From NCBI GenBank assembly GCA_016212095.1, contig JACRHH010000015.1, positions 124,001 to 188,000 on the forward strand: a stretch of DNA of 64,000 nt, written 5' to 3'. The stretch is from Nitrospirota bacterium (GTDB lineage Bacteria > Nitrospirota > Thermodesulfovibrionia > SZUA-242). Below the pieces are notes generated by a model. That model made no database searches and had not been told where the DNA came from. It saw only the letters and a list, made by a program, of their open reading frames with translations. This document shows positions 1 through 64,000 of this stretch, piece by piece; position 1 is the stretch's first letter, and the number at the start of each line of letters is the position of its first letter. The position numbers and the translations under genes are program-made.

Positions 1-2
1 GC

Positions 3-47
3 ATTCACGATGTTGAACTGCTCGATTACCGCATTGAGATGCTATAG
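3..47 (+). CDS. Possible C-terminal tail of a gene entering from the left
   Basis: Frame 3 is open from the window edge to a TAG at 45-47 and would give the tail IHDVELLDYRIEML. It lies 30 bases before the PfkB kinase and on the same strand, so it could be the end of an upstream operon partner. It is too short to identify, and an open frame of this length can arise by chance. Confidence 0.3.
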   Translation: MHDVELLDYRIEML

Positions 48-77
48 CATCGGGACATTCAGATATCGGAGGGTAGT

Positions 78-986
78 ATGGGGATGCTGGTTGTTGGTTC
101 GGTTGCGTTCGATTCGGTCGAAACGCCGTTTGGAAAGGTTGATGATGTTCTTGGCGGCTCGGCCACGTATTTCTCGACGTCTGCCAGCTATTTCACGAAT
201 GTTGCTCTTGTCGCGGTGATCGGCGAGGATTTTCCGGAAAAACATATAACTTTTCTAAAAAGCCGCAATATCGACGTTTCAGGCCTTGAGCGCGCATCCG
301 GAAACACATTCCGCTGGAAGGGCCGCTATACCTACGAGCTTAACGAGGCCCACACACTCGAAACCCACCTTAATGTTTTTCAGTCGTTCAAGCCGGTGCT
401 GCCTGAAAGTCATCGCGATTACGAAGTTGTGTTCCTTGCCAACATCGACCCAGACCTTCAGCGCGAAGTGCTTGCACAGGTGAAGAAGCCGAAGCTTGTG
501 GCCTGCGACACGATGAACTTCTGGATTCAGGGCAAGCGCGATTCTCTCGTCGAAACGCTTGAACTCGTTGATATTCTTATCATAAACGACGGCGAGGCGC
601 GCCAGCTTTCGGGCGAGCCGAATCTGGTCAAGGCAGCGGCGAAAATCCGCGCAATGGGGCCGAAAACACTGATAATCAAGCGCGGCGAATACGGCGCGCT
701 TCTGTTTACCAACGACGGCGTCTTTGCCGCTCCTGCGTATCCGCTGGAGAAGGTTTTCGATCCGACCGGCGCCGGCGACACCTTCGCAGGCGGCTTCATG
801 GGCTATCTGGCAAACACGATGAACTTCGACGACGCGAGCATCCGCAAGGCGATAATCTTCGGAAGCGTCATGGCCTCGTTCAATGTGGAGGATTTCTCGC
901 TGAACCGCTTGAAAAGCCTCGACTATTCTGAGATCGAAGACCGTTACCGCGAGTTCCGGCGGCTTACACATTTCGACGATATCTAG
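78..986 (+). CDS. PfkB-family sugar/nucleoside kinase
   Basis: This 302-residue cytoplasmic kinase belongs to the ribokinase/PfkB family, which phosphorylates sugars or nucleosides with ATP. The N-terminal GGSAT motif (residues 26-30) fits the substrate-binding glycines. The C-terminal DPTGAGD motif (228-234) is the family signature and holds the catalytic base, Asp234. The start is set by GGAGGG four bases before the ATG. yqgE follows after six bases, so the two are probably co-transcribed. The substrate cannot be read from sequence; adenosine-kinase-like or ribokinase-like activity is possible. The family call is firm and the substrate open. Confidence 0.93.
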   Translation: MGMLVVGSVAFDSVETPFGKVDDVLGGSATYFSTSASYFTNVALVAVIGEDFPEKHITFLKSRNIDVSGLERASGNTFRWKGRYTYELNEAHTLETHLNVFQSFKPVLPESHRDYEVVFLANIDPDLQREVLAQVKKPKLVACDTMNFWIQGKRDSLVETLELVDILIINDGEARQLSGEPNLVKAAAKIRAMGPKTLIIKRGEYGALLFTNDGVFAAPAYPLEKVFDPTGAGDTFAGGFMGYLANTMNFDDASIRKAIIFGSVMASFNVEDFSLNRLKSLDYSEIEDRYREFRRLTHFDDI

Positions 987-992
987 CTGTTC

Positions 993-1544
993 ATGGATTC
1001 GCTGAAAGGGTCTTTCGTTGTTGCCATGCCTCAAATGGCAGACCCGCGTTTCAAGCAGACCGTGGTGCTGGTTTGCGAGCATAACAAGGACGGCGCGCTT
1101 GGGATAATCGTGAACAAGCCGATGGACGGCATCCGCTTCGACGACATCTGCAGGCAACTGAATATTGCAACGCCGAAAAAAACGCCTCCAGTCTACTACG
1201 GAGGGCCGGTTGCTTCGGAGCGCGGATTCATCATACATAACGGCAACTGCCCGAACGGCGATGAATCGCTGAAGGTTACGGATTCGCTCTGTCTTTCGGC
1301 AAGCCAGTTGCTGCTTGAAAGCATCGGCAACGGGCGCGGGCCGGAAAAATTTCTTTTCGCGCTGGGCTATTCCGGCTGGGGCGCCGGACAACTCGAACGC
1401 GAAATAGCCGATGACGGCTGGCTTATTGTTCCCGCCGACGCGCGCATAATCTTTGAAACATCAGATGCCCGCAAATGGAAGGCATCCGCCGGATTGTTCG
1501 GCATAGACATTGCACTGATCGGCGGGAAGTCGGGAAACGCGTAG
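993..1544 (+). CDS. yqgE: YqgE/AlgH family protein (UPF0301)
   Basis: This 183-residue protein has the features of the YqgE/AlgH family. It opens with a stretch ending in the MADPRF-type motif, followed by VLVCEHNKDGALGIIVNKP (residues 26-44), and it has a central YYGGPV segment and a C-terminal GYSGWGAGQLE segment. The length is usual for the family. AlgH was named for an effect on alginate expression in Pseudomonas, but its biochemical role is not settled. It follows the PfkB gene by six bases without a clear ribosome site, which suggests translational coupling. The gene meets proB head-on, and no obvious terminator lies in the 72-base gap. Confidence 0.93.
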   Translation: MDSLKGSFVVAMPQMADPRFKQTVVLVCEHNKDGALGIIVNKPMDGIRFDDICRQLNIATPKKTPPVYYGGPVASERGFIIHNGNCPNGDESLKVTDSLCLSASQLLLESIGNGRGPEKFLFALGYSGWGAGQLEREIADDGWLIVPADARIIFETSDARKWKASAGLFGIDIALIGGKSGNA

Positions 1545-1616
1545 GGGTTGGGATGGGTTGTTAACAGTTTGATCTGGAAATGGAATTAGCACATAGCGTT
1601 TATCAGTCGCCCGCCG

Positions 1617-2711
1617 CTACCCCTCCACCAACACCAGATTATCGCGGTGGATCACCTCGTCGGAATACTTGTAGCCCAGCCTCGCCTCGATCTCGGAGGT
1701 TTTCCGCCCCATTATGCCGGAGATGTCCTGCGCCGAGTAGTTCACCAGCCCCTTTGCTATGAGCCGCCCGCGCGGATCGCGGCATTCGACCGCGTCGCCC
1801 TCGCCGAAATCGCCGTCAACGGCGGCGATGCCTGAGGGGAGCAGGCTCTTTTTCAATATCGCCCTGGCTGCGCCATCGTCAAGGTGAAGCACGCCCTTGC
1901 ACCGAACGCCGTAGGCTATCCAGCCCTTGCGCGATGAAAGCCGGGAATCCGGCGGCGGCTCGAATACTGTTCCGCGTGAGAAACCTATGGCAACTTCCTT
2001 CAAAACACCTTTTCTTCTGCCGTTTACAATCGACACCGAAATGCCGTGCGATGTCGCCATGCGCGCGGCCTTGAGCTTCGAATACATGCCGCCGGTGCCC
2101 ACGCCGCTTGTCGATCCGCCCGCAAGCGCGAAAAGTTCGTTGTCGATCTTTCTGACAACCGGAATGAGATTTGCCCCCGGTTCAGTAGGCGGACGGTCGT
2201 AAAGGCCGTCAACGTCTGAAAGAATTATCATTTTGTCAACGCCAAGCATTCCGGCCACCAGCGCGGCAAGATGATCGTTGTCGCCGAATTTAATCTCGGC
2301 AACGGAGATCGGATCGTTTTCGTTTACAACCGGAATGAAGCAGTGTTCAAGCAGGGTGTTCAGGGTGTTGCGGGCGTTCAGGTAGCGGGAGCGGTCTTTA
2401 AAATCGTCGCGGGTCAGCAGAAGCTGCGCGGCTTTCAGGCCGTGCTTTTCGAAGTATTTCTCGTAGGCCCACATCAGCGCCGACTGTCCGGCGGCTGCCG
2501 CCGCCTGCTTTATGCGGATGTCGCGGGGATATTTTTCGAGCCCCATCTTTTTCATGCCCGCCGCAACCGCGCCGGATGAAACCAGCAGCACATCGTCGCC
2601 GCCAACTTTAATTTCCGCTATGTCGCGGGCAAGCGCCGCAATGCGCGCTGCATCGAGTCCGCCTTCGGCTCTGGTCAGGATATTGCTTCCTATCTTGACC
2701 AGAAACCTCAT
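1617..2711 (-). CDS. proB: Glutamate 5-kinase with PUA domain
   Basis: Glutamate 5-kinase carries out the ATP-dependent first step of proline synthesis, making gamma-glutamyl phosphate. The 364-residue protein has an amino-acid-kinase domain (about 1-250, opening with the KIGSNIL phosphate-binding segment at residues 6-12) and a C-terminal PUA domain (about 272-350). This is the full two-domain form. The ATG overlaps the end of obgE by four bases (ATGA), so the two genes are translationally coupled. No proA follows in this window; on its downstream side proB converges with yqgE. The obg-proB pairing is common in Gram-negative bacteria. Confidence 0.97.
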   Translation of the reverse strand: MRFLVKIGSNILTRAEGGLDAARIAALARDIAEIKVGGDDVLLVSSGAVAAGMKKMGLEKYPRDIRIKQAAAAAGQSALMWAYEKYFEKHGLKAAQLLLTRDDFKDRSRYLNARNTLNTLLEHCFIPVVNENDPISVAEIKFGDNDHLAALVAGMLGVDKMIILSDVDGLYDRPPTEPGANLIPVVRKIDNELFALAGGSTSGVGTGGMYSKLKAARMATSHGISVSIVNGRRKGVLKEVAIGFSRGTVFEPPPDSRLSSRKGWIAYGVRCKGVLHLDDGAARAILKKSLLPSGIAAVDGDFGEGDAVECRDPRGRLIAKGLVNYSAQDISGIMGRKTSEIEARLGYKYSDEVIHRDNLVLVEG

Positions 2712-3709
2712 CCCTTGTGAACCTCGCGCTCCAATGCCTTCACCAGCGTTCGCACGCCATCGCCTGTCACGGCTGAGACGGGATAGAAGACATAACCCTC
2801 GTTCGCGCAGTATTCGTGCAGGCGTCCCAAGCGTTCGCCCTCAAGGCATGCATCCGTCTTGGTTCCGGCAACTATCATCGTTCTGCCCGCAAGCTCCGGC
2901 GAATACGCCTCAAGCTCGGCCATCACGGTTTTGAAATCCTCAACCGGATCGCTCTCGTTCATATCCGAAACATCAACCAGATGGGCAAGCACAGTTGTGC
3001 GCTCAATGTGGCGCAGGAACTGAATGCCAAGCCCCGCGCCGTCCGACGCGCCAGCGATAAGGCCGGGGATGTCGGCGACAACGAAGCTTCGCCCGTCTTC
3101 GGGCTTGACAACGCCAAGATTAGGAACAAGCGTGGTGAACGGATAATCGGCTATCTTGGGCCGCGCCGCCGATATTACCGAGATCATGGTGGATTTGCCC
3201 GCGTTCGGAAGGCCGACAAGCCCCACATCGGCAAGCAGTTTCAGCTCAAGCGTAAGCCGCATCTCAACGCCCGGCTCACCCGGCTGGGCAAATCGCGGAG
3301 CCTGATGAGTGGAGCTTTTGAAATGCGCGTTGCCCTTGCCGCCACGTCCGCCTTGGGCTACAACCGCAGTCTGGCCGTCCTGCGTCATGTCGGCAACAAC
3401 CTCATCGGTTTCCGCGTTGATTATCAGCGTGCCAACCGGCACAGGAATGACCAGAGTTTCGGCGTCCCGCCCCTTTTTGTCGGAGCCGAGGCCCATCTTG
3501 CCGTTTTCTGCCTCGTGATGGTCGAGGTATTTGAAGTCAAGAAGCGTGCTCATGTCGGTTGTGGCGCGAAAAACAACATCGCCGCCGCGTCCGCCGTCGC
3601 CGCCACTTGGGCCGCCCATCGGAACGTACTTCTCGCGGCGAAACGCAATGCAGCCCTTGCCGCCTTTTCCCGATCGAATGCGTATGTTTACAAGATCGAC
3701 GAATTTCAT
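2708..3709 (-). CDS. obgE: Obg/CgtA GTPase
   Basis: Obg is an essential ribosome-associated GTPase acting in late 50S assembly and the stringent response. The 333-residue protein has the glycine-rich Obg fold (1-158) and a G domain with G1 GLPNAGKS (166-173), switch I around YPFTTLVP, G3 DIPG (213-216) and G4 TKTD (283-286). G4 is TKxD rather than the usual NKxD, a tolerated variant. The protein ends soon after the G domain, so there is no long C-terminal Obg domain. It is downstream of rpmA, separated from it by a terminator hairpin, and overlaps proB by four bases. Confidence 0.97.
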   Translation of the reverse strand: MKFVDLVNIRIRSGKGGKGCIAFRREKYVPMGGPSGGDGGRGGDVVFRATTDMSTLLDFKYLDHHEAENGKMGLGSDKKGRDAETLVIPVPVGTLIINAETDEVVADMTQDGQTAVVAQGGRGGKGNAHFKSSTHQAPRFAQPGEPGVEMRLTLELKLLADVGLVGLPNAGKSTMISVISAARPKIADYPFTTLVPNLGVVKPEDGRSFVVADIPGLIAGASDGAGLGIQFLRHIERTTVLAHLVDVSDMNESDPVEDFKTVMAELEAYSPELAGRTMIVAGTKTDACLEGERLGRLHEYCANEGYVFYPVSAVTGDGVRTLVKALEREVHKG

Positions 3710-3734
3710 TTCTTAACCGGCAAGTTCGAACACG

Positions 3735-3761
3735 AAAAAAGGCGGGCATTACCCGCCTTTC
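3735..3761 (-). terminator. Rho-independent terminator after rpmA
   Basis: A perfect hairpin (AAAGGCGGG, 5-base loop, CCCGCCTTT) lies 20 bases past the rpmA stop and is followed on the minus strand by a run of six T. Because obgE is the next gene on the same strand, this hairpin separates or attenuates rpmA from obgE-proB. Confidence 0.85.
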
Positions 3762-3781
3762 GCTTTAGTGAGATCAATTTG

Positions 3782-4048
3782 CTACTGCGCTGCCTGAGCG
3801 GGATAAACACTTACCTTCAAGCGCTTCTTGTCCTTGTGCTCAAACTTGACCTCGCCGCTGATGAGTGCAAACAGCGTGTCGTCCTTGCCGCGGCCCACGT
3901 TGTTGCCGGGATGCCACTTCGTGCCATGCTGGCGCACGATGATGTTGCCCGCAAGCACCGCCTCGCCGCCGAACTTCTTCACGCCAAGCCTCTGGCCCGC
4001 GCTGTCTCTTCCGTTACGTGAACTGCCTACGCCTTTTTTATGTGCCAT
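3782..4048 (-). CDS. rpmA: 50S ribosomal protein L27
   Basis: The 88-residue protein opens with [16 protein letters not shown] and contains the [14 protein letters not shown] and [15 protein letters not shown] segments diagnostic of bacterial L27, whose N-terminus reaches the peptidyl-transferase centre. The start has a GGAGG-like ribosome site ending eight bases upstream (visible as cctcc at 4059-4063). In most bacteria rplU (L21) lies immediately upstream. Here that place is taken by a palindromic intergenic region and a ferritin gene, so the usual rplU-rpmA pair is broken in this window. Confidence 0.97.
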
Positions 4049-4085
4049 TTCGCTAAACCTCCGAAAAATTAGAACTGTTTTTTAA

Positions 4086-4131
4086 CATATGCGCACTTGT
4101 GCTGTCAAACGCAATTGCGAATGCGCATATG
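4086..4131. promoter_or_regulatory. 46-bp inverted repeat upstream of rpmA
   Basis: The perfect 10-bp arms CATATGCGCA and TGCGCATATG enclose 26 bases that include a GCAATTGC palindrome (4111-4118). The element lies 38-83 bases upstream of the rpmA start and downstream of the ferritin stop. It could be an operator for rpmA, a bidirectional hairpin, or both. No regulator can be assigned. Confidence 0.5.
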
Positions 4132-4138
4132 AATCGTT

Positions 4139-4201
4139 CTATCCGCCCTGCTGCGCGGGCGGGACAATTCTGCTATCCGCCCTGCTGCGCGGGCGGGACA
4201 A
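4139..4201. repeat. Two 29-bp direct repeats at the ferritin stop codon
   Basis: An identical 29-base unit occurs at 4139-4167 and 4173-4201 (period 34). Each copy contains CCGCCC and GGGCGG arms that can fold into a hairpin. The second copy encodes the last residues and TAG stop of the ferritin gene on the minus strand, and the first lies just beyond the stop. Together they may terminate ferritin transcription. Confidence 0.8.
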
Positions 4202-4688
4202 ATACCCTCGTCGCCAGTTCGGCGTCGATCATCAGGATGCCTCGTCCGTCGTCGCCTATGAGGCGGGCCTTCTTCAGAATGGCGCTTACCGACGATTCCT
4301 CCTCCATCTGCTCGGTTACGAACCACTGGAGGAAAATGTCTGTTGCGTGATTGCCCTCCCCGCGCGCCTGATCCACCAGCTTGTTGATGCACGAGGTAAC
4401 AAACTTCTCATGTACCAGCGACTTTTCGAAAACCTGAACGATCGACTCGAAACCGGACGGCGGCCCGTCGATTGCAGCAGCAATGGCATGGCCGCCGGTT
4501 CCGTTTATGAAATCGAAGAATTTCATCGCGTGAACCAGTTCCTCCTGCGTCTGAACGCGAAACCAGTTGGCAAATCCGGGAAGCTCCTGCACTGCAAACC
4601 ACGACGACATCGAAAGATACAGATAGGCCGAATAGAATTCACGATTCATCTGCTCGTTAAGGCTTTTTTCGAGTTCGCTGCTCAACAT
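4173..4688 (-). CDS. ftnA: Ferritin (FtnA-like, non-heme)
   Basis: This 171-residue ferritin oxidises Fe(II) and stores iron in a 24-mer shell. The ferroxidase pattern is visible: E17 in NREFYSAYLY, the EELVHA segment (about E49-H53), a mid-chain FEKSLVHE helix and the QWFVTEQMEEE segment near residue 127. The start at 4688 is chosen over an upstream in-frame ATG because GAAGGAGG lies about seven bases before it and similarity begins there. The C-terminus PPAQQGG is encoded by a duplicated hairpin element, so the tail may be a recent extension. A small unknown gene lies 22 bases upstream and is probably co-transcribed. Confidence 0.95.
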   Translation of the reverse strand: MLSSELEKSLNEQMNREFYSAYLYLSMSSWFAVQELPGFANWFRVQTQEELVHAMKFFDFINGTGGHAIAAAIDGPPSGFESIVQVFEKSLVHEKFVTSCINKLVDQARGEGNHATDIFLQWFVTEQMEEESSVSAILKKARLIGDDGRGILMIDAELATRVFVPPAQQGG

Positions 4689-4710
4689 GGCGCTGCCTCC
4701 TTCGATTCGC

Positions 4711-5043
4711 TCAAAATTCCGGAAACATTCTGATTTCGAGAACTCCTCCGGCTGCCGCCTCGCAACGCGCCTGAAGGATGCCGCCCTCGATATAAGCCAG
4801 ATTATACTGCCGGAACCCTTTTCTGACAAAACTCTGCGCGTCCGCCGGACAGCCGCGCTCGCAACCGGCAATGCCCTTCACCATCCGCGGCAGCAGTTCG
4901 TCCAGATAAAGCCCGTCAGACGGAACATTATCCTCGGCAAGAAACTCGCCTATCCTGTCCACGACAGCCCCGGTGTCCATCCTGTGCGGATTTTCCACCT
5001 TGATGGGAAGCGATCTTCCTCCGAACGTAATGTCAATATCCAT
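4711..5043 (-). CDS. Small hypothetical protein, ferritin-linked
   Basis: This 110-residue soluble protein is not recognised. It starts MDIDITFGGRSLPIKVE and has a central GIAGCERGCPADAQSFVR segment with a CxxxC pair and conserved-looking glycines, then a C-terminal beta-rich stretch. There is no signal peptide or membrane segment. The start at 5043 is supported by GGGAGG ten bases upstream; a longer upstream extension would run through the promoter-like sequence. It precedes the ferritin gene by 22 bases on the same strand, so a role in iron or oxidative stress is possible but is inference from position only. Confidence 0.7.
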   Translation of the reverse strand: MDIDITFGGRSLPIKVENPHRMDTGAVVDRIGEFLAEDNVPSDGLYLDELLPRMVKGIAGCERGCPADAQSFVRKGFRQYNLAYIEGGILQARCEAAAGGVLEIRMFPEF

Positions 5044-5092
5044 GCAATGAAACCTCCCGAAAATGCGATCTGAAAATGCCAAATGTTCGGTT

Positions 5093-5118
5093 ATTATAAA
5101 CAATTCCGGCAATATCAA
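5093..5118 (-). promoter_or_regulatory. Likely sigma-70 promoter of the ferritin pair
   Basis: The minus strand carries a perfect TATAAT at 5098-5093. A TTGATA-like -35 lies 14 bases upstream, or TATTGA at 16. The gene start follows 50 bases downstream. The -10 is strong; the choice of -35 is uncertain. Confidence 0.5.
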
Positions 5119-5150
5119 TAAAAAAGCCCCCCAGGAGGGATGGGGGGCTT
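5118..5150 (-). terminator. Rho-independent terminator after the NrfD-like gene
   Basis: The arms AAGCCCCCC (5124-5132) and GGGGGGCTT (5142-5150) fold on the minus strand and are followed by six T. The hairpin lies 46 bases past the stop of the NrfD-like membrane subunit, closing that operon. Confidence 0.9.
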
Positions 5151-5195
5151 GAGCTTGTTTCTTCCCGGACGTGGGGGAACGTCCTTCGAGCGTGT

Positions 5196-6449
5196 CTATT
5201 TATATCTCAGCGTAGGCAATGCCTTGTTGATCCAGTAGAAGAGCACGAACGGCATGACCGCTATCGTGAGCGCGCCAAACAGGCCTTCCTTGTATGTGTC
5301 GATGCTGTGCGGAATGATCGGCAGATGGTAGTGCATATATCCGGCGAATGTGAGCGAGAACGCCTGACCGCCGATCACCACGTTGTAGCGCATCATGAAG
5401 ACGCCCAGAAGCACCAGCATGGTTGCGACGGCTGTCCGCCGCACGGTCAGCCCCGGAATCACAAGCATCAGGAACGGCACAAGGTTGCCGAGCGTGTATT
5501 GCAGGATGAAAATGTTCACGAAATCCTTGCCGTAAATAACCGACCGGAGAATGTCCCACGATTTCAGCGATGTGTAGCCACGGAACACGAGATCGAGCAG
5601 TTCGAGCGTGATGGCCGCAATCATGAAGCCGACCAGATATTTCGAGGTCTTGCGGATGACGTCAATCTCCGCTCCTCCAATTTCCTCGGCGCTCATTCCC
5701 CAGGCTCTGCGTGCCGACTTGGCGCGGTATTTCTGCCATTCCATGATGATGATGTAGGTCAGAATGCAGAGCGCGATTCCAGACACGATGGCCGACATGA
5801 TGAATATGACCGGCATGAGCGGCGTCATCCAGAGAGCGTTCGCCTTCACCGAGCCGAATATGAATCCGGCGTAGCCGTGCAGGAAGCAGGCAACCGGAAT
5901 GCCGATGCCCGCCAGAATCGTCACGGCCTTGTGGTCGCGGTGAAGCGCCTGCTCGCTTATGTCGTGAACTCCGAGCGAGAAAACCCGGTAGATGGCCCGA
6001 AGCAGACTGTTTCCGAAGCCTTCCTTGCCTTCGAGCGCCTTCATCTGCTTTACCGCGAACTCACGGTAAACAAACCATATTTCGCACGCCACAATGATGT
6101 AGTAGGTGAAAAACACGATACCGAATGCCGAGATGGCCGACGTGAAATGCGGCGTGAAGAACACCTGAATACCGCGCTGAGGCTGCTGAAGATGAAACAT
6201 CAGCGGCATGGGAGCGGCAAACAGAAGCGCGAACGAGAAGATCAGCGAGAACTTGGCTATGTCCTTCAGGTCTTCCTGCTTGAACACATGATAAAGCGAC
6301 GAAAGCACGAACGCTCCGGCCACGAGGCCGGTCATGAGCGGATACATCACGATCTGGATGCTCCAGTAGATGAACTCGTTGGGGTAAACGAAAAGTTCCT
6401 TTATTGTCCATTCGGCGCCGTGTATGGCGCTTGCGGCTGATTCAACCAT
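5196..6449 (-). CDS. NrfD/PsrC-family quinone-interacting membrane subunit
   Basis: This 417-residue integral membrane protein has about ten hydrophobic helices, the length and pattern of the NrfD/PsrC/HybB group. These proteins exchange electrons and protons with the quinone pool and pass electrons to a ferredoxin subunit. The gene is last in a three-gene minus-strand operon after a tetraheme cytochrome and a four-cluster ferredoxin, separated from the ferredoxin by six bases, and is closed by a terminator. The set matches the layout of the Geobacter Cbc4 (CbcS-CbcT-CbcU) menaquinol oxidoreductase; equivalence is inferred from order and domain type, and direction of electron flow is unknown. 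Confidence 0.9.
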   Translation of the reverse strand: MVESAASAIHGAEWTIKELFVYPNEFIYWSIQIVMYPLMTGLVAGAFVLSSLYHVFKQEDLKDIAKFSLIFSFALLFAAPMPLMFHLQQPQRGIQVFFTPHFTSAISAFGIVFFTYYIIVACEIWFVYREFAVKQMKALEGKEGFGNSLLRAIYRVFSLGVHDISEQALHRDHKAVTILAGIGIPVACFLHGYAGFIFGSVKANALWMTPLMPVIFIMSAIVSGIALCILTYIIIMEWQKYRAKSARRAWGMSAEEIGGAEIDVIRKTSKYLVGFMIAAITLELLDLVFRGYTSLKSWDILRSVIYGKDFVNIFILQYTLGNLVPFLMLVIPGLTVRRTAVATMLVLLGVFMMRYNVVIGGQAFSLTFAGYMHYHLPIIPHSIDTYKEGLFGALTIAVMPFVLFYWINKALPTLRYK

Positions 6450-6455
6450 TTACGA

Positions 6456-7232
6456 TCACCTCACATTCTTGTCAAGGCCGAGATAAAAGACCTGCGGCTT
6501 TGTTCCGTACTCATCCTTCAGCACGCCAACCCGTTCGTTCAAAACTATCTTTGTGACCGGATCGTTCGGATCCTTCAGATTGCCGATCATCCTGGCGCCG
6601 GTTGGGCAGGCATCTACGCACGCCGTCTTCATGCCCTGACTGATGCGGTGATAGCAGAAGTTGCATTTTTCGGCAACCTTGAACTGCGGGTGAAAGAAAC
6701 GCACGCCGTAGGGGCAGGCCATGATGCAGTAGCCGCAGCCGATGCACCATGTGCGGTCAACCAGAACCACGCCGTCCGGAGCCTGATATGTGGCGCCGAC
6801 GGGGCAGACCTGAACGCATGGAGGGTTCTCGCACTGGTTGCAGAGCTTCGGCACAAAGAATGCCTTGGTGATTTCGGAATCCGGTATGACTTGACCGTGT
6901 ATTTTGGGCGTTGTGAAGCCGTCGCGCGCGGCGTTTGGAGTGTCGGCATGAACCTCGCCGTCTTTTGTAACCACATAGCGTTCCACCCAGGTTCTCGAAA
7001 CCGGGGCGTCGTACATCACCTCGTTTTCGTTCTTGCAGGCCTTCACGCAGAAGCCGCAGCCGATGCATTTGTGGGTATCAACCACAAAGCCCCAGCGCAC
7101 GCCGGTTTTGGCTATGGCGGCCTTCGCCTCGCCAGGCTCCAGTATCTTCAATGCGCCAACCGGAATAGCCGCGACAGCGGCAAGTTTCAATGCGTTTGCG
7201 AAAAATTCGCGTCTTGAACAGTTATCGCTCAT
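6456..7232 (-). CDS. Four-cluster ferredoxin subunit with Tat signal (NrfC/DmsB/CbcT type)
   Basis: This 258-residue iron-sulfur protein carries a twin-arginine leader (SRREFF, residues 6-11, then a hydrophobic stretch to about 30), so the folded protein is exported. Cysteine sets typical of the DmsB/NrfC family are present: CIGCGFCVKAC (56-66), a CxxCxxxxCxxxC set, CIGCGYCIMACP, and CNFC...CVDACP, enough for four [4Fe-4S] clusters. It should shuttle electrons between the periplasmic tetraheme cytochrome encoded just upstream (four-base overlap) and the NrfD membrane subunit encoded downstream. Confidence 0.93.
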   Translation of the reverse strand: MSDNCSRREFFANALKLAAVAAIPVGALKILEPGEAKAAIAKTGVRWGFVVDTHKCIGCGFCVKACKNENEVMYDAPVSRTWVERYVVTKDGEVHADTPNAARDGFTTPKIHGQVIPDSEITKAFFVPKLCNQCENPPCVQVCPVGATYQAPDGVVLVDRTWCIGCGYCIMACPYGVRFFHPQFKVAEKCNFCYHRISQGMKTACVDACPTGARMIGNLKDPNDPVTKIVLNERVGVLKDEYGTKPQVFYLGLDKNVR

Positions 7233-7702
7233 TTCAGGCCCTCCAGACTCGGCTTATGAGGGTTGTGACAGGCACTGCACTCCATGCCGGCATTGTGAGA
7301 ATCGGGGTCGATCCCCTTGAGTTCGCCGCGCCTGCTCGACGGGTAGTTGAGCTTCGCATGGCAGCGGATGCAGAGATCGCGGCTTTTATCAATCGCAAGC
7401 TTCTGAGGATTTTCCGGGTGATCCATAGCCGGGCCGTGGCAGTTTTCGCACTGTATTATAGAGTGCTTCGACGCCATGTTCATCTCATACTTGTCCGCAT
7501 GACAGTCCTTGCAATAGTCCTTCGTCCGGTACTTGACCTTGATTTTCTTCCAGTCCTCTTCGCTTGCCTTACGGTAATAGCCATACATGAAACCGCGTTC
7601 GTGAGTCCCGAAGTCGGACGGAACGTAAAAGTACCTGGCGGTAAGGATCAGGGCCACAACGCCCAGAACCACCCATGCGGGCCGCCAAACATGGTTGCTC
7701 AT
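7229..7702 (-). CDS. Membrane-anchored tetraheme cytochrome c
   Basis: This 157-residue protein has one N-terminal membrane helix (about residues 8-25), an uncleaved anchor or signal. Four CxxCH heme c sites follow at 64-68, 85-89, 111-115 and 142-146. Further histidines (SKH, GPAMDH, DSH, NPH) can act as distal ligands. It is first in a three-gene operon with a ferredoxin and an NrfD subunit, the layout of the CbcSTU menaquinol oxidoreductase. The cytochrome should be the periplasmic electron exchange partner. AGGAGG lies about ten bases upstream of the ATG. The exact redox partner is unknown. Confidence 0.92.
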   Translation of the reverse strand: MSNHVWRPAWVVLGVVALILTARYFYVPSDFGTHERGFMYGYYRKASEEDWKKIKVKYRTKDYCKDCHADKYEMNMASKHSIIQCENCHGPAMDHPENPQKLAIDKSRDLCIRCHAKLNYPSSRRGELKGIDPDSHNAGMECSACHNPHKPSLEGLK

Positions 7703-8065
7703 CAGGAACCTCCTCGTTTCTGGAATGACATTGTTTTCTGCTTCATGATACTGAGCGGATACCTCCCGGTGAAGTTATTTCAAGTTTCGTGCTGCCGGGG
7801 TGCGTAAAAGAGAGTTCCGCGCCTCGCACGCAACAGGCAATTGCGGACGCGGAACACATCATTGAGTACTGCGGCCCTTTGCGGGCATCTGCTATTTCTA
7901 TCTTGCTCCCCGGTACTGCTATCTTTGTCTGTGGATGATAAAAAATCGGCAAAAGGCTGTCAACGTGAATTTATGGTTATGATGTTTTCTTAAATTGTAG
8001 AGGCGAACCATTTATTCGCCATCTTCACAATGTTGATAACCCAAAGGCGAACACAAGGTTCGCGC
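7703..8065. other. Intergenic region between the cytochrome operon and recR
   Basis: No convincing gene is seen in these 363 bases. The right end holds an imperfect palindromic repeat (7997-8069), and the left end should hold the promoter of the minus-strand cytochrome operon. A 69-codon open frame at 7743-7952 has no recognisable features and no ribosome site. Confidence 0.6.
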
Positions 8066-8069
8066 CTAC
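7997..8069. repeat. Imperfect palindromic repeat ending recR
   Basis: The outer arms GTAGAGGCGAACC (7997-8009) and GGTTCGCGCCTAC (8057-8069) pair with two mismatches. Inner TTCGCC / GGCGAA arms extend the fold. The right arm contains the recR stop codon TAG (8066-8068 on the minus strand). The same GTAGGGGCG-type arm recurs in a palindrome at 48915-48950, so this looks like a dispersed palindromic repeat family. Confidence 0.7.
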
Positions 8070-8662
8070 CCCATCGTCCGTCTTCCCTCAAGCGATTTGG
8101 CAAGCGTCACCTCGTCGGCAAACTCGATGTCTCCGCCGATCGGAAGGCCGTAGGCAATGCGCGAGACAGCTACATTGAACGGCTTGAGCAATTCGGCGAT
8201 GTACTGAGCCGTAGCCTCGCCCTTGGTGTTCGGGTTGGTGGCGATGATCACTTCTTCCGTTCCGCCATGGGCAACCCTTGTCACAAGCTCGCGTATCTTC
8301 AGGCGTTCGGGCGTAAGTCCGTCCATCGGTGAAAGCGAGCCCAACAGCACATGATAAAGCCCGCGGTAGCTTCTTGTGCGCTCGATCACGATAAGGTTGC
8401 TCGGTTCCTCAACCACGCATATCTTCGAGGCGTCGCGCCGCGCGTCGGAGCATATGTCGCAGATTCCGGTTTCGCAGATATTGAAGCATTGGCCGCAGAA
8501 ACGCGCCTTGTCCTTCAGCGCCAAGATGGCATCGGCAATGCCGCGCGCCTCGGCGTCGGGCATCGCCATTATGAAAAATGCCAGCCGCTGCGCCGATTTC
8601 CGCCCGATGCCGGGCAGCTTCGAAAGCTGCTCTATCAGGTTTTCAACTATTCCGATGCTCAT
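8066..8662 (-). CDS. recR: Recombination mediator RecR
   Basis: RecR works with RecF and RecO to load RecA at gaps. The 198-residue protein has the N-terminal helix-hairpin-helix LPGIGRKSAQRLAF (16-29), a zinc finger with C56, C59, C68 and C71, and a Toprim domain starting at ICVVEE (about 81) through the ATNPNTKGEATAQYI segment. Length and order are standard. It is downstream of dnaX-ybaB, the usual arrangement, but 129 bases of repeat-rich sequence separate it from ybaB. Its stop codon is supplied by a palindromic repeat. Confidence 0.97.
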   Translation of the reverse strand: MSIGIVENLIEQLSKLPGIGRKSAQRLAFFIMAMPDAEARGIADAILALKDKARFCGQCFNICETGICDICSDARRDASKICVVEEPSNLIVIERTRSYRGLYHVLLGSLSPMDGLTPERLKIRELVTRVAHGGTEEVIIATNPNTKGEATAQYIAELLKPFNVAVSRIAYGLPIGGDIEFADEVTLAKSLEGRRTMG

Positions 8663-8675
8663 ATTTCATCTAATC

Positions 8676-8751
8676 CCTTGGCTAATTCCTTGGCTAATTC
8701 CTCACTGGCGAGGGCAAGGTTTTCTCTATCCCCTCTCCTTCAGGAGAGGGG
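8676..8751. repeat. Tandem 12-mer and GC hairpin between ybaB and recR
   Basis: CCTTGGCTAATT is repeated perfectly in tandem at 8676-8687 and 8688-8699. A hairpin with CCCCTCTCC and GGAGAGGGG arms follows at 8730-8751. Hairpins of this sequence type are common intergenic repeats in G+C-rich bacteria. It may attenuate transcription from ybaB into recR. Confidence 0.6.
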
Positions 8752-8791
8752 CTGGGGTGAGGTAGAAGAGGGGCAAAGGTGAGGCACGATC

Positions 8792-9154
8792 TCAACCGCC
8801 GAAAAGACCGCTCAGGCCGCCCATATCTCCAAGTCCGCCGCCCATGCCAGGCAGATTCAGGCCGCCGGTAACCTTCGCCATCTCGTTTTTCATCATGTCT
8901 TGCGCGCGGCGCAACGCCTCGTTCGTGGCTGCTGCCACAAGATCCTGAAGCATTTCGATGTCGTCCGGATTGACAACGTCGCGCTCGATGCTTATCGATA
9001 CGATCTCGTTTGCCCCGTTTGCGACAACCTTCACCATGCCGCCGCCCGCCGATGCCTCTACGGTCTTTTTCGCCGCCTCGGCCTGAACCCGCATCATATC
9101 TTCCTGCATCTTCTTGGCCTGCTGCAACAGGCCGCCAAGCATCTTCTTAGACAT
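8792..9154 (-). CDS. ybaB: YbaB/EbfC nucleoid-associated protein
   Basis: This 120-residue DNA-binding protein forms a tweezer-shaped dimer. The sequence shows GGLLQQAKKMQEDMMRVQAE (about 6-25), the central VKVVANG strand and the glycine-rich C-terminus with PGMGGGLGDMGG. The start at 9154 is supported by GGAGGAGACG directly before the ATG, in preference to an upstream in-frame ATG. The gene overlaps the end of dnaX by eight bases, which fits translational coupling and the conserved dnaX-ybaB-recR order. Confidence 0.95.
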   Translation of the reverse strand: MSKKMLGGLLQQAKKMQEDMMRVQAEAAKKTVEASAGGGMVKVVANGANEIVSISIERDVVNPDDIEMLQDLVAAATNEALRRAQDMMKNEMAKVTGGLNLPGMGGGLGDMGGLSGLFGG

Positions 9155-10862
9155 CGTCTCCTCCGTTTTTCTCGAAATAGCCGCCAAGCGGCCTGACGTC
9201 AACAACACGCGCATCGAAAAGATCGATAACCTTCTGCACAACCGGTTCCTTGAGGATCTCGCCCTTCACCTCAGCGGGCTTTGGCCGAGCATCTTCAGCT
9301 ATTCCTTCGCCCGCGACAAGCTCCACGCGCAACCGTCTGCCGATGATCGCGGCAATCAACGCCTCGATGTCGTCGATGCTCCGCCTTGCCGACTTCAGGT
9401 AGAAATCCGACGCCGTATCGAACGCGATTGTAAGCGCGATTTCGTTCATTCCGGCAAGGCGGCCATGTCCAAGCATCGAGGCCAGTCGATGGTTTTTCGC
9501 GTCGATGGCGTCGATAATTTTTTGCCACAGGTCGCCGCCCCCGGCTGCCGTATATGCGGCGATATTTTCCGATACGGCTGGCGGCGGCGCGGGTGGTTCC
9601 GGCGCGGGCGGTTCCGGCTTTGCAGCAGAAGGCTGGGCAACGGGCTTTGACGGCGGCGCGGCAACCGGTCTTGCGGGCAATGGATGCGGCAAGGAAGGCG
9701 GCAGCGAAATCGGAAGTTGAGAAGCTTCCGGCAACCCCGCCTCCAGCCTTTCGATTATCGTATCTATCGATGCCGCGCCCTTGAAAAAAGTGGCCCTGAT
9801 GAAAGAGAGTTCCAGCAGATAGCGCGGATTCGTCACAGCCCTGATGTCGCCTTCGAGCTTCAGAAACTCGTTCAGCATCAGCATCAGTTCTTCGGAGGAT
9901 GATCTGTCGGCCAGTGCCTTGAGCTCCTCGATCTCGTCGTCGGGCAGTTCAAGCAGGCTTGCCGGACGCTCCGCCACCCGCACAATCAGCAGATTGCGGA
10001 ACATCGTAACGAGTTCACGCGGGAATGTCCGCAGATCGCCGCCTTCGTCGGCAAGCGTGTTGACGTAATCCAGTAATCCGGCGCGGTTGCCGCCAAGAAG
10101 CATACCGGCAATGCCGAACAGCACGCTTCGCTCAGGCAGGCCGAGCATGGTCTGAAGCACGTCGTCGCGTATGTCGGTGCTGAAGGCCATCGCCTGATCG
10201 AGCACCGTGAGCGAATCGCGAACGCTTCCCTCGGCCACGCGAGCTATCATTTCGAGCGCTCCGGGCGTTATCGTGGCCTTCTCCTGCCCGCAGATATACG
10301 ACAGATGCTCCATTATGCGCGCCTTCGGCACGCGCCTGAAATTCAGGTGCTGGCAGCGCGAAAGAACCGTGATCGGAATGTTTTTCGGCGATGTGGTGGC
10401 GAAGACGAAAACCACATGCGGCGGCGGCTCCTCCAGCGTTTTAAGGAGTGCGTTGAACGCCTCCTTGGTGAGCATGTGAACTTCGTCGATGATATAGACC
10501 TTGTAGCGGCCCGAAGACGGCGCGTACCGCACGCCCTCTCGCAGTTCGCGAATTTCGTTTATGCCCCTGTTCGACGCGCCGTCGATCTCGATGACGTCAA
10601 CCGCCGAGCCTTCGGTTATCGCGATGCAGTTAGGGCATTTGCCGCACGGCTGCGGGGTTGGGCCTTTCTGGCAGTTGAGGGCGCGGGAGAGGATGCGGGC
10701 GGTGGTGGTCTTGCCCACGCCGCGCGGCCCGGAGAATACGTATGCGTGGGCAACCCGGCCCTGGCGCAGGGCGTTCTGGAGGGTGCGGATGACCGCCTCC
10801 TGCCCCACAAGCTCCTCGAAGAAGAGCGGACGCCATTTACGCGCAAGAACAAGGTAGCTCAT
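9147..10862 (-). CDS. dnaX: DNA polymerase III subunit gamma/tau
   Basis: This is the clamp-loader ATPase of the replicase. The 571-residue protein has Walker A GPRGVGKT (45-52), zinc-binding cysteines C64, C73, C76 and C79, Walker B DEVH (126-129), and a proline/alanine-rich linker (about 385-430) before a C-terminal tau-like domain. I saw no A-rich slippery run with a following hairpin, so there is no support for programmed frameshifting to gamma. It follows tRNA-Ser and the SRP RNA on the same strand and overlaps ybaB. Confidence 0.97.
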   Translation of the reverse strand: MSYLVLARKWRPLFFEELVGQEAVIRTLQNALRQGRVAHAYVFSGPRGVGKTTTARILSRALNCQKGPTPQPCGKCPNCIAITEGSAVDVIEIDGASNRGINEIRELREGVRYAPSSGRYKVYIIDEVHMLTKEAFNALLKTLEEPPPHVVFVFATTSPKNIPITVLSRCQHLNFRRVPKARIMEHLSYICGQEKATITPGALEMIARVAEGSVRDSLTVLDQAMAFSTDIRDDVLQTMLGLPERSVLFGIAGMLLGGNRAGLLDYVNTLADEGGDLRTFPRELVTMFRNLLIVRVAERPASLLELPDDEIEELKALADRSSSEELMLMLNEFLKLEGDIRAVTNPRYLLELSFIRATFFKGAASIDTIIERLEAGLPEASQLPISLPPSLPHPLPARPVAAPPSKPVAQPSAAKPEPPAPEPPAPPPAVSENIAAYTAAGGGDLWQKIIDAIDAKNHRLASMLGHGRLAGMNEIALTIAFDTASDFYLKSARRSIDDIEALIAAIIGRRLRVELVAGEGIAEDARPKPAEVKGEILKEPVVQKVIDLFDARVVDVRPLGGYFEKNGGDDV

Positions 10863-10906
10863 ATTTTGCAGTTCCGGTCTTGATAGATTATGCCTGAATT
10901 TAAACT

Positions 10907-11039
10907 GGAATCACGCAGCCTGCGGATCAGGATTACCCGCGGCACTCGCGTCAACCGCCTACCGTTGCTTCCTTCCAGACCTGGCGGGGTTCGGCAGCGC
11001 CGCGATGCGCGGGGCCAAACCCGCAGACTGCGTGATTCC
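10907..11039 (-). ncRNA. ffs: Small bacterial SRP RNA (4.5S type)
   Basis: The minus strand carries the universal SRP core: CCAGGTCTGGAAGGAAGCA, containing the GGAA tetraloop and the symmetric internal loop bound by Ffh. The ends pair in a long helix (GGAATCACGCAG at the 5' end with CTGCGTGATTCC at the 3' end), giving one rod of about 133 bases. There is no Alu domain, so it is the short Gram-negative form. It lies between tRNA-Ser and dnaX, a commonly conserved position. The exact transcript ends are estimated from the helix. Confidence 0.93.
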
Positions 11040-11089
11040 TCCGATGAGTGAGCTTTCGGCCTGTTTGCCGAAATGCTGATGCAACGTCA

Positions 11090-11180
11090 TGGCGGAGAGG
11101 GTGGGATTTGAACCCACGAGACGCTATTAACGCCTACACGATTTCCAGTCGTGCTCCTTCGGCCGCTCGGACACCTCTCC
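11090..11180 (-). tRNA. tRNA-Ser (anticodon GGA)
   Basis: The minus strand folds as a class II tRNA with acceptor GGAGAGG/CCTCTCC, anticodon stem CACGA/TCGTG with loop CTGGAAA (anticodon GGA, reading UCC/UCU), a long variable arm, and T-loop GGGTTCAAATCCC. The discriminator is G and the 3' CCA is encoded (11092-11090). It lies just upstream of the SRP RNA. The accessory island begins immediately on its 5' side; tRNA genes are frequent integration sites, but no duplicated tRNA 3' end was seen. Confidence 0.96.
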
Positions 11181-11331
11181 ACGTGTTCACGCCTCGGATC
11201 GGATATTCTAAAGAGTAGCCATGAGGGAATGCAAGCGGCGGATGGTCAAATCCGAAATACCGAGAACAAATAGTCAGGCGGGAGAACGACAGTGTTGTCA
11301 GTCAAGCAGGAGCGTCAGTCCTTTATCCATG

Positions 11332-11400
11332 TTAATCCTGTGCTGCTTTTTCGGTGAATGGAAATGGCACGACAACCACATCCCAACGGTCACAAACCAC
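11332..11400 (-). pseudogene. N-terminal stub of a PemK/MazF-family toxin
   Basis: A GTG at 11400-11398 overlaps the end of the AbrB-type antitoxin and opens a 22-codon frame starting VVCDRWDVVVVPFPFTEKAA, then a TAA. WDVVVVPFPFT matches the conserved N-terminus of PemK/MazF-like toxins, which run to about 110-140 residues. The next expected segment (RRPAxVLS) is missing and stops occur in all nearby frames. The toxin body has therefore been lost while the antitoxin remains. Just beyond the break another frame reads HRINMDKGLTLLLD to a stop, possibly the tail of an unrelated gene. Confidence 0.72.
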
Positions 11401-11614
11401 GAAAAGCCTCTTCGTCCTCCGGGGTATTCCATTCATCGAGGGTATCGGAAAGCGCTTTATGAAATGTGGCGTCGAAAGGCTCCATTCGCTTCAGGATCAC
11501 GACGCCATCACGCACCTCATAGGTGAGGGAATCACCCTGAGCAACGCCAAGGACATCCCGAATCTCTCTCGGAATGGTAACCTGCCCCTTGCTGGAAACA
11601 CGGCTTGCCATCAT
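11390..11614 (-). CDS. AbrB/MazE-type antitoxin, toxin lost
   Basis: This 74-residue protein has the swapped-hairpin AbrB domain: SRVSSKGQVTIPREIRDVLG (4-23), then a DGVVILKR strand and an acidic, toxin-wrapping tail (DEWNTPEDEEAF). It would bind DNA as a dimer and neutralise a PemK/MazF ribonuclease. AAGGAGG lies nine bases before the ATG. The overlapping toxin frame downstream is a 22-codon stub, so this is an orphan antitoxin. It may persist as an autorepressor or protect against related toxins. A palindrome at 11651-11661 in its promoter region is a candidate operator. Confidence 0.88.
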   Translation of the reverse strand: MMASRVSSKGQVTIPREIRDVLGVAQGDSLTYEVRDGVVILKRMEPFDATFHKALSDTLDEWNTPEDEEAFRGL

Positions 11615-11650
11615 GTCGCCTTACCTCCTTACCGTAAAATGGCATTACTA

Positions 11651-11661
11651 GCCGTACCGGC
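11651..11661. promoter_or_regulatory. Palindrome GCCGTACCGGC upstream of the AbrB-type antitoxin
   Basis: A short inverted repeat (GCCG and CGGC arms around TAC) lies 37 bases upstream of the antitoxin start. Its position fits an autoregulatory operator, as is usual for AbrB-fold antitoxins. Short palindromes also occur by chance. Confidence 0.35.
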
Positions 11662-11763
11662 AAACAGTATAAGGTCACAGCCTGGCAAGGCGGGATGATT
11701 GGATATCTAAACCGCAGTGACGGTTGTGAAGTAGGCTTGGCTGCCACCTGTTTCACCAAAATT

Positions 11764-11798
11764 AAAGGGCGAACCCCGCATTTCGGACTTCGCCCTTT
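11764..11798. repeat. Hairpin repeated at the other end of the island
   Basis: The arms AAAGGGCGAA (11764-11773) and TTCGCCCTTT (11789-11798) form a terminator-like stem. A closely similar stem occurs at 15421-15454, and the roughly 45 bases that follow are also related (both reach a TTTACAGCCT segment). The two copies bracket relB and the ABC-3C operon. On the plus strand it is followed only by TCTT, so its termination strength is uncertain. Confidence 0.75.
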
Positions 11799-11860
11799 CT
11801 TACCCCAACCACTTGAAAATATGCATTTACAGCCTAACGCGTGAGTAGTGCCACACTTGA

Positions 11861-11875
11861 GCCTCCGATGGAGGC
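11861..11875. promoter_or_regulatory. Palindrome GCCTCCGATGGAGGC upstream of the RelB-type antitoxin
   Basis: Perfect six-base arms around GAT lie about 50 bases before the RelB/DinJ-type gene. A TAAAAT -10-like hexamer follows 23 bases later. The position suits an autorepressor operator, but this is inferred. Confidence 0.4.
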
Positions 11876-11924
11876 GGCAGGCAAATCTGCGCGGCGTGCT
11901 AAAATAGATTTCGGGAGGAGCTAA

Positions 11925-12185
11925 ATGGCAAAAACAGCTATGGTTACGGCACTGGTGGAGCCTTCACTGAAGGCAGACGCCGAAAAGGTGCTCAATCGGC
12001 TCGGCATAAGCACAACCGAGGCGATAAGCATGTTTCTTTCTCAGGTCAGGCTGCGTAAGGGGTTGCCGTTTGAGGTGGCAATACCGAATAAAACAACCTT
12101 GCGAGCAATGCAGGATGCGGAAGATGGGCGAAATCTGACTGAATGCCGCGACGCTGCGGATATGTTCAGAAAGCTTGGCATCTGA
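11925..12185 (+). CDS. RelB/DinJ-family antitoxin, toxin lost
   Basis: This 86-residue protein has the ribbon-helix-helix start of RelB/DinJ antitoxins (MAKTAMVTALVEPSLKADAE, then VLNRLGISTTEAISMFLSQV) and the LPFEVAIPNKTTLRAMQDAE segment seen in DinJ. GGGAGGAG lies four bases before the ATG. Such genes are normally followed at once by a YafQ/RelE mRNA interferase. Here an ATG directly after the stop begins a YafQ-like N-terminus that breaks off after about 11 residues. The antitoxin is therefore orphaned at the edge of the ABC-3C operon. Confidence 0.9.
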   Translation: MAKTAMVTALVEPSLKADAEKVLNRLGISTTEAISMFLSQVRLRKGLPFEVAIPNKTTLRAMQDAEDGRNLTECRDAADMFRKLGI

Positions 12186-12226
12186 ATGCTCTTGCCCGGA
12201 TTTACAGGGCAGTTCAAAGACACTCA
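12186..12226 (+). pseudogene. N-terminal stub of a YafQ-type toxin
   Basis: An ATG immediately after the RelB-type stop begins MLLPGFTGQFK, resembling the start of YafQ-family toxins (MLxPxxTxQFKRDxK). The similarity ends there. The frame then runs into sequence antisense to the 3' end of the ABC-3C ATPase gene, which ends at 12227. I read this as the breakpoint at which the ABC-3C operon replaced the toxin body. The match is short, so confidence is moderate. Confidence 0.6.
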
Positions 12227-14023
12227 TCACCATTCTTTCATCTTGAACAAACGTCCCTGTTCGTTCTCGTCATGCAATGTCAGCACAATCTCGTCCGGAT
12301 CGAACACTAAACCTGCTTTCTCTCCATGTGTCGGCATATCCGAATCAATTAAAGTAATTATAGGCTGAATGCCGAGATCGGCATATCTGCGAATTACAGC
12401 CAACAGGTTTTCTTTCTTGCGGTTATCTAATGACTCAAAAACGCCATCATGGTATACAAAACGCGGGAATTTATCATCAAGGTGCGCACGCAAAACTGCC
12501 AGATCGAATGCTATGCACAGCAGCTTTCTATACGTATGGCCAAAATCAGCGCTGGTGGCGTTTCCGGACTCGTCGAGAATTTCGGCCTTGAACTCCAAGT
12601 GCCCCTCCTTGTTGGGTGATACGCTGAGGAGGGCCTTCCGTGCAATGACTTCCTCAATAATCTCGTTGAAGAACAGCCGGATGGATGAGAACAAGCTGGC
12701 CGTGTCTGCATTTTGCTGTTCTACATCGGCTTCGATCTGCGTCTGGAGATGACTGCGCTCCTCTGTCAGCGCACGGATGTCTGCACGCAATTCCTGTAGG
12801 CGATGCAAGAAGCCTCTCTGGCGCTCCAGAGAGGCAATGTCAGCACGCAGCGACACCATTGCGTCGGAGACTTGTTTGTATTTGTTGAACACGTCAGTGT
12901 CGCTCAGAAATGCCAAGGCGTCCGAGCGTCGCTTGCCCAATGTGTTGAGTTCGGCATTGACTCGCTTCAGTTCTGTCTCGACCTCGCCTCGCTCTTCCTG
13001 GAGGTACACACGGCGTTCGTCCGTTATCGCCCGATTAAAAGCAATCAATTGCTGAAAGTCTCTCTTGATCTGGCCTTGGAACAAGACGCCTGCTTCCTGG
13101 AACAGGCGTTGCGCCTCGTCAGGGCTGAACAAGATTTGATCGTCTTCGAGCGAAGCTAGGATTTTCTTCTTGTTCTGATTCAGTGAGTAGCGCTCGGCAT
13201 TGAGCATTGCAATTCGCTCGTCAATCTCATCGACCAGTTGCTTGGTGCGATCCTTATCTTGCGTTCGGAAGTCAAAGGCATCGAGCAATTTCTGTTTTTT
13301 CTCAGCTTCCCGCTGTTTGAGCAGCAATATGCCCTCGATCTTGCTGATGTCCTCGAGTGAGCCGCCTAACTCCTTCTTTACGGTTCGTTCCGTCGTCTCC
13401 TTTTCCTCTAACTGGACTTCCTTCCTATAATGTAATTCAACCAACTGGGCGTTGAAGCCAAGGATATGCGCTAGGAAGGGCTTCCAGTCCAAATGCTTGC
13501 CAGCGAACTTGCGCAGGTGGAATACATCGCGGAAATCATCCTGCGAGCGCAACTGGTAGCCTAATCCGTCACGGAATATCCATGGCTTCAGCGCACGCCA
13601 GTCAAGCAAGCTGTCTAGCATGTCGCGGGCGCGATCGAACGGCATGTCAAGGTGATCCCATTGGGACGCAGACAATACGGTCAAGTCTTGGCGACTGGCC
13701 TCATGTTTCTTGAAGCTGATTTTGCTTGCTTCCACGACGCTGCGGCGCACGGTCACGTAGGATGCATCGGCCAATTCGATCTCCAGAAAAAACTCGAATT
13801 CCTTGAATATGTCTAAATGTTTAAAAAGGAAGGATTTGGCGTCCCGCTTGGCAAGAAAGCAGAAATCAAGCAGCCGCCCAAGCGTGGTTTTGCCTAAGTT
13901 GTGCGTATCTTTCTTGCGGTTCTCCGGCAGGCGGATTTCAGCCAATATGACGTTCATGCCCGATACAAAGTCCACAGGCTCGAACAGATCCTGCTTGTTG
14001 GAATAGAGTCTAGACAGCTTCAT
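12227..14023 (-). CDS. ABC-3C system ATPase (DUF2326, SMC/RecN-like)
   Basis: This protein of about 598 residues has an ABC/SMC-like build. There is an N-terminal ATPase half with P-loop HNLGKTTL (41-48), a long coiled coil (about 195-435) with many Glu/Arg/Leu heptads, and a C-terminal DUF2326 half with GHTYRKLLCIAFDLAVL and a Walker-B-like FVYHDGVFESLD at 522-533. In ABC-three-component systems this subunit is thought to sense invasion and license the effector. The start at 14023 is chosen for the GGGGACAA site; an in-frame ATG at 14047 is the alternative. It overlaps the middle-component gene. No transferred function is proven. Confidence 0.85.
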   Translation of the reverse strand: MKLSRLYSNKQDLFEPVDFVSGMNVILAEIRLPENRKKDTHNLGKTTLGRLLDFCFLAKRDAKSFLFKHLDIFKEFEFFLEIELADASYVTVRRSVVEASKISFKKHEASRQDLTVLSASQWDHLDMPFDRARDMLDSLLDWRALKPWIFRDGLGYQLRSQDDFRDVFHLRKFAGKHLDWKPFLAHILGFNAQLVELHYRKEVQLEEKETTERTVKKELGGSLEDISKIEGILLLKQREAEKKQKLLDAFDFRTQDKDRTKQLVDEIDERIAMLNAERYSLNQNKKKILASLEDDQILFSPDEAQRLFQEAGVLFQGQIKRDFQQLIAFNRAITDERRVYLQEERGEVETELKRVNAELNTLGKRRSDALAFLSDTDVFNKYKQVSDAMVSLRADIASLERQRGFLHRLQELRADIRALTEERSHLQTQIEADVEQQNADTASLFSSIRLFFNEIIEEVIARKALLSVSPNKEGHLEFKAEILDESGNATSADFGHTYRKLLCIAFDLAVLRAHLDDKFPRFVYHDGVFESLDNRKKENLLAVIRRYADLGIQPIITLIDSDMPTHGEKAGLVFDPDEIVLTLHDENEQGRLFKMKEW

Positions 14024-14258
14024 TTGTCCCCACATATTCAATGGCATCGGTCTTGGGGCGATACTCTATTAATCCCAATATATAGAGAAAATTCAGCGCT
14101 GGCATGAACAGCACATCACCGCCATTAACAGCCTTTTTTGCGTACTTGAGTAAGCTGTCGTAGTCATTGATACGATGAGTCTTAAGCCGTGCCAGCAGTA
14201 GTAGCGACACGTTAATTACCGTGCGATCAGGGTGCGAGTGTTTAGTCGGTCTCAGCAT
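14010..14258 (-). CDS. ABC-3C middle component, MC6-like
   Basis: This 82-residue protein starts MLRPTKHSHPDRTVINVSLLLLARL, then has a helical segment and LFMPALNFLYILGLIEY near the C-terminus, a winged-helix-like small protein. Short proteins of this pattern sit between the effector and the ATPase in ABC-three-component systems and are called middle components. The best fit by recall is the MC6 class. It overlaps the upstream effector gene by 17 bases and the downstream ATPase by about 14 bases, so all three are translated as a unit. The call rests on context as much as on sequence. Confidence 0.72.
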   Translation of the reverse strand: MLRPTKHSHPDRTVINVSLLLLARLKTHRINDYDSLLKYAKKAVNGGDVLFMPALNFLYILGLIEYRPKTDAIEYVGTNEAV

Positions 14259-15207
14259 CGCTCACCTTCCCGATGTCGCAGTTCCAGTACATGTAAAAGA
14301 GTATTGCGCGAGTTAGTCGTTTGTGATTGTGCTGGCGCAAGACAGGGTCACGACCGAACAACAAATCTACCAGATGCTCCATGACCTCGTCGAAGGTCTG
14401 GTAGTTCTTGCGCTTAGCTATGATCTTAAGTTGGAACTCATCGACCACAGATTCGTACATGCTCAGAAGTTCAAGATTCTCCGGCGCAGCCAGGAAAGTG
14501 CTAATTTGCACTGTCTCTTTAAGGTACTTCTTGCGTTGCGCTTTGGCGTAATCCATAGTCATATTGTTGATAGCGTTCTTTTCCTCATATGGTACGCGTG
14601 GCGTCGGTGGATGACCCAGCACAGCCGACACGCCGTCTTTCTGGCGCGCCAATGCTTGTACAATCTCAGCAAGATCGTCAGGGCTGATGATCAATGGTGA
14701 ATCGACCGGATCAAGGTTGGCCAGCTTTGGAACATCTGGGAACGTTTTTAGCAAGTTCTCCAGTTGCTCAAGACCACATAGATAGATTGACGCATCGGGA
14801 ATGTCGCACTCCTTTGCGATGTGCGCACGAATTTCGCTTTCGGCATTGCCAGCCAGTCGCCGATTGGCAAACAACATGTAGTTGTCCAATTGTTTGTTAG
14901 CGCACAGTTTCTTGATGCGTGGAATTTCTTTTCCCATCACAGTGTTCGTGGCCGAGAGGCTGAAGAAGTCGGATTCAGAAAAATTGCGATTGTAGCCGTT
15001 GGTGTGTTTGGCCTGTATGATGGTTGTACCAGTCCATGGCGACGCCTTGCTGGGATGAAGTTCTGCGATTCCGACGAACTTGGCGTCACGTCCGCCATCA
15101 GGCCCCTTTGCGAAGCCTTGAACGGAAACTCCAAGTAGGCGTTGACACAGGAACACAATCAAATTCTCAAATTGTGCGTCGCTCAGGTCTTCATATGCAT
15201 ATTTCAC
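14242..15207 (-). CDS. ABC-3C effector: Mrr-like nuclease with C-terminal ABC-3C domain
   Basis: This 321-residue protein starts with GTG. The N-terminal part is a PD-(D/E)xK restriction-endonuclease fold: YEDLSDAQFENLI (helix with acidic E14), GPDGGRDAKF with D41, and IIQAKH with Q65 and K67, the Mrr-type GxDGGxD...QxK signature. The C-terminal part (about 190-321) is helical and fits the domain that docks to the ABC-3C ATPase. It is the first gene of a three-gene overlapping operon. The nuclease probably attacks invading or cellular DNA when the ATPase is triggered; that role is inferred. Confidence 0.82.
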   Translation of the reverse strand: MKYAYEDLSDAQFENLIVFLCQRLLGVSVQGFAKGPDGGRDAKFVGIAELHPSKASPWTGTTIIQAKHTNGYNRNFSESDFFSLSATNTVMGKEIPRIKKLCANKQLDNYMLFANRRLAGNAESEIRAHIAKECDIPDASIYLCGLEQLENLLKTFPDVPKLANLDPVDSPLIISPDDLAEIVQALARQKDGVSAVLGHPPTPRVPYEEKNAINNMTMDYAKAQRKKYLKETVQISTFLAAPENLELLSMYESVVDEFQLKIIAKRKNYQTFDEVMEHLVDLLFGRDPVLRQHNHKRLTRAILFYMYWNCDIGKVSDAETD

Positions 15208-15420
15208 AAGGATTTCGCCTTTTCACCACAATTCCGTTTTGAATACATTGCCGGTTAGACACTCAACTCGAATATATTAACTGGGTTCACGTTTTTCCGC
15301 ATTCTGCAGACAACAGTAAATTCGCGAATGACTCCTGAAATCCCAACGAGCACGCTAAATTACCCCCGCAACCTCGTGCAAGTCAATAACATTGCGGCAG
15401 ATAGCACTTCCCCCCACCAA
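15208..15420. other. Intergenic region upstream of the ABC-3C operon
   Basis: No gene is seen. The region is visibly more A+T-rich than its surroundings and should hold the minus-strand ABC-3C promoter. I looked on the plus strand for the missing C-terminal half of the YafQ toxin and did not find it. Confidence 0.6.
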
Positions 15421-15456
15421 AAAGGGCGAAGCCCGTTCCCGGACTTCGCCCTTTTT
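15421..15456 (-). terminator. Terminator after the NuoG-like gene; right copy of the island hairpin
   Basis: The stem AAAGGGCGAAG (15421-15431) / CTTCGCCCTTT (15444-15454) lies 24 bases past the stop of the NuoG-like gene. It is T-rich on both sides and could work in both directions, also ending plus-strand read-through. It is the near-identical partner of the hairpin at 11764-11798. Confidence 0.75.
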
Positions 15457-15477
15457 TATTGCTAACGCCTTGATTAA

Positions 15478-17676
15478 CTAAGCTTTTACAGCCTCGCGCA
15501 TCAGCTTCGCCACCCTCGACGCCCCGATGATCGAGCCGTTCAGCGCCATCATCGAACCCGCGGACTTGATCGAAGCCGAACCCGCGCCCTTTGACGGTTT
15601 GATTACAGCCGCGTTCAGAACCGGCTCGTCGCATGGCATCGCAAACTGCTCAATCTCCGCCATCACGTCTTCGATGTCTTCCGCCCTTTCGCCGCCGCCG
15701 ATTCTCTCGGACAGCTCAGCAGCAACCTCCCACGGCGAGAAATACTCGGCTTCCGATGCGATCGTTGACCAGAGCGTGCGCTCCGCGCCGTAGTAGTTGA
15801 TGATCGAGCCGTCCTGCTCTATGAAAGCCGGGCCCGGAAGCACCACATCCGCGCTGCTGGCCATGTCGTTCATGTGACTGACCTGCGCCACGACAAACGA
15901 CGCGGGCTTGCCGCTTACCGGAACATCGCCAACCGCGTAGAGGAAATCGAGTCCGCCCTTGAGCATTTCAGCCGCGCTCATGCCGCCAGCCGGGGCCGCA
16001 GCAAAGCCCGGAAGCGTTGCGGTTGAAAGGCCCATCATGGCCGCGCCAACCGCGTTTGCGTCCAGCAGCACAGGAATTACCTGCCCGCCGGTCAAAGCCG
16101 CAAGGTTGAGCGCCGAAAGAACGGCATCAGCGCCGTTGTCCTTGCCGGTTACGCCGGTTGAGTAAAGAATCATCGGCAATTTCGCCTTGGCGATAAGATC
16201 AGCCGCTTCCTTCACGTCGTCAAGCGACAGGCCCGCGGCCTCGGCCAGCTTCGCCGCGTCATCGGCGGATGCGGCGGCCTTCACTGCGTCAAACCCGTCA
16301 GTCCTGCGCGCGCGCTCTGCCGGAATCATGTTTTCCTTCACAAGCACAGCCATTATCGCGGCAAGCGCATATGTGTCGGTTCCCTCGGCGAGCTTCAGGT
16401 TCTTGGCTGCGATGCCGGCGTAGGCGGAATCTGCCGGATCGAGCACGATAAGTTTCGCGCCGCCGGAGACCGTCTTGCGGATTTTGGCGTCGTGGGCCGG
16501 AAGCGCGCGGCTCCACTGGCTGGCATTAACGCCCATTGTCACGATCAAGTCTGCGTCGCAGAGACAGTTTTCGACCTCCGGAATGCCGCCGAACGCCTTG
16601 AGGTACGCCGGAATTGTGGCGGTGTCGGAAAGCGAGGCGGTGCTGTCAACATTGTTCGTGCCAACGGCGGCGCGGCCAAGCTTCTGGAGCATGTAGGCGT
16701 CTTCGTTCGTGACCGATGCGTTTGCGATAATGCCGACCTTCGCCGGATTCGCCTTTGCCGCCTTTAATTTCGCGGAAACCGCGTCGAGCGCATCTTCCCA
16801 CGATGCGTCTTCAAGCGCGCCGTTTTTGCGGATTTTCGGGTTCATCACGCGGGTATCGGCGTTAAGAGCATCAAAGCCAAAGCGGCCAACCGCGCAGATA
16901 AACGCGTTGGGCTTGGGCGACGTAACCTTCACAATGCCATCCACGCCTTCGCTCACAACCAGCGAACATGCCGAGCCGCATAGAGTGCAGGTGGTGTCGG
17001 CCTTCTCAAGCTGCCATTCGCGGCCTTTTGCGCGGCGGCCTGATTCGAGAATCGCGTTCACCGGACAGGCGTCCAGACAGCTTCCGCAGAAGGTGCAGTC
17101 TGTTTCATGAAGCGGCTTGTCCTGCGCCGTGGTCACCTTAGCGCCCACGCCGCGTCCCATGAATTCAAGGATGTTGGTGTTCTGGGCGGTGCAGACGCGC
17201 ACGCACTTGCCGCAGAGTATGCAGTAGTTCGGATCGCGCTCGATGAAGCCGTTGGCGTCGTCGATTGCATGGTTGAACGATTTCCGCGTGTAGTTCGACT
17301 CGCGGACATCCAGCCTGTACGCCAGATCCTGCAACCAGCATACGCCTGCCTTAGGGCAGGTCATGCAATCAAGCGGATGCATCGAAAGGATGAGGTCTAT
17401 GACCATCTTGCGCAGGTCTTTGATCTGCGCTGAATCGGTCTTGATCTTCAAGCCTTCCTTCGTCTTCATGGTGCAGGCGGTGTTCGGCCCGCGCGATCCC
17501 TCAACCTCGACCATGCACATGCGGCATGCGCCCACACCGCGCATATGCTCAAGGTGGCAGAGGTTCGGAATGTCAACGCCAACCATTCTGGCGGCGTCCA
17601 CCAGATTCATCCCGTCGGGAAGCTGCACTGAATGCCCGTCGATTTCCATCGTGATGATTTTATCAGCCATAGCCAT
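15478..17676 (-). CDS. NuoG-like iron-sulfur subunit with molybdopterin-type domain
   Basis: This 732-residue protein resembles NuoG. It has a [2Fe-2S] site (C40, C51, C54, C68), the His-Cys [4Fe-4S] site (H100, C104, C107, C113), two ferredoxin clusters (C152/155/158/162 and C194/197/200/204) and a further [4Fe-4S] set (C230, C233, C237, C261). A molybdopterin-oxidoreductase fold follows. No Cys or Sec at the usual Mo-ligand position was recognised (the segment after C261 reads AVGRFGFDA), so it is probably an electron conduit rather than a formate dehydrogenase. It ends an operon of cooS, nuoE-like, nuoF-like and a NuoF-tail ferredoxin. Confidence 0.85.
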   Translation of the reverse strand: MAMADKIITMEIDGHSVQLPDGMNLVDAARMVGVDIPNLCHLEHMRGVGACRMCMVEVEGSRGPNTACTMKTKEGLKIKTDSAQIKDLRKMVIDLILSMHPLDCMTCPKAGVCWLQDLAYRLDVRESNYTRKSFNHAIDDANGFIERDPNYCILCGKCVRVCTAQNTNILEFMGRGVGAKVTTAQDKPLHETDCTFCGSCLDACPVNAILESGRRAKGREWQLEKADTTCTLCGSACSLVVSEGVDGIVKVTSPKPNAFICAVGRFGFDALNADTRVMNPKIRKNGALEDASWEDALDAVSAKLKAAKANPAKVGIIANASVTNEDAYMLQKLGRAAVGTNNVDSTASLSDTATIPAYLKAFGGIPEVENCLCDADLIVTMGVNASQWSRALPAHDAKIRKTVSGGAKLIVLDPADSAYAGIAAKNLKLAEGTDTYALAAIMAVLVKENMIPAERARRTDGFDAVKAAASADDAAKLAEAAGLSLDDVKEAADLIAKAKLPMILYSTGVTGKDNGADAVLSALNLAALTGGQVIPVLLDANAVGAAMMGLSTATLPGFAAAPAGGMSAAEMLKGGLDFLYAVGDVPVSGKPASFVVAQVSHMNDMASSADVVLPGPAFIEQDGSIINYYGAERTLWSTIASEAEYFSPWEVAAELSERIGGGERAEDIEDVMAEIEQFAMPCDEPVLNAAVIKPSKGAGSASIKSAGSMMALNGSIIGASRVAKLMREAVKA

Positions 17677-17716
17677 CAGTCTCCTTTTATATCCTTAAAT
17701 AAACTCGAATTATCAG

Positions 17717-18310
17717 TTAGTTCCGAGCGCCGCCGGAAATTATCGTCACAGCGCCTTCGGGGCATATCTCGCGACAGGCGTCGCATTTGGTGCAACGAGC
17801 CTGACGAATGCGAAACGGCATATAGCCCGACGCATACAGGCTGCGCTTCTGGCCCGCAATTGCCGCAAACTTGCAGGCAAGCAGGCATTCGCCGCACATC
17901 GTGCATTTGTCGGCGTCGATCTCGTACCGGATGAGCGGCTTGCACTCAAGATGAACGCAACGACCCTTCTCAAAATGCTCCACAAGCTCGTCGCGGTTCT
18001 TCTTCAGAATCTCGTCGAGCGTCTGGGCAACGTCCTTGCCCTTCTTGCAGCGCGAGCCAAGAAGCATCTCGGCGGTGATGATTTCGAGCCTGCGGATGTC
18101 GGCGTCGCTTGAAGCGCCGCCCTCAAGCCTGCCAAGGATGTTCAGCACCTCGAACGATCCCATCATGCACGGGTGACACTTGCCGCACATCTTGTCCACC
18201 TGAAAATCGGCCCACGTCTTGATCGCCTTCTGAACCGCGCAGTTCATGACGGGGGCCGCAGAGGCTTCAGCGGCTGCCTCAGTCTTTTCCACTTCATTAA
18301 CCGTTGACAT
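17717..18310 (-). CDS. NuoF-tail/dicluster ferredoxin protein
   Basis: This unusual 197-residue protein has no FMN or SLBB domain. It has a NuoF-type C-terminal iron-sulfur domain (C42, C45, C48 in KMCGKCHPC, and C88), then two extra cysteines (C118, C123) and two ferredoxin clusters (C136/139/142/146 and C173/176/179/183). It looks like a duplicated NuoF tail turned into a free-standing electron carrier. It overlaps the preceding nuoF-like gene by 14 bases and lies 40 bases before the NuoG-like gene. It may bridge CO dehydrogenase to the NuoEFG-like unit in place of the missing CooF; that is inference. Confidence 0.75.
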   Translation of the reverse strand: MSTVNEVEKTEAAAEASAAPVMNCAVQKAIKTWADFQVDKMCGKCHPCMMGSFEVLNILGRLEGGASSDADIRRLEIITAEMLLGSRCKKGKDVAQTLDEILKKNRDELVEHFEKGRCVHLECKPLIRYEIDADKCTMCGECLLACKFAAIAGQKRSLYASGYMPFRIRQARCTKCDACREICPEGAVTIISGGARN

Positions 18311-20204
18311 TCGCTCCGGCCTCCTTCTTTTCGGATTTCGCCTTTGGAACCTTCTCGATATGTATCGCGTTCGTGGGGCAGACCATATAGCAAGCCTTGC
18401 ACTTGGTGCAGTAGTCGCGGTCTATATAGAAACGATCCTTCGTCTCGGTCACGGCGTCGAAGGCGCAGGCCTTAACGCAGAGTCCGCAGGCGATGCAGTT
18501 GACCTGATCGATCATGAACTCGCCAAGCCCCCGGCATGTCTTTGCCCGGCAGTACTTGTCGTGGATATGCTCCTCGTACTCCTCGCGGAAGTATTTTAAA
18601 GTCGATAGCACCGGGTTGGGAGCCGACTGCCCAAGGCCGCAGAGCGCGCCGTCCTGAATCTCCTTGCCCAGCTTTTCGAGGTGGTCGAGGTCTTCCGGAA
18701 CGCCCTTGCCGGTTGTTATGCGCTCAAGGATTTCGAGCATGTGCGATGTGCCTATGCGGCACGGCGGACATTTGCCGCACGATTCCGACTGGGTGAACGA
18801 GAGGAAAAACTTCGCCACGTCCACCATGCAGTTGTCTTCGTCGAGCACAACCATGCCGCCGGAACCCATCATCGAGCCGACTTTCTTGAGCGAATCGAAA
18901 TCCACCTTCAGGTCGAGCATGTCAGCCGGCAGGCATCCGCCGGACGGGCCGCCGGTCTGAACCGCTTTAAATCCCTTGTCGTTCAGCACGCCGCCGCCGA
19001 TGTCGTAGATTATCTCGCGAAGCGTGATTCCCATCGGCACTTCAACCAGTCCGGTGTTCTTCACCTTGCCGGTGAGCGCGAAAACCTTCGTGCCGGGCGA
19101 ATTTTCTGTTCCTATCGAGAGGAAATGCTCGGCGCCCTTGTCGATTACGTACGGCACACATGCGTATGTTTCTATGTTGTTCAGGTTGCTTGGATAGCCC
19201 CAAAGTCCGCCGCCTGTTTGCGAAAGACGCGGCGGGCGCGGCCTTGGAAATCCGCGCTCGCCCTCGATCGAGGCCACAAGCGCTGTCGATTCGCCGCAGA
19301 CGAAGGCTCCGGCGCCCTCCCTTATCGCCACGGTAAAATCGAACCCGGAGCCCAGAATGTTCTTGCCAAGCAGCCCCATCTCCTCGCCCTGCCTGATGGC
19401 GCGCTCAAGATGGCGGACGGCCATCGGATATTCGTGGCGCACGTAGATGAATCCGTAGTTTGCACCTATTGCGTAGGCGCATATGAGCATTCCCTCAAGA
19501 AGGCTGTGCGGATCGCCCTCCATGATCGCCCTGTCCATGAACGCGCCGGGGTCGCCCTCGTCGCCGTTTGCAATCACGAACTTGACCGGGTTTTTATCGC
19601 TCTTTGTATGCTTCCACTTCTTGCCCGCCGGAAAACCGGCGCCGCCCCTGCCGCGAAGATTCGCCTTGTCAACCTCGGCAAGCGTGTCGTCCGGCGTCAT
19701 GCCGGAAAACATCTTCTCGGCGCCGCGATAGCCGCCAAGCGCGATGTACTGATGAATGTTGCCCGGATCGATCATTCCGTTATTGCGAAGAGCGATGCGG
19801 AGCTGCTTCTTGTAGAACGGAACGTCCGAAACTTTTTCCACCGGCGCATTCATGAAGTCAGAGCGGTAGAGATGCTCGCGGTAGGGAATGCCGCTTACGA
19901 CCGTGTAATCCACGATCTTGGCCATGTTTTCCTTGCGGACGCGCTGGTAAAAAATGTCGGAAGGCTCAACCCGCATGACCGGGCCTTTCTGGCACAGGCC
20001 CTGACAGCCGGTTTTCACCACCTCGACTTCAACGCCCTTCTGCTTCGCGGCTGCTTCCAGTTCGGCCACAACCTTTTCCGCACCCGACGCTATGCAGGCA
20101 GTGCCGCAACATGCGCGCACGCGGGGCGTCTCAGGCCTGAAAAGCTCCTCTTCAAGAACGGCGCGAAGGCTTTTGAGTTCCTCGATGTTGTTTATCCTGC
20201 TCAT
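18297..20204 (-). CDS. NuoF/HndC-like NAD(P)H-binding flavoprotein
   Basis: This 635-residue protein has an N-terminal thioredoxin-fold [2Fe-2S] domain (C32/C33, C37, C67, C71), the NADH/FMN site GRGGAGFP (185-192), the IANGDEGDPG segment, an SLBB domain and the NuoF [4Fe-4S] site SESCGKCPPC (474-482). A C-terminal dicluster ferredoxin region ends the chain. This is the long form found in HndC/HydB-type, often electron-bifurcating, enzymes. The start at 20204 is fixed by an ATGA overlap with the nuoE-like gene. It should reduce or oxidise NAD(P) in the CODH-linked complex. Confidence 0.92.
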   Translation of the reverse strand: MSRINNIEELKSLRAVLEEELFRPETPRVRACCGTACIASGAEKVVAELEAAAKQKGVEVEVVKTGCQGLCQKGPVMRVEPSDIFYQRVRKENMAKIVDYTVVSGIPYREHLYRSDFMNAPVEKVSDVPFYKKQLRIALRNNGMIDPGNIHQYIALGGYRGAEKMFSGMTPDDTLAEVDKANLRGRGGAGFPAGKKWKHTKSDKNPVKFVIANGDEGDPGAFMDRAIMEGDPHSLLEGMLICAYAIGANYGFIYVRHEYPMAVRHLERAIRQGEEMGLLGKNILGSGFDFTVAIREGAGAFVCGESTALVASIEGERGFPRPRPPRLSQTGGGLWGYPSNLNNIETYACVPYVIDKGAEHFLSIGTENSPGTKVFALTGKVKNTGLVEVPMGITLREIIYDIGGGVLNDKGFKAVQTGGPSGGCLPADMLDLKVDFDSLKKVGSMMGSGGMVVLDEDNCMVDVAKFFLSFTQSESCGKCPPCRIGTSHMLEILERITTGKGVPEDLDHLEKLGKEIQDGALCGLGQSAPNPVLSTLKYFREEYEEHIHDKYCRAKTCRGLGEFMIDQVNCIACGLCVKACAFDAVTETKDRFYIDRDYCTKCKACYMVCPTNAIHIEKVPKAKSEKKEAGANVNG

Positions 20205-20686
20205 GACAAGTCCTCTTTCACCGACTTGATGATCTCCGCGACGCGCTTCATGTCGATCTCGCCGATCACGTCCTCGTTGATCGTGGCAACCGGAGCCAAG
20301 CCGCAGCAGCCCACGCATCCAACTGTTTCAAGCGTCATCGAAAGGTCGGGCGTTGTTTCGCCCTCTTTCACGCCGAACTCGCCTTCAAGCGCCTTCAACA
20401 CTTCGCTTGCGCCGCGAACGTGGCAGGCGGTTCCGGTGCAGACCTTAACTATCTTCTTGCCGCGCGGCTTGAAGTAGAAATGCTTGTAGAACGAGGCGGT
20501 GCTGTAAACCACCGACATCGGAACGTCGAGCTCGCGGCCCAGCGTCTCCAGCGTCTCCTCCGGAAGGTAGTTGCATTCCTTCTGAATCTCCTGAAAGGCG
20601 TGGATAAGCATTCCCTTCTGCTTCTGCTCGCGGGAAAGAACACCCGCCACCGCGCCCATTTCCTTGTCTATGTCCATGCTCACCAT
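20201..20686 (-). CDS. NuoE/HndA-like [2Fe-2S] thioredoxin-fold subunit
   Basis: This 161-residue protein has the helical NuoE N-terminus (LIHAFQEIQKECNYLP) and a thioredoxin-like [2Fe-2S] domain with ligands C83, C88, C124 and C128. It partners the NuoF-like flavoprotein whose gene overlaps it by four bases. GGAGG lies ten bases before the first ATG; a second in-frame ATG three codons on is possible. It follows cooS by 26 bases, placing CO oxidation and pyridine-nucleotide chemistry in one operon. Confidence 0.93.
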   Translation of the reverse strand: MVSMDIDKEMGAVAGVLSREQKQKGMLIHAFQEIQKECNYLPEETLETLGRELDVPMSVVYSTASFYKHFYFKPRGKKIVKVCTGTACHVRGASEVLKALEGEFGVKEGETTPDLSMTLETVGCVGCCGLAPVATINEDVIGEIDMKRVAEIIKSVKEDLS

Positions 20687-20712
20687 GTCTGGTTAACCTC
20701 CGTAAGCGCGGA

Positions 20713-22710
20713 TTAGAGGCCGACGTGCGGCCTTGCGCCGCCCTTGTCGATCTCGCGGCGGGCCGCCATGTCGAGCAGAACGCGCTCGGCTCCGAACTTG
20801 CCCGGCTCGTATTTTCTGAGCTTGAGCGCGTCGCGCGCGGCGTCGATGTACTGGAGGGCAAGCGCGAGTATCTTCTCCGGATCCGGCTCGAAATGAAGCG
20901 AACCCATGAAACGGTCGAACCAGACCTTGGTCATGATGTCTTCGACTTCCTTGCTGGCCCCAACCGGCGAATGTCCGCCGAAGATAACCGGCACGCCGGA
21001 AGCGGCGAAGTAGCAGCCGATGGCGATTGCCTTTTCAGACATCCACTCTGGCGCGATGCCCACGGCGGGCATTCCGCCGATCTCCTCTGAAAGACCGCCC
21101 TCTGCCGCCATCGCGGTTGCGATGGTGAGAATGCGAGAGTTATCGACACAGGAGCCAAGATGCAGGATCGGCGGTATACCGATCGCCTCGCAGACCTCGC
21201 GAAGGCCCGGCCCGGCCATCTCAAGCGCGGTTTCCGGCGTGAGATAACCTGCCGTGCCGCAGGCCGCCGAGCCGCAGCCGGTGGACACGATCAGCACGTC
21301 GTTCTTGATAAGCTCCTCGGCCAGGAAGCGGTGAAGGCCGGTTGACGGAACCCGCGGATTGTCGCATCCGGCAAGGCCCACGACGCCGCGAATGCGTCCG
21401 GCCATGATGGCGTCGTTAAGCGGCCTGAACGATCCGCGCCACGATCCGCCCTGCATGTACTCGATATATTCGTGCGAGAAACCGGCGATAAGCGGGAACT
21501 TGTCGGTGACATGGCTGCCCTTGGTGGTGCGGTTCGGGAAGTTGTCGATAGCCATGCGGACGATCGTCTCGGCGGTTTCACGCGCGGAATGCTCGTCGTA
21601 TTCAACATGAACCGCGCCAGGAATCATCGCCTTCTTGCTGTTGGTTATAACCTTCGTGTGGAACTTCTTCGACAGCTTTGCGATTGCGGGCATGATGCAC
21701 TGGACATCAACCGTGATCGCGTCAACGAGGCCGGTCATGATGCCGAGCTCCTGATTGGTGAATCCGCCGGCGGTCGGAATGCCGTGGCGCATCAGCACCT
21801 CGTTTGCCGTGCAGCACATGCCGCCCAGATTTATTCCCTTCGCGCCCTTCGACTTTGCGTATTCAACCATCGCCGGATCGGAGACGACCTCGACGATGAT
21901 CTCGGCAAGAGTGGGCTCGTGGCCGTGGACGATCAGGTTTACCTCATCTTCCTTGAATATTCCGAAGCTCGCCTCGGCCTTCACCGGCTTGGGAGTGCCG
22001 AAAAGGATGTCGGTTATATCGGACGACACCATGCATCCGCCCCATCCGTCGGCCAGCGCGGTGCGAAGGCCCTGAGTAAGCAGATGATCGGGATCGTGAT
22101 CGACTCCCATGGTTGTGCGGTGCATCGACTCCACAACCTCGCGGTCTATGCCGCGCGGGGTGATGCCGTATTTCTTCCAGCGTTCCTGAGTCTTGCCGGG
22201 CGCGCGCCGAACGTAATTGAGTTCGCCGCCCTGACGGCCAAAATCCTGCAGAAGGGTTTCGGCAACGTCCTTGCCGACGTCGTTTACTGCGCGGCCCTCG
22301 AACTCGATGCCGAGAATGCCTGCAACCTTGTATAGTTTTTTAACGTCGCGTATATGAAAATCCTTCGCCTCGCCGGTTGCTGCCGCATGAAGGGTATGCA
22401 CCATGTCGCGCGCGTGATCGGAATGGGCCGAAGTTCCGCCCGCGATCATGCGGACAAAGTTTCTTGCGACAATAGTGGAAAGGCTTGCGCCGCATACTCC
22501 AACCGCCTCTTCCTCGGCGTTTTTGCCCACCAGCCTGCACGGCCCCATGTGGCAGACGCGGCAGCATGCGCCGGTTTCGCCGATTGGGCAGGGCTTCAAC
22601 CGGTTAGCGCGGTCGAAGCATGTTTCAAGTTTTTCTATTTCAGCCCAGCTTATAATCTTCCCGGCGGCGGCGTCTGCGCTCTTCTTGATACCCGAATGGA
22701 CGTCACTCAT
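20713..22710 (-). CDS. cooS: Anaerobic Ni,Fe carbon-monoxide dehydrogenase
   Basis: CooS oxidises CO with water to CO2, two electrons and two protons at a Ni-Fe-S C-cluster. The 665-residue chain shows D-cluster cysteines C41 and C49 and B-cluster cysteines C50, C53, C58 and C73, the same pattern as characterised CooS enzymes, plus many later Cys/His in GGMCCTANE, VGLAGCDNPR, STGCGSAACG and LGSCVDN segments. The start at 22710 has GGAGG nine bases upstream. No cooF, cooC or CO-induced hydrogenase genes are adjacent. Electrons probably flow to the NuoEF-like subunits encoded immediately downstream. Confidence 0.96.
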   Translation of the reverse strand: MSDVHSGIKKSADAAAGKIISWAEIEKLETCFDRANRLKPCPIGETGACCRVCHMGPCRLVGKNAEEEAVGVCGASLSTIVARNFVRMIAGGTSAHSDHARDMVHTLHAAATGEAKDFHIRDVKKLYKVAGILGIEFEGRAVNDVGKDVAETLLQDFGRQGGELNYVRRAPGKTQERWKKYGITPRGIDREVVESMHRTTMGVDHDPDHLLTQGLRTALADGWGGCMVSSDITDILFGTPKPVKAEASFGIFKEDEVNLIVHGHEPTLAEIIVEVVSDPAMVEYAKSKGAKGINLGGMCCTANEVLMRHGIPTAGGFTNQELGIMTGLVDAITVDVQCIMPAIAKLSKKFHTKVITNSKKAMIPGAVHVEYDEHSARETAETIVRMAIDNFPNRTTKGSHVTDKFPLIAGFSHEYIEYMQGGSWRGSFRPLNDAIMAGRIRGVVGLAGCDNPRVPSTGLHRFLAEELIKNDVLIVSTGCGSAACGTAGYLTPETALEMAGPGLREVCEAIGIPPILHLGSCVDNSRILTIATAMAAEGGLSEEIGGMPAVGIAPEWMSEKAIAIGCYFAASGVPVIFGGHSPVGASKEVEDIMTKVWFDRFMGSLHFEPDPEKILALALQYIDAARDALKLRKYEPGKFGAERVLLDMAARREIDKGGARPHVGL

Positions 22711-22838
22711 GAATCGAATCCTCCATTTTCTAGCTGACCCCGTAAACGAAAACCACGCATTTCCAAGGAAGACTGCGGGGCAAACGGGACACACGGACAC
22801 ATATTTTCAAGAAAAATATGCGATTTCCACGGATGGAT

Positions 22839-22868
22839 ACTTTATTTATTTTGGCATGGCTCTGTCAA
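22839..22868 (-). promoter_or_regulatory. Candidate promoter of the cooS operon
   Basis: The minus strand has a perfect TTGACA at 22868-22863 and TAAAGT at 22844-22839, an 18-base spacing, about 130 bases before the cooS start. A CATATTTT/AAAATATG hairpin (about 22799-22820) lies in the leader. No match to the CooA-type consensus was found. Confidence 0.5.
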
Positions 22869-22959
22869 GATGACGTGATCCGGCGGCAAATGAATAAATG
22901 CGGGTTTACTTGAAAAACCACCATGGAATAGTGGACAATCCTGCTCTGCAACAAAGTGT

Positions 22960-23036
22960 GCGCCCGTAGCTCAGCCGGATAGAGTACCTGGCTTCGAACC
23001 AGGGTGTCGGGGGTTCGAATCCCTCCGGGCGTACCA
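22960..23036 (+). tRNA. tRNA-Arg (anticodon TCG)
   Basis: This 77-base tRNA has acceptor GCGCCCG/CGGGCGT, D-loop AGCTCAGCCGGATAGAG, anticodon stem CCTGG/CCAGG with loop CTTCGAA (anticodon TCG, reading CGA), T-arm GGGGGTTCGAATCCCTC, discriminator A and an encoded CCA. It lies between the divergent cooS and kdp operons. Confidence 0.97.
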
Positions 23037-23222
23037 ATACCATTATTCAAGCTCGCACGGATATTTGTCTGCCTTTTCGACATTTACGCCGGCAACCGCG
23101 TGGTTCATTCACAATCTTGATGCATTCTTGACGCAATCCCCCAATCTTTTGAGCCCATCTTTATCCGGAATCCACTAAAGTGTCTTTTAGGTGGCATTAC
23201 TCGGAATTCAAGGTGGTTCATC

Positions 23223-24971
23223 ATGAATGGTTACGATCTGTCTCAGGCGCTCCTGTTGTTCGGCGCGCTGCTATTGCTGGTAAAACCGCTGGGCGCATTC
23301 ATGGCGGCGGTATATCAGGGAGAGCGAACGCTTCTCTCGCCGGTTCTCATCCCTTGCGAAAGGTTCATCTACCGTGTTTGCGGCATAGACCGCGACGATG
23401 AGATGGACTGGAAGCGTTACGCCACGGCCATGCTGTTGTTCAATGCGGCGGCGTTCGCCTCGCTGCTTGCAATCCTGAAGCTTCAGGGAATTCTGCCGCT
23501 GAATCCGCAGCGCATACCGTCGTTTCCTTGGGATATGGCGCTGAACACCGCTGTAAGCTTCACCACGAACACCAACTGGCAGGCGTACGGCGGCGAATCG
23601 GCGGCAAGTTATTTCACGCAGATGGCCGGGCTTACCGTTCACAACTTCGTATCAGCAGCAACCGGCATGGCGATTGCCGTTGCGCTCATTCGCGGTTTCA
23701 CGCGCCGCAGGGCCGCAACCATCGGCAACTTCTGGCTCGATCTGACGCGCGGCATACTGTACATACTTCTGCCGCTGTCGCTGATATTCGCCGTTTTTCT
23801 GGTGTCGCAGGGAGTTATCCAGAACTTCAGCCCGTATAAAAGCGTGCCGTTTCTAGATCAGCCGGATGTCAGAGCCGCCGTGACAGAGCCGGCAATTCCG
23901 CTTGGCTCCGGTGTCCCGGAGCCGACGATTCCAATGGGGCCGGTCGCCTCGCAGGAGGCGATAAAGGAACTCGGCACAAACGGCGGCGGATTCTTTAACG
24001 CCAACTCGGCGCATCCATACGAAAACCCTACGCCGCTCACAAATTTCGTGGAGATTCTCCTTATTCTTTTAATTCCCGGCGCGCTCACCCAAACCTTCGG
24101 CGTCATGGCCGGAAACCCCAAACAGGGCTGGGCTATTCTGGCCGTGATGCTGATCCTGCTGGTGACGGCGGCGGGCGTCATGTACATGGCCGAGACAAAC
24201 GGCAATCCGCTGGTTACAAGGCTCGGCGTTTCCGGCCCGTACCTGGAAGGCAAGGAAGTGCGGTTCGGCGTCGGCGGCTCGGTGCTCTTTTCCGCCGCGA
24301 CAACCGGAACATCCTGCGGTGCGGTCAACGCCATGCACGACTCTTTCACGCCGCTTGGCGGGATGATTCCGCTGATGCTCATACTGCTTGGCGAGGTGGT
24401 CTTCGGCGGCGTGGGCTCCGGCCTCTACACGATGCTCGCGTTCGTGGTCATTGCCGTTTTCGTGGCGGGCCTGATGATCGGGCGAACGCCGGAATATCTC
24501 GGCAAGAAGATCGAGGTGCGTGAGATGTGGATGTCGATAATCGCCGTGCTTACAGCCGGATTGCTGGTGCTGGTTCTCTCCGGAGCCGCCATGATCCTGC
24601 CTGCCGGAACATCCGCAATGGCCAATCCCGGCGAGCACGGTCTTACGGAGGTTCTGTACGCCTTCGCCTCCACCTCAAACAACAACGGCAGCGCATTCGC
24701 CGGACTGAATGCCAACACCGTTTTCTACAACCTGGCCGGCGCTTTTGCGATGCTCATCGGGCGCTTTGTTCCGGCTGTTGCGATGCTGGCGATGGCAGGT
24801 TCGCTTGCCGCAAAGAAGTACGTTCCGCCAAGCCTCGGCACGCTTCCGACAGACCGGCTGCCGTTTGTGCTCTGGCTTTCGCTGGTGATCGTGATCGTTG
24901 GCGCGCTCACGTTCTTCCCGGCCCTTGCGATGGGCCCGATTGCCGAGCATCTGACGATGACGGGGGTATGA
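23223..24971 (+). CDS. kdpA: K+-transporting ATPase subunit A
   Basis: KdpA is the K+-selective channel-like subunit of the high-affinity Kdp pump. The 582-residue membrane protein contains the selectivity-filter-like segments [42 protein letters not shown] and [12 protein letters not shown], in the usual order. AAGGTGG lies six bases before the ATG. No kdpF was found between the tRNA and kdpA. It overlaps kdpB by four bases. Confidence 0.98.
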
Positions 24972-27040
24972 TCATGTCTAAAACTGTTCCAAAAACAGCT
25001 TCCATATTCACATCTGGCCTGTTGCGCACGGCCATGGCCGACGCCGTGAGGAAGCTCGATCCGCGCGCTCTTCTTCGCAATCCGGTGATGCTGGCCGTTG
25101 AGATAAGCGGCGTCGTCACGCTTGCCACGTTCGCCATGTCGCTTGCCGGCGCAAGCCGTGAACCCGCGCTTTTTACCGGAGCGGTTTCGCTCTGGCTCTG
25201 GCTCACCGTGCTCTTTTCCACATTCGCCGAGGCGCTTGCCGAGGGGCGGGGCAAGGCGCGGGCCGCGTCGCTCCGGAAAAGCCGCACCGATATAAGCGCC
25301 AAGCGTCTGAACAAGCCTGAATTCGGCGCAAAACACGAAAACATATCCGCAAGCCTGCTTCGCAAGGACGACTTCATTCTGGTTGAGGCGGGCGACATTA
25401 TCGCGGGCGACGGCGACGTGATCGCGGGCGCGGCGCTGGTCAACGAGTCGGCGGTAACAGGAGAGTCGGCCCCGGTTGTGCGCGAATCCGGCGGCGACCG
25501 AAGCGCCGTGACCGGCGGCACGAAGGTTATCGCAAGCTCGATCATCGTCCGCATAACGGCCAATCCCGGCGAAACATTCATAGACCGGATGATAGGCATG
25601 ATCGAGGGCGCGAAGCGGCGCAAGACCCCAAACGAGATTGCGCTTGAGGTGCTTCTTGTCGCGCTCACCGTGGTGTTCCTTCTGGTGGTTGCCAACATGA
25701 GCCCGCTTTCGATCTACAGCGTGCGGGCCGCCGGGCATGGGCAGCCTGTGTCGCTCACGGTTCTGACGGCGCTTTTTGTCTGCCTTGCCCCCACGACAAT
25801 CGCCGCGCTTCTTCCGGCCATAGGCATCGCCGGAATGGACAGGCTGTTCCGCAAGAACGTGATCGCCATGTCGGGCCGCGCCATAGAGGCGGCGGGCGAC
25901 GTTAACGTGCTTCTGCTGGACAAGACCGGCACAATCACGCTTGGAAGCCGCGAGGCGGTGGAGTTCGTTCCGGTTGGCGGACATTACGCGCGGGAGCTTG
26001 CCGAGGCGGCGCTTCTGGCGTCGATGGCGGACGAAACACCTGAAGGGCGAAGCGTGGTGGTTTTGGCAAAAGAGAAATACGCCCAGCGCATGGAGGCCCT
26101 GCCCGCCGGAGCCCAAATAATCACGTTCAGCGCCGAAACGCGCCTTAGCGGAATAGACATGAACGGCGAGGCATACCGCAAGGGCGCGGCTGACTCGATA
26201 GTCGCGTTTGTGAAAAGCCGCGGCGGCAGAATTCCGGAAGACCTCGACGCAACGGTGGATGCCATTGCCCGCGCGGGTTCCACGCCGCTTTGCGTCTGCC
26301 ACGACGCCGAGATATTGGGCGTGATCAATCTGAAGGATATTCTCAAGGGCGGCATTCAGGAACGGTTCCAGCAGCTTCGAAGCATGGGGATAAAAACCGT
26401 CATGATAACCGGAGACAATCCGCTCACCGCCGCCGCCATCGCAGCCGAGGCGCAGGTTGACGACTTTCTGGCGCAGGCCAAGCCGGAAGACAAGCTTCGC
26501 CTCATACGCGAGAATCAGGAACAGGGCTTCATGGTGGCCATGACCGGCGACGGCACGAACGATGCTCCCGCGCTTGCTCAGGCCGACGTGGCCGTGGCCA
26601 TGAACACCGGAACACAGCCCGCGCGCGAGGCGGCCAACATAATCGATCTGGACAGCAACCCCACAAAGCTGCTCGACATCGTGGAAATCGGCAAGCAGAT
26701 TCTGATGACGCGCGGCAACCTGACCACGTTCAGCATCTCAAACGACATCGCAAAGTATTTCGCCATAGTTCCGGCGTCGCTCATATCCATCTATCCGCAG
26801 CTTGCCGCGCTGAATATCATGGGGCTTGCCAGCCCTCATAGCGCAATACTTTCGGCTGTCATCTTCAACGCGGTCATCATTCCGCTTCTTGTTCCGCTGG
26901 CGCTCAAAGGCACGAAATACCGTCCGATGCCCGCCGAAAAGCTGCTGATCTACAACCTGCTTCTCTACGGCGTGGGCGGAATCATCGCGCCGTTTGTTGG
27001 AATAAAGGCCATCGATCTGGCAGTCGGGCTTTTTGTTTGA
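24968..27040 (+). CDS. kdpB: K+-transporting P-type ATPase subunit B
   Basis: KdpB is the catalytic P-type ATPase of the Kdp complex. The 690-residue chain has the TGES loop (VTGESAPV), the phosphorylation motif DKTGT with Asp318, the nucleotide-binding domain and [22 protein letters not shown]. The start is the ATG of an ATGA overlap with kdpA; a second ATG lies two codons later. The region also contains a long antisense open frame, which is a composition artefact. Confidence 0.98.
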
Positions 27041-27054
27041 AAGGAATTGCGGCA

Positions 27055-27639
27055 ATGAACGATCTTAAACCGGCCATTCTCACATGCCTCGTTTTCACCA
27101 TCCTGCTGGGCGGCGTCTATCCCGCCGCCGTCACGGCCATCTCTCATGCCATGTTTCCATATCAGGCCGCCGGAAGTTTTTTAACCGGCGGAACCGGGCG
27201 CATTACAGGATCGGCGCTTATAGGGCAGCAGTTTTCCGATCCGAAATATTTTCACTCCCGCCCATCCGCCACCGCCGGTTTTGCCTACAATCCGCTTGCA
27301 TCCGGCGGATCGAATCTCGGCCCGACAAATCCGGATTTTCTGAAACAGGTTGGCGATAGGGTAGCGGCGCTCCGCGAGTCGGGAATTTCAGGGGGCACAC
27401 CAGATGATCTGGTACCGGCTGATCTGGCGCTTGCCTCGGCAAGCGGTCTCGATCCGCATATCTCGCCCGAAGCGGCGCTGGCGCAGATACGGCGCGTGGC
27501 AAAGGCGCGCGGCATGACGGAAGATGCGCTGAAACGGCTCGTGAATGCGCGGGTTCAGGATCGGGACTTCGGCATACTCGGCAGCCCGCGCGTTAATGTG
27601 CTTGAACTGAATATGGAACTGGATAAACTCTCCTTATGA
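27055..27639 (+). CDS. kdpC: K+-transporting ATPase subunit C
   Basis: KdpC is the 194-residue single-span subunit that stabilises KdpAB and raises ATP affinity. It has an N-terminal membrane helix (about 6-28), then the GSALIGQQFSDPKYFHSRPS motif and the ASGLDPHISP motif typical of KdpC. The start at 27055 is preceded by AAGGA nine bases upstream, so the six-codon upstream extension is not used. It overlaps kdpD by four bases. Confidence 0.97.
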   Translation: MNDLKPAILTCLVFTILLGGVYPAAVTAISHAMFPYQAAGSFLTGGTGRITGSALIGQQFSDPKYFHSRPSATAGFAYNPLASGGSNLGPTNPDFLKQVGDRVAALRESGISGGTPDDLVPADLALASASGLDPHISPEAALAQIRRVAKARGMTEDALKRLVNARVQDRDFGILGSPRVNVLELNMELDKLSL

Positions 27640-30317
27640 CGGACAGCCAGGAAGATCATCGCCCATCGCCGGAAGCGATGCTGAGGGCGGCGCGGGCCGA
27701 GGAAACCGGCGACGGCAGGGGTAAATTAAAAATTTTTCTTGGCTATGCCGCCGGTGTCGGCAAGACCTTCGCCATGCTGGAAGAGGCGCGGCTCCGTAAG
27801 CGCGAGGGGCGCGATGTTGTTGTCGGGTATGTGGAATCCCACGGCAGAACCGAAACCGACGCGCTTCTTGAGGGGCTTGAAATCATCCCCTGCGCCGGAA
27901 TCGAGTATCACGGCGTATCGCTTCCGGAGATGGACGTCGATGCGGTGCTGGCCCGCCGCCCGCGCATCGCCCTGGTTGACGAGCTCGCGCACACAAACGC
28001 TCCGGGCTCGCGCCACGCCAAGCGCAGTCAGGATGTGGAGGAGCTTCTTGCCGCCGGAATCGACGTCTACACCACCGTTAATGTTCAGCATCTGGAAAGC
28101 CTGAACGAAATAGTTGCGCAGATAACCGGCGTGGTGGTGCGAGAGACCGTTCCCGACCGCCTGCTGGATGAGGCCGCCGAGATCAGGCTGGTGGACATTC
28201 CATGGGAAGACCTTCTTGAGCGGCTGCGGGAAGGCAAGGTTTATGTTCCGGAGCAGGCCGCGTGGGCCGCCGACAAATTCTTCAAGCCCGGAAACCTCAT
28301 GGCGCTGCGCGAGCTTTCGCTTCGGCGGACGGCAAGCCGGGTGGACGATGAAATGCGCGCCTACATGGAATCGCGGGCGATTTCCGGGCCGTGGGCCGCA
28401 ACCGAGCGCCTGCTGGTATGCGTGAGCGGAAGCCCGTACAGCGAGCAGCTCATCCGCGCCACCCGCCGACTTGCAGACGACATGAAGGCGCAGTGGTTCA
28501 CTGTTCATATCGAAACTCCTGGCAGCGACAGATTCATGCGCGAAAACCGCGAGCGCGTCTGGCGCGAGCTGCGTCTGGCCGAAAGCCTCGGCGCGCAGGT
28601 TGCCACCGTAACCGCTCCAGCCGTGACCGAGGCGATCATCGACTATGCCGCGCGCCACAACATCACCAAGATCGTGGTTGGAAAATCGCTCCTCTCCAGA
28701 TGGCGCGAGCTTCTGCATCCCTCGATCATCGACCAGCTCATCCGCCGCTGCAAGGGGATAGATGTCTACGTCGTAAGCATCGCGCCCCAGAAAACCGGCG
28801 ACAAGATCACGCGCGGCAGGCGCGGCGGCGAAAAAATATCGTGGCGCGGCTACATGGCAAGCGCCGCGCTTGTGGCCCTGGCCACCGGTTGCGGAGAGTT
28901 GCTGAGGCCGTTTCTGGCCCCGACCAACATGGTGATGCTCTACCTGCTTGCTGTTGTGGTGGCGGCTGTGCGTCTGGGGCTGAAACCGGCGATCAGCACG
29001 GCGTTCATGGGAGTTCTGGCGTTCGATTTCTTTTTCATTCCGCCCCGGCACTCTCTCTCGGTTGCCGACACCGAATATCTTGTAACCTTCATCGCGCTAT
29101 TCACCGTGGGCGTGGTGATAAGCACGCTTGTGGACAAGGCGCGCGAGCGGGGCGACACCATACGTGAGCGCGAGGTGCAGACCGCCAGCCTCTATTATTT
29201 AAGCCGCGACCTCTCGGCGGCAGCCGACATTCAGGGCGTGCTCCACGCTGTTATCAGCAACATGAAGGAAAGCCTGAACGCCCTGCCCGCCATTCTGCTT
29301 CCTGAAGGGCAGCGGCTTGAGGTGAAGGCCGCGGGCGGCGGCTTGAGCCTCGACGCCAGGGAATACGCGGTTGCCGACTGGGCTTTCCGGAACCGCCAGC
29401 CTGCCGGACGGGGAACCGAAACCCTCGGCTCGGCGGAACTTTTTCATCTTCCGCTTAAAACATCGGCGGGCGCGCTGGGCGTCATGGCGGTGAAGCTTGA
29501 AAACGATTCCGACTACTCATCGCCCCTTGTGCGAAGGCTTCTGGATGCGTTTGCAAGTCAGGCAACGCTGGCGATAGAACGGGTGCATCTTGTGCGGCAG
29601 GCCGAACAGGCGCAGGTTCTTCAGGCAAGGGAGAGCCTTGAGCGCGCCCTGCTCAATTCCGTATCCCACGATCTGCGCACCCCGCTGGTCTCGATAACCG
29701 GAGCGCTAAGCGCCCTGAAAAGTGAGGAGCGCCTGCTCGATGAAAAAAACCGCCGGGAACTTCTCGACGCCGCCTGGGAGGAAGCCGCCCGCCTGAACCG
29801 CTTTGTGGGCAACCTGCTCGACATCACCCGCATAGAGGCCGGGGCGGTGAGGCTCAAAAAAGAGCCTTGCGATATTCAGGACATGATCGGGTGCGCCCTT
29901 GCCGCAGTCGAACAGCGGCCCGGCGCGCGAAGGGTGGAACTGCATATTGCCGACGGCCTGCCGTTTGTTATGATGGACATGGCGCTGATGACTCAGGTTA
30001 TGGTGAACCTGCTCGACAACGCAATGAAATACTCGCCCTTGGGCGGCGCGATTTCGATCGCCGCGCGAATGGACGACAACGCGCTGAGGCTGGAGGTTGC
30101 CGACGGCGGGCCCGGAGTTCCGAAAGCCGATCTGAAACGGATTTTCGACAAGTTCTACCGGATACCGGTTCCGGAGGGCACGGGCGGAACCGGGCTTGGG
30201 CTTTCCATCTGCAAGGGAATTGTCGAGGCTCACGGCGGAGCAATCACCGCCGAAAACCGTTCGCAAGGCGGTTTGCGGATTATCGTGACGCTTCCGGTTG
30301 TGGAATCCGGGCCGTGA
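27636..30317 (+). CDS. kdpD: Sensor histidine kinase KdpD
   Basis: KdpD senses K+ limitation and phosphorylates KdpE. The 893-residue protein has the KdpD N-terminal domain with Walker A GYAAGVGKT (36-44), a UspA-like domain (about 250-370), a DUF4118 region of four membrane helices (about 400-500), a GAF domain, and a kinase core with H-box SHDLRTPL (His678) and the ATPase lid GGTGLGLSICKGI. All parts of the full-length form are present. It is encoded immediately after kdpC with an ATGA overlap. Confidence 0.97.
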   Translation: MTDSQEDHRPSPEAMLRAARAEETGDGRGKLKIFLGYAAGVGKTFAMLEEARLRKREGRDVVVGYVESHGRTETDALLEGLEIIPCAGIEYHGVSLPEMDVDAVLARRPRIALVDELAHTNAPGSRHAKRSQDVEELLAAGIDVYTTVNVQHLESLNEIVAQITGVVVRETVPDRLLDEAAEIRLVDIPWEDLLERLREGKVYVPEQAAWAADKFFKPGNLMALRELSLRRTASRVDDEMRAYMESRAISGPWAATERLLVCVSGSPYSEQLIRATRRLADDMKAQWFTVHIETPGSDRFMRENRERVWRELRLAESLGAQVATVTAPAVTEAIIDYAARHNITKIVVGKSLLSRWRELLHPSIIDQLIRRCKGIDVYVVSIAPQKTGDKITRGRRGGEKISWRGYMASAALVALATGCGELLRPFLAPTNMVMLYLLAVVVAAVRLGLKPAISTAFMGVLAFDFFFIPPRHSLSVADTEYLVTFIALFTVGVVISTLVDKARERGDTIREREVQTASLYYLSRDLSAAADIQGVLHAVISNMKESLNALPAILLPEGQRLEVKAAGGGLSLDAREYAVADWAFRNRQPAGRGTETLGSAELFHLPLKTSAGALGVMAVKLENDSDYSSPLVRRLLDAFASQATLAIERVHLVRQAEQAQVLQARESLERALLNSVSHDLRTPLVSITGALSALKSEERLLDEKNRRELLDAAWEEAARLNRFVGNLLDITRIEAGAVRLKKEPCDIQDMIGCALAAVEQRPGARRVELHIADGLPFVMMDMALMTQVMVNLLDNAMKYSPLGGAISIAARMDDNALRLEVADGGPGVPKADLKRIFDKFYRIPVPEGTGGTGLGLSICKGIVEAHGGAITAENRSQGGLRIIVTLPVVESGP

Positions 30318-30330
30318 GGAATTGTTGCCG

Positions 30331-31035
30331 ATGACTGATGAAACCGACATGGCCAACCCGCCGCGCATTCTCGTTGTGGACGACGAGACGGCGATCCGGC
30401 GATTTCTGCGCACAGCACTGGGCGGCGGCGCGTTTTCCCTGCACGAGGCCGAAACGGGTCATGCCGCGCTGGCGGCGGCAGCCGTTGCGCGGCCCGACAT
30501 CATACTGCTCGATCTTGGCCTGCCCGACATGGACGGCATCGAGGTGATCCGCCTGATACGCGAATGGTCGCCGGTTCCGATCATCGTGCTTTCGGTGCGG
30601 GAACGCGAGACCGACAAGGTGGCGGCGCTGGACGCCGGAGCCGACGACTATCTGACCAAGCCGTTCGGCATTGCGGAGCTACTGGCGCGGATACGGGCCT
30701 CGCTTCGCCGCACGCTGCAAGAGGCATCCGAGCCGGTGTTCCGGCTTGAGGGGCTGGAGGTTGATCTTGTCCACCGGAAGGTTTCGGTGGATGGGCGCGA
30801 CGTGCAGCTTACGCCTACCGAGTATGAACTGCTGCGCCTGCTTGTTACACATGCGGGCAAAGTGCTTACGCACGGACGCATCCTGAAGCGGATATGGGGA
30901 ATCGGCTATCTCGACCAGCCGCATGTGCTGAGGGTGAATATCAGCAACCTGCGCCGGAAGATCGAGGCCGATCCCTCGCGCCCGCGCTATATTCGCACCG
31001 AACCGGGCGTTGGGTACAGGATGATGGGGGAGTGA
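30331..31035 (+). CDS. kdpE: OmpR-family response regulator KdpE
   Basis: KdpE activates kdp transcription when phosphorylated. The 234-residue protein has a receiver domain (acidic pocket DDE at 17-19, phospho-acceptor Asp61 in LLDLGLPD, conserved K in DDYLTKPF) and a C-terminal winged helix (TPTEYELLRLL to PRYIRTEPGVGYRM). The start at 30331 follows GAGGA ten bases upstream; a longer in-frame version begins inside kdpD and is unlikely. It is last in the operon and converges with hsdR. Confidence 0.97.
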   Translation: MTDETDMANPPRILVVDDETAIRRFLRTALGGGAFSLHEAETGHAALAAAAVARPDIILLDLGLPDMDGIEVIRLIREWSPVPIIVLSVRERETDKVAALDAGADDYLTKPFGIAELLARIRASLRRTLQEASEPVFRLEGLEVDLVHRKVSVDGRDVQLTPTEYELLRLLVTHAGKVLTHGRILKRIWGIGYLDQPHVLRVNISNLRRKIEADPSRPRYIRTEPGVGYRMMGE

Positions 31036-31040
31036 GGGGA

Positions 31041-31061
31041 GGAACGGTTAGATGCCGTTCC
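31041..31061. terminator. Hairpin between kdpE and hsdR
   Basis: GGAACGG and CCGTTCC arms with a seven-base loop lie just past the kdpE stop and before the convergent hsdR stop. There is no long T run, so it is at best a weak bidirectional terminator. Confidence 0.5.
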
Positions 31062-31069
31062 TTACCCGA

Positions 31070-34000
31070 TTAGCCATTGACGGCACTGTTCGCAATCTCA
31101 TTCGCCAGCATCTCCGCCTGCTTGAGCACGGTTTCCGTCGCCAGCTTCTGCATATCCGGAGGATAGCCGTATTGCCGTAAGGTTCTTTTCACAATGACCT
31201 TGAGTTTCGCCTTGACGCTTTCCTTGATGGTCCAGTCAATCGAGGCATTGGCCCGCACCTTTTCAAACAGCACCACGGCCAGTTCGCGCAATTTGTCCTG
31301 CTGCATCAGCTCGCGGGCGCTGTCGTTGCTGGCCAACGCGGTGTAGAAGGCATATTCAAAATCACTCAGCCCCATGGCCTCGGCCTGTTGGTTCGACTTG
31401 ACGATCTCCTTGCTGATGTTGATCAGCTCGTCCATCACCTCCACTGCGGTGAGGATCTTGGCGTGATACCGCTGGATGGCGTTTTGCAGCATTTCCATCA
31501 GGGTCTTGCTCTGCACCAGATTCTTTTTGGCCCGCGCCTTGATCTCGTCTTTGAGCAGTTTTTTCAGAACTTCCAGAGCGACGTTTTTGTGCTCATTGTT
31601 TTTCAACTCCAGCAGGAACTCTTCGGAGAGAATGGAGATGTCGGGTTTCTTGATGCCAGCCGCATCGAACACGTCGATCACCTGTTCCGACACCAGCGCC
31701 TTGTCGATGACCTGGCGGATGGTGGTTTCGATCTCCTCATTGGTGCGGCCAGCGCCGGTGCTGTCGAACTTCGCCAGCCGCGCCTTGATAGCCTGGAAAA
31801 AGGCGATTTCATCCTTCACGTCCATGGCCTGTTCGTGCGGGACGGCGATGGCGAAGGCCTGCGACAAGGCGCTGACTTCGTCGATATAGCGCTTCTTGCC
31901 GTTCTCCAGGCCGAGGATATGTTCCTCCGCCGCCAGGATCAGGGAGAGCTTCTTCGAGGTATCGGCCTCGAAATAGTCCTCGTAAGGGAAGCCGTGGTAC
32001 ATAGCCGCCACCACTTCCAGCTTTTCCAGCATCAAGACCACCGCTTGCTCCTGGGCCAGCATGGGGTCTCCCTTGCCGCCCGCATCCGCATAGAACGCCA
32101 ATGCCTGTTTCAGATCAGACGCTATCCCCAAATAATCCACAACCAGGCCCGCCGGTTTGTCGCCGTAAACCCGGTTGACCCGCGCGATGGCCTGCATCAG
32201 GTTGTGGCCCTTCATGGGTTTGTCGATATACAGGGTGTGCATACACGGCGCGTCGAAGCCGGTCAGCCACATATCGCGCACGATCACCAGCTTCAATTCG
32301 TCCTCCGGGTCTTTCATGCGCTCAGCCAGACTCTTGCGCTGCTGCTTGCTGGTGTGGTGTTTGGCCAGCACAGGGCCATCCGAGGATGAGGCCGTCATCA
32401 CCACCTTGACCACCCCTTTGCTCAAGTCATCCGAGTGCCATTCGGGCCTGAGCCGGATAATCTCGCCGTACAGCTCTGCCGCGATGCGCCGCGACATAAC
32501 CACGATCATGGCCTTGCCGGCAAACACTTCCTGGCGTTTTGCAAAATGCGCGACGATGTCTTGCGCCACGTTCTTGATACGCTGCCCTGCGCCAACCAGG
32601 GCCTCCATCTTTGTCCATTTGGCCTTGGCCTTCTGGGTCTCGGTCAGTTCGTCTTGCTCCAGCTCGTCATCCAGCTCGGCGATAAGCTGCCTGCCTTCGT
32701 CGCTGAGCGCAACCCTGGCCAGCCGGCTTTCGTAATAGATGCGCTTGGTAGCGCCGTCCTCCACCGCCTGGGCGATGTCATAAACGTCGATGTAATTGCC
32801 GAACACCGCCGGGGTATTGACGTCGGTCTTCTCGATGGGCGTGCCTGTGAAGCCGAGATAGGTCGCGTTCGGCAGGGCATCGCGCAGATACTTGGCAAAG
32901 CCGTAGACGATCTTCTTGCCGGTGACGCTGCCTTGCGCGTCTTTCTCGTCCACGGTTTTGGCCGCAAAACCGTACTGGGTGCGGTGCGCCTCGTCGGCAA
33001 TCACCACCACATTGCGGCGGCCGGTCAGTTCCTCGTAGACATTGCCTTCTTCCGGCTGGAATTTCTGGATGGTGGTGAAGATCACCCCGCCGGAGGCGAC
33101 CTTGAGCAGGTCTTTTAATTGCTGCCTGTCCTCGACTTGCCTGGGCTCCTGCCGCAACACCTGGGCACAGGCGGCGAAGGTATCGAACAATTGATCGTCC
33201 AGATCGTTGCGGTCGGTGATCATGACAATCGTGGGATTATCCAGCGCCAGCACGATCTTGCCGGTGTAAAACACCATGGACAACGACTTGCCGCTGCCCT
33301 GGGTGTGCCACACCACCCCGGCTTTTTTGTCGCCCTTGGGTTGACTCATGACATCCGGCAGCCCGTAGGCCCTCGGTGGCTCGGCCACCATCAGCGGTTC
33401 GGCAATGCTCGCGGCGCGCAAGGTCGAGGCCACCGCCGCATTCACCGCGTAATACTGGTGATACGCCGCCAGTTTCTTCACGGTGTGGATGCTGACGACA
33501 CCGGTTGCCGGGTCTTCCTTTTTCGATTTTTCGAACACGATGAAGTGGCGCAGCAGATCGAGCAGCGTGGCCTTGTTCAACATGCCGTTGATCAGGGTTT
33601 CCAACTGGCTGATCAGCGGTGAAGCCTCAAGCCGCCCGTCCGCCGTTTTCCAGGCCATGAAGCGCGACAGCCCCGCCGACAGCGATCCCACCCTGGCCTC
33701 CAGCCCGTCGGAGATCACCAGCATGCCGTTGTAGGTGAACAGGCTCGGAATCACGTCCTTGTAGGTCTGCAATTGCTGGTAAGCCGCTTTAATGGTGGCG
33801 TTTTCATCGGCGGCGTTCTTGAGTTCAACCACCACCAGAGGCAGGCCGTTGACGAACAGCACCACATCCGGCCGCTTGTTCTGGTGGTTCTCGATCACGG
33901 TGAACTGATTGGCGACCACGAATTCGTTGTTGTCTGGATTGCTGAAATCCACCAGCCACACCAGATCGCCGCGCTCATTGCCTCTGTCCTGATAGGTTAC

Positions 34001-34300
34001 CTTGATGCCTTCGGTCAGCATGCGGTGAAAGGCTTCGTTGTTGGCGATAAGTTCCGGGGAATTGAGGCGTTGAATCTGTTTGATGGCGTCTTCGCGCACC
34101 TCGGCGGGAAGGCCTGGATTGATGCGTGCCACGGCCGGGCGCAGCCGTTCCAGCAGCAACACATCCTCGAAGCGTTCGCGCTCCGGGGTTTCGCTATCGG
34201 GCGCGATATCCGGGGCATAGACGTGCTGATACCCGAGTTTTTCGAACAGCTCGATGGCGAGGGCTTCGATGGCGGATTCGGTGAGGTTATTCGCTGGCAT
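31070..34300 (-). CDS. hsdR: Type I restriction enzyme, R subunit
   Basis: HsdR is the translocase-nuclease of a type I restriction-modification complex. The 1076-residue protein has a PD-(D/E)xK nuclease core with D145 and E159-x-K161 (VVVELKN), Walker A GSGKS (about 335-339), the DEAH box in VIADEAHRTQYG, helicase motif III GFTGTPIEKTD and motif VI around QAIARVNRVY, and a helical C-terminus. The start at 34300 is supported by a G-rich ribosome site and by where similarity begins. It overlaps the RhuM gene by 14 bases and is the last gene of the operon. Confidence 0.96.
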   Translation of the reverse strand: MPANNLTESAIEALAIELFEKLGYQHVYAPDIAPDSETPERERFEDVLLLERLRPAVARINPGLPAEVREDAIKQIQRLNSPELIANNEAFHRMLTEGIKVTYQDRGNERGDLVWLVDFSNPDNNEFVVANQFTVIENHQNKRPDVVLFVNGLPLVVVELKNAADENATIKAAYQQLQTYKDVIPSLFTYNGMLVISDGLEARVGSLSAGLSRFMAWKTADGRLEASPLISQLETLINGMLNKATLLDLLRHFIVFEKSKKEDPATGVVSIHTVKKLAAYHQYYAVNAAVASTLRAASIAEPLMVAEPPRAYGLPDVMSQPKGDKKAGVVWHTQGSGKSLSMVFYTGKIVLALDNPTIVMITDRNDLDDQLFDTFAACAQVLRQEPRQVEDRQQLKDLLKVASGGVIFTTIQKFQPEEGNVYEELTGRRNVVVIADEAHRTQYGFAAKTVDEKDAQGSVTGKKIVYGFAKYLRDALPNATYLGFTGTPIEKTDVNTPAVFGNYIDVYDIAQAVEDGATKRIYYESRLARVALSDEGRQLIAELDDELEQDELTETQKAKAKWTKMEALVGAGQRIKNVAQDIVAHFAKRQEVFAGKAMIVVMSRRIAAELYGEIIRLRPEWHSDDLSKGVVKVVMTASSSDGPVLAKHHTSKQQRKSLAERMKDPEDELKLVIVRDMWLTGFDAPCMHTLYIDKPMKGHNLMQAIARVNRVYGDKPAGLVVDYLGIASDLKQALAFYADAGGKGDPMLAQEQAVVLMLEKLEVVAAMYHGFPYEDYFEADTSKKLSLILAAEEHILGLENGKKRYIDEVSALSQAFAIAVPHEQAMDVKDEIAFFQAIKARLAKFDSTGAGRTNEEIETTIRQVIDKALVSEQVIDVFDAAGIKKPDISILSEEFLLELKNNEHKNVALEVLKKLLKDEIKARAKKNLVQSKTLMEMLQNAIQRYHAKILTAVEVMDELINISKEIVKSNQQAEAMGLSDFEYAFYTALASNDSARELMQQDKLRELAVVLFEKVRANASIDWTIKESVKAKLKVIVKRTLRQYGYPPDMQKLATETVLKQAEMLANEIANSAVNG

Positions 34301-35309
34301 CGTCGCCCCCCGTGATCCTTTTGATTTCCTTGTCGAAATCGGAAAGATAATTCTGATCCTGAATGATGCGGAACACGGCAAACTCCCCCTCGGCCTTCAG
34401 CTTCGCCTCCAAGGCCGAGACGCGCCCATTGTCCTTCAAGATCGGATACCTGGAAAGCGACAGGAAGTCATCCAGGAACCTTGCCCAGTCCGCCATGCGG
34501 GTGACGATTCCGCGTTTGGCCTGATTCTCCGCGAGGTCAAGATAGGCGGAGACAATGCGGTTAAGCTCGGCGATGTGAGCCTTGTTCAGGTAGTTTTTCG
34601 CCACCGTGACATCGGATTTCAGGATTTTCCCGTCGGGCGCCTGTTTCCAGTTGGTGAGCCCCATATAAATTTTGGTAGCGTCCGCCGAATCATAAATGAT
34701 CTCGGCGGCTGTTTTTCCCGTGATCGCCCAATGCAGTTTGTTCTGCACCATGGCGAAGAACTCATTGGTGATGGGCGCGTTCTTGTCGTAATCGGCAGCC
34801 AAGGCGTAAATATCGGTGATTTTCTGATAAAAGCGGCGTTCGCTGGCGCGAATCTCGCGAATTCGCTCCAGCAGCTCCTCGAAATAATCCTTGCCGAAAA
34901 TGCCTTGGTTCTGTTTCAGTCGTTCGTCGTCCATGGCAAAGCCTTTGACGATAAACTCCCTCAGCACCTTGGTTGCCCAGATGCGGAACTGGGTCGCCTG
35001 ATAGGAATTCACCCGGTAGCCGACGGCGATGATGGCGTCCAGGTTGTAGTATTTCACGCCACGCGTCTGGGTCTTCTTCGCTAGCGCCCCATGGCGGGTG
35101 GTATGTTCCAGAATGGAACCGACCTGTCCCTCACCGAGCTCACCGCTGGCAAAAATGTTTTTCAGGTGTTTGGTGACGGCAGGCCGCCGCACCCCGAAAA
35201 GCTGTGCCATCTTCTCCTGTGTCAGCCAGACCGTCTCGTCCCGCACCAACACATCAACCCGCAAACGCCCTTGTCCCGTCTCGTACAGGATAATGCTCGA
35301 CTCTTTCAT
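34287..35309 (-). CDS. rhuM: RhuM-family protein
   Basis: This 340-residue protein belongs to the RhuM (virulence protein) family. It has an N-terminal helix-turn-helix-like segment (VWLTQEKMAQLFGVRRPAV), the RGVKYYNLDAIIAVGYRVNS motif, the FRIWATKVLREFIVKGFAMD motif and a Fic/DOC-like C-terminal helical region. Despite the name, the molecular role is unknown. Genes of this family often lie inside hsd operons, as here between hsdS (four-base overlap) and hsdR (14-base overlap). Tight coupling suggests it is made with the restriction complex and may modulate it; that is inferred. Confidence 0.9.
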   Translation of the reverse strand: MKESSIILYETGQGRLRVDVLVRDETVWLTQEKMAQLFGVRRPAVTKHLKNIFASGELGEGQVGSILEHTTRHGALAKKTQTRGVKYYNLDAIIAVGYRVNSYQATQFRIWATKVLREFIVKGFAMDDERLKQNQGIFGKDYFEELLERIREIRASERRFYQKITDIYALAADYDKNAPITNEFFAMVQNKLHWAITGKTAAEIIYDSADATKIYMGLTNWKQAPDGKILKSDVTVAKNYLNKAHIAELNRIVSAYLDLAENQAKRGIVTRMADWARFLDDFLSLSRYPILKDNGRVSALEAKLKAEGEFAVFRIIQDQNYLSDFDKEIKRITGGDDASE

Positions 35310-36487
35310 ACCGCCACCCGCACTTCGCCGCTCATGAGTTTGGGTAGCAGGGTGTCGCGGAGTTTTTCGAGGGTGCGAATCTGTTCAGAATTTGCATGCA
35401 ACTTTTGCACGGCTGATTCCGCGAACGCGTTGAATTCGATTACAGTCTCTTTCGACGGAATTTTGATGTCGTAGTTTTTAAGATGATCGACGTTTACGCG
35501 CTGCCGTCCGCTTGAGCCTTCCATGCACCCCTCTGCGTAGTCTCGAAAATCGCGATTTCGGCAAAGCGAGTATGCAAAGAACGGATGCAGGAATTCCTTG
35601 GGACGCATGACAATGTATTCTGTTGACCCCCAGCCAACCTGGCCTGTTTTCAAAAAAATCACATAAGCCGCCTTGCCGTTTTCGAGGCAGGGGGTAATCC
35701 TTGCGAGCAACGTATCACCGTTGATGAATTTGGTGCCGGACGAGAACTCTCGTTCATACCAACCGTCAGGAGAAAAGGTGGTGGTGCTGAGGGCTGCCAT
35801 TTCTAAATAAGGCGCGATGGTGCCTTTTGCCAACTTTCTTGATGGATTGAATTCAATCAAGTCAGCGATTGTCCCTTCCTCCCAATTCTCCTGCGCTTGT
35901 TCCACGAACCACTGGCGGAAGAGGGTTTCGGCCATGGCTTCGAGGGTTTTGTTCTGGCGGTGGAGCAGGTCGATTTTGTCGTCAAGGCTGGAGAGTACCG
36001 AGGCGATGGCGCGTTGTTCTGGCAACGCGGGAACAACAACGTTCAGCTCTTCGATCATGCCTTTAGTCAGGGCTCGTCGCGTTGCGCCAATCTCTGATTG
36101 CATCAATAGTTCTTCTTTCATCATTTGAAGAAGATAAAAGATGAACAGAGGATTTGCTTTGCCTCTATCAAGTCGAATAATCGCGACATGTTGGTTAACT
36201 CTTGCGGGCAGAACTGCTTGTGGAACTACGCAGCACCTTGCGACACTATCGCCAGTAATGTTTAAAAGCACATCGTTCGCTTCAACCGTTACGTTACGTA
36301 ACTCCTCCGCCTGTTCGTCATCAATAAACGCAAGCCCGTCCGTGCTGAACGAAAAATCCAGCACGTTTTGGCTACGAATCAGAGACATGCCTTTTAACTT
36401 ATAAGAATTCTCGCCACCTCTAGGCGTGGCCCCACTCCCTATTTTTGTTGCAAGCGAGCCAAGAGTCGTTTTAGTCCACTCATCCAT
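35306..36487 (-). CDS. hsdS: Type I restriction enzyme, specificity subunit
   Basis: HsdS sets the target sequence for the methylase and the nuclease. The 393-residue protein has two target-recognition domains (about 1-150 and 205-345), each followed by a conserved helical spacer: ALPEQRAIASVLSSLDDKID (from about 155) and a C-terminal AFAESAVQKLHANSEQIRTL stretch. Two domains imply a bipartite target. The recognised DNA sequence cannot be inferred. It overlaps the ORF6N gene by eight bases upstream and rhuM by four bases downstream. Confidence 0.95.
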   Translation of the reverse strand: MDEWTKTTLGSLATKIGSGATPRGGENSYKLKGMSLIRSQNVLDFSFSTDGLAFIDDEQAEELRNVTVEANDVLLNITGDSVARCCVVPQAVLPARVNQHVAIIRLDRGKANPLFIFYLLQMMKEELLMQSEIGATRRALTKGMIEELNVVVPALPEQRAIASVLSSLDDKIDLLHRQNKTLEAMAETLFRQWFVEQAQENWEEGTIADLIEFNPSRKLAKGTIAPYLEMAALSTTTFSPDGWYEREFSSGTKFINGDTLLARITPCLENGKAAYVIFLKTGQVGWGSTEYIVMRPKEFLHPFFAYSLCRNRDFRDYAEGCMEGSSGRQRVNVDHLKNYDIKIPSKETVIEFNAFAESAVQKLHANSEQIRTLEKLRDTLLPKLMSGEVRVAV

Positions 36488-37364
36488 TGACTTTTACCTT
36501 CGCCAGCATCTCAATGGCCCGCATCTCCATCTTCGAAAAAGCGAACCATTTATTGCCCAGGTCTTTAAGCGACGCGCCGATGTGGTAGATATCGTCGTCG
36601 ATGATCAGAAATCGGTCGTGGGCGAGCTTGAATTCCCGCGCCTCGATGCCCGGGTATTGCGCGTTGAATTTGTTGATGTCCTGGGCGAGGTGGCGGCTGA
36701 TTGTCCTGGTCAGCAGTTGCACGCTCACCCCCGCCTTGCGCTTGGCGAGCAGCATCAACACGCTTTCGTCCACATAGTTGTCGATGAGGATAATCCGGCG
36801 GCTGGCGGCACGGATCAGGTCGCAGACAAAGGCGTAGGCATCAAAAACCTGGCCATCGAAAAAAATACCCTGCTTGGGTTTGATGCTTTTGTCTTCCAGC
36901 GCATTAAAAATCTGCTCAAATCTTTCATTGGTTTTCAGTTCACTGGCAATCTGCCGCTTCTCTACCTGATCAAGTCGTTGAAATATCGTTGCGTTATGCG
37001 TAAGAAATTGCCTCATCTTCACAAAGGCGCGCATGATTGCGATATTGATCTCTATGGCTCTTGTGCTGGTTAAAACTGCTGAGAGGGACGCCACACCCTG
37101 CTCTGTAAAGGCAAAGGGTCTTGCCCCGCCAAGATGCTTTTTGGAAGGTATCACAGATTGTGATACCAGCGACTCGATCTCTTCATCCTTTAGCTCAAAT
37201 ATAAAATCTTCGGGAAACCGTGCCTTATTCCTTTTTACCGCTTGCTTAAGCGCCCGGTTTTCTACCCCATACAACTCTGCCAGATCGCGATCCAGCATCA
37301 CCTGCACGCCCCGCAGGGTGAAAATGTGATTCTCGATATTCGGCAGCTCAACCAACTCGCTCAT
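36480..37364 (-). CDS. ORF6N domain protein with PLD-like C-terminus
   Basis: This 294-residue protein has an N-terminal ORF6N domain (about 8-95: IFTLRGVQVMLDRDLAELYGV, then RFPEDFIFEL and FAFTEQGVASLSAVL), a DNA-binding module common in phages and accessory genes. The C-terminal half resembles a single phospholipase-D-type motif, with H249, R251 and D256 in HDRFLIID followed by IGASLKDLG. Arg replaces the usual Lys, so catalysis is uncertain. The start is embedded in a 43-bp copy of the hsdM junction. It is probably a passenger gene of the R-M operon. Confidence 0.85.
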   Translation of the reverse strand: MSELVELPNIENHIFTLRGVQVMLDRDLAELYGVENRALKQAVKRNKARFPEDFIFELKDEEIESLVSQSVIPSKKHLGGARPFAFTEQGVASLSAVLTSTRAIEINIAIMRAFVKMRQFLTHNATIFQRLDQVEKRQIASELKTNERFEQIFNALEDKSIKPKQGIFFDGQVFDAYAFVCDLIRAASRRIILIDNYVDESVLMLLAKRKAGVSVQLLTRTISRHLAQDINKFNAQYPGIEAREFKLAHDRFLIIDDDIYHIGASLKDLGNKWFAFSKMEMRAIEMLAKVKVNG

Positions 37365-37401
37365 ACCTTCACCTTCCCCAAATTCTCCGCAATCAAGGCA
37401 T
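37359..37401 (-). repeat. Copy 1 of the duplicated hsdM stop/start junction
   Basis: These 43 bases match 37801-37843 with two mismatches. On the minus strand both encode ALIAENL-KVK followed by an ATGA-type overlap of a stop with the next ATG. This copy lies upstream of the ORF6N gene, although the intact hsdM lies 440 bases away. Confidence 0.9.
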
Positions 37402-37420
37402 CACCCTGTTCACTGTTCAT
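37361..37420 (-). pseudogene. Relic of an hsdM 3' end
   Basis: A 19-codon frame reads MNSEQGDALIAENLGKVKV and stops at the ORF6N start codon. The tail ALIAENLGKVKV is the HsdM C-terminus (intact copy: [12 protein letters not shown]). It shows that the ORF6N gene once directly followed an hsdM gene and that the DUF1016 gene was inserted between them. It may still serve translational coupling of the ORF6N gene. Confidence 0.75.
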
Positions 37421-37437
37421 GGCCTGCACCCTCCAAC

Positions 37438-37806
37438 TCAGCCTCGATTTCCTCTATGCTGGGCAGGGATGATTTCAGCGGGGATTTGCGCAACAAGTTG
37501 TTGCGCAATTGCTGGCTCCCGCACCCAGAAGCGATACCATTGACGCATAACCTCCAGATTTCTTTTGGAAAACCCCTTCATGTCAGGAAATGCTTCCTGT
37601 AGATCGCGGCTCATCTGTACCAGAAAACCGTCGCCCCAGGCCGCTTCCTGCTGTTTGGCGACGATGGATGCTGCAATATCCCAATAGAGGCACAACAGCG
37701 TCTGATTAACAGCGACCGCCGCTTTGATCTGGGCTGACTGGATGCGCTGTTTCACATCCTGAATGAATGCCCGGTAGCCGTCGGATGTGATCGGCGAGTT
37801 GCTCAT
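37438..37806 (-). CDS. Truncated DUF1016 (YhcG N-terminal domain) protein
   Basis: This 122-residue protein matches the helical N-terminal domain of YhcG/DUF1016 proteins ([46 protein letters not shown]). Full members run to about 350 residues with a C-terminal PD-(D/E)xK nuclease. Here the chain ends shortly after VAQIP, where the nuclease half would begin, so the nuclease is missing. It overlaps hsdM by four bases and is bracketed by the duplicated hsdM junction. It is either a pseudogene fragment or an active N-terminal domain alone. Confidence 0.8.
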
Positions 37807-37843
37807 GCCTTCACCTTCGCCAAATTCTCCGCAATCAAGGCAT
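37801..37843 (-). repeat. Copy 2 of the hsdM stop/start junction (intact hsdM end)
   Basis: This is the 3' end of the intact hsdM and the start of the DUF1016 gene. It pairs with 37359-37401 as a direct repeat flanking the DUF1016 insert. Confidence 0.9.
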
Positions 37844-39350
37844 TCAGCTTCGCCTCTTCCTGCAACTGCGCTGCAAACTCGGCCTTGAGCCGGGCGAAGC
37901 GTTCCTTGAAATCGAAATCGTCCTCGTCGTCCGGCAGGCCGACATAGCGGCCCGGCGTGAGCACGTAATCCAGTTCTCGCACGCGCTCAATGGGGGCGGC
38001 ATTGCAGAAACCCTTTACATCCTCGTAATGGCCATTGACATTGCGCCACTTGTGATACGTCTCGGCGATGGCGGCGATGTCTGCCTCGGAAAATTCCTTG
38101 GTGCGGCGGTTGATGAGGTGGCCGAGGTTGCGGGCGTCGATGAAGAGAATTTCATCGGCGCGGTTGCGGAACTTGCCGTTGGTCTTGTTGCGGGAGAGGA
38201 ACCACAGACAGGCCGGGATCTGGGTATTCAGGAACAGCTTGGCTGGCAGGTTGACGATGCAGTCCACCAGCCGAGCCTCGACCAGCGCCTTGCGGATGTC
38301 GCCCTCGCCGGAGCTTTTTGACGTAAGCGAACCCTTGGCGAGCACGAAGCCGGCCTGGCCGCCCGGGTTCAGGTGATAGAGGAAGTGCTGGATCCAGGCG
38401 TAGTTTGCGTTTCCGGTGGGCGGCACGCCGTATTGCCAGCGGCCATCCTTGCGCAGCAGGTCGCCGCTCCAGTCGCTGTCGTTGAAGGGCGGGTTGGCGA
38501 TGACGTAATCAGCCTTGAGGTCTTTGTGGGCGTCGTTCAAAAACGAGCCTTCGTTATTCCATTTCACCTGCGAGCTGTCGAGATGGCGGATAGCAAGGTT
38601 CATCCTGGCCAGTCGCCATGTGGTCTGGTTGCTCTCCTGCCCGTAGATGGAGATATCGTTGACCTTGCCCTGGTGGTCGGCAACAAATTTTTCCGACTGC
38701 ACGAACATGCCGCCGGAACCGCAGCAGGGGTCGAGCACCCGGCCTTTGTAGGGCTCCAGCATCTCCACCAGCAGTTCGACGACGCTGCGCGGCGTGTAAA
38801 ACTGGCCGCCCTTCTTGCCTTCGGCCAGGGCGAATTCACCGAGGAAGTATTCAAACACATGGCCGAGCAGGTCGGCGCTGCGGGTTTTGGCATGGCCTAA
38901 GGCGATGTTGCCGATGAGATCGATGAGGCCGCCCAAGCTGGTGGGGTCGAGATTGCCGCGGGCGAACACCTTGGGAAGCACGTCGCGGAGCAACGGGTTT
39001 TCCTTTTCGATTGCGTCCATGGCTGCATCCACCACCTTGCCGATCTCCGGCTGCTTGGCGCGGGTGAGCAGATACGACCAGCGGGCCTCCTGCGGCACGA
39101 AGAAGACGTTTTCGGCCTTGTATTCGTTCTTATCTTCAGTGTCGGCCCCGGCATAGTCGCCTTCACCGGCCTGCAGCTTTTCGTAGAGATCGTCAAAGGC
39201 GTCGGAGATGTACTTGAGGAAGATCAGCCCCAGCACGATGTGCTTGTACTCCGCCGCGTCGATGTTCTTGCGCAGCTTGTCCGCCGCCTTCCAAAGCTGC
39301 TTCTCGATGGGTTCTTCCTGCCTGGATTTTGGGGCTTTATCTTTGGCCAT
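37803..39350 (-). CDS. hsdM: Type I restriction enzyme, N6-adenine methyltransferase
   Basis: HsdM methylates adenine in the target set by HsdS. The 515-residue protein has the HsdM N-terminal helical domain, the AdoMet-binding motif DPCCGSGG (207-214) and the catalytic NPPF motif (286-289). AAGGA lies before the ATG. It is the first gene of the operon, reading hsdM, DUF1016 fragment, ORF6N, hsdS, rhuM, hsdR, with every junction overlapping or close. Its 3' end is duplicated 440 bases downstream. Confidence 0.96.
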
Positions 39351-39467
39351 ACTTTCCTTAATGCCGGGTTCTATCCTATCAGGGACTTAAGAGGCTAACA
39401 AGTGAATAATTTGTAATACAATCTGAATATTGCCGCAAGCAAGTCATTCAGGGCAGGGAGGTATTTC

Positions 39468-40682
39468 ATGTTTCCGGGTAGAAAAACCGCGCCGCGGATT
39501 CTGGCAACGTCAATTGTCGCGCTGATTGTCCTGGCGCGATGCCTACTGCCCGGAATCGCCATTGCAGACGAACAGCCCGCAAAAGAAACGGTTGCATACT
39601 TCTTCTACGGCAAGGGCTGTCCGCATTGCGCGGCAGCGGAGCCATTCCTTGAAGCGATGAAGAAAAAGTACCCTTCGCTTGTCGTAAAGGCCTTCGAGAC
39701 ATGGCAAAACGCGGAGAACGCCAGGTATTTCGTGAAGCTTGCCGAAGCCTGCGGAGCGCAGGTTTCCGGAGTTCCAACGTTCTTCATAGGCGAGGACGTG
39801 ATTGTCGGTTTCAACAAGCGGATAGCCGGAGTGCTGGAGCGAAAAATCGAGTCATGCGCTGCATTCGGCTGCCCCGATCCTGCGAACAAGCTCAAGTGCG
39901 GCGACACGACCTATTCACGCCTGAGCGAACAGGACACCATCGTCGATCTGCCGCTTTTCGGCGCGATCGACACCAGAAACATCTCCCTTCCGGTCTTCAC
40001 GTTCGCCATCGCCGCCCTTGACGGTTTCAATCCATGCGCCTTCTGGGTGCTTTCGTTCCTGCTCACAATCGTCATCCATGCCCGATCCAGAAAGAAAATC
40101 CTGCTTGTCGGCGGCATTTTCGTTGTCACCTCGGCTGTCATCTACTTTCTCTTCATGGCGGCCTGGCTGAATCTTTTCCTGTTTGTAGGCTATGTCGGGA
40201 TCACCCGGATTCTGATAGCGGTTATCGCGATCATCGCCGGGCTTATAAACGTGAAGGATTTTTTCTTCTTCAAGCGGGGAATTTCTCTCACCATCCCCGA
40301 CAGATTCAAGCCCGCGCTGTTTGACAAGATGCGCAAACTCACCACTCAGAGCAAAACAAGCGCGGTTGTGGCCGGAACCGTTGTTCTGGCGCTGTTTGCA
40401 AACACGGTTGAGCTTTTATGCACAGCCGGTTTTCCGGCAATCTATACAAGAATACTCACTTTGCAGCATCTTGGCTCAATCACCTATTACCTGTATCTGG
40501 CGCTCTACAACCTGGTTTACGTGATTCCGCTTGCTCTTATGGTCGGCTTCTTCGCGATGACAATGGGAGGCAGGAAATTCTCGGAGGCTCAGGGTCGCGT
40601 GCTTAAAATAATCAGCGGAACACTGATGCTGATTCTTGGGCTGATCCTTCTCATCCGCCCGGAACTGCTTTATTTCAAATGA
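39468..40682 (+). CDS. Thioredoxin/glutaredoxin-CcdA fusion membrane protein
   Basis: This 404-residue protein has an N-terminal signal or anchor (about 10-33), a thioredoxin-fold domain with the redox pair CPHC (51-54) and the cis-proline segment SGVPTFF, then a CcdA/DsbD-like membrane domain of about six helices. The membrane domain has C190 (DGFNPCAFW) and C318 (VELLCTAGFP), likely the transmembrane thiol pair. It probably carries reducing power across the inner membrane to periplasmic thiols, for example for cytochrome c maturation. GGGAGG lies six bases before the ATG. It stands alone between the hsd operon and uvrA. Confidence 0.88.
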   Translation: MFPGRKTAPRILATSIVALIVLARCLLPGIAIADEQPAKETVAYFFYGKGCPHCAAAEPFLEAMKKKYPSLVVKAFETWQNAENARYFVKLAEACGAQVSGVPTFFIGEDVIVGFNKRIAGVLERKIESCAAFGCPDPANKLKCGDTTYSRLSEQDTIVDLPLFGAIDTRNISLPVFTFAIAALDGFNPCAFWVLSFLLTIVIHARSRKKILLVGGIFVVTSAVIYFLFMAAWLNLFLFVGYVGITRILIAVIAIIAGLINVKDFFFFKRGISLTIPDRFKPALFDKMRKLTTQSKTSAVVAGTVVLALFANTVELLCTAGFPAIYTRILTLQHLGSITYYLYLALYNLVYVIPLALMVGFFAMTMGGRKFSEAQGRVLKIISGTLMLILGLILLIRPELLYFK

Positions 40683-40684
40683 AA

Positions 40685-40707
40685 ACTCCCCCGTGATCCG
40701 GGAGAGT
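40685..40707. terminator. Hairpin between the thioredoxin-CcdA gene and uvrA
   Basis: ACTCCCCCG and CGGGAGAGT-type arms pair with one mismatch between two convergent stops. It lacks a long T run and is a weak bidirectional terminator candidate. Confidence 0.45.
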
Positions 40708-40710
40708 GAC

Positions 40711-43428
40711 TCACACCCCTGCGGCAATCGCCCGGCCCGTGTGCGAAGCCGCAACGCAGGCCACCCGTTCCGGCGCGCCCTCGGCCACTATCATGCCGCC
40801 GCCGTCGCCGCCCTCAGGGCCCAGATCGATAATCCAGTCGGCGCACCTGATAACGTCGGGGTTATGCTCCACGACAACCACCGTGTTTCCGGCGTCAACC
40901 AGCCGGTTTACCACCACGAGGAACTTGCGGATGTCGTGGAAATGAAGCCCGGTTGTCGGCTCGTCGAGGATATACAGAACGCCGCTTGATGCCGCGCCGA
41001 TCTCGGCGCATATTTTTAACCTCTGCGCCTCGCCGCCCGAAAGCGTGGGCGCGGGCTGGCCGAGCTTCAGATAGCCAAGCCCCATTTCAGACAGCGGCAG
41101 CAGTTTTTTGGCGACAGACGGCGCGCCCGAAAAATGCGCCGCCGCCTCGTCGATCGTCATGTCGAGCACCTGATGAATATCGCGGCCCAAATAGGTGACG
41201 TAGAGAACCTCCGGCTTGTAGCGCCGCCCCTTGCATTCGTCGCAGGTCACGTATAGGTCTTCGAAGAAATACATCTCAAGCTTCTGAAATCCTTCGCCCG
41301 CGCAGGCTTCGCACCTTCCGCCCGCCACGTTGAACGAGAAACTGCCAGCCGTAAGCCCCATCCGTTTGGCCGCCGCCTGATCGGCGAAAACCCGCCTGAT
41401 CGGATCGAATATTTTCAGATAAGTCGCGGGGTTGGAGCGCGGGCTACGGCCAATGGGGCTTTGGTCTATCAGCCGGATTCCCTTCAAATGTTCGATCCCC
41501 GACATGCCGCCAAACGGCTCCGGCTGCTCTACGTCGGCCCCGCCCTTTCCAAGCGCGCGCGCCACAGCCGGAAACAGCGTGTCGGCGATAAGCGTGGATT
41601 TTCCCGATCCCGAAACGCCGGTGACGCAGGTGAACGTGTTCAGCGGAATCTTCAGATCGACGCTTTTAAGGTTGTTTCCGGCGCAGCCCGAAAGCGCGAA
41701 CCATGGCTTTTTGCCGGGCTTGCGCCTGATGAGCGGCGGCGGAATGGTTTCACGCCCGATGAGGTAACGCGCCGTCAATGTGTCGGTTTCGGCAAAGCCC
41801 AAAGCCGGGCCGTTATAGAGAACCTCGCCGCCCTTCTGTCCGCCGCCCGGCCCCATCTCCACAATCCAGTCTGCCGCCTTCATCACAGAGCGGTCGTGCT
41901 CCACAACCAGCACCGTGTTTCCGGCGCGGGAAAGCTCGCCCATGATGGCGGTAACGCGGTCTGTGTCGCGGGCGTGAAGCCCCACGGTCGGCTCGTCCAG
42001 CACATAGAGCGTGCCGGTGAGGCGCGAGGAAAGCTGGTTTGAAAGATTAATGCGCTGATATTCGCCGCCAGAAAGCGTTTTAGACGCCCGCGACATCGTG
42101 AGGTAATCGAGCCCCACGCGCCGCAAAAAGCGCAGCTTTTCGGTGACGAGGCGCATCGCCTCAGCCGACAGCGCGCGCTCGTGACCGGTTAGCGGCAGCG
42201 ATGAGATCCATTCATCCACGCGCGAAAACGGCATGTGCGACAGATCGGTGATGGAACAGCCGCCGATTTTGTATGAAAGCGCTTCGGGCCGCAGACGCGC
42301 GCCGTTGCAGGCGGGGCATGTAAATCCGGTTCGGTAGCGGCTGAGCATCACGCGCACATGAAGCTTGTAGCGCTTCGCCTCCATCTCCTCAAAATAGTCG
42401 CGCACGCCGTAGAAGCCCGGCCCGCCGTTTAGAACCAACTTTTTGTGCTCTTCCGGAAGCTCTCTAAAAGGAACGGATATGTCTATTCCGGCAGCCGTCG
42501 CCTCGGACAGGAATTCCTTGTACCACTTCCTGATGGCCGGGCCCATCCACGGCTCAACCGCGCCGCCCGCGAGCGAAAGGGCGGTGTCCGGAATTACGCG
42601 GGCGGGATCATAATCCAGAATATTGCCGAAACCCTTGCACGCCGGACATGCCCCAAGCGGATGGTTGAACGAAAACAGAAGCGGTTGAGGCTCCGGCAAC
42701 GACACGTCGCAGGCGGCGCAGTGGAGCTTCGACGAAAACCGAACGGTCTCTCCGCCCACAATCTCAACCGCCGCCGACTCCGCGCCCTGCTTCCACGCGG
42801 CTTCGAGCGATTCCGCAAGCCGCGCGGCGTTTTCCATATCGATCACAAGACGGTCTACAACCGCGAACATCGGGCCGGGCGACGGATTTTCCACTTCCGC
42901 GCCGTTTTGCCTGAACCGCATGAAACCCATGCGCCGAAGCGGCTCGATCCGGTCTGCGTCGGCCTCGAACATGACGTATGCCCGTCCGCCGGATGCGGTT
43001 GCAAGCAGATGTGCGGCGGCGTTTGATGGCGACCAGCGGCGAAGCTCGCGCCCGCACGACGGGCAGGCGGCTGTGGCAATCGCGGCAAACAGGATGCGGA
43101 AATAGTCGTACAGCTCGGTTGAAGTGCCGACGGTGGAGCGCGAGCCCTTCACGCTGTTTCGTTGCTCAAGCGCGATGGCCGGGCGGATGTTGCGGATGGA
43201 ATCGACGTCGGGCCTGTCGATTTTTTCGATGAACAGGCGGGCGTAGGTTGAGAGCGATTCGATGAAACGCCACTGCCCTTCTGCAAACACGGTGTCGAAT
43301 GCAAGCGAGGATTTGCCCGATCCGCTCAGGCCGGTGACGACGATAACGCGGTTTTGCGGAAGCGTCAGGCTGACGTTTTTGAGGTTGTTCTGGCGGGCGC
43401 CCTCGATTATGAGATCACGAACGGGCAT
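40711..43428 (-). CDS. uvrA: UvrA-type excinuclease ATPase
   Basis: UvrA finds bulky lesions for nucleotide excision repair. The 905-residue protein has two ABC halves. The first has Walker A GLSGSGKS (33-40), a zinc module beginning CPSCGRE, a second Cys set in LHCAACDVS...CPACKGFG, and the signature LSGGEYQRI. The second has GVSGSGKST, the zinc finger CEACAGEGF...CDECKG and LSGGEAQRL. At 905 residues it is shorter than the usual 940, and several signature segments (for example GSRSTVGTSTELYDYFRILFA) differ from the common RSTVGTVTEIYDYLRLLFA. It may be a UvrA paralogue; no other uvr genes are near. Confidence 0.92.
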   Translation of the reverse strand: MPVRDLIIEGARQNNLKNVSLTLPQNRVIVVTGLSGSGKSSLAFDTVFAEGQWRFIESLSTYARLFIEKIDRPDVDSIRNIRPAIALEQRNSVKGSRSTVGTSTELYDYFRILFAAIATAACPSCGRELRRWSPSNAAAHLLATASGGRAYVMFEADADRIEPLRRMGFMRFRQNGAEVENPSPGPMFAVVDRLVIDMENAARLAESLEAAWKQGAESAAVEIVGGETVRFSSKLHCAACDVSLPEPQPLLFSFNHPLGACPACKGFGNILDYDPARVIPDTALSLAGGAVEPWMGPAIRKWYKEFLSEATAAGIDISVPFRELPEEHKKLVLNGGPGFYGVRDYFEEMEAKRYKLHVRVMLSRYRTGFTCPACNGARLRPEALSYKIGGCSITDLSHMPFSRVDEWISSLPLTGHERALSAEAMRLVTEKLRFLRRVGLDYLTMSRASKTLSGGEYQRINLSNQLSSRLTGTLYVLDEPTVGLHARDTDRVTAIMGELSRAGNTVLVVEHDRSVMKAADWIVEMGPGGGQKGGEVLYNGPALGFAETDTLTARYLIGRETIPPPLIRRKPGKKPWFALSGCAGNNLKSVDLKIPLNTFTCVTGVSGSGKSTLIADTLFPAVARALGKGGADVEQPEPFGGMSGIEHLKGIRLIDQSPIGRSPRSNPATYLKIFDPIRRVFADQAAAKRMGLTAGSFSFNVAGGRCEACAGEGFQKLEMYFFEDLYVTCDECKGRRYKPEVLYVTYLGRDIHQVLDMTIDEAAAHFSGAPSVAKKLLPLSEMGLGYLKLGQPAPTLSGGEAQRLKICAEIGAASSGVLYILDEPTTGLHFHDIRKFLVVVNRLVDAGNTVVVVEHNPDVIRCADWIIDLGPEGGDGGGMIVAEGAPERVACVAASHTGRAIAAGV

Positions 43429-43439
43429 GGGGGTGAATC

Positions 43440-43488
43440 ACTCCCCCCGGCTTCGCACCCCCCTCATTGAGGAGGGCAAGGGGGGAGT
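43440..43488. repeat. GC-rich hairpin between ilvE and uvrA
   Basis: ACTCCCCCC (43440-43448) and GGGGGGAGT (43480-43488) are perfect arms enclosing an inner CCCCCTCATTGAGGAGGG fold. It resembles common dispersed GC hairpins and may end ilvE transcription. Confidence 0.65.
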
Positions 43489-43516
43489 GTTCCCCTTTGG
43501 TGATAGGGGGAGATTG

Positions 43517-44425
43517 TTAAACGTATGCAAGCCAACTCTTGTACGCCGGATTCTTTCCCTTAACAACGTCGAAATAAAGTGTCTGAATCTGCTTTGTGAC
43601 CGGCCCCGGCGGGCCGATTTCACGGTTGTCCAGTTCGCGGATGGGGGTGATCTCGGCGGCGGTTCCGGTGAAAAACGCCTCGGAAGATGTGTAGACGTCG
43701 TCGCGGGTGACAAGCTGCTCGTGAACCTTCATGCCTCGGTCTTCGGCAAGGGTAATGACCGTTTCGCGCGTTATGCCGTCAAGAATCGACGTAAGCGGCG
43801 GGGTGATCAGCCTGCCCTTGCGGACTATGAAAATATTCTCGCCGCTTCCCTCGGCAACATAGCCCTGCGCGTCCAGCAGAAGCGCCTCGTCGCATCCGCA
43901 CGAAATCGCCTCCTGCTTGGCAAGTATCGAGTTCATGTAGTAGCCCGACACCTTGGCCCTGCTCATGGCGGCGTTTATGTGATGGCGGGTGAACGATGAA
44001 ACGCGCACCTTTATTCCCTTGTTCAGGCCGTCGTCGCCCAGATACGCACCCCACGGCCATGCGGCGATTATCAGGTTGATCGGGTTGTTTTTGGGGTACA
44101 GCCCCATCGCGCCAAGCCCGATAAACGCAAGCGGGCGGATGTAGCATTCCTTCAACCCGTTCACGCGCACGGTTTCAAGAATCGCTTCGGCAACCTGCTC
44201 GCGCGTGTACGGGATGGCCATCCGGCATATCTTGGCCGAATCGAACAGCCTGTCCACATGCTCGGTCAGGCGAAAAACAGCCGGGCCGTCTTCGGTGTTG
44301 TAGCACCGTATGCCCTCGAACACGCCCGCGCCGTAGTGAAGCGCGTGGCTAAGCACATGCGTGGTTGCGTTCTCCCACTCGACGAACGCTCCGTCCATCC
44401 ATATCTTGTCTGCAAGTTTGTTCAT
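43517..44425 (-). CDS. ilvE: Branched-chain amino-acid aminotransferase
   Basis: IlvE is a PLP fold-type IV transaminase for Leu, Ile and Val. The 302-residue protein has the [11 protein letters not shown] segment, the PLP lysine K158 in [15 protein letters not shown], the [20 protein letters not shown] signature and the [11 protein letters not shown] segment. Length is standard. GGAGAG lies before the ATG. It is last in a minus-strand run after the STN-domain gene, with a 35-base gap. Confidence 0.96.
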
Positions 44426-44460
44426 TGTGTATCTCTCCGGAACTGACGTAATATGCTGAT

Positions 44461-45009
44461 TTATTGCGGCCTTGGAGGCGGCTTTCTGCGCGGTGGAGGC
44501 TGCGGCGGGCCGCCGCCTCTCGGCATTTTCGTAAGGTCAACCTGCGATGCGGTTATGCTCACGCGCTCAATACGCCCGTCGAGCGCATAGTCGAACCGGT
44601 AATTACCGGCGTTCATCAGGCCGATGATCCGCGTGAGCGCGCGCTCAAGAGGCTGATTGGCGAACTTCACGCTTACCGGGCGGGTTTCAAGCGTCGGATC
44701 GATGATGGTCGTGAACCCGGCAGCGGTTCCGATGTCGGTGAAGACCTCGACAGCCGGTATTTTTTTCAGCTCGACGGTGAGTATTCCCGCCTGATAGTTG
44801 ATAACCTTTACCGCCGAAACCGCATCCTGCGGAGCCAGAAGCGGCGGCGCGTCATCGATCGGCGGCGGCGCGCCGGGAATAACGGGAATAACCTGCACAC
44901 CCGGAGCTTGCGCGGGCGCTGGCTGTTCACCATGCGCCGACACCGGCAAAACGGCGAACGACAACGCAAGCGCCAGTGTGAAGCCACGTAAAGAAAGGGG
45001 AAGAGTCAT
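44461..45009 (-). CDS. Exported STN-domain protein (secretin/TonB short N-terminal domain)
   Basis: This 182-residue protein has a Sec signal peptide (about 1-27, ending VSAHG), a proline-rich linker ([17 protein letters not shown]), then an STN-like domain (about 65-150: [32 protein letters not shown]... with [21 protein letters not shown]). It ends in a Pro/Arg-rich tail. STN domains occur at the N-terminus of secretins and TonB receptors; here it stands alone with no barrel. It might be a periplasmic adaptor for an outer-membrane machine. No ribosome site is obvious and its partner is unknown. Confidence 0.75.
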
Positions 45010-45017
45010 TCGGTAGT

Positions 45018-45196
45018 CTAACTGCGGGCGGGAATGTCAGTCAATCGCGCCGAGCCGAAGGTTTCAATATTAAATGAGATTGCCGACTTCACATCGGCCA
45101 ATGCCTCATCGTATGAATCACCCTCGCCGATAACAACGCCTTTCAGACCGGGCGGATAGGCGATATATCCATCCGGATGCTTCTCGATAATGATTT

Positions 45197-45209
<13 letters not shown>
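45018..45209 (-). CDS. Lone HicB-like protein
   Basis: This 63-residue protein shows the HicB-type partial RNase-H fold: LKIIIEKHPDGYIAYPPGLKGVVIGEGDSYDEALADVKSAI. No HicA toxin is adjacent and there is no C-terminal DNA-binding domain. Its ATG overlaps the end of the BrnA-like antitoxin gene by 13 bases, making a three-gene chain BrnT-BrnA-HicB-like. It may be a leftover antitoxin or an added component of the BrnTA unit. Confidence 0.8.
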
Positions 45210-45713
<504 letters not shown>

Positions 45714-45935
45714 CTAATCCCTCAGCGGCCATTCGGCGTCTTCCTCGGTTCGGGCGTGGAAGCAGAAGCGATCCCATTCCACTTCCTTGAAAGATACCGG
45801 GCAGCGCAGTTTCATCTTGCGCTCGCCAAGGCCGATAACCTCCCAGTCGCCTCCGCGCGGGCCGCCCTCTATCCTTATCTTGTCGCCAACCGCAAACTCG
45901 CATGGCCTGAATATCGCAACCCTGTGTCCGCTCAT
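45714..45935 (-). CDS. Small hypothetical protein beside the glycosyltransferase
   Basis: This 73-residue soluble protein is not recognised. It has a beta-rich sequence with GDKIRIEGGPRGGDWEVIGLGERKMKLRCP, resembling a small SH3-like or KOW-like barrel, and a C-terminal FCFHARTEEDAEWPL. The start codon abuts the stop of the upstream glycosyltransferase gene, so the two are co-translated. No function is assigned. Confidence 0.65.
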   Translation of the reverse strand: MSGHRVAIFRPCEFAVGDKIRIEGGPRGGDWEVIGLGERKMKLRCPVSFKEVEWDRFCFHARTEEDAEWPLRD

Positions 45936-46892
45936 TTACGCGCCTCCATCCGCTGCATCGCTTTCAAGCACCAGTTTGGCGTGATATATCGGCTTGTTCT
46001 GGCTCTCGTGATATGTGCGCGCCAGCATTTCCGCAATCAGGCCCATGCCGATCATCTGAACGCCGATGATTATAAGCAGCACGCCAAGCAGAAGGAGCGG
46101 CCTGCCACCGATGTCCCTGCCTCGGAAAACCTTTTCGCAGGCCAGATAGAACGAGATCATGAAGCCGGTGAAGCCCGACAGAAGCCCTATAGGCCCGAAC
46201 GCCTGAATCGGCTTCGTGGAGTAGCTCTGGAGAAACTTCACGGTGATAAGATCGAGAAACACCTTGATTGTGCGCGATATTCCGTATTTCGACTTGCCGA
46301 ACCGGCGCGGATGATGCGTTGTCTCGATCTCGCGCACGCGCGCGCCAACGTGGCTTGCCACAGCCGGAATGAACCGGTGCATCTCACCATATAGATTGAT
46401 CTTTTTCACCACGTCGGCCCTGTACGCCTTGAGGCTGCATCCGTAGTCGTGCAGCCTCACGCCGGTCACTTTCGAAATCAGACGGTTTGCCATTATCGAC
46501 GGAAGCCGCCGCGATATGAACTTGTCCTTGCGGTTTTTGCGCCAGCCCGAAACGATGTCGCAATGTTCTATCTCGGCAAGGAGATTCGGAATGTCCTTCG
46601 GATCGTTCTGGAGATCGCCGTCCAGCGTGATGATGACGCCGCCCTTTGCCGCGTCGAAACCGGCGGCGAACGCGGCGGTCTGGCCGAAGTTGCGGCGGAA
46701 GCTTATGACCGCCACCTTTTTATCCTTCTCGTGAAGCGCGGTTATGAGATCGAGAGTGCTGTCGGTCGAGCCGTCGTCAACCAGAATCAGCTCGTAAGGC
46801 CGTCCGACGCCATCCATCACGCCTTTTACCGCTTCGTAAAGATGCGGAATGCTCTCCTCCTCGTTGTAGAGGGGAACAAGCACCGACACCAT
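45936..46892 (-). CDS. Family 2 glycosyltransferase, polyprenyl-phosphate type
   Basis: This 318-residue protein starts MVSVLVPLYNEEESIPHLYE and has DDGSTDSTLDL and the DGDLQNDP metal site of GT2 enzymes, a QTAAFAAGFDAA segment, and two C-terminal membrane helices. This is the build of ArnC/GtrB-like enzymes that load a sugar onto undecaprenyl or dolichyl phosphate. The start at 46892 is chosen by homology; no clear ribosome site is visible and a longer in-frame version overlaps the previous gene. Its product would be the donor for the PAP2-GT39 protein encoded just upstream. Confidence 0.92.
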   Translation of the reverse strand: MVSVLVPLYNEEESIPHLYEAVKGVMDGVGRPYELILVDDGSTDSTLDLITALHEKDKKVAVISFRRNFGQTAAFAAGFDAAKGGVIITLDGDLQNDPKDIPNLLAEIEHCDIVSGWRKNRKDKFISRRLPSIMANRLISKVTGVRLHDYGCSLKAYRADVVKKINLYGEMHRFIPAVASHVGARVREIETTHHPRRFGKSKYGISRTIKVFLDLITVKFLQSYSTKPIQAFGPIGLLSGFTGFMISFYLACEKVFRGRDIGGRPLLLLGVLLIIIGVQMIGMGLIAEMLARTYHESQNKPIYHAKLVLESDAADGGA

Positions 46893-46909
46893 CCGGTTAT
46901 CTATTGAAC

Positions 46910-48913
46910 CTAAAATGACTCTGCCTCCATCGGCGACATGCCCTTGAAGCCGTAACACCGGAATATAGTGAATTCCTGCATTATCGCGCCGTATTTCTCG
47001 ATTTTAACCTGCTCCGGCCCGCCGGTTTTCTCGAAGGCGGCTGCAATGTTTCGCGGCATCCTGTCGTCCGCCATTATAACAAAGATCGCGTCGCGGCCCT
47101 TGAAGCCGTAAAAGCCCGGCCAGATGTCATACTGGTTCATCCTGCGGTCTCCGGGCGCGCAGTATGTGGCCGGATTGCCCTTCATGTAGAACGCAAGCTC
47201 GCTCGCAGCCATGTAGCTGTCCGAAATGATGAACGTCGTCTCCGGCGAAGGCATCGACGCGAGCGCTTCGTCGGAGCGTTTTGCAAGCTCTTGCCAGCCG
47301 ATCAGCTTGTCCATTGTTGCGGCGCGCGCGGTAACCTTGTGCATGAGAAACGGGCTGTGAACAAGCAGCGTGAGCGCCAACGCCGGAACAAGCGCGGCGG
47401 CCCATGCCGCTTTTGCGCGTGATCCGCCATGCCACTTGCCGGCATAAAGCGCGAACATGACAAACAGCGCCGGATACGCCTCCATAGCCCAGTTGGCCTG
47501 CACCTTGCCAAAAAGGCTTTTTATCACGAAAAAGGCAAGTATCGGGATCGAAAACGAGAACAGAAACCGGCGGTTTCTGCCGCGTTCGATCCGGCGGCTG
47601 AAGGCTGCGACAAGCAGCATTGCCAGCAGAACCGGCGAGATAACGCCGATCTGCGACAGCACGAAACCGCCGAATTCTTCCAACGCCGACATAAAGCCAT
47701 TGCCGTTCTGCACCACATGATTCGCGCTATGCCGGAACGTCACCCAGTCGTGTCCGGCGTTCCAGGCGATCACCGGAATAAAGACGGCAAGCGCCACGGC
47801 TGCGGCTATCAAAGGCTCTTTGCGCCTGAGCCAATGCCTGTCATCCCCGCTTGCCGCCATGAAAACAATCGCTGCGGGCATGAACAAGGCCATGGTGAAT
47901 TTCGTGAGCAGACCAAGCCCGATTGTCAGCCCCAGCCATATCCAGTCGCTTGTCCGTCCGTCATCCGACATGGCCCGATGGAACAGAAACATGGCAATGC
48001 ACCAGAGCGCCATGAACGGCGGATCGATGGTCATTACAATGCCGTAAACAGAAAACAGGGGCGTTGCGTGAGGGAGCATAGCCGCTAGAAGCGCGGTCTT
48101 GCCGCTAACGCGCATTCTCATCGCAAGCCTGAATATGAAGACCGACATGACGATTGAACAGATCATCGCACCGGCGCGAATCGCAAGCTCGCCGTTTCCG
48201 CCGATGGCAGTCTGCGCCCGGATAAGCCACGCGATCATCGGCCCCTTGGTGTAGTAGCTCCAGTCGAGCCTCCGCGACCATTCCCAGTAATGCGCCTCGT
48301 CGCCCGACAGATCGAACGGCCCCCACAGCACCACAAGCACACGCATGATCGTGATGAGCGCAAGCGCATACCCAAGCACGAACGCGTCCGGCATCCGCTT
48401 TTCACGATCCTCAATATATGGCGACAGGCGCGAAACGCCGTATCCGGTCATTGTTCCAAGCAGGCCGCCAACCAGCACATCGCCCGGATAATGCGCTCCG
48501 ACGTAAACCCGCGAGAATGCCACAGCCGCAGCGACAGCCCACATCAGCGCGGCGGCGCGGTCGCGCCACAGAAACCAGACCGCTGCGATCGAGCCAAACG
48601 ACGTGGCCGCGTGATTGGAAGGCATCGAAAACGCCTTGCCGCATCCGGCCAGCACGCGGGCGTCGGCAAGGGCTCGGCATGGCCGCACGCGTCCGATGAA
48701 ATGCTTCAACTGGTTTCCGATCGCGTCGGCCAGCACCGCGGCGATAATCGCCATCAAAAGCACCCGCAGGGTTTTGCGCCAGTCGCGCGCGGCGTGAACC
48801 GCTATGAACGGGAGGGTGTAGTAGTACCAGTTATTGGTGAACGACGGCATGAACCCGTCCAAAAACGGGTTTGCGCATCCGTGATTTATTAGATAGAAAA
48901 GCCAGGTATCCAT
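46910..48913 (-). CDS. PAP2 phosphatase-GT39 glycosyltransferase fusion
   Basis: This 667-residue membrane protein combines two enzymes. Residues 1-165 form a PAP2 lipid phosphatase with K70-x6-R77-P78, PSNH (98-101) and SRVYVGAHYPGD with H141 and D145. From about 175 on is an ArnT/PMT-like GT39 enzyme with the acidic DEAHYW motif (205-210) and about ten membrane helices. The neighbouring GT2 would make a polyprenyl-phosphate sugar, the GT39 part would transfer it (probably to lipid A or another periplasmic acceptor), and the PAP2 part could dephosphorylate a lipid. The gene starts only a few bases from a palindromic repeat and has no ribosome site. Confidence 0.88.
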   Translation of the reverse strand: MDTWLFYLINHGCANPFLDGFMPSFTNNWYYYTLPFIAVHAARDWRKTLRVLLMAIIAAVLADAIGNQLKHFIGRVRPCRALADARVLAGCGKAFSMPSNHAATSFGSIAAVWFLWRDRAAALMWAVAAAVAFSRVYVGAHYPGDVLVGGLLGTMTGYGVSRLSPYIEDREKRMPDAFVLGYALALITIMRVLVVLWGPFDLSGDEAHYWEWSRRLDWSYYTKGPMIAWLIRAQTAIGGNGELAIRAGAMICSIVMSVFIFRLAMRMRVSGKTALLAAMLPHATPLFSVYGIVMTIDPPFMALWCIAMFLFHRAMSDDGRTSDWIWLGLTIGLGLLTKFTMALFMPAAIVFMAASGDDRHWLRRKEPLIAAAVALAVFIPVIAWNAGHDWVTFRHSANHVVQNGNGFMSALEEFGGFVLSQIGVISPVLLAMLLVAAFSRRIERGRNRRFLFSFSIPILAFFVIKSLFGKVQANWAMEAYPALFVMFALYAGKWHGGSRAKAAWAAALVPALALTLLVHSPFLMHKVTARAATMDKLIGWQELAKRSDEALASMPSPETTFIISDSYMAASELAFYMKGNPATYCAPGDRRMNQYDIWPGFYGFKGRDAIFVIMADDRMPRNIAAAFEKTGGPEQVKIEKYGAIMQEFTIFRCYGFKGMSPMEAESF

Positions 48914-48914
48914 T

Positions 48915-48950
48915 TTTTGTAGGGGCGGTTCGCGAACCGCCCCTACAAAA
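48915..48950. repeat. 36-bp perfect palindrome at the hisB stop codon
   Basis: The two arms are TTTTGTAGGGGCGGTTCG and its exact complement. The hisB stop TAG (48945-48943 on the minus strand) lies inside it, and the start codon of the PAP2-GT39 gene follows one base after its other end. It belongs with the palindrome at 7997-8069 in a dispersed repeat family. It could act as a terminator or block translation of the next gene. Confidence 0.85.
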
Positions 48951-49527
48951 TGCCCTTGGTAGACCGCACGCCTGTTATGCGCGGATCGTTCGTGACGGCA
49001 TCTCCCAAAGCCCGGCCAAAGCTCTTGAAGACAGCCTCGATAATATGGTGAATGTCGCGCCCGTAGTGCAGGATAACGTGCAGGTTCATGCCCGCGTGGC
49101 TGCTTGCGGCGCGGAAGAAGTCCTCGAAAAGCGAGGCGTCGAGGTCGCGGATCATGCCGGTGGGCTGCTCAACCTTGTAAACAAGATATGCCCGGCCCGA
49201 CAGATCGACAATCACCTGCGCCAGCGTTTCGTCCATCGGCGTTGTCGCGTCGCCGTAGCGCCTGATGCCGCGCTTGTCGCCAACCGAGTCGCGTATCGCC
49301 TGCCCCATCACAATTCCCATGTCTTCAACAAGATGATGGTAATCCACCTGCGTGTCGCCGGTTGCCTTCACCCTGAGGTCGAACAGCCCGTGCCGAGCCA
49401 TCAGCGTGAGCATGTGATCCAGAAACGGCACGCTGGTTTCAACCGAATACTTGCCTGTTCCGTCCAGATCGAGTTCCAGCTCGATGTCGGTCTCCTGCGT
49501 TGTGCGCTTGACTGTTGCCTTTCTCAT
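48943..49527 (-). CDS. hisB: Imidazoleglycerol-phosphate dehydratase
   Basis: HisB dehydrates imidazole glycerol phosphate in histidine synthesis. The 194-residue monofunctional form has the metal-binding repeats FLDHML...HGLFDL, DYHHLVEDMGIVMG and HAGMNLHVILHYGRDIHHIIEAVFK. ATGA overlaps the end of hisC. Its stop codon is supplied by a palindromic repeat. No further his genes follow in this direction. Confidence 0.97.
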   Translation of the reverse strand: MRKATVKRTTQETDIELELDLDGTGKYSVETSVPFLDHMLTLMARHGLFDLRVKATGDTQVDYHHLVEDMGIVMGQAIRDSVGDKRGIRRYGDATTPMDETLAQVIVDLSGRAYLVYKVEQPTGMIRDLDASLFEDFFRAASSHAGMNLHVILHYGRDIHHIIEAVFKSFGRALGDAVTNDPRITGVRSTKGIL

Positions 49528-50582
49528 ATAACCGCCCCCTTCAAGGCTTCAATAAATTCGGAGTTCTCCTCCGGACGCCCGACTGTCACGCGAAGACATC
49601 CGCCGACTGAGCTGTCGAGATTTCTCACCAGTATTCCGCGCTCAAGCAGGCGCGCGTAAACACCCGGCGCGTCGCCCACCCTGAACAGGATAAAGTTGGC
49701 GTCGGACGGGAACACCGTTACTCCGTTGACACCGGCCATTTCGGCAACCATTCTGTCGCGCCCTGCGGCAATCGATTCTATCGCACTGTTGATGCCGTCG
49801 AATTTCGAGAGCGCGCAAACAGCCGCCGCCTGCGACAGCGAGTTGATATTAAACGGAAGCCGGATCTTGTTCACCTCGCCGACTATTTCAGGCGATGCGG
49901 CCATGAAACCAAGCCGGAGCGCGGCAAGCCCGATCTTGCTCAAAGTGCGCAGGACAATCATCCGGGGGAAATCTGCAAGGCGCGGAATGAAACCATCGCC
50001 GCCCGCAAACGGCTGGTATGCCTCATCAACCACAACGATTCCGGAAGATGCCTCGCATATTTCAAGGATGCGCTCATCCAAAAAACGGTTGCCGGTTGGA
50101 TTGTTCGGCGACGCCAGAAATATCAGCTTCGGATTCGAGGCCGAAATCGCCTCCTTCATGCGCGCAACGTCGAGATCGAACCTTGCGTCGAGCGGAACCT
50201 CCACGCAACCGGCCCCAAGACCGCGCGCGATGATGCCGTACATCGAAAACGTGGGAACCGGATAGAGCACCGGCCCGCCGAATGTCGTTATCAGAAGCGA
50301 GATTATCTCGTCGGAACCGTTGCCCAAAAGCAGATTGTCCGGCGATAACCCGTGCATTCCGGCAAGTATTTTTTTAAGGGCCGAGGCGTCAGGATCGGGG
50401 TAGCGGTTAAGTTCGACCAAGCGCATGGCGTCCGCCACGACGTCTGCGTTGGCGGGCATGTACGGGCTTTCGTTTGCGTCGAGTTTGACGCGGCACGGAA
50501 TCTCCTTTGCCTCGTAGGCCCTGAGCGCGCGAACGTTCGGCAGCACAAGGGAAAAAACCGCATTGCTGGTATCGTTTTTCAC
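49524..50582 (-). CDS. hisC: Histidinol-phosphate aminotransferase
   Basis: HisC is the PLP transaminase of histidine synthesis. The 352-residue protein has LDANESPY near the start, GNGSDEII, ASPNNPTGN, VVDEAYQPF and the PLP lysine K216 in LRTLSKIGLAALRLG. It overlaps hisB by four bases. It lies divergent from the RDD-mreB operon, with a 136-base region between them holding promoters. Confidence 0.97.
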   Translation of the reverse strand: MKNDTSNAVFSLVLPNVRALRAYEAKEIPCRVKLDANESPYMPANADVVADAMRLVELNRYPDPDASALKKILAGMHGLSPDNLLLGNGSDEIISLLITTFGGPVLYPVPTFSMYGIIARGLGAGCVEVPLDARFDLDVARMKEAISASNPKLIFLASPNNPTGNRFLDERILEICEASSGIVVVDEAYQPFAGGDGFIPRLADFPRMIVLRTLSKIGLAALRLGFMAASPEIVGEVNKIRLPFNINSLSQAAAVCALSKFDGINSAIESIAAGRDRMVAEMAGVNGVTVFPSDANFILFRVGDAPGVYARLLERGILVRNLDSSVGGCLRVTVGRPEENSEFIEALKGAVI

Positions 50583-50639
50583 AGTCAGCGATTATAACAC
50601 AGCGCAAAACGCCACGCGTTTCAATAGACGCGCGGCCCG

Positions 50640-50668
50640 TTGCAATAAGCCCCGGCCTCTGGTAAAAT
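50640..50668 (+). promoter_or_regulatory. Sigma-70 promoter of the mreB operon
   Basis: TTGCAA (50640-50645) and TAAAAT (50663-50668) are separated by the ideal 17 bases, with the RDD gene starting 50 bases later. It would drive the RDD, mreB, mreC, mreD, PBP2 and rodA genes. A CCACGCGT/ACGCGCGG inverted repeat lies just upstream. Confidence 0.65.
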
Positions 50669-50718
50669 TCGCCAACTATTTGTTATTTCTTTCAATTTAA
50701 TGGTTATAGAGGCGGCTC

Positions 50719-52147
<1,429 letters not shown>

Positions 52148-52168
52148 CGGGCGGCAGAGGCGTAACCC

Positions 52169-52987
52169 ATGCGCGCGGTAACAAGACGCCGCGCCGTTCT
52201 GGCGGCTTTTCTTGTGGGCATGATCATGCTGATGACCCGTCAGTCGCGAACCGGCGGCTCCGGCGGTGGAACCGGCGGCGAAGGCTTCGGCATATTTTCT
52301 CCGTTCATGTCGGCAATCAATTACGTCTTCGACGGCACTGGCGACCTGATCCACGACTACCTTGCGGTTGTGGGCGCGAACAGGGAAAACCGCGAGCTTC
52401 GCAGCCGTCTTGCCAAGCTCGAACTCACGCAGCTTGGCTATGAGGAGATGATCGGGCAGAACCGGCGCATGAGGCTTCTTCTGGACTTGAAGGAAAAACT
52501 CTCATGCCCGGCAACCGCCGCCGAGGTTATCGGCGGAAGCCCCGCAGGCTGGTCGCGAACCATAACGATTGACAAGGGTTCCGCCGACGGTCTTGCCATA
52601 AACATGGCGGTCATGGGAAGCAAGGGACTGATAGGCCGCATATATGCCGTGGCATCGCATTCTGCGAAGGTTCTCCTGCTGGTCGATTCCAAGTCATCGG
52701 TGAGCGTCAGGTTTCGCAACTCGCGGGCCGAGAGCGTGATGCGCGGCGGCCCCACATGCGTTGCCGGTTCCATCGAGCGCGAAGTGGAGATCGGCGAGGA
52801 AGAGGAACTTATTACCTCAGGCGTTGACGAACTATATCCGGCAGGCATTCCGGTGGGCGTGGCTCATAACGCGCGGATTACCGAATCGGCGGTGTTTCAG
52901 GAGGCCGACGTAAAAACGCACGAGAGCTTCAACCGGATCGAAGAGGTTCTGGTGCTGCTTTCGGGCCGGGACTGCATTGTCAGATAA
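52169..52987 (+). CDS. mreC: Rod shape-determining protein MreC
   Basis: This 272-residue protein has one N-terminal membrane helix (about 7-22), a short coiled coil (GANRENRELRSRLAKLE) and the periplasmic MreC beta domains (VIGGSPAGWSRTITIDKGSADG; MGSKGLIGRIYAVASHSAKVLLL; ELITSGVDELYPAGIPVG). MreC links MreB to PBP2 and RodA. An AGAGGCG site precedes the ATG. Confidence 0.96.
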   Translation: MRAVTRRRAVLAAFLVGMIMLMTRQSRTGGSGGGTGGEGFGIFSPFMSAINYVFDGTGDLIHDYLAVVGANRENRELRSRLAKLELTQLGYEEMIGQNRRMRLLLDLKEKLSCPATAAEVIGGSPAGWSRTITIDKGSADGLAINMAVMGSKGLIGRIYAVASHSAKVLLLVDSKSSVSVRFRNSRAESVMRGGPTCVAGSIEREVEIGEEEELITSGVDELYPAGIPVGVAHNARITESAVFQEADVKTHESFNRIEEVLVLLSGRDCIVR

Positions 52988-53009
52988 CAATGTCCGATAG
53001 GCGCTATTC

Positions 53010-53480
53010 ATGATCGCTTTCGTCCGCTGGTGCGTTCTGCTTATGTTTGTCTTTGTGCTGCAGGTCAGAGTGCCGCTTCCGATCTGGTTCCGCCCGGCCT
53101 TTGTCCTGCTGGTGATATTCTTTCACAGCCTCCGTTTCGGCGAAACGAAAGGGCTTCTGCTTGGCGCGCTTGGGGGGCTGGCGCTGGATGTTTTCTCCGC
53201 CGGAATGATCGGCCCGCAGATATTGAGCAAGGGCGTCGTAGGCTATGTTTCTGCGTGGCTTCCGCGCCTCTTCTACCGGAAAACGCCTGTCACTCTTACA
53301 GTCTGCATCGCCATTGCGGCGCTGATCGACTGCGCGATTCTTCAGACGGTATTCAAGGCGTTCTCGCTTTCGTGGACAATCGAACCTCGTGATGTTCTGG
53401 GCCTGACGGTTGCCACAACGGCTGTCGGGGCCGTATTTTCATACATGTCATGGCAACGGGAATCAAGAGCGGGCGCGTAA
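53010..53480 (+). CDS. mreD: Rod shape-determining protein MreD
   Basis: This 156-residue membrane protein has about five hydrophobic helices and the MreD-typical FRPAFVLLVIFFHSLRFGETKGLLLGALGGLALDVF pattern (positions about 24-60). Sequence conservation in this family is low, so the call relies on position between mreC and PBP2 and on topology. It overlaps the PBP2 gene by 31 bases. Confidence 0.9.
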   Translation: MIAFVRWCVLLMFVFVLQVRVPLPIWFRPAFVLLVIFFHSLRFGETKGLLLGALGGLALDVFSAGMIGPQILSKGVVGYVSAWLPRLFYRKTPVTLTVCIAIAALIDCAILQTVFKAFSLSWTIEPRDVLGLTVATTAVGAVFSYMSWQRESRAGA

Positions 53481-55273
53481 CCGACACCACGGCATCGAGG
53501 GTTATTCTCGCCGTGATGGTAATCCTTTTCCTTGGATTCGCGCTCAGGCTGTGGCAGCTCCAGATGATCGAGGGCGACAAGTACCGCAAGCTTGCCGAGA
53601 GCAACCGCATTCATACCGTTAAGGTTCCTGCTCCGCGCGGCATCATCTACGACAGAAACGGCATTCCGCTTGTCCAGAACGTGCCGGCCTTCGACGTAAG
53701 CGTGACGCCGTCCGAGTTCCCGATGGAAAGCACGCCGCTTCTGGCCGCGCTTCTTTCGATGTCGTCGTCGGAGCTCGACCGCAAGATACGCGGCAGAAGC
53801 GTGAACCCGAACTATCCGGTGAAGGTGAAGCTGGACGTCACGCGAGAGGAGATTGCGAAGGTTGAGGCCCGCAAACTCGAACTGCCCGGCGTTGACATCC
53901 AGATGGAGGCCAGCCGGAAATATCTCTACGGCTCGCTTGGGGCGCATGTGCTTGGCTACCTTGGACGGTTGCGCCCGGATCAGGCCGACGACGAACGTTT
54001 TAAGGGCGTGCCGCCGGACAGCTTCGTGGGCCAGTGGGGGCTTGAGGCTGTCTTCGACGAATATCTGCGCGGAGTTCCAGGCGAGGAGATATACGAAGTG
54101 AACGCGCTGGGGCAGAAGATACGCCAGCTTGGACGAAAGCCGCCTGAGAAGGGAAACGACCTTCGCCTCACTCTGGACATGTATGCCCAGAAGGCGGCGG
54201 AGGATGCCTTCGACGAGGAGGACAAGGCGGGCGCCGCTGTTGCCATCGACCCGAACACCGGCGGAATTCTCGCCATGGTAAGCAGGCCGTCCTTCGATCC
54301 AAATCTCTTTGCAACCGGCATCAATCCGAAGGAATGGAAGGAGTTTATAAACGATCCGCGCAAGCCGATGTTCAACCGCGCCATCCAGTCGCAGTATCCG
54401 CCCGGCTCGACATTCAAGGTGGTTGTTGCGCTTGCGGCTCTGGCCAACGACCGGTTCAGCCCTGACAGCCGCGTGCATTGCTCCGGCGGCATTCCGTTTG
54501 GCGGCAGGACATTCCGCTGCTGGAAAAAGGGCGGCCACGGCTCCGTCGATTTAAGGCGGGCCATTGTTGAATCGTGCGACGTGTATTTCTACCAGACCGG
54601 CCTGAAACTCGGAATCGATCCGATAGCCGCGATGGCCGAATCCTTCGGCATGGGCGCGCCGCCGAAGGTGGGACTTGTGAAGGAGGCTTCCGGCATCGTG
54701 CCGTCGTCGGCATGGAAGATGAAGCGCATGAAGCAGCCGTGGTACGCCGGTGAAACACTTAGCTGCGCCATCGGGCAGGGCTATGTTTCGGCGTCGCCGT
54801 ATCAGATGGCCGAGGTTGCGGCTATTATTGGAAACGGCGGCACGCGCTGGAAGCCGTCATTCGTGAAGGGAACCACGCCGGAGGCCGCCGGTAAAATCAA
54901 TTTCGATCCGGCGGCGATCGGCCTTGTGCGCGACGCGATGCGCGGCGTGGTGGAGGAAGGCGGCGGCACGGCACACCGGGCCAAGTCGCAGATAACAACC
55001 GTTGCGGGCAAGACCGGCACGGCGCAGGTTGTGGGAAATGAGGCGCTGAAGTTCAAGAAGGCGGGCGCGCAGCTTGGGGATCACGGCTGGTTTATCGCAT
55101 TTTCGCCGGTTGAGAAGCCCGACATCGCCATTTCGGTCTTTGTGGAGCACGGCGGCCACGGCGGAAGCGTTGCGGCCCCGATCGCAAAATCGATGATCGA
55201 GGCGTTCAGGAACAGGGAAGTGCCTGAAAAGAAAAAGAGCGAAGAGGAAAAGATGGGGGCTGGCGGGGATTGA
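53450..55273 (+). CDS. mrdA: Penicillin-binding protein 2 (elongasome transpeptidase)
   Basis: PBP2 cross-links peptidoglycan during side-wall growth. The 607-residue protein has a membrane anchor (about 20-38), the PAPRGIIYDRNGIPLVQNVP pedestal motif, the active-site STFK (320-323; catalytic Ser320), an SxN-type site and the KTGT motif in GKTGTAQVV. The coding start overlaps mreD, and it overlaps rodA by four bases. The tail is rich in Glu and Lys. Confidence 0.97.
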   Translation: MATGIKSGRVTDTTASRVILAVMVILFLGFALRLWQLQMIEGDKYRKLAESNRIHTVKVPAPRGIIYDRNGIPLVQNVPAFDVSVTPSEFPMESTPLLAALLSMSSSELDRKIRGRSVNPNYPVKVKLDVTREEIAKVEARKLELPGVDIQMEASRKYLYGSLGAHVLGYLGRLRPDQADDERFKGVPPDSFVGQWGLEAVFDEYLRGVPGEEIYEVNALGQKIRQLGRKPPEKGNDLRLTLDMYAQKAAEDAFDEEDKAGAAVAIDPNTGGILAMVSRPSFDPNLFATGINPKEWKEFINDPRKPMFNRAIQSQYPPGSTFKVVVALAALANDRFSPDSRVHCSGGIPFGGRTFRCWKKGGHGSVDLRRAIVESCDVYFYQTGLKLGIDPIAAMAESFGMGAPPKVGLVKEASGIVPSSAWKMKRMKQPWYAGETLSCAIGQGYVSASPYQMAEVAAIIGNGGTRWKPSFVKGTTPEAAGKINFDPAAIGLVRDAMRGVVEEGGGTAHRAKSQITTVAGKTGTAQVVGNEALKFKKAGAQLGDHGWFIAFSPVEKPDIAISVFVEHGGHGGSVAAPIAKSMIEAFRNREVPEKKKSEEEKMGAGGD

Positions 55274-56400
55274 TCTCGGTTCCGAAAATCGACAGGCGTT
55301 TGATCGCAAACTTCGACTGGCTCATGCTTGGCCTGACCGTGTTGATTGCGCTTATCGGCGTTGCGACCATATACAGCGCAACACGACCGGTGGGCGACGA
55401 TCCGCACGCCAATTTCTACATGAAGCAGCTTGCATGGGGCGGCATCAGTCTGCTTTTCGTCTTCCTTATCGCCGGAGTGGACTACCGCTGGTTTCACCGG
55501 CTTGCCTATCCGCTGTTGGGAGTCGGCGTTGTTCTGCTTGCAATCGTGCTGGTGATGGGACGCACCGGGCTTGGGGCGCAGAGGTGGCTTTCGATAGGGC
55601 CGCTCTCGTTCCAGCCGTCGGAGGTGGCGAAGCTTTTTTTTATACTCGCCATGGCCAGGGCGCTTTCGGAATATAACGCGCGGCTTGGCCTGAAAGACAT
55701 CGCAAGGCTTTTTGGCGTCTTTCTGGCCCCGTCGCTTGTTTTCCTTCTGCTTCAGCCCGATCTGGGAACAGGCCTGATGTTTCTTTTCACCTTCACCGGC
55801 CTGTTGCTGGCCGCCGGAATAAAGCGGCGCGCATTGATCGCGCTGGCGCTTTCGATATCGCTTGCCATTCCATTCCTTGGGGGAGTCTTCTGGGCCGGGC
55901 TCAAGCCATACCAGCGAAACCGCATAGTGGCGTTCCTCGATCCGGATATCGATCCGGCTGGAATCGGCTATCAGATCGCGCAGTCGAAAATAACTATCGG
56001 CTCCGGCGGCATGACCGGAAAGGGTTTTCAGAAGGGAACGCAGGGCGCGCTTCGATTTCTGCCGGAACGTCACACCGATTTCATATTTTCGATATATTCC
56101 GAGGAATGGGGCTTTGCCGGCGCGATTGCGCTTCTGCTTCTTTATCTTATGGTGCTCATGCGCGGACTGGATACCGCCAACAGGGCCAAGGACAGGTTCG
56201 GCTATTTTCTGGCGCTTGGGGCTGTGCTGATGGTTTCGTTCTACCTTTCGGTGAACATCGGCATGACGCTTGGCCTGACGCCGGTGGTCGGCGTGCCGCT
56301 TCCGTTCATGAGCTACGGAGGCACGGCGCTTCTAACCAATTTCACGGCGGTTGCGCTGTTGATAAATGTACGGATGAGGAGGTTCGAGCTGTTTTACTAG
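55270..56400 (+). CDS. rodA: Peptidoglycan glycosyltransferase RodA
   Basis: RodA is the SEDS-family polymerase working with PBP2. The 376-residue protein has about ten membrane helices, the GLGAQRWLSIGPLSFQPSEVAKL motif, the QPDLGTG motif, the ERHTDFIFSIYSEEWGF loop and the GLTPVVGVPLPFMSYGG motif. The start is TTG at 55270, overlapping the PBP2 stop as TTGA; this explains the absence of a nearby ATG and predicts translational coupling. Confidence 0.97.
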   Translation: MISVPKIDRRLIANFDWLMLGLTVLIALIGVATIYSATRPVGDDPHANFYMKQLAWGGISLLFVFLIAGVDYRWFHRLAYPLLGVGVVLLAIVLVMGRTGLGAQRWLSIGPLSFQPSEVAKLFFILAMARALSEYNARLGLKDIARLFGVFLAPSLVFLLLQPDLGTGLMFLFTFTGLLLAAGIKRRALIALALSISLAIPFLGGVFWAGLKPYQRNRIVAFLDPDIDPAGIGYQIAQSKITIGSGGMTGKGFQKGTQGALRFLPERHTDFIFSIYSEEWGFAGAIALLLLYLMVLMRGLDTANRAKDRFGYFLALGAVLMVSFYLSVNIGMTLGLTPVVGVPLPFMSYGGTALLTNFTAVALLINVRMRRFELFY

Positions 56401-56410
56401 CTTGCAAATA

Positions 56411-58876
56411 ATGACATATAACTGGTTGAACGATGTCCGCAAGCCAAGCCGCTACACAGGCGGCGAGGTGAACGCAATACATAAGCCAAACGCGGAGACA
56501 CGCGTCTGCCTGGCTTTTCCCGACACCTACGAGATCGGCATGTCGCATATCGGCATGAGGATTCTCTACGGGCTGATAAACGCCATGCCGGGCGCGGCGG
56601 CGGAGCGCTGCTTCGCGCCGTGGCTCGACATGGAGGCGGCGCTGCGGCATCGCGGCGAAACGCTGCGTTCGCTGGAATCGGGCCTGCCGCTAAAAAAATT
56701 CGACGCGATAGGTTTCAGCCTGCAATACGAGCTTTCGTTCACAAACGTGCTTCAGATGCTCGATCTTTCCGGCATCGCGCTTCATTCCGAAGACCGCGCC
56801 GAAGGCGATCCGATCATTCTGGCCGGCGGCCCGTGCGCCATGAATCCGGCTCCGATGTCGCGATTTATAGACGCATTCCTGATCGGCGACGGCGAGGAGG
56901 CGGTTCCGGCCATCGTGGACGCCATCGCCCAGACCAGGGAAATGCCGCGCATCGAACGGCTTCGCGCGCTTTCGGCAATCGACGGCGTCTACGCGCCGCT
57001 TCTGCACAGAAACGGAAACGGCTCGCCGGTTGTCAGGCGGCGCGTTGTGGAAAACCTCGACGCCGCGTATTTCCCAACATCGCCGGTCGTCGCGCATCAG
57101 GCCGTGCATAACCGGGTTGCCATCGAGATCGGGCGCGGATGCCCGCGCGGATGCCGGTTCTGTCAGGCGGGCATGATATACAGGCCGCTTCGCGAGCGCT
57201 CCATGGAAACCGTCATGCGCATCGCCGGGGAATCTGTCCGGAACACCGGATTTCAGGAGGTATCGTTCACGTCGCTTTCGGCTGGCGACTACGGCTGCCT
57301 GTTTCCGCTAATTCGCGCCGCGAACTCGCGCTTCAAGGGGCGGCATATCGCAATTTCGCTTCCGTCCCTGCGCGTGGGCTCGTTGAACCGCGAATCGCTT
57401 CGGCTTATAAAGGACGAGCGAAAAACCGGTTTCACCATCGCGCCGGAGGCCGGAACCGAGCGGCTGCGCCGCGTTATAAACAAGCAGATAACCACCGAGG
57501 ATTACACCGAAGGCCTGAAAATGCTGTTTGAAGAGGGATGGGAGACGCTGAAGCTATATTTCATGATCGGCCTGCCGACCGAAACCGGCGACGACATCGA
57601 GGGAATTATCGCGATGGTTAAGGAGGCCGGCGCGCTGGCGCGTGGCGCGGGCGCGCGGCGCGTGAACGTGAACGTGGGCGTTTCGACCTTCGTGCCGAAG
57701 CCGCACACGCCGTTTCAGTGGATGGGACAGATTCCGCTGGAGGAGATTTTCATCAGGCAGGGGCATCTGCGACGCGCGCTAATGTCGCGAAAATTCTCGC
57801 TTAAAACCCACAAGCCGGAGATGAGCATGCTGGAAGCGGTGTTTTCTCGCGGCGGCGTGGAAACAGGCGCGTTGATCGAAGCGGCCTACAACAGGGGCTG
57901 CCGGTTCGACGGTTGGAGCGACGCGTTTGATTTCGGCAAATGGCAGGAGTCGATGGCGGAAACCGGCATCGGCCCGGAATACGCGCAGAAAAACTTTGAA
58001 GCTGAAGAGAAGCTTCCGTGGGGCATGGTCGATCCGGGGGTTTCGACGAAGTTCCTCTGGCGGGAATACGAGCGTTCGCTTGAGGCGGAACGTTCGCCGG
58101 AGTGCCGCGAGAAGTGCCTCGGCTGCGGCATGGGCTGCAAAGGTTTGGACGTCTGCGAGGAACCGGATCAGGCGTTGAACGAAACTCCCGCGCTCAAGCT
58201 TTTACCCGCTCCGGTGCGCTTTCGCTTCCGGTATTCAAAGCGCGGCCCGTCGCGGTTCCTGTCGCATCTGGAGATGAAGGAAACGCTTATTCGCGCCATT
58301 CGCAAGGCCGGAATGATGCCCGACTACTCGAAGGGGTTTCATCCGCAGGCAAGGCTTTCGTTCGGAACCGCGCTTGGCGTCGGCATTTCAAGCATCGCCG
58401 AATACGCCGATGTTGAGCTGCTTTCGCCGATAGAAACATCGGCGGCAATTCGCGCGCTGAACACGTCGCTGCCGGACGGCATGGAAGTGCTCGAAATGAA
58501 GCCGCTTGCGCAGGATGCGCTGTCGCTCAGCAAGCTGATAAGCAGATACGATTATACGATAGAGCTACCTGATGGCTTTACTCCGCCCGAAAGGCTTCTC
58601 GACGACGAGATGCCGGTTGAGCGCGAAAACGAGTCGGGGCAGCGAAAGACTGTCGATCTGCGCCCGCTGATTCTGTCCGCGGAAATAAAGGGCGGACGGC
58701 TCTATCTGACCGTTGCCGACAAAAACGGCGTGATGGCGCGCATTCACGAGATCGCGGGGCGGGTGCTGCGGCTGGACGACGCCGCCGTGGCCGGGCTTGC
58801 CATCGAGCGAACCGGGCAGTATGGAGCCTTGCGAAATGGCGAGGCGGGCGGGCCGGGGCCGATGGATCCACGTTGA
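56411..58876 (+). CDS. Radical SAM/DUF2344 fusion protein (TIGR03960 type)
   Basis: This protein of about 821 residues has a B12-binding-like N-terminus, the radical SAM motif CPRGCRFC (C244, C248, C251), TSLSAGDYG and IAPEAGTERLRRVINK segments, and a C-terminal DUF2344 domain (from about 600: FRFRYSKRGPSRFLSHLE). A Cys-rich linker (CREKCLGCGMGCKGLDVCEE) suggests a further cluster. The family's reaction is not established; in many bacteria the gene lies next to rng (RNase G), which is absent here. The start is placed at the ATG at 56411, with a TTG at 56402 as the alternative. Confidence 0.9.
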   Translation: MTYNWLNDVRKPSRYTGGEVNAIHKPNAETRVCLAFPDTYEIGMSHIGMRILYGLINAMPGAAAERCFAPWLDMEAALRHRGETLRSLESGLPLKKFDAIGFSLQYELSFTNVLQMLDLSGIALHSEDRAEGDPIILAGGPCAMNPAPMSRFIDAFLIGDGEEAVPAIVDAIAQTREMPRIERLRALSAIDGVYAPLLHRNGNGSPVVRRRVVENLDAAYFPTSPVVAHQAVHNRVAIEIGRGCPRGCRFCQAGMIYRPLRERSMETVMRIAGESVRNTGFQEVSFTSLSAGDYGCLFPLIRAANSRFKGRHIAISLPSLRVGSLNRESLRLIKDERKTGFTIAPEAGTERLRRVINKQITTEDYTEGLKMLFEEGWETLKLYFMIGLPTETGDDIEGIIAMVKEAGALARGAGARRVNVNVGVSTFVPKPHTPFQWMGQIPLEEIFIRQGHLRRALMSRKFSLKTHKPEMSMLEAVFSRGGVETGALIEAAYNRGCRFDGWSDAFDFGKWQESMAETGIGPEYAQKNFEAEEKLPWGMVDPGVSTKFLWREYERSLEAERSPECREKCLGCGMGCKGLDVCEEPDQALNETPALKLLPAPVRFRFRYSKRGPSRFLSHLEMKETLIRAIRKAGMMPDYSKGFHPQARLSFGTALGVGISSIAEYADVELLSPIETSAAIRALNTSLPDGMEVLEMKPLAQDALSLSKLISRYDYTIELPDGFTPPERLLDDEMPVERENESGQRKTVDLRPLILSAEIKGGRLYLTVADKNGVMARIHEIAGRVLRLDDAAVAGLAIERTGQYGALRNGEAGGPGPMDPR

Positions 58877-59026
58877 CTTCGATGCCGCGAGAACGCTATT
58901 TGCTTCAGGTCATCCCTGGAAGACTATATTTCGGGGAAAGGTCAAATCATGGCTTTTCCCCTTGTTTGCGCGCCGGTTCATTTTGGGGTATTCTTCCAGT
59001 AAAACACGCCGCGAGGAGACGTTCCG
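58877..59026. other. Intergenic region
   Basis: I see no gene or clear hairpin here. It separates the radical SAM gene from the small Cys protein, whose ribosome site GAGGAG lies at the right end. Confidence 0.5.
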
Positions 59027-59320
59027 ATGATCGATGAAAAGATAAAATGCTGCGACCTTCTCGAAAGTTTCATAAGACGATACCGCAAGAACCTTTCGAT
59101 GGAAATTGTTCAGCTTGGCGACGGATACGTTTTCGCGTTGCGCGGGCTTATTCATGTTGATCTGAATCCGTCTGTCATCGGCTCTTCCTCTTGCGAGGGC
59201 GGCTGCATATCGTGCGGCCCTCCAACCCCGTCCAAACCAAAGGAAACATGGCGGGCGGAGCCGTTCGAAACAGTCTGGCGCGTCTGCCCGTTCTGCGGCG
59301 GCAATTTCGTGCGCCGGTAG
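59027..59320 (+). CDS. Small Cys-rich hypothetical protein
   Basis: This 97-residue protein is not recognised. It has CC at 8-9, a CEGGCISCGPP segment near residue 56 and a C-terminal CPFCGGNF zinc-ribbon-like pair, suggesting metal binding. There is no signal peptide or membrane helix. GAGGAG lies eight bases before the ATG. It precedes the sensor kinase gene by 63 bases on the same strand, so it might belong to that regulatory unit. Confidence 0.65.
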   Translation: MIDEKIKCCDLLESFIRRYRKNLSMEIVQLGDGYVFALRGLIHVDLNPSVIGSSSCEGGCISCGPPTPSKPKETWRAEPFETVWRVCPFCGGNFVRR

Positions 59321-59383
59321 GGCCGATAGAGCCTATAAAGATTGCCCGCCGGGCCTCCCAATGCATCGGGATGAAATTCCGTA

Positions 59384-60979
59384 ATGAACCTCCGCAAGAA
59401 GATATTCGTCAGCTTCCTTATCAGCGCCTGCATAATCGCGGCGGTGATAGCCTTTCAGCATTACGGCCTGATCGAGATGGAGCGCGAGATACGCTATCTC
59501 GAAATCACCGACACAATCCGCAGCAAATCCCTCCAGCTTAGAAGGCACGAGAAAAACTTCTTCCTCTACGGCCTGACCAAGGCAAACGAGGAGGCCGACG
59601 CGGTTGGCCGCTATCTTGACGAACTCGACACAGTGGCCGCAGACGCTGCGCTTGCCCGCGACGGCGGCGGCAACGGCAATGTTCTTGCCATGAAAACGCT
59701 TGTCACAGACTACCGGGCGCGCTTTGCAAGCATCCGCTCGCTTCTGCAAAGCAATCTGGCCGGGTTCGAAAGCATTCGCGCCGAAGACAGCGGCATCGTC
59801 AACGTGTCGCCGCTTGTGGCTGCCACGTTCTTCGACAGGCCCGCCGACAGCGCGGTTTTTCTTCGAAAAAAACTTGGCCTCGATTCCGGCCACCCCCTGA
59901 TAACCGGGCTTGAAAAACTCGCCGCTGAAATCGCCATGCTGAGGGAAAACGGCGAGAGCATTCTTGCCGCCGCCAAGGAGATGGATCGCATGGCGCGGGA
60001 GAAGGTGGAGGGCGGCATACGCGCTTCAAGGCTTGCAACGGCTGTTTTTTTCCCGGTTTTCCTGGCTGTGGGCGCGGCAACCATTTATGTTATTACCGGC
60101 AACGTGTCGAAGCGGCTGGCCCTGCTGACTGAGGTGGCCGAAAGCACCGGCAAGGGCAGTTTCCGCCGCATGTCGGTTACGCCAAGGCAGCGGGGAAACG
60201 ATGAGGTTGGCCTGCTTATAGAAAAGTTCGACGCAATGGAGGCGCAGCTTATCGCGAGAGACGAGGAAATAGCGCGCAAAAACAGCGAGTTACTGAAGAA
60301 CAAAAAGCTTGCCACCATCGGAACGCTTGCCTCCGGCATTGCGCACGAGTTGAACAATCCGCTGAATAACATTTCCATTTCAACCCAGATGCTGATGCGC
60401 GAGGCCGGAGACGACTGCCCCCCGATGGTCAAGGAGATCGTGAACGACATCCACGGCCAGACGGTGCGTGTGAAACGGATAGTGGGCGACCTGCTTGAGT
60501 TCGCGCGAGGACGGGAGCCTCAGCCTGCAAGCGTTCCGGTTGGCGGAGTTATCGGCAAGGCGTGGGAGCTTGTAAGCCGCGCGGCCAACGTGGAAGACGT
60601 GCGGTTTTCACTGGAATCGCCGGACGGACTCATGATCGAGGGCGATCCGGAACAGCTTGAGCGGGTTTTTATCAACCTGTTCACGAACGCCGTGGATGCG
60701 ATGCGCGGCGCGGGCGGTCTGGCCGTGAATGTTGCGGAAAGCGCCGGAATGATAACGATAACCGTTTCCGATACCGGAGCAGGAATTTCGCGCGAAGACA
60801 TCGAAAAGATCTTCGATCCGTTCTACACCACGAAGGAGAAGGGGACGGGGCTTGGGCTTGCCATTGTGTCGAACATCGTGAGGAAACATGGAGGAGACAT
60901 GACCGTGGAAAGCGAAACGGGCTCAGGCGCAACGTTCACCATCGCGCTTCCGTCGGATAGGGGAAACCATGCCGTTTAG
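59384..60979 (+). CDS. Membrane sensor histidine kinase
   Basis: This 531-residue two-component sensor has an N-terminal membrane helix, a helical periplasmic sensor of about 180 residues (four-helix-bundle-like, with many Glu and Arg), a second membrane helix near 210-235, a HAMP domain, and a kinase core with H-box SGIAHELNNPLNN (His321) and GTGLGLAIVSNIVRKHGG. This is the NtrB/ZraS-like architecture that partners sigma-54 activators. It overlaps the response-regulator gene by 11 bases. Its signal is unknown. Confidence 0.93.
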   Translation: MNLRKKIFVSFLISACIIAAVIAFQHYGLIEMEREIRYLEITDTIRSKSLQLRRHEKNFFLYGLTKANEEADAVGRYLDELDTVAADAALARDGGGNGNVLAMKTLVTDYRARFASIRSLLQSNLAGFESIRAEDSGIVNVSPLVAATFFDRPADSAVFLRKKLGLDSGHPLITGLEKLAAEIAMLRENGESILAAAKEMDRMAREKVEGGIRASRLATAVFFPVFLAVGAATIYVITGNVSKRLALLTEVAESTGKGSFRRMSVTPRQRGNDEVGLLIEKFDAMEAQLIARDEEIARKNSELLKNKKLATIGTLASGIAHELNNPLNNISISTQMLMREAGDDCPPMVKEIVNDIHGQTVRVKRIVGDLLEFARGREPQPASVPVGGVIGKAWELVSRAANVEDVRFSLESPDGLMIEGDPEQLERVFINLFTNAVDAMRGAGGLAVNVAESAGMITITVSDTGAGISREDIEKIFDPFYTTKEKGTGLGLAIVSNIVRKHGGDMTVESETGSGATFTIALPSDRGNHAV

Positions 60980-62300
60980 GGTGCTGGTTGCAGAGGACGA
61001 GGAGATCACGCTCAAGCACCTTGTTTACACGCTGAAAAAAGAGGGCTATGAAACGGAGGGCGCGGCGGACGGCCTCGAAGCGCGGCGCATGAACGCTGAG
61101 CGTCCGTTCGACGTGGTCATCGCCGACATACGAATGCCCGGCATGGACGGAATGCGCCTTCTTTCGGAGATCAAGGAGAATACGCCCGAAACCGAGGTGA
61201 TAATCGTGACCGGCTACGGCGCAATCGGCTCGGCGATCGAGGCGATAAGAAAAGGCGCATACGACTACGTGACCAAGCCGTTCGAGCTTGACGACCTCCT
61301 GCAGAAGGTTGCCAAGATACGCGAGCGAAAGAGCCTGCGGCGCGAGAACATCGCCCTTCGCGCTTTTCTTGGAATGCACAAGAAGGTGAATTTCATCGCC
61401 AAAAGCGCGAGGATGCGCAAGGTGCTCGAAATCATCGAGGGCATGAGCGAGTCTGACTGCAATGTGCTTCTTACCGGCGAAACCGGCGTGGGCAAAAGCC
61501 TTCTGGCAAAGATCATACACCTGACCACAAGGCGGCGCGATCTGCCGTTTCTGGCGCTGAACTGCGCCACGCTAACGGAGGAACTGCTTGCGTCGGAGCT
61601 TTTCGGCCATGAGCGGGGCGCGTTCACCGGAGCCGTGCGGATGAAGCAGGGGCTTGTTGAAATCGCCGACACCGGCACGCTGTTTCTTGATGAAATATCA
61701 GAGCTTTCCACCAATCTTCAAGCCAAGATGCTGAAGGTTATTGAGGAAGGCGAGTTCTACCGCGTAGGCGGCACAAGGCCCATTCATGTTGACGTGCGGT
61801 TCATCGCCGCCACAAACCGCAACGTTCAGCTCATGATTTCGGAGGGCAAATTCCGCGAAGACCTCTACTACCGCCTGAACGTGATGGAGATATTCATACC
61901 GCCGCTTCGCGACAGGAAGGAAGACATTGCGCCGCTTGCCGAGTATTTTCTGGAAAAGCATCTGCCGAAGGCCGGGAAAAAGATTGGCGGATTCGCGCCG
62001 GGAACGATAGACATCCTCGAAAAATACAGCTTTCCGGGCAACGTGCGAGAACTCGAAAACATAGTCGAGCGCGCCATCATTCTGGAAAAATCGGCATCAA
62101 TCACTCCTTCCAGCCTGCCCGACACCATGCGTATGTTCAAAATTGAAACAATCGAGCCTGCCGGAATCAGAACGCTCGATGACGTTGGAAAGGAATACGC
62201 CGGGCGCGTTCTTGAGCTTGCGGGCGGCAACAGATCGAAAGCCGCCGAACTGCTGGGCATATCGCGGACGAGCCTCTGGAGGATTCTGAAGGGGGAGTAG
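60969..62300 (+). CDS. NtrC-family sigma-54-dependent response regulator
   Basis: This 443-residue protein has a receiver domain (Asp53 in IADIRMPG; K in YVTKPF), an AAA+ domain with Walker A GETGVGKS, the sigma-54-contact loop GAFTGA (217-222), a DEISELS segment and the Arg-rich PLRDRKEDI site. A C-terminal Fis-type helix-turn-helix reads LELAGGNRSKAAELLGISRTSLWRIL. It is the partner of the sensor kinase encoded just before it. A -24/-12 promoter with paired palindromes lies 700 bases downstream and is a candidate target. Confidence 0.95.
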   Translation: MPFRVLVAEDEEITLKHLVYTLKKEGYETEGAADGLEARRMNAERPFDVVIADIRMPGMDGMRLLSEIKENTPETEVIIVTGYGAIGSAIEAIRKGAYDYVTKPFELDDLLQKVAKIRERKSLRRENIALRAFLGMHKKVNFIAKSARMRKVLEIIEGMSESDCNVLLTGETGVGKSLLAKIIHLTTRRRDLPFLALNCATLTEELLASELFGHERGAFTGAVRMKQGLVEIADTGTLFLDEISELSTNLQAKMLKVIEEGEFYRVGGTRPIHVDVRFIAATNRNVQLMISEGKFREDLYYRLNVMEIFIPPLRDRKEDIAPLAEYFLEKHLPKAGKKIGGFAPGTIDILEKYSFPGNVRELENIVERAIILEKSASITPSSLPDTMRMFKIETIEPAGIRTLDDVGKEYAGRVLELAGGNRSKAAELLGISRTSLWRILKGE

Positions 62301-62349
62301 CGTGGTTGCAAAAGTTTTAATGATTGGGCAAAGGATGTAAACTAACACC

Positions 62350-62565
62350 ATGAAAGAAATCATTTTCGAAATAATTGAGGACGAGACAGACGGGGGCTTT
62401 GTTGCCCGCGCATTGGGCTATTCAATCGTTACCGAGGCCGACACATGGGATGAGCTTCGCGCCAATGTCCGCGAGGCGGTTATCTGCCATTTTGACGATG
62501 CCAACGTTCCGCCGCTTATCCGCCTTCATCGTGTAATTGACGAACTCGTTCCTGTGCAGGCATGA
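62350..62565 (+). CDS. hicB: HicB-like antitoxin
   Basis: This 71-residue protein has a HicB/DUF1902-type fold (IIFEIIEDETDGGFVARALGYSIVTEADTWDELRANVREAV). It overlaps the HicA gene by four bases. The order, antitoxin first, is the reverse of the classic hicAB but common in this subgroup. It should bind and mask the HicA ribonuclease. Confidence 0.85.
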   Translation: MKEIIFEIIEDETDGGFVARALGYSIVTEADTWDELRANVREAVICHFDDANVPPLIRLHRVIDELVPVQA

Positions 62566-62804
62566 AGCTTCCGCGCGATCTTTCCGCCGTGGAGCTGGAG
62601 AAAGCACTGCGCAAGGCGTTCGGCTACCAGTTTTCCCGACAGGTTGGTTCGCACCGTCGTCTTGTTACGCAAATCGGCGGCGAACATCATCTTACAATCC
62701 CAAATCACAACACTATAAAGCCGGGCACGTTCCGGGCCATCATCGGCGAAGTGGCAGCGCATCATCGTATTTCAATAAATCAGGTTCTTGAAAAATTGAC
62801 ATAA
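62562..62804 (+). CDS. hicA: HicA/YcfA-type RNase toxin
   Basis: This 80-residue protein has the double-stranded-RNA-binding-like HicA fold: LEKALRKAFGYQFSRQVGSHRRL with the catalytic-type His in GSHRRL, then the HHLTIPNHNTIKPGTFRAII end. The start ATG overlaps the HicB stop (ATGA). It is intact, in contrast to the truncated toxins at 11.3 and 12.2 kb. Confidence 0.88.
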   Translation: MKLPRDLSAVELEKALRKAFGYQFSRQVGSHRRLVTQIGGEHHLTIPNHNTIKPGTFRAIIGEVAAHHRISINQVLEKLT

Positions 62805-62830
62805 CCGTTTCAAAGGCAATTCGTAACAAT

Positions 62831-62847
62831 GTTCATATTTGAAACAC
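62831..62847. promoter_or_regulatory. Upstream activator palindrome 1
   Basis: TGTTCATATTTGAAACA is a near-perfect 17-bp inverted repeat. Together with a second copy 95 bases downstream it lies in the distance range from the -24/-12 promoter typical of enhancer sites for NtrC-type activators. Confidence 0.7.
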
Positions 62848-62925
62848 CCTGATCCGCTCCAGTACAAGCATTACCAGGCACTAGCCCGCCTCTAAAGCAC
62901 CACGAAATCCTCAAGCGTTCACGAC

Positions 62926-62942
62926 TGTTCACATCTGAAACA
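62926..62942. promoter_or_regulatory. Upstream activator palindrome 2
   Basis: TGTTCACATCTGAAACA matches the first palindrome at 15 of 17 bases and keeps the TGTTCA...TGAAACA arms. It lies about 80 bases upstream of the expected transcription start of the UspA-like gene. Confidence 0.7.
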
Positions 62943-62994
62943 GTTTTCCGTCTCATCCATTTAAATTATCCCATATTAATCAATAAGTTACCTC

Positions 62995-63011
62995 TTGGCA
63001 CTCTCATTGCT
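62995..63011 (+). promoter_or_regulatory. Sigma-54 (-24/-12) promoter
   Basis: TTGGCACTCTCATTGCT matches the sigma-54 consensus TGGCAC-N5-TTGCW, with GG and GC exactly ten bases apart. It lies 50 bases before the UspA-like gene. It would need an enhancer-binding protein; the NtrC-type regulator encoded at 60969-62300 is the obvious candidate, by position. Confidence 0.85.
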
Positions 63012-63062
63012 CCATATGGCGGCATAACAATCGGGCATATCGCCGCTCATATGGAGGTTTAG

Positions 63063-63548
63063 ATGGGAAAGCGGATTTTGTTTGTTGCCAGAGGCGATGA
63101 AAACATGGGAGAGGGCTTCTCATACGCGCTAGATCTTGCGCGGGCTGTTGGCGAGGACATCGTGCTTCTTGTTGTCCGCAAGACGCGGATGCTGATGGAC
63201 AGGTTTGAAGACCTGATGTCGGCGGTTGCCTTCGCCGAGGAGGGCGATCACAAGACCGCGCGCGAGATTGCGGCGGCTGGAATAACGGAGCCCGACATTG
63301 CGGGCAACACAGCCGGACTGGTCGAGGACGGAAGACGGGCTGGCGTAAACGTGCAGGTTAGCTCGGCGCAGGGCGACATGGTTTCAGCGGTGAAGGCCTT
63401 CATCAAGAGCGGAAACAACGTGGACATGGTGGTGCTTTCGCCCGGCATCACCAACAGCGGCGAAGATGGGGTGCGTGAGCTGGGCAGGCTGGTCAAGGGC
63501 GTAAGCAGGCCGGTGGTGGCAATGTCCCGGCAGCAGGCTGGCGCATGA
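63063..63548 (+). CDS. Universal-stress-protein-like protein
   Basis: This 161-residue protein has a UspA-type alpha/beta fold: KRILFVARGDENMGEGFSYALDLARAVGEDIVLLVV, a central helical segment, and a C-terminal DMVVLSPGITNSGEDGVRELGRLVKGVSRPVVAM with the S/G-rich ATP-binding-like loop. Its role cannot be told from sequence. It is the first gene behind a sigma-54 promoter and lies 43 bases before a TSUP transporter, so both are likely induced by the same signal. Confidence 0.78.
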   Translation: MGKRILFVARGDENMGEGFSYALDLARAVGEDIVLLVVRKTRMLMDRFEDLMSAVAFAEEGDHKTAREIAAAGITEPDIAGNTAGLVEDGRRAGVNVQVSSAQGDMVSAVKAFIKSGNNVDMVVLSPGITNSGEDGVRELGRLVKGVSRPVVAMSRQQAGA

Positions 63549-63591
63549 GTTTCAAAACTACAACTATTTACTGCAAAAGGAGAAATTGAGG

Positions 63592-64000
63592 ATGTATCTG
63601 TATTTACCCGTTGCGCTTACAAGCGTGAACATTTTCCTGCCGGTTGGCCTTGGGCTTGCCGTGGGGCTTCTATCCGGGCTGTTCGGCGTTGGAGGCGGAT
63701 TCCTGATGACCCCGCTTCTCATCATGCTCGGCATCCCATCGGCAGTTGCGGCTGCCACCGATTCAAACCAGATCGTGGCCGCGTCCACTTCGGGCGCGTT
63801 CGCGCACTGGAGAATGGGCAATATCGATTTCAAGATGGGCATCTACCTTCTGGTGGGCGGTTTCATCGGCGGACTGGTAGGCGTGGAGGCGGTGAAGGCT
63901 CTCAGGGCGATGGGCAACATAGACTTCGTGATCAAGATGACATACGTTTTAATGCTGGGCGGCGTCGGCGCATACATGTTCATCGAGAGTTTCCAGAACC
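63592..64000 (+). CDS. TSUP (TauE/SafE) family transporter, runs off the window
   Basis: The visible 136 residues have the TSUP pattern: an N-terminal helix with GLAVGLLSGLFGVGGGFLMTPLLIMLGIPSAVAAATDS and repeated membrane helices. The family moves sulfite, sulfoacetate, taurine-related anions or other small organic anions; the substrate is not predictable. An AGGAG site precedes the ATG. It is the second gene of the sigma-54-driven unit. The 3' end lies beyond the window. Confidence 0.88.
   Translation, partial: MYLYLPVALTSVNIFLPVGLGLAVGLLSGLFGVGGGFLMTPLLIMLGIPSAVAAATDSNQIVAASTSGAFAHWRMGNIDFKMGIYLLVGGFIGGLVGVEAVKALRAMGNIDFVIKMTYVLMLGGVGAYMFIESFQN

Follow-up and report, generated by a model that had tools for sequence, protein, structure and literature searches.

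We analysed a stretch of 64,000 nucleotides from a Nitrospirota genome (the window), in which positions 46910..48913 of the minus strand form a single open reading frame encoding 667 amino acids from ATG to stop. In a translation check the plus strand of the same interval was interrupted by stops. The N-terminal PAP2 half (residues 1-172; 48398..48913, minus strand) was assigned from PF01569, an LpxE fold and conserved residues, and the C-terminal GT-C half (residues 173-667; 46913..48397, minus strand) from PF13231 and an ArnT fold. The boundary at residue 172/173 is our own choice inside a short linker. In Pfam, PAP2 matched residues 55-166 (PF01569, E 3.6e-20, 72.5 bits against a cut-off of 27.2) and PMT_2 matched residues 223-384 (PF13231, E 2.7e-37, 128.9 bits against a cut-off of 26.1).

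The catalytic motifs of PAP2 phosphatases are KX6RP, PSxH and SRX5HX3D, and all of them were found: K70 (codon 48704-48706, minus strand), R77-P78, PSNH at residues 98-101 (48611-48622, minus strand), SR at residues 134-135, and H141 and D145 (H141-D145 codons 48479-48493, minus strand). The DEAHYW motif follows at residues 205-210 (48284-48301, minus strand). With the exact reading frame, both Pfam domains and these residues in place, the original prediction of one 667-residue chain that carries a full PAP2 motif set and DEAHYW is borne out. An AlphaFold2 model built from an alignment of 77 fused proteins gave a single confident chain (pLDDT 89.4, pTM 0.87), in which residues 1-163 superimpose on LpxE of Aquifex aeolicus (6ebu; Z 20.3, rmsd 2.8, 156 aligned residues, 27% identity) and residues 170-655 on ArnT of Cupriavidus (5f15/5ezm; Z 26.6, rmsd 3.7, 430 aligned residues).

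Conserved Residues and Predicted Topology

Conservation was assessed in 77 distinct fused proteins that are 32-43% identical to the window protein. In the PAP2 half K70, R77, P78, P98, S99, H101 and R135 are invariant (77/77), and H141 and D145 are each kept in 76 of the 77 proteins and replaced by Q and S in L099; N100 of PSNH is less fixed (64/77). Conservation of the PAP2 residues, on which the original prediction depended, was therefore found. The exceptional protein (L099:8016-9923) is a fused relative with a PAP2 half that lacks H141/D145 and a GT half that keeps its invariant residues. These are D205, E206, Y209, W210, K223, D297, K470, N474 and W475 (77/77), and H208 of DEAHYW is found in 73 of the 77. 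The GT-C acidic pair D205/E206 and K223 align with D31/E32 and K61 of E. coli ArnT. Cysteines 79 and 91 co-vary, both being present in 71 proteins, neither in five and a single one in one. Because they are gained and lost together, they suggest a putative periplasmic disulfide.

The spacing between D145 and D205 is 54-60 residues in all 77 proteins (median 60), and in the model the last PAP2 helix (143-173) runs nearly continuously into the first GT helix (175-197) with no extra membrane span. The mean net charge is +2.2 to +2.5 on three predicted cytosolic stretches, the linker included, and -2.0 on the first predicted periplasmic loop of the GT half. The predicted periplasmic loop 71-98, which holds the catalytic K/R, has a mean net charge of +1.4, contrary to a simple charge rule. 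On balance, the two active sites are both expected on the periplasmic side, and their arrangement would leave little room for change.

Gene Neighborhood of the Fusion

Directly downstream lies an ArnC-like GT2 gene (45936..46892, minus strand), encoding a probable polyprenyl-phosphate sugar synthase and assigned from PF00535, the ArnC model and conserved adjacency. Its ATG start at 46892 was chosen after the start of a relative (L102), the longest open reading frame beginning with GTG at 46958. ArnC is the best NCBIfam model for the protein at 232 bits, below the cut-off of 529. Among the loci from the best 80 of 294 relatives, 71 leave at least 1 kb of room, and in 69 of these GT2 immediately follows the fusion. 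It also adjoins the fusion in 19 of 21 loci from the phylum genome sample; eight proteins are common to the two sets. Scoring of open reading frames alone gave 63/71 and 17/21, and tblastn recovered GT2 genes masked by overlapping frames. With both methods, the loci left without a GT2 next to the fusion were L051 and L061 (2/71) and L009 and L013 (2/21). In the 80 fused loci with a scored frame the GT2 protein is 60-75% identical to that of the window, and the 63 measured gaps between fusion and GT2 span -48 to 212 bases; 52 deviate from zero by no more than 12 bases. The adjoining polyprenyl-phosphate GT2 that had been noted earlier is thus confirmed by domain, best model and conserved adjacency.

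The next gene after GT2 encodes a PF03706/TIGR00374 protein in 64 of the 66 loci with at least 2.1 kb of room, and by its family name this protein is a candidate flippase. The window itself carries GT2 but no PF03706 gene. The PF03706 gene of the window genome is located on another contig (C6), beside genes resembling the MnmG and RsmG families, and 16 fused loci have an MnmG-family gene on the downstream side of the module. Since the PF03706 gene thus stands beside genes that elsewhere are downstream neighbors of the module, the module seems to be divided in the lineage of the window. The place where most fused relatives with room have PF03706 is occupied in the window by a BrnT toxin family gene (45387-45689, minus strand; PF04365, E 1.7e-28), and a small overlapping open reading frame (45197-45502) had no Pfam match up to E 0.01. 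As GT2 and PF03706 genes are paired in L131, L134 and L135 with no fusion next to them, such pairs may serve other transferases too. Since GT2 (69/71) and PF03706 (64/66) accompany it, the fusion resembles the output enzyme of a polyprenyl-phosphate-sugar system with three components.

Upstream of the fusion lie hisB (PF00475) and a PF00155 gene, which we take to be hisC (together 48943..50582, minus strand). As the same order is found in a genome of the same family (G190), these genes belong to the local neighborhood rather than to the module. In 13 of the 97 fused loci (e.g., L023:3329-4111) a gene for a PlsC-type acyltransferase (PF01553) lies upstream on the same strand, no more than about 1 kb away; many of the 97 loci are short, and the gene is absent from the window. 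Where present, it is a weak hint of a link to lipid metabolism.

Distribution of the Fusion and Separated States of Its Halves

The phylum sample comprised 198 genomes, 68 of them in the class of the window, and matches were accepted at E 1e-20. At this threshold 60 of the 68 same-class genomes have a match and eight have none. A domain-architecture check for PAP2 together with GT39, as proposed with the original prediction, found a single frame with both halves in 45 of the 68 genomes (a hand count that treats G093 as fused although its match stops at residue 491). The other 15 of the 60 matching genomes were not counted as fused: G180 with an in-frame TAG, G113 with a broken GT half, G192 with a C-terminal fragment, G190, G184, seven genomes with the GT half only and three with the PAP2 half only. 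A total of 97 fused open reading frames among 121 loci, representing 89 distinct proteins, one of which (L001) is the window's own gene, rules out a chance fusion or a mis-assembly.

The 80 named loci represent the best of 294 relatives and are therefore biased toward full-length fusions. Within them, 75 carry Nitrospir- or Thermodesulfovibrio-type names, most relatives being metagenome-assembled genomes, and five are named otherwise: L036 (Nitrospinota), L098 (Proteobacteria), L100 (Deltaproteobacteria), and the unplaced L046 and L075. Both L036 and L098 are fused; the names of all five may be wrong. Plasmid records with a match numbered 22, all from Rhizobium. The GT39 proteins on these plasmids are similar in length and were considered as the same fusion, but the two that were checked have no PAP2 match: the N-terminal part is GtrA-like in L127 and has no Pfam name in L126. 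In both records (L126:4545-7931, L127:2972-7875) the long GT39 protein stands beside a GT2-GtrA fusion.

The two halves are also found apart. In L097, L103, L118 and L100 they are adjacent separate genes. In L007:359-2386 (identical to L033 there) the frame is continuous except for one in-frame TAG at the PAP2-GT linker, which may be a recent division, readthrough or an error, the three being indistinguishable. The GT half is present with GT2 and no adjacent PAP2 in L106-L109 and L113, and PAP2 is present with GT2 and no GT half at the locus in L102 and L105. Locus L102 belongs to G190, a member of the window's own family, and shares the window's hisC-hisB-PAP2-GT2 order, with the GT half alone missing. 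Halves on other contigs were found in G184 (GT half) and G012 (PAP2 half; L113). In the source genomes of L106-L109 (G164, G178, G144 and G090) all PAP2 matches reach at most 55 bits, compared with 73-92 bits for the fused match in seven fused genomes; because no stronger match exists there, the PAP2 half has probably been lost rather than relocated.

Trees made by a quick method gave eight changes between the fused and separate state for GT (112 rows) and six for PAP2 (108 rows). The PAP2 of L102 groups with that of the window (99), and the GT row of the window sits on a long branch, so that its placement in the GT tree is unsure. The trees fit repeated separation, with the direction unproven. 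As the GT-only (L106-L109, L113) and PAP2-only (L102, L105) loci keep GT2, the coupling is not obligatory and the halves are separable. The physical coupling claimed in the original prediction therefore stands in so far as many members of the class have both domains in one protein, with GT2 and a flippase-like gene as neighbors, and is weakened by the split states. That close homologues might be split into separate genes with unrelated neighbors had been named as a finding that would speak against it; this is partly the case, as split states exist (G190 without the GT half, the seven GT-only and three PAP2-only genomes), yet in several loci the pieces adjoin the same GT2.

Relationship of the PAP2 Half to Known Phosphatases

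To place the PAP2 half, curated models and profile scores were compared. The window protein matches the SepP model NF047884 with 55.5 bits (cut-off 250), the YbjG model NF008813 with 40.9 bits (cut-off 229) and the LpxE model NF007159 of the PRK09597 type with 18.3 bits (cut-off 177), all below cut-off; the LpxF model NF045633 gave no match up to E 0.1. In 33 of the 77 fused proteins, the models matching the PAP2 half were SepP (33/33), YbjG (32/33), PgpB (25/33) and LpxE (5/33), and NF045633 was absent from the nine families that these relatives matched up to E 0.001. A profile of the PAP2 half scored Aquifex LpxE with 86 bits (partial sequence), E. coli YbjG with 82, YodM with 73 (partial sequence), LpxT with 47, PgpB with 43 and an LpxF-like protein of R. 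tumorigenes with 37. The other SepP-like PAP2 protein of the window genome (L002) reached 86 bits. These scores put Aquifex LpxE and an undecaprenyl-diphosphatase at nearly the same distance from the PAP2 half. Among solved structures, Aquifex LpxE is the best match of the family profile and YodM, a phosphatidylglycerol phosphate (PGP) phosphatase, ranks second among the membrane PAP2 proteins of the fold list (Z 15.7); structures of the YbjG or SepP type are absent from the fold lists, which excludes nothing. The available text on Aquifex LpxE reports that it acts on lipid A, Und-PP and PGP (PMC6581854).

In the window genome a separate 232-residue open reading frame (L143:265-963, on contig C4 of G000) joins diacylglycerol kinase (PF01219) and PAP2 in one chain.

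A missing 4'-phosphate substrate can be dismissed: LpxK was found in all 30 genomes examined, and therefore lipid A 4'-phosphate is made. The canonical L-Ara4N route was rejected too, E. coli ArnA being matched only within residues 1-311 in 15/15 genomes. Because only this first part is matched, the sugar is probably one other than canonical L-Ara4N. Such a match is what a formyltransferase domain, for instance that of Fmt, would give.

Possible Functions of the Fusion

Tentatively, and with somewhat less than even confidence, we propose that the fusion is a bifunctional enzyme in the inner membrane of the cell envelope, in which PAP2 removes a phosphate from a lipid, most likely lipid A, and a sugar replaces the phosphate. 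By their families, GT2 would charge polyprenyl phosphate with the sugar and the PF03706 protein would act as the candidate flippase of the module. On the periplasmic side, the GT-C half would then take the sugar from the polyprenyl-P-sugar; the PAP2 half, in the same orientation, would strip a phosphate from the same envelope lipid, plausibly freeing the acceptor site. The sugar would thereby replace the phosphate, and a single polypeptide would follow the phosphatase-then-glycosyltransferase order known for lipid A in Aquifex and rhizobia. Such an exchange of phosphate for sugar on lipid A is supported by the fused state in 45 of 68 genomes, the PAP2 triad in 76 of 77 proteins, the GT-C acidic pair and K223 in all 77, the conserved GT2/PF03706, the same-side topology, Aquifex LpxE as the closest solved PAP2, and LpxK in 30/30 genomes. 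Against it stand the NCBIfam comparison, which favors undecaprenyl-diphosphatase models for the PAP2 half, the existence of GT-only and PAP2-only loci, and the net positive loop 71-98. A search of the open-licence PMC literature for lipid A work on Nitrospirae found nothing relevant. Put in its most specific form, as a class-typical single-protein exchanger in which PAP2 strips a lipid A phosphate and a rigidly joined GT-C adds a polyprenyl-borne sugar, the proposal becomes more doubtful and is offered as a possibility.

The strongest alternative is that PAP2 is an undecaprenyl-diphosphatase making periplasmic undecaprenyl phosphate for the GT2 of the module, with the GT-C half as a conventional transferase that adds sugar to lipid A, core or another glycan. 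It agrees with the commonest curated models, which are those of Und-PP phosphatases, with the score of YbjG level with that of the partial Aquifex LpxE, and with L102 and L105, where PAP2 adjoins GT2 without the GT half; Aquifex LpxE itself hydrolyses Und-PP according to the available text of PMC6581854. The need for such an activity is not evident, however, as 19 of the 20 genomes examined have BacA and the window genome has another SepP-like PAP2 protein (L002). The sole genome of the 20 in which a BacA match is absent is G168, a fusion carrier that is 99% complete, and this genome also favors carrier supply. As BacA gave no match there, Und-PP phosphatase activity may come from other phosphatases, PAP2 proteins among them. 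Transfer by an ArnT-type GT-C releases undecaprenyl monophosphate, not Und-PP, and needs no phosphatase. Recycling of the carrier is therefore not required, and its role as the reason for the fusion, as suggested in the original prediction, appears doubtful, also in view of BacA in 19/20 genomes. Taken together, we consider supply of the carrier by the PAP2 half a serious possibility that we would not call probable.

It is unlikely that PAP2 instead dephosphorylates phosphatidylglycerol phosphate, phosphatidic acid or another envelope lipid, whose product the GT-C half would glycosylate. The PGP phosphatase YodM would fit this with its Z of 15.7 and 73 bits for a partial sequence, as would the same-strand PlsC-type acyltransferase within about 1 kb in 13 fused loci, but 13 of 97 loci, many of them short, are few and the gene is absent from the window. 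Least probable is an LpxT-like enzyme that moves phosphate from Und-PP to lipid A, with the GT half decorating it and the fusion fixing an LpxT-ArnT contact: LpxT, a PAP2 family member, co-purifies with ArnT in Pseudomonas aeruginosa, but the available text of the same report proposes a partial block of ArnT by LpxT (PMC13142001), and LpxT reached just 47 bits against 86 for LpxE and 82 for YbjG.

Comparison With Known Systems

Among known systems, the GT-C half comes close to ArnT (GT83; Cupriavidus 5f15/5ezm and E. coli arnT), with which it shares the GT-C fold, aligned D/E, Y, K, R and D positions and the type of partner, the best model for GT2 being ArnC. In difference to ArnT, the fusion adds a PAP2 half, scores 41.2 bits with the ArnT model NF009784 (cut-off 567) and occurs without a full-length ArnA match in 15/15 genomes. 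The PAP2 half resembles Aquifex LpxE in fold, but LpxE stands alone, whereas the window protein is fused and its substrate may differ. SepP and YbjG, the best curated models for the PAP2 half although both remain below cut-off, are here joined to a GT-C domain. Three-component periplasmic glycosylation (GtrA/GtrB/Gtr and pentofuranose systems) has in common with the module a GT-C transferase and, judged by family, a carrier-charging enzyme and a candidate flippase, as described in the available text of PMC11127046; here PF03706 replaces the GtrA, MATE or SMR proteins and a PAP2 domain lies within the GT-C protein.

The rhizobial LpxF/RgtD pair combines a phosphatase and a GalA transferase at the same lipid A position (PMC7663294, in its available part). 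The LpxF-like PAP2 of R. tumorigenes is only distantly related to the window family, with the 37 bits given above, and on the plasmid its gene lies upstream of a long GT39 protein. Table 4 of PMC7663294 gives OCA5_cRS09935 for lpxF and OCA5_RS09935 for rgtD of Oligotropha carboxidovorans, a bacterium with a published lipid A structure; judged from these printed locus tags, LpxF and RgtD may be one protein in this organism, and the available text of the article does not call them a fusion.

Among the titles and abstract openings listed by searches of the open-licence PMC literature we recognised no description of a PAP2-PMT_2/GT83 fusion. What sets the fusion apart is a phosphatase built into the transferase of a system that resembles three-component periplasmic glycosylation. 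Even if the PAP2 half supplies the carrier, a phosphatase would be built into a periplasmic glycosylation module, with the PF03706 protein as candidate flippase. If the exchange of phosphate for sugar is true, one protein would perform two lipid A steps that are elsewhere done by separate enzymes. This would predict a phosphate-poor, sugar-capped lipid A in the carriers of the fusion, and with it the lipid A chemistry of a large group that is known largely from metagenome assemblies.
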